Assembly: GCA_007134875.1 (NCBI GenBank)
Contig: SLJY01000199.1
Span: 1-32,677, forward strand
Length of the DNA: 32,677 bases
Reading direction: 5' to 3'
DNA from: Desulfobacterales bacterium
Lineage (GTDB): Bacteria > Desulfobacterota > Desulfobacteria > Desulfobacterales > Desulfosalsimonadaceae
The position numbers were made by a program, and so were the translations under genes. The notes under the pieces are model-generated. The model was not told the DNA's origin. It saw only the letters and a program-made list of their open reading frames with translations, and did not search any database. Shown here piece after piece: positions 1 to 32,677 of the stretch; the stretch's first letter is position 1; every line of letters begins with the position of its first letter.

Positions 1-87
1 ACCACGGGACCCGCGGCTACGCCCGCACCGGCGATACCGGCTCGCGCATCCGCTGCGGGGCTTAAGGCTATGCTGCGGGACCTCTAA
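1..87 (+). CDS. C-terminal fragment of an unknown protein (cut by window edge)
   Basis: Frame 1 is open from the first base to a TAA at 85-87 and encodes about 28 residues rich in Ala and Pro, ending in Gly-Leu-Lys-Ala-Met-Leu-Arg-Asp-Leu. The GC-rich third positions fit a coding tail, and a short ORF with a Shine-Dalgarno sequence follows 30 bp downstream on the same strand. Too little is present to assign a family, and an accidental open stretch of this length cannot be excluded. Confidence 0.35.
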   Translation, partial: TTGPAATPAPAIPARASAAGLKAMLRDL

Positions 88-117
88 AACAGGGCCGAAA
101 CCATAAGGGAAACCCGC

Positions 118-222
118 ATGATTATCCTCAGCACATCGTATATCGCCTACAACCTGTACCGGCACCAGCAAAGCGTCTCGGTAGATCAGACGGGCGGGAC
201 GGCCGGGCAAATCGAAGAATGA
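118..222 (+). CDS. Possible 34-aa small protein, unknown
   Basis: A 34-residue ORF starts at an ATG preceded by AAGGG about 8 nt upstream. The N-terminal half is hydrophobic and aromatic (Ile-Ile-Leu, Tyr-Ile-Ala-Tyr) and the C-terminal half polar, ending Gln-Ile-Glu-Glu. It sits between the tail of an upstream gene and another short ORF on the same strand, so the three may be one transcript. I do not recognise it. It could be an intact small protein or the remnant of a longer one. Confidence 0.3.
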   Translation: MIILSTSYIAYNLYRHQQSVSVDQTGGTAGQIEE

Positions 223-241
223 ATACAAAGGAGTTACAACC

Positions 242-346
242 GTGCATGTTTTCGTAGACAATCTATCCAAGGTAACCATGTCCAACAACAACATCCGGGT
301 TGAGCTTAGCCAGAACGGTCCGGACAATACGACCATTAGTGACTGA
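242..346 (+). CDS. Possible 34-aa small protein or 5' remnant of a longer gene
   Basis: A GTG-started ORF of 34 residues is preceded by AAAGGAG at an 8-9 nt spacing, the best ribosome binding site on this side of the window. The product begins with a beta-strand-like Val-His-Val-Phe-Val-Asp segment and contains Asn-Asn-Asn and Gln-Asn-Gly-Pro-Asp-Asn-Thr-Thr. It stops abruptly in Ile-Ser-Asp, and a palindromic repeat begins 45 bp further on. The good translation start with an unnaturally short product suggests the 5' end of a gene whose remainder was lost. This is inference; no family was recognised. Confidence 0.35.
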   Translation: MHVFVDNLSKVTMSNNNIRVELSQNGPDNTTISD

Positions 347-390
347 ATGAAAACCTTCTTTTTCGCTAATTATTGAGTCCGGCTCAAATT

Positions 391-538
391 TGACGGCTTC
401 GTAAAAGTCCAATATCTGCGTTACGCGCGATTTCTCAGAATTTGCGGCTTACGCCTTGTAAACATACACGTACGCCAAGTACACTGCATTCTTCGAAATT
501 ACGCAAGCCTTGATCTTGAACTTTTTACAAAGCCGTCA
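391..538. repeat. 148-bp palindromic dispersed repeat, copy A
   Basis: The element begins TGACGGCTTCGTAAAAGTCC and ends with CTTTTTACAAAGCCGTCA, which is nearly its reverse complement, so the ends form imperfect terminal inverted repeats and the whole could fold into a long hairpin. A second copy of the same length lies at 17498-17645, with about a dozen mismatches counted by eye, and both are followed by GATCGC. No transposase is encoded, so this is MITE-like or REP-like. The rest of 347-683 shows no gene that I can support. Confidence 0.85.
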
Positions 539-683
539 GATCGCGGCTTTTTACGAGTGCATCAAGGAATGGAAAGCAAAAACATTGCGAAAGACAAAGA
601 TCAGGCCCTTTGATTTTGACGGCTCAAATCAGTCGCCGTGAATTGCTGTTTGGATATGATCAGCTTCTGTTTGCAGGAATCGC

Positions 684-1844
684 TTAGTATCCGATCATCC
701 CCAGGAAAACGCCTGCAACCACGGAAGTGCTGATGGCGCCGGCCATGTTGGGACCAAGGGCATGCATGATCAGGTAATTGTTGGGATTGGCCCGCAACCC
801 CTCCGAGTGGGCGACACGGGCCGCCATGGGTACGGCCGAAACGCCCGCTGCACCGATTATGGGGTTGATCTTGTCTTTTATGAAAAGATTCAGAATTTTT
901 GCCGTTATTACGCCTCCCGCAGTGCCGATTACAAAAGCGAATATCGCCAGTAGAATCATCAGAAGCGTTCTTGGGTCAAAAAACACCTGGGCCGGCATGA
1001 GTGCACCGACGCACAGTCCGAGCAGCACGAGCAAAATATCGTTCATCGTGCTCCCGGCAATGGCAAGGCGCTCTGTCACCCCGCTTACCCTAAGCAGGTT
1101 CCCGAACATGAGCATGCCGATAAGCGGTGCGCTGCCGGGGACGAGAAGCGTTGAAACCAGAAACACCAGGATCGGAAAAAGAATCAGTTCACCCTTTGAC
1201 ACCTCACGCACTTCCTGGTTCATCTCCATTGCACGCTCTTTTTGCGTGGTCAGGCTCCGGATAACGGGCGGCTGAATCAACGGCACCAGGGCCATGTAAG
1301 CATATGCAATCATGGTGATGGGTCCAAGGAGGTGCGGTGCCAGCGCAACCGTAACAAAAACGGTCGGGGGGCCGTCGGACCCGCCGATCATCGCAGCGCA
1401 GGCAGCCTCCTCAAGCGTGAAAAATCCGCTGTAATAAGCAGCCAGAAAAATGATGAAAACGCCGATCTGGGCGGCTGCACCGAAAACGAGCGATATTGGG
1501 CGGGCAATTGTGGGCTGGAAGTCCATCATCGTACCGACGCCGAGAAAAATCAGCAACGGAATCACCTTTGTATACAGGCCGTAATAGTATATGAGATTCA
1601 GTAAACCAATCTCTCCGGATGCAACTTCCGAAAGGCCCCCGAGGGCCGGCAGCCCCTCCGGGGTATGCATCATCAGCCCGCTCAACGGCAGGTTTACCAT
1701 TATGGCGCCAAACCCGATCGGAACGAGAAGCAAAGGCTCCTTTTTCTTTGCAATGCCGCCCCATATCAGCAATGCCCCGATCAGGAGCATACCGAGGTTG
1801 CCTAACGTGAGGTTGCCGAATCCGGTTTCAATAAGCCCAAACAT
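684..1844 (-). CDS. oadB: Sodium-translocating decarboxylase beta subunit (OadB/MmdB/GcdB family)
   Basis: This 386-residue integral membrane protein matches the Na+-pumping carboxylate decarboxylase beta subunits, which use decarboxylation of a carboxybiotin to export Na+. It has about ten hydrophobic segments, the GGSDGPP loop near residue 154 carrying the Asp that corresponds to the Na+-binding Asp of the family, and the conserved C-terminal stretch with NPIIGAAGVSAVPMAARVAH and ALGPNMAGAI. The ATG at 1844 is preferred over an in-frame TTG at 1883 because AAAGGGA lies 8-9 nt upstream. It follows a gamma-like subunit 210 bp upstream on the same strand. No alpha (carboxyltransferase) subunit or biotin carrier is in the window, so the substrate (oxaloacetate, methylmalonyl-CoA or glutaconyl-CoA) cannot be told; the symbol names the family only. 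Confidence 0.9.
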   Translation of the reverse strand: MFGLIETGFGNLTLGNLGMLLIGALLIWGGIAKKKEPLLLVPIGFGAIMVNLPLSGLMMHTPEGLPALGGLSEVASGEIGLLNLIYYYGLYTKVIPLLIFLGVGTMMDFQPTIARPISLVFGAAAQIGVFIIFLAAYYSGFFTLEEAACAAMIGGSDGPPTVFVTVALAPHLLGPITMIAYAYMALVPLIQPPVIRSLTTQKERAMEMNQEVREVSKGELILFPILVFLVSTLLVPGSAPLIGMLMFGNLLRVSGVTERLAIAGSTMNDILLVLLGLCVGALMPAQVFFDPRTLLMILLAIFAFVIGTAGGVITAKILNLFIKDKINPIIGAAGVSAVPMAARVAHSEGLRANPNNYLIMHALGPNMAGAISTSVVAGVFLGMIGY

Positions 1845-2053
1845 ATACAGTTCCCTTTCTTCAGTTGCTTTCAGCTTCTTCAATCAAAACGGGATTATAT
1901 CCAAGCCAACACAGCACGGACTCCGGTAAAATTCCTTTCATCGGCGTGCGCAGGCGTGCGCAGTTTCCTGGTAAAAACCGTTTTCATCGGTTATCCCGTT
2001 ACATCTCTAACGGCTCTGGGTGAAACGGTACAGGAAGTTGGGTTTTCACGCGG

Positions 2054-2533
2054 TTATTCTTCCGGCTCGCGTCTGAAGGTATATAATTGATTTTCAACCT
2101 GAATTAGATAGTTTTCCCTTCTGAGCCGGCAAATGGTCAGATGCGGATGGGGAAGGCCGCTTTCCCTGGCCTCTTTGTAAAGATCCATAAGTCGGAAGGA
2201 ATCCCCCATTTTTTCGAACATCGGCATCCAGGCATCGACGATCTCGCGGTTATTTTCCGGATAGGTATGACCGCAAGTCGGGAATTGAAAACCCGGTGAG
2301 CTCTCTGAGCGTTCTCCGCCCACGTCGCCCGATGGTTTGTCCCCGTCACCGTCTTTTTTTCTCCTGGCCCAGTTTCCCGGCAGCATACGCTCCGGCTTTT
2401 CCCAGAGCCACAAAACGTTGCTCAGTTGAGAAATGATAACGGCAACAAGGATTAAAACCAGAAAAACAACAAATGTTCCGGTTAACGCCATTACAAGGCT
2501 GCCGACATAATCAATTGACGATGTTTCATTCAC
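2054..2533 (-). CDS. OadG-like small membrane subunit with C-terminal extension
   Basis: A 159-residue protein with one N-terminal membrane helix (about residues 12-35), followed by a basic segment (Arg-Arg-Lys-Lys) and a soluble C-terminal half. The helix, with Met-Ala-Leu-Thr-Gly-Thr-Phe-Val-Val-Phe, resembles the decarboxylase gamma subunit, which anchors the alpha subunit to the beta subunit. The start ATG at 2533 has AAGGAGGG about 10 nt upstream. Typical gamma subunits are shorter; here about 100 extra residues include Cys-Gly-His-Thr and a helical segment ending in Tyr-Thr-Phe-Arg-Arg. The assignment rests on one helix plus the position before the beta subunit gene, so it is moderate. 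The intervening 210 bp hold a 10-bp tandem duplication near 1940 and a weak hairpin, but no gene. Confidence 0.6.
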   Translation of the reverse strand: MNETSSIDYVGSLVMALTGTFVVFLVLILVAVIISQLSNVLWLWEKPERMLPGNWARRKKDGDGDKPSGDVGGERSESSPGFQFPTCGHTYPENNREIVDAWMPMFEKMGDSFRLMDLYKEARESGLPHPHLTICRLRRENYLIQVENQLYTFRREPEE

Positions 2534-2557
2534 GCAAAACCCTCCTTAACATTCTCT

Positions 2558-2989
2558 TCAGCATCCGAAGCAGACGTCGGGTTCTCTATCTGCAGGTATT
2601 CGCATCAATCCAGAAAGGCCATTGCCTGCGATACTTCTGATTAGTTTTATTTTTGCTTTTCGTATTGTACCATTCCTTTCATATAAAAAGCAAAAAAAAA
2701 GCTGCTTTTTTTCTTGGAAGGCAGCCTTGATGGACTTGAAATGTTCTTCCATGTCGGTGGTAAAGACCAGGTCGAACATTTTCTGCGACAGTCTGTGAAG
2801 AAGATTGCTGTTTTTCGCTTTACCGGTCCACGGTGGAATGGTGGCGGCGATATTCGGATCGGTTGAAATCGTTTCCGCGTCGAGGTCGGAATCGGCAAGA
2901 GGGTCTGGATGGGGGGGTGAATCCGGGGTTGTATTTTTCGCAGCCGGAATCGATTGGTCGCCGTTGTCGATGCTGTTGCGCCGAAGCAC
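2558..2989 (-). CDS. Hypothetical protein, 143 aa
   Basis: An ORF on the same strand and 24 bp upstream of the gamma-like gene. The first 50 residues are polar and Asp/Pro-rich (low complexity); residues 55-143 look folded, with a helix containing Lys-Met-Phe-Asp-Leu-Val-Phe and a strand-like Leu-Phe-Phe-Cys-Phe-Leu-Tyr. It ends in Cys-Phe-Gly-Cys. The only in-frame start is GTG at 2989 without a convincing Shine-Dalgarno, so the N-terminus is uncertain. No family recognised. Position suggests cotranscription with the decarboxylase subunits. Confidence 0.45.
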   Translation of the reverse strand: MLRRNSIDNGDQSIPAAKNTTPDSPPHPDPLADSDLDAETISTDPNIAATIPPWTGKAKNSNLLHRLSQKMFDLVFTTDMEEHFKSIKAAFQEKKQLFFCFLYERNGTIRKAKIKLIRSIAGNGLSGLMRIPADREPDVCFGC

Positions 2990-3104
2990 GTGGTTGAGCG
3001 TTTTTAACCTTCCGGAATACTATAAAAGCTGCTCTGCATTTTTCCGGAACTGCTGATTTGTAATCTCCCGCTCCAATAAAGCGTTTCAGAACGGCAACCC
3101 TGCA

Positions 3105-5840
3105 TCACCCGGATTCATCGATCACCTCCCGGATCCGTTCGGCCAGCTCGCGGAAGGAAAACGGCTTCTGGATGAAGGCCACCCCGTCGTCTAAAACGCC
3201 CTGACGGGCAATGACGTCCGCTGTGTAGCCGGACATGTAGAGGGTTTTGAGCGACGGATAGCGCTCCTGGAGGCGCTCGGCCAGCTCGCGGCCGCTCATT
3301 TCCGGCATGACCACGTCGGTGATCAGCAGATCTACGGGGTTTTCCCGCGCTCGTTCCATGGCCTCCCCCGGCGTGCTGGCCGAAAGCACGCTGTATCCCA
3401 GCTTTCCGATCATGGTTTCAGCCAGCTTTAAAATAGACATCTCATCCTCTACAACCAGTATGTTTTCGCTTCCGCCCCGGGTCCTGCCGAAAGACGGCGC
3501 CGGCTCCTGCGCTTTTTCACCTTCGTGGCGCGGCAGGTAGATCCGGAATGTGGTCCCCCTTCCCGGTTCGCTGTAGACGTTGACGAATCCCTTGTTCTGC
3601 CGGGCAATGCCGTATACGGTGGAAAGCCCCAGGCCGGTCCCCTTTCCGGTCGGCTTCGTGCTATAAAACGGCTCGAAGATGTTTTCCAGGGTGCCGGCAT
3701 CCATCCCTTCACCGGTGTCGCTGATGGCCAGCATGACGTATTTTCCGGGCCGGAATTCCTTGTACGCGGATAGGTCATCGGGATCGATATGGATATTTTC
3801 CGTCTCGATGGTCAGCTTGCCGACGCCGTCGATGGCATCCCTGGCATTGACGCACAGGTTGGCCACGATCTGGTCGATCTGGGCCGGGTCCATTTTCACC
3901 GGCCAGAGCCCCGGGCCCGGCTGCCAGAATAGCTCGATATCCTCGCCGATGAGCCGCCGGATCATTTTGAGCATGTTTTCCATGGTGTCGTTCAGGTCGA
4001 GCATCCGGGGGCTGATGGTTTGTTTGCGGGCAAAGGCAAGCAGTTGCCGGATGATGGCTGCGGACCGGTGCGATGCATTTAAAATCTCTTCGAGGTCCTG
4101 GTGGAGATCGGGTGCGGAGGCTTTGCCCATGGCTATTTCCGCGTAGCCCTGGATAACGCTCAGCATGTTGTTGAAATCGTGGGCCACGCCGCCCGCCAGC
4201 CTGCCGACGGACTCCATTTTCTGGGCATGGATGAGCTGGGTGCGGAGTTGTTCGCGCTCCTTTTCGGACTGTTTCTGTGTGGTTTCATCGTAGATCATGG
4301 ACAGCATGACCCTGCGGCCGGCAAACTCCACCGCCTCGGCGGACCACAGGGCCAGTATCGGCTGGCCGGATTTGGTTCGGAATTCGACGGGTTCGTTTTG
4401 AAAACGACCGTATTTTTTCAGCTTTGCCACGATGCGGCCGCGCTCGGACGGATCGGCCCATATACCCGCTCCCCCCACCTCCCTGGATGTCCGGCCCACC
4501 ATTTCATCCCGGGTGTAGCCCAGCATGTCGAGCCAGCGGTCGTTGACATCGATTATGTACCCGGTGTCGATGTGGGAAATGACCTGGGGGGCGGGGTTGG
4601 ACCGGAATATCCGCGAAAAGCGTTTTTCGCTTTCCCGAAGCGCGTCTTCGGCCTGCTTGCGGTCGGTGACGTCCTGACCGACGCAAAGGACACGGATTTC
4701 ACCGGTTTGGGTCGTAACCACCCGGTTGGTCCAGGATATCCAGACACGGCGGCCGGTTTTGGTCATGTTCTCGTTGATGTTGCTTGTGTATTGCTCCGGG
4801 TAGCGGACGATGTTCCGGATCATTTCGGCCATGTCCCGGCCCTCGCTGTCATAGGGTGGGACAATGGTCCCTACCACGTTTTGCCCTTTGATTTCATGTG
4901 TTTGAAAACCGAAAAATATTTCTGCGAAGAAGTTGAGATACAAGACGTTTCCCTTTTCATCCATCCGGAGGATCACGCTGTTGGAGTTTTCCACCAGCTC
5001 CCGGTATCTTTCCTCGCTTTCCTCCAAGGCCTGTATCGCCTCCCGGCGTTCGGTGACATCCTCGACGGTTTCTATGGCGCCGATGATTTCTTCGCTGGCG
5101 TTGCGGATGGCGGCGGCTGTATAATGAAGCCACTTGCCCCTTTCGCCGAGGATAGAAAAGAAATCCGTGGCCTCCACGGCGCCGCGGCTCAGTTTCGAAG
5201 GGCTGTATTTACCGGCGTACCAGGATTCGATTCCGTTCATGTCCCCCTCTACCAGAAGATCGGCCAGGCACGGCCGCGGATGGCCGTAGAAAGCGCGCCA
5301 ATGATTCGCCGTTCCGATCACTTCTTCCGCCGGGATGCCGCTCAAAAGCTCCAATGCCCGGTTCCAGTGAAGGACCTTGTGGTCTTTTCCGATGACAAAC
5401 TGGGCAACCGGCGATCCCTGGATGACATGATGCATGGAGATCTCTTTTTCGAGAAGTGCGTCCAGGGCTTTCTTGTGGGCGTCGATGTCCATGGTGAAGC
5501 CCTGGTAACAGGATACTCTTCCGTTTTCGTCTTTAATGGCCCTGGCGTTGGAGGATACCCAGAAGGCCGACCCGTCGCGGCGCATCAGCCGGTACTGGCA
5601 GTTGACAACCTCCCCGAAGGCGTCCAGGGGGGCGGTAAACAGGATCCGTTCATCCGGGTCGGCGTAGAGCTGCGACGGGATGTCGGTTACGGTTTCGATG
5701 AGCTCAGCGGGGGATTCGTATCCGCACATCCGGGCCATTTCGCTGTTGACATACACGAAGCGGCCTTCCGGCGTGGACATGAAGATGCCGATGGGGGCGC
5801 TTTCCAGGGTCTCTATGGAGGAAAACCGGGTTTGTATCAT
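3105..5840 (-). CDS. PAS-domain hybrid histidine kinase with C-terminal receiver
   Basis: A 911-residue cytoplasmic sensor kinase with no membrane segment. Four PAS domains occupy about residues 8-130, 135-270, 276-400 and 406-530. The HisKA H-box [11 protein letters not shown] places the phosphorylated His at 554. The ATPase domain shows [10 protein letters not shown] (N box), DTGEGMD (G1) and [13 protein letters not shown] (G2). The receiver domain begins at about 793, with acidic Glu-Asp-Glu, phospho-acceptor Asp842 in ITDVVMP and Lys in IQKPF. The ATG at 5840 has GGAGC 7 nt upstream. The signal is unknown; the first PAS reads like an oxygen/ligand-type PAS but no cofactor residue can be named. 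No separate response regulator adjoins it, so output probably goes to an unlinked partner by phosphorelay. Confidence 0.93.
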
Positions 5841-5968
5841 ATACTGCTCCGCTGTATTGCAGATGATAAAACCGTCCGGCGCTGAAAGGAACGACGCAGG
5901 GGCTGCCGGTATTGGGTCCGGTAATAGGTGATGATTCGGATGCCGGCGGTTTATGGGAAATTTTTTGA

Positions 5969-5997
5969 ATTATAGGCAAAAAAGGTCCCGGGCGCAA
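5969..5997 (-). promoter_or_regulatory. Sigma70-like promoter of the hybrid kinase
   Basis: On the minus strand TTGCGC (5992-5997) and TATAAT (5969-5974) are separated by exactly 17 bp. The predicted start lies near 5962, giving a leader of about 120 nt before the kinase ATG at 5840. It stands in the 359-bp divergent region between the kinase and the PilZ gene; for the plus direction I see no comparably good promoter. Confidence 0.65.
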
Positions 5998-6199
5998 TCA
6001 AAAACACGCAGCGCGGCGGGGCACTGCGGGCAGGAAGGCTTCGGGCGGAAAAAGAAATTGATTTCAGATGCTGTTTGTGGTTAAACTAAATAGTTAATGC
6101 ACCCGGAAAAAGTCTCGATATGAAGCAGATACCCTGTAACCCTTTCTGGTATGCGCGGCCAGTGTCATAGCATGCCGGTTTGAACGACTTCGATAACTT

Positions 6200-6874
6200 A
6201 TGGATGCAACCAGCTACCTGGAAAACCTGCCGGACGAAATCATGGTGGCGGTCAACTTCAGCACCGCCTCCGGGGAGATCGTCAAGCAAAACGGCATGGC
6301 CATCAATACCGACCCACCGTCGCTGGAGATCCGGTTCGGGCCGGATTTTCGTATCGATGCCGGAAAACTCGACTATTCGGCCGACTGCCTGGTCTTTATC
6401 GAAACCGGCGAGATCGTCACCCTCATCTGCACCGTGGAAGAAGCGCCGGAACCCAACGCGCTTTTGCTTACCGTGCGCGACCTGGTCCAGCACGTGGAAA
6501 AGCGGGAGTATTTCCGGAGCCCGGCCGACCGGCTTGCCGTCACCTGGTACCGGAAAAACGAGCGGAAGAAAAACCGTCAAAAACACGGCGCAAAAGGGAT
6601 CAATATCAGCAGCGGCGGCATGCTGGTGATGACCGAGGAAACGGTGGACCGCCGGGAGCGCCTGGTTTTCGAGGTGGCCCTGCCCGAGCCGGTCAAAAAG
6701 ACCATTACCTGCGATGCAACCGTCCTGCGCGTGGAAAACGATCCCCTGGGCCGGGTGCTTGTGGCCGTTCGGTTCGAAAACGCCCCTGAAGTCTGCGACG
6801 ATATCATGGGCTACTGTTTTGCCGAGCAGCGCCGCCTTCTCCGGGAGAAGGTGGTGACGAAAGACCTGCTATAA
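6200..6874 (+). CDS. PilZ-domain protein (predicted c-di-GMP receptor)
   Basis: A 224-residue soluble protein with a YcgR-like N-terminal beta domain (about 1-95) and a PilZ domain (about 98-215). The two c-di-GMP binding signatures are visible: KREYFRSP at 101-108, matching the basic RxxxR switch, and NISSGG at 135-140, matching (D/N)xSxxG. It is therefore likely to bind c-di-GMP and act on an unlinked target such as motility or envelope functions. The ATG at 6200 is directly preceded by an in-frame TAA and has no clear Shine-Dalgarno. Its last 71 bp overlap the convergent acyltransferase gene. A diguanylate cyclase lies 2.3 kb away at 9146-10696. Confidence 0.88.
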   Translation: MDATSYLENLPDEIMVAVNFSTASGEIVKQNGMAINTDPPSLEIRFGPDFRIDAGKLDYSADCLVFIETGEIVTLICTVEEAPEPNALLLTVRDLVQHVEKREYFRSPADRLAVTWYRKNERKKNRQKHGAKGINISSGGMLVMTEETVDRRERLVFEVALPEPVKKTITCDATVLRVENDPLGRVLVAVRFENAPEVCDDIMGYCFAEQRRLLREKVVTKDLL

Positions 6875-9023
6875 AACCTTCCACCGCATGAAAAACCCTT
6901 TTCGAGCCCTCTCCATTGACGATTCCGTGGCGCGGCGTATTGACCAGTACGTATTGCTTGTCTTCCGATGATATACCCTTGAATATGCGCATGGAGCCGG
7001 CGGGGTGGACCACCGGGTCGCGGTCGCTCTGGATGATCAGCGCCGGAATGGTTATGGCGGAAAGCTTCGTCTCGAGCTGGCCCATGAGCTTACCCATTTC
7101 CGCAACCCCTGAAATGGGGTTTCGCGTATAGTTGATGTGGGGGTTTTCCGGGTTGTTTTCCACGAAGCGCTTGGATGCCAACGGTACATGGAGCTTACCC
7201 GCCAGGTTGTTCCAGAAATGGACCGCCCCCACGAAGCGCGATGAAAAATCCTGGAGTTTGAGCGGCGCGGAGATGGCGAACACCCCCCTGATATTGTCCG
7301 TGCGCGTGCACAGGTCTAAAACCAACCCCGCCCCGAAGGAAAACCCCCCGGCCACCACGGTCTTGCAGAGATTCGACACGATGGCGTAGCCCTCGGCCAC
7401 GGATTCGGCCCACTCCAGGTGGGCGCGCTGCGCCAGGTCTTCCGGCGCGGTGCCGTGCCCCCGCAGCCGGACCCCGTATACGGGGTATCCGTTTGCCGCG
7501 ATCCGCTCGCCAAGGGCCCGCACCTCCAGGGGGGCGGCCATGTAGCCGTGCACGAGCAGCACCCCGATATCCCGGCGGATTCCCCGGATAAAAAAGGGGG
7601 ATCCCACCGTCTTGGGCTTTGCAGCGGTTTTTTCCGCAAACCGGAAATAGTCCTTTTCGAAATCGATATCTCCCTTTTCCAGGAGATGGCGCCGGATCCG
7701 ATAGCGGATGCGGAGCGACGGCTGCCGGGCGATGGCTTTCAGCATCTCTTGCAGATCGTCCATGGGCTCGATTTCGTTGGCCGCCACCGCGATGGGGTTT
7801 TCGATGCGGATCTGGTGAAAGCCGTGGGCTTTTTCGAAATCATAGATTTTTTTCAGCCGGCCGTCTGTTTCGGACAGCACGCGTTTTTCCACGGCCAGCT
7901 TTATGAAGCTGTCGATGCGCCCGTAGGGATCGTCCGTGAGCAGGCCCACGGGATTGCGGGAGAGGCTCTGGTGGCGGAAGATGCCCAGCTTGTGATAATC
8001 GATCGTTGCAATAGCGAGAAATGCCCGGCGCCGGAGATCCTTTTCACCGATCGTCCGGTGGGGAAAGTGTTTCAAAAGAGTTGCCAGGATGTGATCCGGG
8101 TTGACGGTGGTCATCCGGTAGATGGCGGACATGTAGCGGCCCATGATGCGAAGGGCGGTTTTTCGGAGCATGGGGCGCGAGGCGATGGGGTCGTCGAATC
8201 CGATGGGTTCGTTTGACGCCATGTCCGCCTTAACGGCCCGGGAGTTCATGTATCCGGCCGCCCGGATGGGATCGCCGAAGCGGATGTCCACGTCCACGCC
8301 GGACAGGAGCATGCCGCCTTCCATCATGATCTCTTCGGTCATCCGCCCGGAAACCTCGCCCATGAGCAGTCCGGCCAGCCGGTTGAGGTTGTTCTCCCGG
8401 CCGCGCATGGGGTGGTAGGTGATGTTTACCGGGACGATATGTGTCTGGGTTCGATGAATCGCTTCGGGGTCTTCGATACCGAAGCGGTCCAATATTCGCC
8501 GGGCTTCTTCCGGGTTGTTTTTTTCCATGACGGCCAGTCGGCGGCGGTAGAATTCCGTGCGGAGGCTGAGCGTGGCCGCGCCGGTGCGGGGCGGGTGCAA
8601 CCCGGACGCGGAAAGGATCATGAAGCGCGATTCGTTTTTTCCGCCGGCATCGTAGACTTTCTTGTTTTTCACCATCCGCCCTTCGGGAAATATGATCCAG
8701 GCGGACTCGCCGGTCAGAAGCGAGCGCACGATAAGCCGGTCGCGGTCCGGGTTCTTGTTGGACATCGCGCCCAGGTTTTCAAGTAGTTTGCCGAAGTTCC
8801 CCTTGAACAGGGCGTAGTCCGCAAGGCTCCAGACGGTCAGCCCGGTGATGCGGTTTATGAAATAGGGAAGAAAGATGGTCTCCATGCGGGTGAAGTGGTT
8901 GATGACGAAAATCAGCGACCCCTTCGGAATCTTTTCTTCCCCGTGAATGCGGAAATTCGCCCGCGCCAGCCCCGCCAGCGCACCCACCGCATAACCGGCA
9001 GTATGATAGGCATAATAGTTCAT
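6804..9023 (-). CDS. PlsC-like acyltransferase fused to alpha/beta hydrolase
   Basis: A 739-residue two-enzyme fusion. The N-terminal part (about 20-260) is a glycerolipid acyltransferase: the His box NHFTRMET at 42-49 (HX4E rather than the usual HX4D) and FPEGR at 112-116. A middle region of about 200 residues has no recognised motif. The C-terminal part (about 485-720) is an alpha/beta hydrolase: LLVHGYMAAP forming the oxyanion loop, GFSFG with nucleophile Ser562, a candidate acid in SDRDP near 667-669 and His699. It may both acylate and deacylate lipids, for instance in phospholipid remodelling; that pairing is inference. The start codon abuts a palindromic element whose end supplies an AAGGA about 13 nt upstream. 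The last ~24 codons overlap the PilZ gene antisense. Confidence 0.85.
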   Translation of the reverse strand: MNYYAYHTAGYAVGALAGLARANFRIHGEEKIPKGSLIFVINHFTRMETIFLPYFINRITGLTVWSLADYALFKGNFGKLLENLGAMSNKNPDRDRLIVRSLLTGESAWIIFPEGRMVKNKKVYDAGGKNESRFMILSASGLHPPRTGAATLSLRTEFYRRRLAVMEKNNPEEARRILDRFGIEDPEAIHRTQTHIVPVNITYHPMRGRENNLNRLAGLLMGEVSGRMTEEIMMEGGMLLSGVDVDIRFGDPIRAAGYMNSRAVKADMASNEPIGFDDPIASRPMLRKTALRIMGRYMSAIYRMTTVNPDHILATLLKHFPHRTIGEKDLRRRAFLAIATIDYHKLGIFRHQSLSRNPVGLLTDDPYGRIDSFIKLAVEKRVLSETDGRLKKIYDFEKAHGFHQIRIENPIAVAANEIEPMDDLQEMLKAIARQPSLRIRYRIRRHLLEKGDIDFEKDYFRFAEKTAAKPKTVGSPFFIRGIRRDIGVLLVHGYMAAPLEVRALGERIAANGYPVYGVRLRGHGTAPEDLAQRAHLEWAESVAEGYAIVSNLCKTVVAGGFSFGAGLVLDLCTRTDNIRGVFAISAPLKLQDFSSRFVGAVHFWNNLAGKLHVPLASKRFVENNPENPHINYTRNPISGVAEMGKLMGQLETKLSAITIPALIIQSDRDPVVHPAGSMRIFKGISSEDKQYVLVNTPRHGIVNGEGSKRVFHAVEGFIAGLSSPPSPGEGGAARQNSSP

Positions 9024-9029
9024 ATTTAA

Positions 9030-9158
9030 GGGACGTCCTTAACTTATTAACTTATTAAACAGATATATTCACGGTGTGCATATTTTAGGCAGCATTTTTG
9101 GGTGTCGACGGGTGGTAAGAATTTCTTACGCAATAAGTTAATACGTTAAGGATGTCCC
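9030..9158. repeat. MITE-like element, family 2, copy 1
   Basis: The left end (9030-9056) reads GGGACGTCCTTAACTTATTA and on; the right end (9132-9158) is its reverse complement with two mismatches over 27 bp. The interior of about 75 bp is unrelated to the interior of the second copy at 12585-12722. The left end touches the acyltransferase start codon region and the right end contains the TAA stop (9146-9148) of the diguanylate cyclase gene. No transposase is present; mobilisation in trans, for example by a REP-associated Y1 transposase, is inference. Confidence 0.85.
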
Positions 9159-10696
9159 CCAATTCCCTGACCAATTCCCCGGCGGACCTTGTTTCTGCCG
9201 GCCTGCTTGGCCTTGTAGAGAGCGCTGTCGGCCTGGGAAACCAACTCGTCGGAGGCGGACCCGGGATTCGGAATGGCGCTGGAAACGCCGAAGCTTGCCG
9301 TCAGGTACAGGGAGGGAAGGTGGTCGCCCTGCTCGATTCTTAGACCGGATACTGCGCGCCTGATTTTTTCCGCAAGTTTCATCGCCCCGTCTCCGTCGGT
9401 TTCCGGCAGCACGAGGATAAACTCTTCCCCGCCGTAGCGCGCAACCAGGTCCCCGGGCCGGTGGCACTGCTCCTTCAGGGTCCGGGCCACTTGCTGAAGG
9501 ACGTCGTCTCCAGCCTGGTGCCCGTAATTGTCGTTGTACTCCTTGAAATGATCGATATCCGCCATGACCAGGGAAATCGGGCGGCCGTCGCGCGCCATAC
9601 GCTGCCATTCCTTTTCCAGGTGCTCCTTCAGGCGCCTTCGGTTGGCCAGTCCGGTCAATCCGTCCGTATTCGAAAGATCTTTAACGGACTGGTAATGGCG
9701 CGCATTTTCAATGGCCAGTCCGCATATCCCGGAAATTCTGGCGGCCAGTTTCTTGTACCGGTCGATATGTTCGGGCACTGCCACGCCGGCAATTGTCAAT
9801 TCGCCGATGGCTCCGCCGCCGCCGTCGATGGACAGGGTGAATCCGTTATCAGGTGAAACGGGGTCTTTTCGCCGCTTTTCGTATTGAGCGTCATCAGTCC
9901 TGGTAAAATGGACTGATGACGGGGCGAAAAGCATCATGCACATTTCCCGGATTCCGTCGATCACCTCGTCCTCGGATCGCATCCGCACCAGCTTGTTGAG
10001 CAGGTCCAGGGCCATGAGAAAATCGGCCAGTTCCTTCCGGCTACGGTTGATTTCCGATTCATCCGGCGGTGGTTTGTCTTCTATACGGATTTTCAGGATG
10101 GCATTGATGACCAGAAGTTCGAAATAATCCGTCCCCACCGGCACAGCCATCCACGGGAGCCCGATATAATCGGAGAAATCTTTCAGGTTTTCGGTGGCAG
10201 CGGGATCGACGCCGGTATCCAGCAGCAGGATTCCGGAAGACCATTGCCGGAAAAAGGGTTTGACCGTTTGTTCGTCAAACCCCCAGCCCGAAATGATTTC
10301 CCGCCAGCGGGCCAGCCAACCGGGGGTGAGCGTGTAGTAGCCCATCCGGGCATAGTGGTCCGCCAGATCGGGGCTGATCAGGAGATGGAGGCAGTGTTTT
10401 ATCCGGAACCTCGACTGCCCGCCGATGATATGATGCTTTGCCGGTATTTCGGCGATGCACTCTCCCACGGCGACATGAAGCTCATCCACCGGGTTCTCGG
10501 TGAAAGTGACCCCGGCGGGAAGACCGGGTATATCGGTGTTTTTCAACGCTTTCAACTTTGCCGGATGCATGCCGCAGCGGCCCTTGAAAAACAACACGCT
10601 CACGTCGGGATACTTTGACAAAAGCCCCAGTGCTTCGATTTCTTTTCGGTATGTTTCGCAAACCGCCAGTGTTTGCCTGGGTGACGTGCTGTTCAA
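9146..10696 (-). CDS. DUF1638-GAF-GGDEF protein (predicted diguanylate cyclase)
   Basis: A 516-residue soluble protein with three parts. Residues 5-200 resemble DUF1638, a family usually found as a stand-alone protein beside corrinoid methyltransferases; recognisable elements are YYTLTPGW at 120-127 and GILLLDTG at 155-162, followed by a predicted strand with VPVGTDYFELL. Residues 225-340 look like a GAF domain. Residues 341-508 are a GGDEF domain with the active-site GGEEF at 422-426 and the inhibitory I-site RPGD at 413-416, five residues ahead, so it should make c-di-GMP from two GTP and be product-inhibited. It is the third gene of the corrinoid operon, 31 bp after the methyltransferase. 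The last residues (Gly-Gly-His-Pro) and the stop are encoded inside a MITE end, so the original C-terminus was probably different. Confidence 0.88.
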   Translation of the reverse strand: MNSTSPRQTLAVCETYRKEIEALGLLSKYPDVSVLFFKGRCGMHPAKLKALKNTDIPGLPAGVTFTENPVDELHVAVGECIAEIPAKHHIIGGQSRFRIKHCLHLLISPDLADHYARMGYYTLTPGWLARWREIISGWGFDEQTVKPFFRQWSSGILLLDTGVDPAATENLKDFSDYIGLPWMAVPVGTDYFELLVINAILKIRIEDKPPPDESEINRSRKELADFLMALDLLNKLVRMRSEDEVIDGIREMCMMLFAPSSVHFTRTDDAQYEKRRKDPVSPDNGFTLSIDGGGGAIGELTIAGVAVPEHIDRYKKLAARISGICGLAIENARHYQSVKDLSNTDGLTGLANRRRLKEHLEKEWQRMARDGRPISLVMADIDHFKEYNDNYGHQAGDDVLQQVARTLKEQCHRPGDLVARYGGEEFILVLPETDGDGAMKLAEKIRRAVSGLRIEQGDHLPSLYLTASFGVSSAIPNPGSASDELVSQADSALYKAKQAGRNKVRRGIGQGIGGHP

Positions 10697-10727
10697 TGAA
10701 TCATCCTATCAGCGTTGAATGGGGTAG

Positions 10728-11786
10728 CTATATTAGGGGATAGCCGCCGTGCCGGTGTACGGCTTCCGACACGGCCGAAAGAACGGTTTCCGGCACATGC
10801 CAGGGAATTTCCCCGTGGTTATCCGCCAAAATGAAACCGCCCCCGGGCGCCGCTTCCGCAATGGCCTTCCGGACGGCGAAGATCGCATCCCCGCGGCTCC
10901 AGCGAATCATTTCCAGGCCGTTGAGATTGCCAATAATGGTCAGCTTCCCTTTGCAGGCTTGTTTGAGCGCTTCCAGGTTATCGTCCGCGCTGACGCCGAT
11001 CCCCGCGGTTCCCGTTTGCGCGATGTCGTCTGCTACTTCCAGGGCGGCTCCCGATGCAAGGTGGGTGGCAGTGGGCCCGTTGATCCGTGCAATGGTTCGG
11101 CCTGCCACGATATGCCCGGTTTCAAGATACAGCTTCCGGGGGATGATCGTGGGGGATGCTACCGGGTCGAAGTAGCAGATTGCCGTGGCACCTTCGGCAA
11201 TCTGGGCGTTGGCCCAATCGGCGCAAAACGTTTCGTTGATTTCCATCATCTCCCAAAAAAGCGACGGCTCCCGGTAGAGCAGTTCGATATAGGTGGAAAA
11301 GCCCATCTGCATGATCGGTACGGAAAAGGGGGAGATCACCACGCCCATCACGGGGATGTCTCCCGCGGCTTTTTCGGCGAGAATCCGCGTGGTTTTGAGC
11401 ACTTCCCCGAGTCCCGGGGCACCTTCGATACCGGGCGGTTTCAGCCGGGGGATCTGTGCGGCGGGCTTGTCGATGAAGGGCCTTCCCGAGTTGGGCGGGC
11501 CGTTGTCAAAATAAACGACATCTCCGCCCCAGGCCGCGATTTCCATCGGGGCGTGAAAAAACGCAAACAGGCAGTCGTGCCGGTATTTTTCCTGCATGCG
11601 CAGCTGGGCTTCGGCCACGTTTTCCCCGTTGGAAAAATAGTCCCTGATGGGCATCTTCATTTCCCTGGCCCCGTGGGTCGTCAGCAGAAGGAAAAACGGC
11701 ACCCTGTCGGGTTCCTTATGATCCATGGCGCAGAGCATGCGCTCCATGGGGGTCATTGTATATTGCCTATCGGTTTGCAGGCTCAT
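10728..11786 (-). CDS. Uroporphyrinogen decarboxylase-family corrinoid methyltransferase
   Basis: A 352-residue TIM-barrel protein of the UroD/MtaA/CmuA/MtvB superfamily, expected to move a methyl group to or from the corrinoid protein encoded just upstream. The N-terminus MTPMERMLCAMDHKEPDRVPF is the family hallmark. In MtaA/MtbA-type enzymes zinc is bound by His-X-Cys and a later Cys in a Gly-Cys motif; here the aligned positions read Arg-Ile-Asn (234-236) and ADNHGEIP (321-328), so those ligands are missing. It may be a methyl-donor-specific enzyme of the O-demethylase type or use another metal site. A long upstream extension in this frame is a shadow of the corrinoid gene; the ATG at 11786 overlaps the upstream TGA as TGATG, indicating translational coupling. 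Confidence 0.85.
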   Translation of the reverse strand: MSLQTDRQYTMTPMERMLCAMDHKEPDRVPFFLLLTTHGAREMKMPIRDYFSNGENVAEAQLRMQEKYRHDCLFAFFHAPMEIAAWGGDVVYFDNGPPNSGRPFIDKPAAQIPRLKPPGIEGAPGLGEVLKTTRILAEKAAGDIPVMGVVISPFSVPIMQMGFSTYIELLYREPSLFWEMMEINETFCADWANAQIAEGATAICYFDPVASPTIIPRKLYLETGHIVAGRTIARINGPTATHLASGAALEVADDIAQTGTAGIGVSADDNLEALKQACKGKLTIIGNLNGLEMIRWSRGDAIFAVRKAIAEAAPGGGFILADNHGEIPWHVPETVLSAVSEAVHRHGGYPLI

Positions 11787-12451
11787 CACAGGCGTCCTTC
11801 CGCTGCCATTTGGACGATCGGCAGGGCGTCTGAAGCGCTTTTCCCCGCAGCATCCGCGCCGACATCCTTCCAGAGCTGCGCATCCAGACGAAAGGGGGCT
11901 CCTCCGACGGCGATCCGGGTGTTGCACTGTTCGCTGCGAAGCCGGTGGATAACCTCTTTGACCTCCATGGCCGAAGCGATCATCAGAACGGAGATGAAAA
12001 GCAACTCCAGGCGATCTTCGACCACCCGCCGGACCAGGTCGCCGGTTTCCATGCGCCCGTAATCCAGAATGTCGTATCCGGCTCCCCGCAGGACGGAATA
12101 AACGATCTGCTTTCCCAGGCCGTGATAGTCGTTTAAGACAACGATGGCCATCCTGGGCCCCGGATTCCGAAACCCGGTATTTTTTGCCAGAACCGAGTCC
12201 ACCAGTTCTTCGCAGATCCGGCCGCTGATATAGACCTGGGAAAGGGAATAGTCCTGATTTGCCCACCCCATGCCGATGTCGTCCAGCGCCGGGACGATCA
12301 CTGTTTCCACGAATTCAAGGGGGGTGTTCTGCCTTGTGAAGTCAGACAGGATCCGCTGGGCGGCTTCTTCGTCGCAAGATATCAGGGCATCCCGGAAGGC
12401 ATCCGATGAGGCGGTTTTTTGTTCGTTTTCTTCTGTCATTCGTTGTTTCAT
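11786..12451 (-). CDS. Corrinoid (B12-binding) methyltransferase subunit, MtaC/MtbC-like
   Basis: A 221-residue protein with a helical cap domain (about 15-95) and a Rossmann B12 domain (100-215). The signature NDYHGLG at 107-113 contains Asp-X-His-X-X-Gly with the lower-ligand His110, and VGGAPF near 182 is the second cobalamin loop. It should carry a methyl group on cobalt between a donor-specific methyltransferase and an acceptor enzyme. First gene of a three-gene operon with its own promoter. ATG at 12451 is taken; a second in-frame ATG four codons on is equally possible because neither has a strong Shine-Dalgarno. No corrinoid-reactivating ATPase is in the window. Confidence 0.92.
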   Translation of the reverse strand: MKQRMTEENEQKTASSDAFRDALISCDEEAAQRILSDFTRQNTPLEFVETVIVPALDDIGMGWANQDYSLSQVYISGRICEELVDSVLAKNTGFRNPGPRMAIVVLNDYHGLGKQIVYSVLRGAGYDILDYGRMETGDLVRRVVEDRLELLFISVLMIASAMEVKEVIHRLRSEQCNTRIAVGGAPFRLDAQLWKDVGADAAGKSASDALPIVQMAAEGRL

Positions 12452-12530
12452 TCGGTTTTGCTTCTATTTATGAGGCCTTGCTGCATACCGTTTTATGGAG
12501 ATTTTTTTCTGAATTCTGATCATAGGATAT

Positions 12531-12559
12531 ATTATAATAGATTATTGTTTTTTGTGCAA
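12531..12559 (-). promoter_or_regulatory. Sigma70-like promoter of the corrinoid operon
   Basis: On the minus strand TTGCAC (12554-12559) and a perfect TATAAT (12531-12536) are spaced by 17 bp within an AT-rich stretch. Transcription would start near 12524, about 70 nt before the corrinoid protein start. No cobalamin riboswitch consensus is visible in that short leader. Confidence 0.75.
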
Positions 12560-12584
12560 TTGCCCATTGGATCAGGAGACGTTA

Positions 12585-12722
12585 GTTAGGGGACGTCCTT
12601 AACTTATTAACTTATTGCTATACACTTTTCAGCGCTTGCTATAGCCCGATAATATTTCCAAAATCTAACTTGTTGTTAATCGTGTGCTGCAATAAGTTAA
12701 TAAGTTAAGGACGTCCCCTAAC
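12585..12722. repeat. MITE-like element, family 2, copy 2, perfect 34-bp inverted ends
   Basis: The arms 12585-12618 and 12689-12722 are exact reverse complements over 34 bp, beginning GTTAGGGGACGTCCTTAAC. About 70 bp lie between them with no coding capacity. The right arm carries the TAA (12705-12707) that ends the metallophosphoesterase gene, at the same position and in the same frame as in copy 1. The perfect arms suggest a recent insertion or selection for the hairpin. It also separates that gene from the corrinoid operon promoter and may act as a terminator. Confidence 0.92.
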
Positions 12723-13490
12723 CTTTCTGAACCCGGAGCCGGACCATTGCCAGAAGGTGGCCTCTGCTCGGCCGGATTCGATGCGGAGATGAAAAAAGCC
12801 GTTGGGCTCCCGGTCGCGCAGGCGACTGCTGGTGGCGGTCGGGCCCTGGATGCAGGTCATGGGCCGGCGGATATGGGTTTGAAAGGATGCGATATCGCCG
12901 CTGTAAGCCAGGTGAAGGTGGCCGCCTAAAATCATGTCCACGCCGGCGTCCTCGAAGACGGACAGGGCGGCCGGGGCGTTTCGGACCAGGTAGGTGCGCG
13001 GCCTGTCCGGGGGCGGCAGAAACGGGTGGTGGGCAAAGACGATCTTGAATCGGTTTTCTCCGGCTTGCCGGAAAAACCGGCCTGCCGCCGCGGCCTGGCC
13101 ATCCGATATTGCACCTTCCTTCCAGGTGTAGTGGGGCACCCAGGAGCGGGCGGTGTTGATGCCCATGACGGCGACTTCGTCGTCCATGTAGGTCGGGTCC
13201 GGATTTTCGTGGATATAGCGCCGGAACCGCCGGTACGGGTCCCGGAAACGCTCCCACAGGTTGACGTAGGGCAGGTCGTGGTTGCCGGGAATGGCCAGCA
13301 CAACCCCCGGCAGTCGTTCAATCAGGGCGCGCGCGCCGGTCCATTCCCGCGGACGCGAGCGCATGGTGAAATCGCCGCCCACGGTGCAGATGTCCGGGGC
13401 GATTTCGTTGATTCGGGCTTCCATCTTTTCCATTGCCCCGGGGGTCAGCTTTCCGAAGTGGATGTCGGTGATGTGTACGAGGGTGCGCAT
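12705..13490 (-). CDS. Calcineurin-like metallophosphoesterase
   Basis: A protein of 261 residues with all metal-binding blocks of the family in order: DIHFG near the N-terminus, GGDF, GNHD, FAHHP and GGHLH, so a dinuclear-metal phosphodiesterase or phosphatase; the substrate is unknown (cAMP phosphodiesterase CpdA-like proteins share this layout). I choose the ATG at 13490, which has AAAGG about 11 nt upstream and starts right before the first beta strand, over an ATG at 13514 that overlaps the permease stop. The last codons (Arg-Gly-Arg-Pro-stop) come from the MITE arm. It is the last gene after an ABC transporter pair and is probably cotranscribed. Confidence 0.9.
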   Translation of the reverse strand: MRTLVHITDIHFGKLTPGAMEKMEARINEIAPDICTVGGDFTMRSRPREWTGARALIERLPGVVLAIPGNHDLPYVNLWERFRDPYRRFRRYIHENPDPTYMDDEVAVMGINTARSWVPHYTWKEGAISDGQAAAAGRFFRQAGENRFKIVFAHHPFLPPPDRPRTYLVRNAPAALSVFEDAGVDMILGGHLHLAYSGDIASFQTHIRRPMTCIQGPTATSSRLRDREPNGFFHLRIESGRAEATFWQWSGSGFRKVRGRP

Positions 13491-13504
13491 GGAAGTCGTA
13501 CCTT

Positions 13505-14704
13505 TCAGTGCCATTTAAAGATTTTCAGTCCTGCAGTGAAAAAGACCGCGCCGATGACAAAAAGCCCTGCCGCGGCGGGTGCGGTTTCTGCGATGCCGGC
13601 GCCTTCTGTGAATACGGCGCGGATGCCGTCCACCATCAGCGTAAGGGGAAGCTTCTCAATGGCGCCGATGGTCCATTCCGGAAAGTTGTGGTAGGAAAAA
13701 AAGACGCCCGAAAGAAGCGTCATGGGCATCACGACCGCGTTGATCATGCCGTTTCCCACCTCGGTGTTGGCGGTTTTCGACGATACGAATACCGCCATGC
13801 CGCAAAAAGCGATATTCCCGGCCATGAAGATTATCGCCAGGGCGGCGAAAGAGCCCTGGATGACGATACCGAACAGGAGCCATGCGAAAAATACCAGCAG
13901 CACCGCCTCCACGATGTTGATTCCGATCCGGACCGTCATAAGTGCGGCCAGGAAGTGGGATTTCACCATGGGCGTGGCCACCATCCGGCGCAGCAGCTTC
14001 TTGGATCGCTTGTCGATCATGCCGTAGCTGATTCCCCACATGCACGACATCATTACGGTCATGGCGATCAGCCCCGGGATGAGAAAATCGATGTACCGGG
14101 TTCCGGGAAGCGCCAAAGGCGAAACCGATGCAATGCGTGATTCATTGTCCCCTGTCTCTGAGGTTGAAGACGATGCCAGCAGCGGTGACAGGGTATGCCA
14201 CACCAGGCGGGCCTCCGGGTTTTGGGGGTCGAAATGAAAGACCGGACCGCCGCCATCGGCTTTACCGGGTTTTGCTTCGAGGATGAGGCTGATGCGCCCC
14301 TGCTTCAGGCGCACCACGGACGCCTCCCAGGTGCCGGGCTCGAAGATGAAGATCGTGTCTCCCAGCTTGTCATCCGGGATCGTCAGCCCGAAGGTCCCGT
14401 CATCCCTGAAGGCCAGGCTTCGCCCGGACGCTTCTTCCGAACCCCCCAGCATGCACCGCACGAACCCGGGATCCACATCGACAGGGCCGTTTTCGGCATT
14501 CGAGACCCAGCCCAGCGTATGGACGGTTTCAGCGTCCCGGGTAAATGCAAAGCCCAGCCCGATGGACAGCAAGATCGGAAACACGATGCCCCAGAAGAGG
14601 ACGGCCGGCTGCCGGGTGACCTCCTTCGTGTGCGCGACGATGAGGTGAGTGAATTGGGTGATGTTGATATAGGGATTCATGGTGCACTCGTTAAAAGCCG
14701 TCAT
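13505..14704 (-). CDS. ABC-2 type transporter permease
   Basis: A 399-residue membrane protein with one N-terminal helix (about 34-54), a periplasmic-side domain of about 150 residues and a cluster of five or six helices (about 205-395), the standard ABC-2 exporter plan. The ATG at 14704 lies 3 bp after the ATPase stop; an alternative ATG at 14680 (Met-Asn-Pro-Tyr) is possible. With the ATPase it would form a drug, lipid or polysaccharide exporter; the cargo cannot be read from sequence. Confidence 0.88.
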   Translation of the reverse strand: MTAFNECTMNPYINITQFTHLIVAHTKEVTRQPAVLFWGIVFPILLSIGLGFAFTRDAETVHTLGWVSNAENGPVDVDPGFVRCMLGGSEEASGRSLAFRDDGTFGLTIPDDKLGDTIFIFEPGTWEASVVRLKQGRISLILEAKPGKADGGGPVFHFDPQNPEARLVWHTLSPLLASSSTSETGDNESRIASVSPLALPGTRYIDFLIPGLIAMTVMMSCMWGISYGMIDKRSKKLLRRMVATPMVKSHFLAALMTVRIGINIVEAVLLVFFAWLLFGIVIQGSFAALAIIFMAGNIAFCGMAVFVSSKTANTEVGNGMINAVVMPMTLLSGVFFSYHNFPEWTIGAIEKLPLTLMVDGIRAVFTEGAGIAETAPAAAGLFVIGAVFFTAGLKIFKWH

Positions 14705-14707
14705 TAC

Positions 14708-15637
14708 TCACCCGGCAAGCCGTCTTCCCGTCATTGCCGTGAAAAGATCGTCCAGGGTTTTTCTGCGGCATTCCATGTTTTGCAGCCGAAGGCCCCGGGT
14801 GTTGATGAAGTCGAAAAATATCGGAAGCTCCTTTTCGATACTGTCCACAGTGATGGCCGCCCGCCCGTTTTTTCCGCCCCAGTGGATGGGAAACGGGCAT
14901 TCTTCTTCGATGCGGCTTCGGTGCGGGTCCGGGTTTTCAAAGGAAAAGGAAATGATCTTTGCGGATGTATCTCCACGCAGAAGTTCCTCCAGGGTCCCCT
15001 CCCGGAGCACCTTGCCGTGGTCGATTATCATGATGGTGTCGCAAAGCTGTTCGGCTTCCTCCATGTAATGGGTGGTCAGAACCAAAGACGTGTCGGAGGT
15101 TGTTTTTAGATCCAGAAGAATCGACCAGATATCGCGCCTTGCATTGGGGTCCAGTCCCGTGGTCGGTTCGTCCAGAAGCAGTATCCGCGGCCGGTTGATC
15201 AGGGCGATTCCCAGGGCCATGCGCTGCCTCTGCCCGCCGGAAAGGTTCATGGTATAGGCGTGGGCTTTTTCCGCGAGGTTCACCGTATCAATGATTTCAT
15301 GCACCCGGCTTTTGCCAAGCCCGTAGAACCCGGCGAACATCCGCAGGGTCTCCTGCACGGTCAGTCGGTCGATAAACCGGGTTTCCTGGAGGCTCAGGCC
15401 GATAAAGCGGTGCAGGACGTCCTCGTTTCCAGCCCATGGAAGCCCCAGCACGCGGATCGTTCCCGTATCCGGCGTCTGGATTCCCTCGAGCATCTCCACG
15501 AGGGTCGTCTTGCCGGCGCCGTTGGGCCCCAGCAGTGCGATGAACTCCCCTTCGTCCACCCTCAGGTCGATCCCGTTCACCGCCCGGACCGGGCCGAAGG
15601 ACTTGTATACGTTTTCCACCTCGATTACCGGCGCCAT
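14708..15637 (-). CDS. ABC transporter ATP-binding protein
   Basis: A 309-residue ATPase with Walker A GPNGAGKTT (about 37-45), Q-loop region SLQETRFID, signature LSGGQRQRM, Walker B ILLLDEPTTGLD and switch His in TTHYMEE. A C-terminal extension after residue 230 is typical of ATPases paired with ABC-2 permeases. First gene of the set ATPase, permease, phosphoesterase. The ATG at 15637 lacks a strong Shine-Dalgarno. Confidence 0.94.
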   Translation of the reverse strand: MAPVIEVENVYKSFGPVRAVNGIDLRVDEGEFIALLGPNGAGKTTLVEMLEGIQTPDTGTIRVLGLPWAGNEDVLHRFIGLSLQETRFIDRLTVQETLRMFAGFYGLGKSRVHEIIDTVNLAEKAHAYTMNLSGGQRQRMALGIALINRPRILLLDEPTTGLDPNARRDIWSILLDLKTTSDTSLVLTTHYMEEAEQLCDTIMIIDHGKVLREGTLEELLRGDTSAKIISFSFENPDPHRSRIEEECPFPIHWGGKNGRAAITVDSIEKELPIFFDFINTRGLRLQNMECRRKTLDDLFTAMTGRRLAG

Positions 15638-15739
15638 ATCCGTGTTATCCGTAACCGTCTCCGTATCGTTGTATGTTGCATCATAACCTTTGATAATACC
15701 ATATCCATCGGCCCTTTACTATCATGAAGAAATAAAAAA

Positions 15740-15785
15740 AGCGGACGGTTTCATCGTACGGATCGTGTGCGAAAAACCGTCCGCT
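15740..15785 (-). terminator. 12-bp hairpin with T-tract on the minus strand
   Basis: AGCGGACGGTTT (15740-15751) pairs exactly with AAACCGTCCGCT (15774-15785). On the minus strand the stem is followed by seven T, the form of an intrinsic terminator. No minus-strand gene lies upstream of it, so it either shields the ABC operon (start at 15637) from read-through or works as an attenuator in its leader. Confidence 0.65.
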
Positions 15786-15789
15786 CTGA

Positions 15790-15850
15790 CTTGACGACCT
15801 CGTAAAGTACAATATTTACGCCTGCGCGCAACGTCTCAGGAATATCGGAT
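15790..15850. repeat. Decayed relic of the 148-bp dispersed repeat
   Basis: The stretch starting TTGACGACCTCGTAAAGTAC and continuing with CAATATTTACGC and GTCTCAGGAAT follows the left half of the repeat at 391-538 with many substitutions and small gaps. No right end is seen, so this looks like a truncated old copy. Confidence 0.5.
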
Positions 15851-15986
15851 TTGAAAATCCCTACGCCTTGGCTTGTTATCCGGTCACTATGTATAATTCT
15901 CCCGGAAGCGACTTGTCAAAGGGTTTGCCACTCAACCATCATTCCGGGAAAATCGCATGCGGGAAGTTGCTGCTCCGCATCGGGGT

Positions 15987-16114
15987 GTTATCGAAATCCA
16001 AATCCAAATCGAAATCGGCTTTTTATCGGATTGCGGTTGACACCGCCGCAGCATGCCGTGCCGGTAAGGGGAGGTGCTTTCAAAATCGATTTCGACAGCG
16101 ATTTCGATTTGGAA
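15987..16114. repeat. Hexanucleotide-like simple repeats in inverted arrangement
   Basis: A run of CGAAATC/CAAATC units (about 15990-16018) has its reverse complement at about 16090-16112; the best-matching arms contain TCCAAATCGAAATCG. About 70 bp of unique sequence lie between. No gene is supported in 15638-16200 apart from the hairpin, the repeat relic and the rubredoxin promoter. Confidence 0.65.
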
Positions 16115-16130
16115 TGATCAGGATCACCCC

Positions 16131-16159
16131 TTGCATGCTTCCGAAAAAGGTTTTATTCT
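16131..16159 (+). promoter_or_regulatory. Possible promoter of the rubredoxin gene
   Basis: TTGCAT (16131-16136) and TATTCT (16154-16159) are 17 bp apart ahead of a very AT-rich stretch, about 40 bp before the rubredoxin start. Match to consensus is partial, so other nearby A/T hexamers could be used instead. Confidence 0.4.
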
Positions 16160-16200
16160 AAAATTATAAAATTTAACCGTACGGAGGCGTCGTATACACC

Positions 16201-16398
16201 ATGCCCAAACCAGAGGAAATGTATCAGTGCCAGACCGCCAACTGCGGGTGCATTTACAATCCTGAAAAAGGAGACCGCAAGGGGAAGGTCCCCAAGGGGG
16301 TTGATTTCGAAGCGTTGCCGGAGGAATGGAAGTGCCCCGTTTGCGGGGCGAGCAAGAAAGCATTCCGGCCCCTGGGTGGACCCGGGGCGACCGAATAG
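16201..16398 (+). CDS. Rubredoxin with Cys-X4-Cys first knuckle (Rd-2 type)
   Basis: A 65-residue one-iron electron carrier. The second knuckle CPVCG (Cys45, Cys48) is canonical. The first knuckle is CQTANCG (Cys10, Cys15), with four residues between the cysteines instead of two, as in the second rubredoxin of Desulfovibrio desulfuricans. Cys17 follows as an extra cysteine. The start has ACGGAGG about 13 nt upstream. It lies 39 bp before a radical SAM gene on the same strand and may supply or receive electrons for it, or serve oxygen/peroxide reduction together with rubrerythrin-like proteins; both are inference. Confidence 0.95.
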   Translation: MPKPEEMYQCQTANCGCIYNPEKGDRKGKVPKGVDFEALPEEWKCPVCGASKKAFRPLGGPGATE

Positions 16399-16437
16399 AC
16401 ATTAGGCGTTGTTTATTTGTTGCATGGGGATAAGACC

Positions 16438-17511
16438 ATGAGCGCTACAAGACGCGATTTTCTCAAGCAATTCATGGCGTTCGGGGCGTTGCTGCTGGTG
16501 CCGGGATCGACCGTGGGGGGCATGGGGAGAAGCAGGGCCGCTGCAAATGCGGATTCCTGGCGCCCGGGTTACGCCCTGCTGGAGGAAAAAGGGGTTCTGG
16601 CAGATCGGGTCGAGCAGGCCTACGCCCTTTTTGAAAACTGCGAGCTGTGCCCCCGGCGCTGCGGCGTAAACCGCAGAAAGGGCGAAACGGGCATATGCCG
16701 CGCCACGGAGCAGCTGATGGTCTATAGCCGCCAGCCCCATTTCGGCGAGGAGCTTCCCTTGGTGGGCAACCGGGGGTCGGGGACGATCTTTTTTTCCAAC
16801 TGCAACCTTCGCTGCGTTTTCTGCCAGAACTGGCCCATCGCCCACGAGGGCCGAGGCAGGGAGGTTTCGGACGAACAGCTTGCGGACATGATGATCGACC
16901 TCCAGAACATGGGCTGCCACAACATCAACCTGGTGACCCCGACCCACGTGATGCCAAACATCCTCAATGCAACCCGCATTGCGCTCGAAAAAGGCCTCCG
17001 GCTGCCGCTGTGCTACAATACTGGCGGCTACGAGCGCACGGAATGCATCCGGATGCTCGACGGCATCGTCGATATCTACCTGCCGGATCTGAAGTTCATG
17101 GACCCGGAGGAGGCGGAGCGTTATGCGGGTGCGGCCGACGATTACCCGGAAAAAGCAAAGGCGGCCATCATCGAGATGCACCGGCAGGTGGGCGACGCGG
17201 TCGTCGAGCCCCGTGGCACCGCGACCCGGGGCCTGATGGTGCGCCACTTGGTCATGCCCAACCGGGTCGCCGGAACCCAGGATTTCGTCCGGTGGGTGGC
17301 GGAGAACCTGTCGGCCGATACTTACGTCAACATCATGTCGCAGTACCGGGTGGAGCATCGGGCGTTCGAATATCCGGAAATCGCCAGGGCCATCACGCCG
17401 GAGGAGTTTGTCGAGGCCATCGGTTGGGCAAAGGATACGGGCATTGAAAACCTGGACCGGCGCTCCCTGTCCCAGTACGAGGCCATGAAGCGAAGAATGA
17501 CGGCTTCGTAA
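16438..17511 (+). CDS. Radical SAM protein of the PflX/COG1313 type with Tat-like leader
   Basis: A 357-residue radical SAM protein. Residues 1-38 form a twin-arginine leader (TRRDFLK at 4-10, a hydrophobic stretch, then Ala-rich). The radical SAM cluster motif CNLRCVFCQNW has Cys122, Cys126 and Cys129. A four-Cys motif CELCPRRCGVNRRKGETGIC (68-87) precedes it, as in COG1313 proteins annotated as pyruvate formate-lyase activase-like; the true substrate is unknown. The ATG at 16438 with GGGGA upstream is preferred over an upstream TTG. The last residues Thr-Ala-Ser and the TAA belong to the start of a dispersed repeat, so the C-terminus has been altered. A periplasmic radical SAM enzyme would be unusual. 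Confidence 0.88.
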   Translation: MSATRRDFLKQFMAFGALLLVPGSTVGGMGRSRAAANADSWRPGYALLEEKGVLADRVEQAYALFENCELCPRRCGVNRRKGETGICRATEQLMVYSRQPHFGEELPLVGNRGSGTIFFSNCNLRCVFCQNWPIAHEGRGREVSDEQLADMMIDLQNMGCHNINLVTPTHVMPNILNATRIALEKGLRLPLCYNTGGYERTECIRMLDGIVDIYLPDLKFMDPEEAERYAGAADDYPEKAKAAIIEMHRQVGDAVVEPRGTATRGLMVRHLVMPNRVAGTQDFVRWVAENLSADTYVNIMSQYRVEHRAFEYPEIARAITPEEFVEAIGWAKDTGIENLDRRSLSQYEAMKRRMTAS

Positions 17512-17645
17512 AAGTCCAATATCTGCGTTACGCGCGATTTTCCAGAATTTGCGGCTTGCGCCTTGTAGACATACACGTACGCCAGGTACGCTGTATCCTT
17601 CGAAATCGCGCAAGTCTTGATCTTGAACTTTTTACAAAGCCGTCA
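17498..17645. repeat. 148-bp palindromic dispersed repeat, copy B
   Basis: Same length and ends as the copy at 391-538, including the following GATCGC. The left end supplies the stop codon of the radical SAM gene (TAA at 17509-17511). It fills the space between two convergent genes, so its hairpin could terminate transcription from both sides. Confidence 0.88.
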
Positions 17646-17668
17646 GATCGCTAATATTTAAGGGTTTA

Positions 17669-18826
17669 TCACACCCACTTCCCGCTGATTTCGGTGTCGC
17701 AGTGGATGCAGCGCCCGTCTTCCATGTGGATGTGCTCGATGATAAATCCCATCCGGTCGATGATTTTCTCCCCGCAGGCGGGACAGAAGGTGTTTTCTCC
17801 CTCGTGGCCTGTGACCCGCGCAACATAAACGTGTTCAAGGCCCGCTTCCAGGGCCGTCTTGCGCACCGTGTCGAGGGTGGATACCGGCGTTGGCGGCAGA
17901 TTGGCGAGCTTGTAGAGGGGGTAAAACCGTGCGAAGTGAACCGGCACGCCCGCGCCGAGTTCGTCGCGGATCCACTCGCACATGGCCGCCACCTGGCCGG
18001 GGTCGTCGTTTAGCCCCGGGATCACCAGGTTGGTGATTTCGATGTGAACGCCATTTTTCCCGAGAATGCGAAGCGTCTCCTTGACCGTGGAGAGCTCGCC
18101 CCCCGTCATTTCCCGGTAGAACGATTCGTCAAAGCCCTTGAGATCGACATTGACCGCATCGATCATGCCTGCAATCTCCTCCAGTGGCTCCCGGTTGATG
18201 TAACCGCTGGTGTGAACCAGGTTCATGAGCCCTTCCTCCTTTGCCTTTTTCGCTATATCCCGCATGTACTCGTAAAACGCCACCGGTTCGCCGAACGCGC
18301 AGGAGACCGCCCGCGCGCCCGCCGATTTCGCGTGCGCCACCACTTCTTCGGGGGAAAGATCGTAGGCGTGGACTTCTTCCGGGGCGGCCAGGGCAGAGTC
18401 CCACACCTCGCAGAACCGGCACTCCAGGGGACATCCGGCGGTGGAGACGGAAAGAGCCCGGGAGCCCGGCAGTACGTGAAAGAAGGGTTTGCGCTCCACG
18501 GGATCGGTCTGGACGAGAACCGGGTTGCCCCATGCAAGGGTATAAGCCTGTCCGTCCCGGTTTTCCCTGACCCGGCATTTGCCCCGCTCCCCCGGGCGCA
18601 TTTGGCACTGCACGGGGCAGAGCGTGCATTCGATCCGGCCGTTTTCAAGTCCCTTGTACCACTCGGAAGGCCTCGGGTTCGTAAACCCCTTGCGGGGAGA
18701 GTCCGCCCGCGCCGACCGGACAATCCCCGGCAGCGCGAACATGCCCAGGGCGCAGGCCCCGCACAGGCCTGCCTGTAAAAACGCCCTTCGGGATAATTTT
18801 TTGGAATGATCTGAGATGTTGTTCAT
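17669..18826 (-). CDS. amrS: AmmeMemoRadiSam-type radical SAM enzyme with Tat-like leader
   Basis: A 385-residue protein of COG1180. Residues 1-42 form a twin-arginine leader (SRRAFLQ at 12-18, hydrophobic core, Ser-Ala-Arg-Ala-Asp). A first Cys set ECTLCPVQC with later KC lies at 66-84; the radical SAM motif CPLECRFCEVW has Cys132, Cys136 and Cys139. The C-terminal tail carries CPACG and CIHC, a zinc-ribbon-like pair. In the AmmeMemoRadiSam system this enzyme is encoded with AMMECR1 and Memo-like genes; neither is in this window, so the symbol is by similarity only. The ATG at 18826 is chosen because the Tat leader begins there; the Shine-Dalgarno is weak. Confidence 0.85.
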   Translation of the reverse strand: MNNISDHSKKLSRRAFLQAGLCGACALGMFALPGIVRSARADSPRKGFTNPRPSEWYKGLENGRIECTLCPVQCQMRPGERGKCRVRENRDGQAYTLAWGNPVLVQTDPVERKPFFHVLPGSRALSVSTAGCPLECRFCEVWDSALAAPEEVHAYDLSPEEVVAHAKSAGARAVSCAFGEPVAFYEYMRDIAKKAKEEGLMNLVHTSGYINREPLEEIAGMIDAVNVDLKGFDESFYREMTGGELSTVKETLRILGKNGVHIEITNLVIPGLNDDPGQVAAMCEWIRDELGAGVPVHFARFYPLYKLANLPPTPVSTLDTVRKTALEAGLEHVYVARVTGHEGENTFCPACGEKIIDRMGFIIEHIHMEDGRCIHCDTEISGKWV

Positions 18827-18899
18827 TGGTCTTCTTTTTATTACTTTCGGTCGGGCTGTCAGGCGTTGCACCCCGCAGGAAGGCAAATGAACGCGGAAT

Positions 18900-19115
18900 G
18901 CATAGGATGTGCTGACGAAGGAAGCGCTTCATAAATATAATTACCCCATGGGAGCGTTATCAACCTATTTTTTAATCTGACCGCGTGGCGGATAAATAAT
19001 GTGCTGGTAATCCGGCGGAATTGATCTTTTGTATGTGTTGCAGGCAATTCAAATGATGCGTTTCCTTGCGCCAGCAAATCAACGATGCGCTTTCTTCGTC
19101 AGCATATCCTATGGC
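18900..19115. repeat. About 216-bp element with 30-bp imperfect inverted ends
   Basis: GCATAGGATGTGCTGACGAA (from 18900) is matched by the reverse complement of a stretch ending at 19115 (CGTCAGCATATCCTATGGC). The arms pair over about 30 bp with a few mismatches. A further partial copy of the arm (GATGCGTTTCCTTGCGCCAGC) lies at about 19052. No ORF is supported inside. It sits between the starts of the radical SAM gene and the end of the spermidine-synthase-like gene, occupying most of 18827-19151. Confidence 0.7.
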
Positions 19116-19151
19116 CCGATCCCCCTTCAACGAAATTATCCGATTGCTTTT

Positions 19152-21632
19152 TTACAAAAACACGCCGCCCGCCCTAGTGCCGGTCATCGCTCCGGATGCG
19201 ATAACAAGGGCAATAAACGCCGTCAAATTGCCTGCCGCGGCCAGGATGCACACGGCGGTGATCCCCAGCACCGGTGCCACCACGACGCTTGCTGCAAGCG
19301 CCCCGGCGCAGGCGCCGAACAACTCGACGCCGTAGACGATCCCGGTCGCTTTTTCCGGGTCCGGGTCCAAAGACTGGCAGCAGGCTGCCGCAACGGGAAA
19401 ATCGACCCCGTTTAACGCGCCGGAAAAAAAGGTGAGCCCGCCTATCGCCAGCGCCACGGCCGCAGGCTGCGCAAAAGCGCCCGCGTGCGGCAGCAAAAGA
19501 CCCACCAGCAGGGCGAACGCGGCAATCACAAACTGAATGCCCGCAAGTATGGAAAGGCTTGCCCGTCGCCGGATCAGCATTCTGCCAGTCAGCGTTCCGG
19601 CGGCCAGTCCGCCCATGAAAAGGGCCGTTATCAACCCTATCATTTCGTAGACGAACCCGTAAAGGCTTTGAAAGGAGAAAATCAGGGCCACCTGGAGCGC
19701 CATGGTCGAAAGTCCCGTGGTGAATACCGCCAGGAACACGGCAAACCGCCGGTCGATACGGCGGCCCGAAAGGGACGAAACACCGGAAAATACAAGCTGT
19801 AAAAGGATGCATGCCGCCATGGCGGGCAATATCCACCAGGGCTGCACCCGAAGAATCCACCCGAAGGAATCCCGGTCCGTTTCCCCCGCAGTGAGCACGT
19901 CCCAGAACCGCAGGGTATGATAATAGCCGATGGGCTTGAAATCCGAATTGATGAAAAACCGTTCATTGACGGGCGGAAGCGCCGCTTCGTCCCTGCTTTG
20001 CTCATCGATCGGCCCGGGAAACATCGGCCCGGTTTCCGGGGGCGCCAGATGGGCATCATCGGATCGGCCGTGATTGCGGATGATCCAGTTCATCCGGCGA
20101 AGGGGCGTTTCTTCCAGCATCAACTCGAAGTGGCGGGGGGAAAAGCCGTCCGCTTCAACGTTCCGCCTGGCGTAGCGCTGCCGGAGAACCTCCGGGTCCG
20201 CGCTCACCAGGCCCTTTTCGGATCCGGCAAGGAAGAACAAAAAGCGCTGGCCCGCCGGGATTACCTCCGGAAACGCCCGCCCCATGGTATGGTAGATGGT
20301 CGCATTCCGGTTGGCGACCCTTTCTCCCCGCAGGTCCGCCGTGGACATGGCCCCGGTGACAAAGACGCCCCCGGGATTCAGAATGCGCCGCACTTCCCCG
20401 AAGAACTCCCCGGTATAGTAGCGGTTCAGAACCGCCGTGGCCGGATCCGGCACATCGGCGATGATGAGATCGTAGGTGTTTTCGGTCTGCTTTACGTAAT
20501 GCCGTCCGTCGGTATGGATGAGCCGCACTTCGGGTCCGTCCAGGGCCGCAACGGTTGAAGGATGGATGTAAGGGCGGGCGATATCGGTCAAAACGGGGTC
20601 GAGTTCGATGTAGTCGATCCGCTCCACCGGATGCATAGCCATCTCACGGATCGTCCCCCTGAGACCGCCGCCGATGAGCAGCACGCGCTTTGGTTCCGGA
20701 TGCTGGACCATTGCGAAATGAGCGAAGACAACGGCCTCCTGCTCTTCCATGGCCGGACGCCCGACTTCCGGGGCCGCGGCGGTAAAGACCCTGTGGCCGC
20801 TTTGAAAGAAGCTGTACTGGTCCGCCCGCTTTGCCGCGGAAATGGTCCCGTAGCGGGACTGCCGGGTTTCCGTCAGTTCGTAGCCCGGCGCGAAGTGGCG
20901 CCACTGAAGCCCGTGGGCCCACCGGTCGACGGGGCCGGAAAGATAGAGCAAAAGGATGGTTCCGGCCGCAAACGCCGCAAAAAGGGTTGTTCGGATGCCC
21001 GGCCGGGCGGGTGCGATTCTGACGGAAGGGCTGGTCATCAGGGTTGCGATGGCCAGGGCCATGAGCGCGGTGCCAAGCAGTACCGCCTGGAAGGCGTTGA
21101 AAACATGGACCAGGGCGAAGGAGAACAGGATGCCGCCGATCAGGTTGCCGGCTGCTTCGCCGATGTATGCTTTTTCCGCGCCGGACGTATCGCCGGCTTT
21201 GTCGCCGGTCCGCCACAGACGGGCCAGCAGGACGAACTGCACGCCCAGCAGAAGCCCGGTGGGCGCCATGACCGCGATGCTCGATACGGCCATTTCGTAT
21301 ACGGAAAAATACGCGCCCGCACCGATGGTGAAAAAACCCCTGAGGGCGCGGATGAGGACAATGGTGACAGCCGGTGCCGCCACTGCCAGAAGCGATACGG
21401 CGGCAGCCGGAAAAAAGGGGTCCCGGAAACGCCCGGCGATTCGCCCGCCCAGGCGGCTCCCCGCACCCACCCAGAGCATCCACGCGGCCAGGATAACGCC
21501 CAGGCTGAGCTCGCTGCCGTGGAACACCATCAAAAGCTCCCGCAAAAAAACGACCTGCACGATCTGGGATGCAATACCCAGTGCGAGCACGGGCGGAAGA
21601 AACAAAAGGGTTCTGTGTCCGGCTGTGGTCAT
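19152..21632 (-). CDS. Multi-pass membrane protein with spermidine-synthase-like domain
   Basis: A protein of 826 residues. The N-terminal 220 residues hold about seven hydrophobic helices; a soluble methyltransferase-fold domain follows (about 270-480) with VLLIGGG, the acidic strand end YIELDP and DGRHY, then IIADVPDP in place of the DSTDP-like catalytic segment of spermidine synthases; the last ~210 residues are again five or six helices. Such fusions of transporter-like helices to a spermidine-synthase fold occur in many bacteria and their reaction is unknown. The ATG at 21632 is chosen because the hydrophobic region starts directly after it; the longer ORF start at 21686 has no support. 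Its promoter probably overlaps that of the divergent rubrerythrin-like gene. Confidence 0.85.
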   Translation of the reverse strand: MTTAGHRTLLFLPPVLALGIASQIVQVVFLRELLMVFHGSELSLGVILAAWMLWVGAGSRLGGRIAGRFRDPFFPAAAVSLLAVAAPAVTIVLIRALRGFFTIGAGAYFSVYEMAVSSIAVMAPTGLLLGVQFVLLARLWRTGDKAGDTSGAEKAYIGEAAGNLIGGILFSFALVHVFNAFQAVLLGTALMALAIATLMTSPSVRIAPARPGIRTTLFAAFAAGTILLLYLSGPVDRWAHGLQWRHFAPGYELTETRQSRYGTISAAKRADQYSFFQSGHRVFTAAAPEVGRPAMEEQEAVVFAHFAMVQHPEPKRVLLIGGGLRGTIREMAMHPVERIDYIELDPVLTDIARPYIHPSTVAALDGPEVRLIHTDGRHYVKQTENTYDLIIADVPDPATAVLNRYYTGEFFGEVRRILNPGGVFVTGAMSTADLRGERVANRNATIYHTMGRAFPEVIPAGQRFLFFLAGSEKGLVSADPEVLRQRYARRNVEADGFSPRHFELMLEETPLRRMNWIIRNHGRSDDAHLAPPETGPMFPGPIDEQSRDEAALPPVNERFFINSDFKPIGYYHTLRFWDVLTAGETDRDSFGWILRVQPWWILPAMAACILLQLVFSGVSSLSGRRIDRRFAVFLAVFTTGLSTMALQVALIFSFQSLYGFVYEMIGLITALFMGGLAAGTLTGRMLIRRRASLSILAGIQFVIAAFALLVGLLLPHAGAFAQPAAVALAIGGLTFFSGALNGVDFPVAAACCQSLDPDPEKATGIVYGVELFGACAGALAASVVVAPVLGITAVCILAAAGNLTAFIALVIASGAMTGTRAGGVFL

Positions 21633-21706
21633 GGGGATCGGGCTCTTATGCGTGTCCGGTCGTGTTGTCGGTTGGCTGCGTAACAATGCCGTTTATCTTT
21701 ATTGCA

Positions 21707-21735
21707 TTGCAGTTTTTGCTTGGACAAATTATACT
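21707..21735 (+). promoter_or_regulatory. Promoter of the rubrerythrin-like gene
   Basis: TTGCAG (21707-21712) and TATACT (21730-21735) are separated by 17 bp, in a strongly AT-rich region. The predicted start near 21742 leaves a leader of about 74 nt. Confidence 0.65.
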
Positions 21736-21756
21736 ATAAATTTTACATTATATGAA
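21728..21756 (-). promoter_or_regulatory. Possible promoter of the membrane spermidine-synthase-like gene
   Basis: On the minus strand TTCATA (21751-21756) and TATAAT (21728-21733) are 17 bp apart. Its -10 overlaps the -10 of the plus-strand promoter on the opposite strand, so the two would compete for polymerase. Confidence 0.45.
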
Positions 21757-21815
21757 GCATGACGGCAAGCACGGTAGAAACGGTTTTCACGGCACCCGAG
21801 AACAGGAGTGAAAAA

Positions 21816-22283
21816 ATGGGTTTTAACGATTTGAACGATCTGATTGATTTTGCAATGGAAAAGGAACAGGAGGCTTCCGATTTTTACGCCACGGCGGCCC
21901 GCCGCGAGGATATGGCCGGCTCCCGGCAAATGTTCGAAGAGTTTGCGGAAGAGGAACTCAAGCACAAGAAGATGCTTGACGATCTCAAGCAGGGAAGCGT
22001 GTCCGGGTCCGTAAAGGACTACAAGCTCAAGTGGATCATCGATATCAAGCGCAGCGACTACCTCGTCGACGCGGAGTACCACGAGGGGATGAACTACCGG
22101 GAGATCCTGCATCTTGCCATGAAGCGCGAGGAAAAGGCCCTTAAATTTTACAACGACCTGCTGGCCAGCGCCGAGGATCCGGATGCCCGCAAGCTGCTTC
22201 AGATTCTCTGCCAGGAGGAAGCCAAGCATAAGCTGGCTCTTGAGACCATGTACGACGATTTCATGGCCGAGTTGGGTGACTGA
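21816..22283 (+). CDS. Rubrerythrin/ferritin-like diiron protein (COG1633)
   Basis: A 155-residue four-helix-bundle protein. The iron-ligand pattern is visible twice: EKEQEASDFY with EELKHKK, and KREEKALKFY with EEAKHKL, giving the paired Glu and Glu-X-X-His ligands of a diiron site. There is no C-terminal rubredoxin domain, so electrons must come from a separate carrier. It probably serves peroxide or oxygen detoxification or iron handling. The ATG at 21816 has AGGAGTG 6 nt upstream and is preferred over an ATG at 21759 that would give an unconserved leader. Monocistronic, with its own promoter and terminator. Confidence 0.9.
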   Translation: MGFNDLNDLIDFAMEKEQEASDFYATAARREDMAGSRQMFEEFAEEELKHKKMLDDLKQGSVSGSVKDYKLKWIIDIKRSDYLVDAEYHEGMNYREILHLAMKREEKALKFYNDLLASAEDPDARKLLQILCQEEAKHKLALETMYDDFMAELGD

Positions 22284-22316
22284 CCGAAAAAATCCAATAC
22301 CCGGTATTCAGAAAAA

Positions 22317-22356
22317 GCCCGCCCGGGCCGCCGCGACAGCCCGGGCGGGCTTTTTT
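22317..22356. terminator. Bidirectional intrinsic terminator
   Basis: GCCCGCCCGGGC pairs exactly with GCCCGGGCGGGC around a 10-nt loop, followed by six T on the plus strand and preceded by five A. It stands between convergent genes ending at 22283 (+) and 22355 (-) and can serve both. Confidence 0.92.
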
Positions 22357-23533
22357 ACATGGAAAACCGCAGGACAGCCCCTGCATGATATTTTTCGAAT
22401 TCCGGGTGCTCCGTGAAGACATGCTTGACCTCGGAATTGTGCAGGATGGCTTCTTCCACCATTTCGTCAATGATATCGTCTACTTCTGTCATTGGCGCCT
22501 CGCACAGGGGGCACGCCGTTTCCGTGGTGGACAGGTTGTGGTCGTTCAGGCAGAGGTAGCCCCTGGTCTTGTATCCGTTTTCAATGACCAGGGTATGCAC
22601 CTGCCCCCTTCTGAGCGCCCGGATCACCGGGTCGATGCCCAGTACGGCCATGCTGCCGGACGTGCTTTTTTCAAAGAGCGTGTCGATGATCCGCTTTTCG
22701 TTTTCCCGCTCATAGGCGGCGGCCGTTTCCAGGGCCATGTTTTTCAACTCGTTGTCCGGCAGGGTCGGCCGGGCGTTGAACTCCCCCGCCAGCCTGTCCT
22801 TCAGGTAGCTGTGGAGGTGATCCCTGAGCCAGGGCCGGTTCTTGTCGTCCGGCGTGCCGATGATAAGCCGCGTAAAATCCTTTTCCCTGAAATATTCAAA
22901 TGTTTTGTCCGCAGAGGCTTTCAGGTGCTTGTGAATCTGGTCCTTTATGTGTCCCTCGATACGCTTGTCGCCCAATCCCTGGTACACTTTGGCGCCGCCG
23001 CTGCCGCCGCCCGATGCCATGGAAACGTTGACCCGGACGCGGTCCGGCACATCGCTTTCCATGAAAATATCCGGGTGTTCTTCGAAGTCGCCGAGATAGA
23101 GCGAAAAAAGCCTTGCATGCCGGGAATCGGCCACCAGTACCAGGTAGCGTTCGAATTCGTCCATCAGCGTGGTCAGGGGCCGGATATAGGGATCCGGTTC
23201 CACCGCCAGCTCCCCGGGAAGGGACACGGGCAGCCGGTATTCCTGCCAGAAGCCCGTCGTGTCCGCAAAAATGACCACCAGCCGGGTGTTTTTCAGGTTG
23301 TGAAACGTATTTTTCGCGTGCTTTTCAATGGTGCCGAAGAGCCGGTCCACCGCTTCGAACCGGTCCTTGTCCATGCGGTCTTTGAGTTCGTTTCGCGTGG
23401 TCCGGATCATCGAGTTGAGATGGGTTTTATAGTCTTCCGGCGGCGCGACGTTCAGATAGAGGCTGACCATCGGCTCATCCGTTTGCTTCCTGTATTTAGC
23501 CAGTTCCTCGAGCTGCTGATGGTAGATCAACAT
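22355..23533 (-). CDS. eRF1-like protein (bacterial archaeo-eukaryotic release factor type)
   Basis: A 392-residue soluble protein with the three-part plan of archaeal/eukaryotic peptide release factor 1. Residues 1-120 form an N-terminal domain; 125-260 match the eRF1 middle domain, with VLVADSRHARLF at 133-143 and a downstream HIKDQIHKHLKASADKTFEYF helix; residues 280-392 match the C-terminal domain with a Cys pair CPLC at 341-344 plus Cys328, and the ending HAGAVLRF. Where eRF1 has GGQ this protein has SGGGSGGAK (174-182), without the catalytic Gln. The ATG at 23533 is set by GGAGG with a 7-nt spacing; an ATG two codons earlier is too close. Function in these bacterial homologues is unknown; ribosome rescue or stress response is speculation. 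Confidence 0.75.
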   Translation of the reverse strand: MLIYHQQLEELAKYRKQTDEPMVSLYLNVAPPEDYKTHLNSMIRTTRNELKDRMDKDRFEAVDRLFGTIEKHAKNTFHNLKNTRLVVIFADTTGFWQEYRLPVSLPGELAVEPDPYIRPLTTLMDEFERYLVLVADSRHARLFSLYLGDFEEHPDIFMESDVPDRVRVNVSMASGGGSGGAKVYQGLGDKRIEGHIKDQIHKHLKASADKTFEYFREKDFTRLIIGTPDDKNRPWLRDHLHSYLKDRLAGEFNARPTLPDNELKNMALETAAAYERENEKRIIDTLFEKSTSGSMAVLGIDPVIRALRRGQVHTLVIENGYKTRGYLCLNDHNLSTTETACPLCEAPMTEVDDIIDEMVEEAILHNSEVKHVFTEHPEFEKYHAGAVLRFSM

Positions 23534-23576
23534 GCGCATTCCTCCTTGATTGATCGGTGCCGCGTTCTGCGGGGTT

Positions 23577-23635
23577 CCCGGTAATTAATCGATTGTTATT
23601 ACATTAAATAGTTTAAAAATAATCTAATTACCGGG
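23577..23635. promoter_or_regulatory. Inverted repeat around an AT-rich core, upstream of the eRF1-like gene
   Basis: CCCGGTAATTA (23577-23587) and TAATTACCGGG (23625-23635) are perfect 11-bp arms around 37 bp of almost pure A/T. The site lies between two minus-strand genes, 44 bp before the eRF1-like start. It may be a regulator-binding region or a cruciform; I cannot place a clear -10/-35 pair in it. Confidence 0.45.
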
Positions 23636-23645
23636 GCGGCCCGTG

Positions 23646-24980
23646 TCAAGGGAGCCCGAGCCGCCAGAGGGATACGATTTCGGCACTGCGGGCGAAGTGG
23701 AGGGGATCGCCCGGGTCGCGGGAGCGGTTTTGGGCGGGCGGGGCGTCGGTTTTTTCGATTACCTTCAGCCCGGCTTTTTTGAACGCGCCGGTCAACTCGC
23801 CGCGGGCCCGAAGCCCCAGGTGTTCCGCAAGATCGGAAATTAGCAGCCATGCTTCCCCGTCCGGTTTCAGCCGGTTTGGCAGCGCGGAAAGAAAGCGGTG
23901 GAGCACGTCGCTTTTGGGATCATACACGGCCCTTTCGCGCCGGGTAACCGGCTTTGCCGGTATCCAGGGCGGATTGAAGATAATGAGTGATGATTTTTCC
24001 GGGAGTCCCGAAACGTCTTCCGTAACGCCTTCCGAAATGGATTCCGGTGCGGGAAAGAGATCGGCCCGGACGACCCGGACCCGGTCGTCTATGCCCGCAA
24101 TGCGCATGTTCTCCCGTGCGCACGCAACGGCCCGGGGGTCGTTGTCCGTGGCAAGGATGCTGGGGACGCCGCGTTCGGCAAGCAGAGCGGCAAGCACCCC
24201 GGTACCCGTGCCGATGTCCATTGCGAGCGGGGTTGGGTCCGGTTGCTTATCCCCGGGAACCAAGGGATCTCCAGGGTCGCCCGGCAAGCCTCCCGAAGGG
24301 GGGTGCCGGTGGAATTCAGCCGGCAGGGGGGCTGTTGCCGCAAGTTCCACGTATTCCGACCGGGTAGGCGGAAAGACGCCGTAGTGGGGGTATATCCGGG
24401 TTTTAAGACACGGGATGGCGATCCCTTTTCGGCGCCATTCATAGGCGCCGATCATGCCCAGGATTTCCCGCATTGAAATGAGCGCAGGCTCCCCGAGGAG
24501 GTTGTCAGGCGGTTCATCGTAATGCTTGCCGTCAGGCTCACCCGAAGCCTCAAGCACAGGGCCAAGGGCCCCGGATACGGCCTGCCGAACGTCCGGCGCG
24601 CGCTTGAGGGGAATGCTCCCGTCCGGAAGGATTTCCACCAGAATCATCCCCAGGATCCCGGCGCGCCGGGAGCGGGCCATGCGTTGCCGGTGGAAGGTTT
24701 CGGCGGCATTGCCCGGTTCTTTTTTTCTTTTGTCTTTTTTCCGGTCCGCGCGCCGGGCCAGGGCGTCAAGAAGCTGCCGGGCGTTTTGAAAATCCCCCCG
24801 CCAGATCAGCGCGCATCCCTCGCAGGCCAGCCGGAAGGCGGTGTCGGCCTTCATGGCGTCATCCGCCACAACCGCCCGCGCGGGCGGCCTATCCCTGTTT
24901 TCCGAGATCCACCGGGCCGTTCGTTTCTCACCGGCCTCGGTCCAGGTCAGTACCGGTGCTATGTCGGTATTTTTTTCCAC
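23646..24980 (-). CDS. HemK/PrmC-like class I SAM-dependent methyltransferase
   Basis: A 444-residue protein. The SAM-binding motif AMDIGTGTGVL lies at 253-263, the acidic post-II residue in ATDNDP near 278-282, and the catalytic-type NPPW at 336-339, the signature of N6-adenine and N5-glutamine methyltransferases (NPPY in PrmC). The first 240 residues are a poorly defined extension containing a Lys/Arg-rich stretch (78-88) and a Gly/Pro-rich linker (227-250). The start is GTG at 24980, with GGGAAAG about 8 nt upstream. It precedes the eRF1-like gene on the same strand by 113 bp, so the release-factor homologue is a candidate substrate; this is inference. Confidence 0.8.
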   Translation of the reverse strand: MEKNTDIAPVLTWTEAGEKRTARWISENRDRPPARAVVADDAMKADTAFRLACEGCALIWRGDFQNARQLLDALARRADRKKDKRKKEPGNAAETFHRQRMARSRRAGILGMILVEILPDGSIPLKRAPDVRQAVSGALGPVLEASGEPDGKHYDEPPDNLLGEPALISMREILGMIGAYEWRRKGIAIPCLKTRIYPHYGVFPPTRSEYVELAATAPLPAEFHRHPPSGGLPGDPGDPLVPGDKQPDPTPLAMDIGTGTGVLAALLAERGVPSILATDNDPRAVACARENMRIAGIDDRVRVVRADLFPAPESISEGVTEDVSGLPEKSSLIIFNPPWIPAKPVTRRERAVYDPKSDVLHRFLSALPNRLKPDGEAWLLISDLAEHLGLRARGELTGAFKKAGLKVIEKTDAPPAQNRSRDPGDPLHFARSAEIVSLWRLGLP

Positions 24981-25116
24981 TGTGATCTTTCCCGCTTGTT
25001 TGGCCGATACTTCGAAATGATCTTGGCTAAGCGTTCAATCGATAATCTTTCACGGGTTATCCCTATCATTTCGGATTTTGTATTGTAGCGGATTTTGTCG
25101 GCCGGGGACATATCGT

Positions 25117-25154
25117 TTGTCGGATTTGACAAGTTTTATTTCAGGGATAATACT
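25117..25154 (+). promoter_or_regulatory. Promoter and palindromic operator of the CODH operon
   Basis: A perfect -35 TTGACA (25126-25131) stands 17 bp before AATACT (25149-25154). The 16-bp palindrome TTGTCGGATTTGACAA (25117-25132, arms TTGTC/GACAA) covers the -35. The half-sites resemble those of Crp/Fnr-family regulators, although the spacing is not that of the known CooA site. The leader to the first ATG is about 70 nt. Confidence 0.55.
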
Positions 25155-25229
25155 TAAAGTTATATTACGATAACCTATCTCCCCTGGATCCCACCACATC
25201 CTAAAAGGACTTTTTTTGCCGAGGACGCC

Positions 25230-26504
25230 ATGAAATACGTCATCATCGGTAACGGCATCGCAGGAACGAACGCCCTCGAATCGATTCGCCGGTTTGATCC
25301 GGAAGGTGAAATCAAGGTGTATGGCGATGAAACGCTCCCCCCTTACTGCCGACCCATGATCAGTCATCTGCTCGAAGGCGTGGTCGGCCCGGAAAGGCTT
25401 CCCGTCCGCAGCCGCGATTTCTACGACAAGCACCGGGCGGATGCAATGCTCGGCCAGCGGATTTGCGCAATCGATGCGGACCAAAAGCAGGTAGAGCTGC
25501 CCACCGGCAAAACGGTTTCCTACGACCGCCTTCTTCTGGCCACCGGCGCGGATCCCCGGCCGGTGGATGCCGAGGGTACGGACCTGGAAAATATTTTTTT
25601 CATGCGGACCGAAGCACAGGTGCGAGGGATGGTAAAGCGCCTTCCGGACGTCCGCCGCGCGCTGGTCCTGGGCGGCGGGCTGGTGGGCTTCAAAGCGGCA
25701 TACGGCCTTTTGCGCAGAAATATTGCCGTGACCATGCTCATCGGGTCGGGCTACCCCCTGTCCATGCAGGTGGATGAGACCGCCGGAAAAATGATCCAGG
25801 CCGTACTGGAAGAAAGGGGCCTCGAAGTCCGGACCGGCGTTTCCGTGGCCGCATTCGAAGGAAACGGCCGGGTGCGCGAAGCCCTGTTGTCGGATGGAAA
25901 CCGGGTCGCTTGCGATATGGCCGTCATCGGAAAAGGGGTTTCGCCGGCCGGCAGGTTTCTTCCGGCCGACAAGATCGATATGGAAACCGGGATCCTGGTG
26001 AACTCGCGCATGGAAACCTCGTGCCCGGACATCTACGCGGCAGGCGACATTGCCGAATGCCTTGATATCGCCCGGGGGTACTACCGGGTCAATGCCATCT
26101 GGCCCGAGGCCGTGAGCCAGGGGCGGGTGGCGGGCATGAACATGGCCGGCATCCCGACCGACTACCGGGGGAGTGTTTCCAGAAACGTCATCCGGATTTT
26201 CGACCTTGACGTGATGAGCGGGGGGACCCTGGACGACCGGGATATGGACGATACGTGCCGGACGGTCGTATTCGAAGACCGGCGGCGAAGAATCTACCGG
26301 AAGCTGGTACTGAAAGATAACATTCTCATCGGCTTCGTTCTTGTGGGCAAAATCGATGCCGGGGGTATCCTGGCATCCCAGGTCCAAAGCCGCATGCCCG
26401 TGATGCTTTCGGATAGCGAGTTGGCCTCTGTTGACCTTAATTTTGCCACGATTTACTCGCATGCCCGGTATGGCGGCACTACTCATACGGAGGACGCATC
26501 ATGA
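25230..26504 (+). CDS. FAD/NAD(P)-dependent oxidoreductase of the CODH operon (FNOR type)
   Basis: A 424-residue flavoprotein of the pyridine nucleotide-disulfide oxidoreductase fold. The FAD-binding GNGIAG lies at 7-12, a second dinucleotide-binding motif LGGGLVGFKAA at about 148-158, and the FAD-closing YAAGDIAE near 270. No redox-active Cys-X4-Cys pair is seen, as in NADH:rubredoxin or nitrite-reductase-type flavoproteins. Flavoproteins of this type are often encoded with CooS and CooF and are thought to pass electrons from CO to NAD(P)+. GAGGACGCC precedes the ATG. Its TGA overlaps the CooF start by 4 bp. Confidence 0.88.
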   Translation: MKYVIIGNGIAGTNALESIRRFDPEGEIKVYGDETLPPYCRPMISHLLEGVVGPERLPVRSRDFYDKHRADAMLGQRICAIDADQKQVELPTGKTVSYDRLLLATGADPRPVDAEGTDLENIFFMRTEAQVRGMVKRLPDVRRALVLGGGLVGFKAAYGLLRRNIAVTMLIGSGYPLSMQVDETAGKMIQAVLEERGLEVRTGVSVAAFEGNGRVREALLSDGNRVACDMAVIGKGVSPAGRFLPADKIDMETGILVNSRMETSCPDIYAAGDIAECLDIARGYYRVNAIWPEAVSQGRVAGMNMAGIPTDYRGSVSRNVIRIFDLDVMSGGTLDDRDMDDTCRTVVFEDRRRRIYRKLVLKDNILIGFVLVGKIDAGGILASQVQSRMPVMLSDSELASVDLNFATIYSHARYGGTTHTEDAS

Positions 26505-27121
26505 AGCAGGTAATCGTTTCCCCCCGGCGGTGCGTGGGCTGCATGCAGTGCGTGGTCGCGTGCGCCGTGGCCCACAGCCGGTCCGGGGATCTGCCCGGGG
26601 CGCTTGCCGAGTCGCCCCGTCCGAACCCGCGCATTCACGTGGGAGCGGGGATTTATCACGAGGGGTTTCCCAACCGGTGCCGGCATTGCAATCCCGCACC
26701 CTGCATGGCGGCCTGTCTCCCCGGGGCCATCTACCGGGAGAGCAAAACGGACAGCGTCCTGGTCAACCCCGATGTGTGCATCAATTGTGCATCGTGCGCG
26801 ATGGCATGCCCCTACGGGGTGATCCGCTACCGGCCGGACCCGCTGATCCGCTCCGGAAACACCGTGGCGATCAAGTGCGACAACTGCGTGGCCCGGCAGC
26901 ACAAGGGGCTTGATACCGCCTGCACGGAAGCGTGCAAAACAGGGGCCCTCGTGTTCGGTGAGCTGGATGCGGCCATGAAGCGCGAAACCGAACGGGTCGC
27001 CCGGTCCATGACGCCAGGCCCGGAAGCGTGGGCGCTCCATCCGGAAACGGAGCCGCTTCTGGCGCACAAACGGGCGATCGTGAATATGAATCACCAGGAA
27101 GAGGGGAGGTCGTCGTCATGA
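26501..27121 (+). CDS. cooF: CooF-like ferredoxin with four [4Fe-4S] cluster motifs
   Basis: A 206-residue iron-sulfur protein with four Cys sets: CVGCMQCVVAC (11-21), CRHCNPAPCMAAC (60-72), CINCASCAMAC (93-103) and a last one beginning CDNC with a longer internal spacing to CTEAC. This is the HycB/DmsB/CooF plan. It should take electrons from the CooS D-cluster and pass them on. The ATG overlaps the upstream stop as ATGA, with CGGAGGA as ribosome binding site; its own stop overlaps the cooS start in the same way. No energy-converting hydrogenase genes are near, so the flavoprotein is the likely partner. Confidence 0.9.
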   Translation: MKQVIVSPRRCVGCMQCVVACAVAHSRSGDLPGALAESPRPNPRIHVGAGIYHEGFPNRCRHCNPAPCMAACLPGAIYRESKTDSVLVNPDVCINCASCAMACPYGVIRYRPDPLIRSGNTVAIKCDNCVARQHKGLDTACTEACKTGALVFGELDAAMKRETERVARSMTPGPEAWALHPETEPLLAHKRAIVNMNHQEEGRSSS

Positions 27122-28998
27122 CGCATCACCATACCAGAAGTATTGCAAAGGACGCCCGGATCCTGATCCAAAAGGCGGAAAACGACCAGGTGGAGACGGT
27201 CTGGGATCGCCACGACGCACAGCAGCCGCACTGCGGGTTCTGCGAAATGGGATTGAGCTGCCGGATTTGTGCCATGGGGCCGTGCCGCGTGGATCCTTTC
27301 GGGGAAGGCCCGCAGCTGGGGGTGTGCGGTGCGAACGGCGATATCATCGTGGCCAGGAACCTCTGCCGGATGGTGGCCGCGGGCGCCGCTTCCCATTCGG
27401 ACCACGGCCGCGATCTCGTGGAAGTGCTGGCCTCCGTGGCGGAAAGCAAGGCGTCGGGCTACGAGATCCGGGATACGGAGAAGCTTTTCCGGGTGGCCGC
27501 CGAGTACGGCGTGGAAACCGGCGATAAGGAGCCCCTCCGGGTCGCCGCCGAACTGGCCTATGCTATGCAGGAGGATTACGGCACCCGAAAAAAGGAGCTG
27601 ACGCTCACGGCTCGGGCCCCGGAGAAGCGCAGGGATCTCTGGCGCAAGGCCGGCATCATGCCCCGGGGGATCGACCGGGAGACAGCCGAGGCCATGCACC
27701 GGACGCACATGGGTGTGGACAGCGTCTGGCAGAGCGTCCTTGAGCACAGCCTCCGAAACGCGCTTTCGGACGGATGGGGCGGGTCCATGATCGCAACCGA
27801 GGTCTCGGACATCCTGTTCGGCACGCCCGCCCCCGCCGCCACGAAGGTCAACGCCGGGGTCCTGAAGGCCGACAGCGTCAACGTGGTGGTCCATGGTCAC
27901 AATCCGGTGGTCTCGGAAATGATCCTCGTCGCCTGCCAGGATCCGGAGATGACGAAACTGGCGGAGGAAAAAGGGGCCGCCGGCATCAATCTGTGCGGGG
28001 TCTGCTGCACGGGCAACGAACTGCTCATGCGCCACGGGATCCCCATGGCCGGAAACCACCTCATGACCGAGCTGATCATCACCACCGGGGCGGTCGACAT
28101 GATGGTGGTCGACTACCAGTGCATCATGCCTTCGCTTTCAAAAGTCGCATCCTGTTATCATACCAAGATGATCAGCACCAGCGACAAGGCGCATTTCCCC
28201 GGCGTTCCCCACATGGAATTCCACCCGGAAAACGCCCGGGACATGGCCTACGAGGTGGTGGAGCGCGCCATTGACAATTTCGTCAATCGCGGCACCGTAC
28301 ATATCCCCGTGGAGCCGGTGGACGCGGTGGGCGGTTTTTCCGTGGAAGCGGTGCTTGGCGCGCTCTGCGGGTCGCCCGGCCCCCTGATAGACGCCATTTC
28401 GGCCGGCAGCATCCGTGGCGCGGTGGGCATCGTCGGCTGCAACAATCCGAAAATCAAACAGGATCACGGCCATGTGACCCTGGCCCGGCTGCTGATCGAA
28501 AACGATATCCTGGTCGTTGACACGGGGTGCGCGGCCGTGGCAACGGCCAAGGCGGGGTTCAAGACGGCCGGGGCCGCGGCCGATGCCGGGGCCGGGTTGC
28601 GGGGCGTGTGCGAGTCTTTGGGGATCCCGCCGGTGCTTCATTTCGGCTCCTGCGTGGACAACGTGCGCATCCTGGTGCTGGCGGCCGCCCTGGCCAACGC
28701 CCTGGAGGCGGATATCAGCGATCTTCCCCTGGCCGCGGCCGCCCCGGAGTGGTACTCGGAAAAAGCCGTGGCTATCGGGGCATATGCCGTGGCATCGGGG
28801 ATTTACACGGTTTTAGGCCCCATGCCGCCGGTTACCGGCTCCGTGAAGGTCGTGGAAATGCTGACATCCGGCCTGGAAGGGGCCGTGGGAGCGGTTTTTG
28901 CCGTGGAGCCGGACCCGGAAAAAGCGGCAGTCCTGATCCGGCGCCATATCGAGAAGCAGCGCGGGAAGCTGGGGCTCGACGAAATCGAAGGCATATGA
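27118..28998 (+). CDS. cooS: Anaerobic Ni-CO dehydrogenase catalytic subunit CooS
   Basis: A 626-residue enzyme, normal length for a monofunctional CODH, which oxidises CO to CO2. B-cluster ligands are Cys48, Cys51, Cys56 and Cys70. C-cluster ligands are recognisable at about His261 (HGHNP), Cys296 (GVCCTGNE), Cys335 (YQCIMP), Cys441 (GCNNP), Cys471 (DTGCAA) and Cys512 (FGSCVDN). For the D-cluster, Cys39 and Cys42 are present but position 47 is Ser (HCGFCEMGLSC), a CX2C form rather than CX7C. The ATG at 27118 overlaps the cooF stop and has GGGGAGG upstream; a longer in-frame start is a shadow in cooF. No acetyl-CoA synthase and no CooC nickel-insertion gene are in the window. Confidence 0.97.
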   Translation: MTHHHTRSIAKDARILIQKAENDQVETVWDRHDAQQPHCGFCEMGLSCRICAMGPCRVDPFGEGPQLGVCGANGDIIVARNLCRMVAAGAASHSDHGRDLVEVLASVAESKASGYEIRDTEKLFRVAAEYGVETGDKEPLRVAAELAYAMQEDYGTRKKELTLTARAPEKRRDLWRKAGIMPRGIDRETAEAMHRTHMGVDSVWQSVLEHSLRNALSDGWGGSMIATEVSDILFGTPAPAATKVNAGVLKADSVNVVVHGHNPVVSEMILVACQDPEMTKLAEEKGAAGINLCGVCCTGNELLMRHGIPMAGNHLMTELIITTGAVDMMVVDYQCIMPSLSKVASCYHTKMISTSDKAHFPGVPHMEFHPENARDMAYEVVERAIDNFVNRGTVHIPVEPVDAVGGFSVEAVLGALCGSPGPLIDAISAGSIRGAVGIVGCNNPKIKQDHGHVTLARLLIENDILVVDTGCAAVATAKAGFKTAGAAADAGAGLRGVCESLGIPPVLHFGSCVDNVRILVLAAALANALEADISDLPLAAAAPEWYSEKAVAIGAYAVASGIYTVLGPMPPVTGSVKVVEMLTSGLEGAVGAVFAVEPDPEKAAVLIRRHIEKQRGKLGLDEIEGI

Positions 28999-29001
28999 GC
29001 C

Positions 29002-29132
29002 GCGATTTTCAATTTTACCGCATCTACCTTGTAAGCGGATGTTTCGCATAGTTTACTATAGCTCAACACCCGCTTCCTCGTATCTGCGGCAAACTTGAAA
29101 ATCGCTGGGTTAGGGTTCAATTTTACCGCATC
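29002..29132. repeat. Inverted-repeat element after cooS plus 17-bp direct repeat
   Basis: Left arm starting GCGATTTTCAATTTTACCGC (29002) pairs imperfectly over about 45 bp with the right arm ending TTGAAAATCGC (29105), around a short loop. The 17-mer TTCAATTTTACCGCATC occurs exactly at 29008-29024 and again at 29116-29132. The element begins 3 bp after the cooS stop and reaches almost to the ribosome binding site of the tautomerase gene. Confidence 0.75.
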
Positions 29133-29152
29133 CAATTTACAAGGAGATATAC

Positions 29153-29359
29153 ATGCCGTATGTCAACATCCGGATTACCCGGGAAGGTGCGACCCCGGAT
29201 CAGAAGCGGGAGTTGATCGAAAAAACCACCCGCTTGCTTGCCGATGTTCTCGGCAAAAACCCGGAGACCACCGTGGTGGTAATCGACGAGGTGGATACCG
29301 ACAACTGGGGTGTCGCCGGCAAAACCGTTACGGAGTTGAGGGGGCGGGTGGGATCGTGA
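29153..29359 (+). CDS. 4-oxalocrotonate tautomerase family protein
   Basis: A 68-residue protein starting Met-Pro-Tyr-Val-Asn-Ile; Pro at position 2 would become the catalytic N-terminal proline after Met removal. Two Arg at the expected region (Arg7, Arg10) and VIDEVDTDNWGVAGK, typical of the family's second half, are present. These enzymes form hexamers and tautomerise enol/keto acids; the natural substrate is not evident. AAGGAG lies 7-8 nt before the ATG. It may be read through from cooS or start in the inverted repeat. Confidence 0.9.
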   Translation: MPYVNIRITREGATPDQKRELIEKTTRLLADVLGKNPETTVVVIDEVDTDNWGVAGKTVTELRGRVGS

Positions 29360-29363
29360 AAAA

Positions 29364-29393
29364 GGCACCGGGGAAAATCCACCGGTGCCTTTT
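29364..29393. terminator. Intrinsic terminator, usable in both directions
   Basis: GGCACCGG (29364-29371) pairs with CCGGTGCC (29382-29389) around a 10-nt loop, followed by four T and preceded by A residues. It ends the CODH/tautomerase transcript and lies 28 bp beyond the stop of the convergent exported-protein gene. Confidence 0.88.
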
Positions 29394-29420
29394 CAGGTGC
29401 CGCGTCGTGATGTTTTCTGC

Positions 29421-31607
29421 TTAACGGATCGCTTTGCCGCCTGATATCGACCGGATAAAGCAGCCGGATTCCCCTCCGCTTCCGCCGCTCGATGACGGAT
29501 CTCCGTCATCCGGGTCTTTATCGGAATCGGAATCAGGGGTTTCCTCAAGGCCGGCAGCCGGCATGGGGGGGCCTTCCTGCCTGGCTGTATCGAAGTTGGC
29601 ATAAGCAGGCCGGGGCATGATGTATTCATCGATCCATTCGATGCCGGCATGGAACCAACCGTTCATCATCGCTTTCGGGTTGGCCCATGAAACCTGCATG
29701 TCATAGGGGAAGCAAAGGGACACATTCTCCGCCCTGGCCCTCGCCCAGTAGCCGCCGTGGGGCTGCATCCTGAACCGGACCGAATCCTGGACTTCGTAGC
29801 TGGCATCCGGACGACGCTGCCACTCCCAGAGCCTCGTGTCGATGTAGGGGTTGTCCTCGGCAAGCTGCCTAACGGGTATGGGGCCGTGAAGTATCTCTCC
29901 TTCGTCGTCATGAACGACGATTTCCACATTCCCCCAGTAGTATTCGGCGTCGTTGGGAACGGCGATCATCGTCCAGCCGTCGTCGTTAGAGGGATTGTAG
30001 TCCAGTTCGACGAAAATGTCCTCGGTGGTTGTGACGGGGACGCCCTCCCGTTCGAGGTCCATGCCGTGGCGCGATAGAATCCAGTAGGCCCTTCCGGGTA
30101 CGACCTCGAAGTCCCCGTAGTTCCTGTATCCGCCGTCCCATCTCGGGCTGGGGCGCCAGTCGGAATTGGCGTCATAGGCCAGTATCCGGTAGTCATTTTT
30201 CCTGTGGTTCGGATTCAACAGCGGACCGAATACCTTCCTGGAGCAGGCGTTTTCGGGCCAGTGTGCGAAGGAGACCATTTTATAGTCGGTTATGGACCGG
30301 CCGGCTTCGACCGGAAGCGCGCCGTTCTGATGCGATTTTTCACCCACCACGAAGGTTTTTTCCTCGGACCAGGCAATCTGCCCGCTATCAATGTCCTGAA
30401 AACCAACACGCCACGCGTACCTGAGTCCTTCCTTCAGATCCCCGTCCACATCGTGGATGAGCAAATCGATTTCGGAGGTTGCTTCATAGAAGGGTTTTTT
30501 CATTTCGACCCGCCGGATCTGCCAGTGGGAAAGGTAATGCGCGCTTCCTTCCGGATGGGAGTAGACGCTAGCCATCAGCTTGACCGGTTTTCCGTATTCC
30601 ACGACGTTGCAGTCGGCAGGCTCAAGGATCACCGGCTCATACGGGGGGTGCGCGTATGCCCTTCCGGAGTCCACGGGATTTTCGGTTTTGGATTTTTCCC
30701 CGTCTCTTCCGTTTTCAGCGTCTTTTTTATTTCTTTTGTCTTTTCCGTCGTCGGTTTCCTGCCCGTCCTGCTTGTCCTTTCCGCTTTCAGCGTCTTTCTC
30801 GTCTTTTCCGTCGTCGGTTTCCTGCCCGTCCTGCTTGTCCTTTCCGCTTTCAGCGTCTTTCTCGTCTTTTCCGTCGTCGGTTTCCTGCCCGTCCTGCTCG
30901 TCCTTTCCGCTTTCAGCGTCTTTCTCGTCTTTTCCGTCGTCGGTTTCCTGCCCGTCCTGCTCGTCTTTTTCGTCTTGCCCGTTTTCCCCGTTTTCATCCT
31001 TTTCTTTTCCGACGCTTCTAAATGCCGCGTGGATGGACGCACTCGACTCCACCGGGTCGAAGGTGTACGTGCTGACAGCGCCTACCCATTGCCCGTTGAT
31101 ATTTACGTTTTCGACATCGTATCCGGTATTCGGTATGATGGAAAAGGAAAGCGAATCGCCATGAGATACGGATATTTCTCCGCCGGGATCGATGGCGCCT
31201 CCCGATCCCGCCGTTGCTTTTACCGTGTGGGTTGTTTTCTGAAGAGGGATTTTATAGGTGATTGCTTTGGAAAAATCGCTCTCGTTGCCGTTGCCGTCAT
31301 GGCTGGTGGCTGCAAAACGATATTCCACGCCCCGTGTCAGCCCCTCGATTACGCGCGAGGTCTTATCGGCGCCATTGATTTTTATGGGCGTGCTGTGCCG
31401 ATAGGCGTTTTTATCACTGGATGGGGCGTAATAGATGTAATATCCCTTCACTGCACTGCTGTTCGGCTTGTCCCAGGCGAGGGTGACCGAGGCGGTGGAA
31501 GAGGCGGCGGAAGCCCCTGATGCAAAAACCATTATGATAATTGCGACAGCGGCGAGGCTCTCCGCAAAACGAGCGATACGGCGGGTTGCGAGTAAAAACG
31601 ATGGCAT
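29421..31607 (-). CDS. Exported multidomain protein with acidic repeats and C-terminal GCFI motif
   Basis: A 728-residue protein with a signal peptide (about 1-34, ending Ala-Ser-Ala-Ala). A fibronectin type III-like domain follows (about 38-122), then an InlB-B-repeat-like domain (about 128-196, with GGAIDPGG and FSIIPNTGYDV). Residues about 197-310 are highly charged, built from four near-identical units containing DGQETDDGKDEKDAESGKD. A second Fn3-like domain (about 318-430) with AWRVGFQDIDSGQIAWSE leads to an uncharacterised domain (about 435-650). The tail is Asp/Ser/Gly-rich and ends GGESGCFIRSISGG, resembling the Gly-rich CFI sorting tail frequent in Desulfobacterota surface proteins. 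AAGGAGGT lies 6 nt before the ATG. Probably a surface or adhesion-type protein. Confidence 0.85.
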   Translation of the reverse strand: MPSFLLATRRIARFAESLAAVAIIIMVFASGASAASSTASVTLAWDKPNSSAVKGYYIYYAPSSDKNAYRHSTPIKINGADKTSRVIEGLTRGVEYRFAATSHDGNGNESDFSKAITYKIPLQKTTHTVKATAGSGGAIDPGGEISVSHGDSLSFSIIPNTGYDVENVNINGQWVGAVSTYTFDPVESSASIHAAFRSVGKEKDENGENGQDEKDEQDGQETDDGKDEKDAESGKDEQDGQETDDGKDEKDAESGKDKQDGQETDDGKDEKDAESGKDKQDGQETDDGKDKRNKKDAENGRDGEKSKTENPVDSGRAYAHPPYEPVILEPADCNVVEYGKPVKLMASVYSHPEGSAHYLSHWQIRRVEMKKPFYEATSEIDLLIHDVDGDLKEGLRYAWRVGFQDIDSGQIAWSEEKTFVVGEKSHQNGALPVEAGRSITDYKMVSFAHWPENACSRKVFGPLLNPNHRKNDYRILAYDANSDWRPSPRWDGGYRNYGDFEVVPGRAYWILSRHGMDLEREGVPVTTTEDIFVELDYNPSNDDGWTMIAVPNDAEYYWGNVEIVVHDDEGEILHGPIPVRQLAEDNPYIDTRLWEWQRRPDASYEVQDSVRFRMQPHGGYWARARAENVSLCFPYDMQVSWANPKAMMNGWFHAGIEWIDEYIMPRPAYANFDTARQEGPPMPAAGLEETPDSDSDKDPDDGDPSSSGGSGGESGCFIRSISGGKAIR
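30741..30975. repeat. In-frame tandem repeat, about 63-bp unit, inside the exported protein gene
   Basis: About four units read on the plus strand as GTCGTCGGTTTCCTGCCCGT followed by CTTGTCC or CTCGTC, then CGCTTTCAGCGTCTTTCTC. The units differ only at single bases (Lys/Glu exchange), showing recent expansion. All are multiples of three, so the frame is kept. Confidence 0.9.
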
Positions 31608-32144
31608 GCAAAACCTCCTTCAGGTATATTGCGCCCGGCGATAACACCGCACGGGGGTGTTAATTCCGGATGGCAGGCCCGCTGCCATTATCCTGCCTAT
31701 GCAAAGCGCAGGTGCTGTAGTGTTGGGTAGATGTTCAAGCCGGTGCTTTTGGGAACCATCCTTTTATTCGGATGGTATGTCCTTATCAAACGGATTTTGT
31801 TGTCTGATTGCCGAATAGGGGTTGCGGCAAATTGCGCCGGTGATAAAAACGCCTGAAACCGAAGGCGCATTCCCCTCTGACAAAGGGGAGTGCAAAAGGT
31901 AAGCCATCAACTGCAAGAAGGGCGAAAGGGTCCGTGAACGGTTCGGGTGAGCGGATTCGGCGTTTTTGACCTGGCCTTCCCGGGGAGATGAAAGCTATAG
32001 TGAAGTATACAGAATGTATACTAATTAATACGTCGTTGATAGGGGCGGAAGGAGGACTAAAATTTGAGCCGGACGCAGAGGTTGACGAAAAAGACGGTTT
32101 TCGTTCAGGCGCTGAATAGATCAAAAGCTCGGCGCTTCGCCGTT
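31608..32144. other. 537-bp intergenic region, no supported gene
   Basis: Near the exported-protein gene the region holds the stem TAACACC/GGTGTTA (31642-31662), a GGCAGG/CCTGCC hairpin (about 31672-31697) and ACCATCC/GGATGGT (31758-31779), which would lie in a long structured leader of that gene. Further on are a 19-bp palindrome at 32004-32022 and, at 32050-32055, AGGAGG without a convincing gene behind it. I see no known riboswitch consensus. Confidence 0.5.
32004..32022. promoter_or_regulatory. Perfect 19-bp palindrome, candidate operator
   Basis: AGTATACAGAATGTATACT has 7-bp perfect arms around a 5-nt centre, the form of a dimeric repressor site. It lies in AT-rich sequence followed 28 bp later by AGGAGG. 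The regulator and the controlled gene are unknown. Confidence 0.5.
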
Positions 32145-32597
32145 TCATGCCCCGTTTTGCGGTGCGATGCTTTTACAAAACACGATGGTATTGGTGTTTT
32201 CTTCACGGTAATAATCCAATCGATCGGCCAGTTCCCGCACCAGGAATATTCCCAAACCGCCGACGGGCCGCTCATCCATGCTGCCGGATAAATCCGGGGT
32301 GCCGGCCTGAAGAGGGTTGAAGGGGGCCCCCTTGTCCCGGACCTCCATGCAAAACATGTCCGGGGCGGCCATGCCGCATCGCATTTCAATATCTCCCGGC
32401 GCATCGGAACCCGCATAGGCATAATGCACCACATTGACCAGCAGCTCCTCAGCCGCCAGCTCGAATTTAGAGATAACCGGTGCGCGGATATTCAAGCTTT
32501 CAGCGGTCTGCCGGACAAACGCCATGAAGGCGTCAAAAGACGCCATACGGGCGGGAAGCGTCAGTGAGTGGGATAAACCGGATTCATCATTCTTCAA
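32145..32597 (-). CDS. RsbW/SpoIIAB-like anti-sigma factor serine kinase
   Basis: A 150-residue GHKL ATPase-type kinase. The N box is ELAAEELLVNVVHYAY (about 46-61), G1 is VRDKGAPFNP, and G2 is VGGLGIFLVREL. Proteins of this family phosphorylate a STAS antagonist and bind a sigma factor or other target. It starts at TTG (32597), with GAGGCGG upstream, and overlaps the end of a STAS gene by 11 bp, which supports both the start and the pairing. No sigma factor gene is visible in the window. Confidence 0.9.
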   Translation of the reverse strand: MKNDESGLSHSLTLPARMASFDAFMAFVRQTAESLNIRAPVISKFELAAEELLVNVVHYAYAGSDAPGDIEMRCGMAAPDMFCMEVRDKGAPFNPLQAGTPDLSGSMDERPVGGLGIFLVRELADRLDYYREENTNTIVFCKSIAPQNGA

Positions 32598-32677
32598 AAG
32601 CCGCCTCTACCGTGTCATATATATTAAAAATCGTGCTGAAACCGGACATGTTGAATACCTCTTCCACCATGCCGTCC
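32587..32677 (-). CDS. C-terminal end of a STAS-domain anti-sigma factor antagonist (cut by window edge)
   Basis: The visible 29 residues read Met-Val-Glu-Glu-Val-Phe-Asn-Met-Ser-Gly-Phe then Thr-Ile-Phe-Asn-Ile-Tyr and end Glu-Ala-Ala-Phe-Glu-Glu, the usual last helix and strand of SpoIIAA/RsbV-type STAS domains. It directly precedes and overlaps the kinase gene, as in partner-switching operons. The phosphorylatable Ser lies outside the window. Confidence 0.75.
   Translation of the reverse strand, partial: DGMVEEVFNMSGFSTIFNIYDTVEAAFEE

Follow-up and report, generated by a model that had tools for sequence, protein, structure and literature searches.

The window analysed here, the whole 32,677-nucleotide contig SLJY01000199.1 from a Desulfobacterales bacterium (genome G000; 2.9 Mb in 231 contigs), carries three consecutive genes on its reverse strand. 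The upstream gene encodes a corrinoid-binding protein with a B12-binding_2 cap and a B12-binding domain (11786..12451, (-); PF02310 54.7 bits, PF02607 42.4 bits), the second a UROD-family (MtaA/CmuA-like) putative methyltransferase with an ATG start (10728..11786, (-); PF01208 170.1 bits), and the third a predicted sensor and diguanylate cyclase of DUF1638-GAF-like-GGDEF architecture, which begins at a TTG codon and runs for 516 residues (9146..10696, (-)). The stop codon of the corrinoid gene and the ATG of the UROD gene overlap in the sequence TGATG, which sets the UROD bounds at 10728-11786, and 31 bp lie between the UROD stop codon and the sensor TTG, such that the translational coupling and the spacing given in the original prediction were both recovered. 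The PilZ protein that had been placed 2.3 kb from the sensor ORF was also found (6200..6874, (+); PF07238 30.2 bits against a cut-off of 22.5) and is a possible c-di-GMP receptor; a similar ORF occurs in a relative locus (L126:1762-2433), and this neighbour was seen in the same genus only and lies outside the conserved three-gene unit.

Profile searches of the sensor matched PF07796 (DUF1638) at residues 69-194 with E 4.5e-10 and 40.1 bits against a cut-off of 27, bearing out an assignment first made from the motifs TPGW (residue 124) and LLLDTG (residue 157); together with the profile limits this places the DUF1638 domain at residues 7-204 (10085..10678, (-)). The C-terminal GGDEF domain (9188..9670, (-)) is equally as predicted, with a Pfam match over residues 343-503 (E 4.1e-53, PF00990 179.9 bits), GGEEF at 422 and the RxxD I-site as RPGD at 413, so that both features expected of a diguanylate cyclase, a GG(D/E)EF active site and an RxxD I-site, are present. 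This domain is 46-52% identical to WspR GGDEF structures and shares with WspR the GGEEF and RxxD motifs; the input of WspR is a receiver domain, whereas that of the window sensor is DUF1638 plus the GAF-like domain. The latter (residues 216-340; 9677..10051, (-)) is common to all family members, and the claim of a GAF-like region held in part: a conserved domain resembling GAF is there, but profile confirmation failed, as no Pfam model matched the middle region of the sensor at E<1, nor did one match a member carrying only the GAF-like part at 0.01. We therefore treat the middle region as a conserved unnamed domain, its GAF label drawn from a resemblance in sequence pattern and from structural comparison, which was weak. 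The DUF1638-GAF-like-GGDEF fusion itself is confirmed as real.

Structural comparison added little to the N-terminal half. The structure-search list for the full-length model consisted mostly of GGDEF entries and held little information on the first 240 residues, while no solved structure proved related in a search with a DUF1638-GAF profile. A model of DUF1638 by itself (pTM 0.83) gave no Foldseek match at E<=0.001, and its best second-look match, the PrpR sensor domain 2pju, reached a Z of 5.9, under the trust level; consequently, we claim no fold. In alignments, Cys13, Cys41, Cys80 and Cys102 are kept in 28, 28, 27 and 26, respectively, of 28 sensor DUF1638 domains, and Cys13, Cys80 and Cys102 each in eight of eight stand-alone DUF1638 proteins, in which a Leu-His or Met-His pair occupies the place of Cys41. 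Sharing of Cys13, Cys80 and Cys102 served as a criterion of DUF1638 membership devised in this analysis from the alignment. The conserved cysteines resemble a metal site, a likeness that stops short of proof.

A full-length search of genome contigs with the sensor returned mostly unrelated GGDEF proteins and one true relative, a full-length fusion of 83% identity, likewise within a corrinoid-UROD-sensor trio, on SLPT01000298.1 of a Desulfobacteraceae bin (L003/L126). At the level of the class, long DUF1638 proteins turned up across many families; in them DUF1638 is joined either to GGDEF or to histidine kinases whose PAS, receiver and Hpt parts vary, and each of these signalling proteins directly follows a UROD gene that itself follows a corrinoid gene. 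With relatives in many genomes of the order and class, a one-off fusion was rejected. When a profile built on the first 341 residues of the sensor was searched in a 389-genome sample of the order, the whole region matched in 17 genomes, and a further 18 showed the GAF-like part only (roughly residue 198 and beyond), such that 18 of the 35 systems match over the GAF-like domain alone. These GAF-only proteins also occupy the next position after the corrinoid-UROD pair and end in a kinase (L191, L194) or in a Cys-rich tail (SGLxPICSHCKKxRDDxGYW...), and GAF-GGDEF copies were seen about 10 kb away from two trios (L189, L193). Across trios the outputs are thus GGDEF, histidine kinase or Cys-rich tail. 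The GAF-like domain, not DUF1638, is the invariant partner, DUF1638 being found in about half of the members, and the histidine kinase is the usual output, with GGDEF one of several interchangeable outputs and c-di-GMP a minority one. Because DUF1638 is absent from many members, it cannot be the only signal receiver.

The UROD gene was followed in the same manner with a profile built from 16 trio UROD proteins and searched within the window's own phylum. Matches with E 1e-104 to 1e-199 were obtained in 36 of 389 genomes of the order, and two other classes contributed 2 of 42 and 17 of 127 genomes, giving 55 genomes in three classes. Loci were read for 52 of these 55 (left out were G297, which has a partial UROD, G847 and G871), and in all 52 UROD is preceded by a corrinoid gene and followed by one for a GAF-like protein that may or may not include DUF1638; one of these proteins, that of G902, is another DUF1638-GAF-GGDEF fusion. 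Even at contig ends soon after UROD (G153, G277) the first sensor codons are recognisable, and in G297 a sensor match adjoins the partial UROD by coordinates. A control covering eight genomes and their 30 PF01208 loci found the sensor at all eight trio loci and no histidine kinase, GGDEF or GAF-like match within 1.5 kb at any of the 22 other loci, two of which carry a DUF1638 gene, both continuing into a kinase gene. The same gene order in every locus read and the lack of a sensor at the control loci led us to reject a chance neighbour. The pattern named beforehand as a refutation, fusions always away from corrinoid genes, did not appear: at all loci read, DUF1638-signalling fusions keep company with genes for a corrinoid protein and UROD. 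This conservation gives strong support to a link between signalling and a putative pair for corrinoid methyl transfer, although DUF1638 proved optional in it and GGDEF is not the usual output.

A search of 36 trio loci (476 kb) by similarity to the window genome's own copies found no activase, MeTHF methyltransferase, second UROD or second corrinoid gene nearby, the genes flanking the trio vary between genomes, and three genomes (G254, G219, G280) have no PF01208 protein other than the trio UROD. The trio is therefore a stand-alone three-gene unit and not a methyltransferase operon plus regulator, which corrects the original description of a fusion inside a corrinoid methyltransferase operon. 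The UROD/corrinoid pair looks dedicated to signalling because activase and second methyltransferase genes are lacking nearby and because it supplies the sole UROD of those three genomes. These observations bear directly on a more conventional account in which the pair performs metabolic demethylation while its linked neighbour, the third gene, encodes an ordinary regulator that responds to another input, such as a GAF ligand or redox state, and adjusts behaviour during substrate use. Such an enzyme pair, if co-regulated, may have its real partner genes elsewhere, and the window genome does have activase and methyl acceptors at other loci (L127, L262). Nevertheless, the 36 loci without activase or second methyltransferase, the failure to find this UROD subfamily without a sensor gene in any locus read, the genomes that have no other UROD protein and the differing flanks all argue against a metabolic pair, and we regard that account as rather unlikely.

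Precedents for linked sensor kinases in corrinoid operons nonetheless lend it some weight. Methyltransferase-associated sensor kinases of Methanosarcina include RdmS and another, MsmS. The RdmS-type kinases (cited in PMC11619418) resemble the present sensors as GAF-bearing kinases encoded near corrinoid methyltransferases, but differ in their reported redox sensing via heme or thiols, and the accounts consulted describe neither an obligate corrinoid/UROD pair nor DUF1638. In the mec (dichloromethane) cassette, a PocR-domain histidine kinase, MecA, similarly lies within a corrinoid/MtaA-CmuA operon (PMC9768040); its sensory domain is PocR, however, and the operon is a full catabolic cassette with MTII, to which most strains add reactivation genes. 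No published account of an obligate corrinoid/UROD/sensor unit was found in a search that missed most subscription journals.

The corrinoid protein retains the DxHxxG cobalt-ligand motif as DYHGLG, kept in 14 aligned trio members, and scored 70 bits against the NCBIfam TIGR02370 cut-off of 215.3. Neither it nor the UROD protein, which scored 89.9 bits against the 235.4 of TIGR01463 (MtaA/CmuA family), reaches any NCBIfam cut-off. The UROD protein matches the MtaA/CmuA-family structure PDB 4ay7 in sequence over nearly its full length (E 1.3e-10) and shares the UROD fold with these methyltransferases, but differs from them at the zinc-ligand positions of MtaA, where HxA (in THxASG) stands in place of HxC and H (in DNHGEIP) in place of C. 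A CoM-type methyltransferase was rejected on this ground, and since the HxC/C zinc site is missing, both the substrate and the methyl-transfer activity of the trio UROD are only putative. The 16 trio UROD proteins have many invariant residues and a mean column identity of 67%, which suggests a specific active site. O-demethylase MT I enzymes carry the motif E-x14-E-x20-H, and this motif was found in none of 48 sequences examined. Replacement of the zinc-site residues and absence of the demethylase motif would both suit a unit that senses the supply or the redox state of the corrinoid cofactor (B12) itself and uses UROD as a scaffold for binding instead of as an enzyme; CarH, a B12-binding regulator, offers a precedent. 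The identity within the subfamily points instead to a specific active site, and we judge cofactor sensing improbable.

Stand-alone DUF1638 proteins adjoin corrinoid, UROD, activase or MeTr genes at 25 of 39 loci. The one other DUF1638 gene of the window genome is of this kind, flanked by genes for an AcsV/RamA-like activase and for a methyltetrahydrofolate:corrinoid methyltransferase (L127), an arrangement also present in many relatives, and some DUF1638 domains are fused to Hydantoinase_A-type proteins. In Phaeobacter, the DUF1638 protein PGA1_c13340 is needed for B12-dependent methionine synthesis, a fitness phenotype for which that study proposes no specific function (PMC5764234), and in a second study a DUF1638 protein was more abundant during growth on methylated N-osmolytes (PMC12478193). 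The DUF1638 proteins of corrinoid activation thus share with the sensor both the domain family and corrinoid or activase gene neighbours. They differ in standing alone, without a signalling output, and in having the Leu/Met-His pair where the sensor clade has Cys41. Within the accessible portions of the literature mentioning DUF1638, no description of a DUF1638-signalling fusion was found.

This biology raises the question of whether DUF1638 maintains the corrinoid, through reductive reactivation or repair, and leaves the GAF-like domain alone to take the signal from the corrinoid/UROD pair. The position beside activase and MeTr genes in the window genome and many relatives, the Hydantoinase_A-type fusions, the activation-linked phenotype in Phaeobacter (PMC5764234) and the retention of the same corrinoid and UROD genes by GAF-only members are what a maintenance role would lead one to expect. 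A second, unfused lineage speaks against it: downstream of diverged corrinoid-UROD pairs comes a DUF1638 gene that stands alone, and after it a gene for a kinase (L263, L264, L267, L128, L299, L300) or, in L266, for a GGDEF protein, with gene ends usually overlapping or abutting and, in L263 and L266, an output protein whose N-terminal region is GAF-like by eye. A kinase or cyclase gene thus directly follows DUF1638 in the split lineage, and for maintenance alone the covalent joining of DUF1638 to the output in the fused lineage would be superfluous; we consider a purely maintenance role distinctly unlikely. Since the order of input enzyme, DUF1638 and output is kept in both fused and unfused forms, we argue for a coupling of DUF1638 to the signal. 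Deep branches of the UROD tree are weak and one branch, that of G052, is very long, for which reason we took from it no account of how DUF1638 was gained or lost.

An enzyme-fed sensor remains the most economical reading. Judging from gene and domain patterns, we lean slightly towards the three genes being a dedicated sensory unit with the UROD/corrinoid pair as its front end, DUF1638 as the dock for the corrinoid protein and a swappable output. In the proposed mechanism, the UROD-type methyltransferase would strip a methyl group off a methylated compound in the cytosol and load it onto its own corrinoid protein; DUF1638 would dock this protein and respond to its state, whether methyl-Co(III), Co(I) or Co(II); the GAF-like domain and a coiled coil would relay the change to the swappable output; and in the window version the GGDEF output domain would make c-di-GMP. 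The basis for this scheme is gene order, domain content, obligate linkage, the lack of catabolic partners nearby, intact GGDEF sites and the conserved cysteines, from which we infer that methyl is transferred, that docking occurs, which signal is read and in which direction the output responds. That corrinoid state sets c-di-GMP levels is likewise something we infer. More tentatively, and with somewhat less than even confidence, we propose that the trio represents a cytosolic sensor of a new class: the reaction of a dedicated corrinoid methyltransferase would itself be the act of sensing, and a private corrinoid protein would, by its methylation state, report a methylated substrate through DUF1638 and the GAF-like domain to interchangeable c-di-GMP or phosphorelay outputs.

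Among the carriers of the trio in a second class are near-complete genomes and genomes in a single contig, which makes the unit testable outside fragmented metagenome bins. If the proposal is true, DUF1638 would gain a testable role, namely to dock corrinoid proteins and to report or control their state, and these bacteria would sense methylated compounds, or the state of B12-dependent C1 metabolism, via one chemical step on a private corrinoid protein that feeds c-di-GMP or two-component signalling.

The trio of corrinoid protein, UROD-family methyltransferase and sensor genes is adjoined in the window by a gene for a single 739-residue protein in which an acyltransferase is fused to an alpha/beta hydrolase (6804-9023), an order that is kept in the nearest relative. 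Elsewhere the window encodes a Na+-transporting oxaloacetate decarboxylase beta subunit with a weak gamma-like neighbour (684-2989) and a prismane/CO dehydrogenase family protein (27028-28998; PF03063, 604 bits). One other corrinoid methyl-transfer cluster was found in the same genome (locus L262:1194-5797), comprising a UROD-like protein, an activase and a MeTHF methyltransferase with a fused corrinoid domain.

In genomes G071 and G251 the UROD gene of the trio is interrupted or shortened (L190:7909-9008, L195:6368-6781), while the corrinoid and sensor genes are still open. Many of the GAF-like proteins close with a short C-terminal Cys-rich tail that carries no Pfam name (motif PICSHCKKxRDDxGYWxQ...HGICxxCA; for example L189:6536-7270, L192:5902-6630 and L195:5655-6356), which also occurs on other sensory proteins close by and is possibly a zinc module.

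DUF1638 was also found fused to Hydantoinase_A-type proteins of ATPase fold at three loci (L152:5671-8523, L153:6598-9411 and L154:6825-9575), lying at the N-terminus in two of the three and at the C-terminus in the third. These fusions hint at the role of the DUF1638 family, to which they may be an additional clue.
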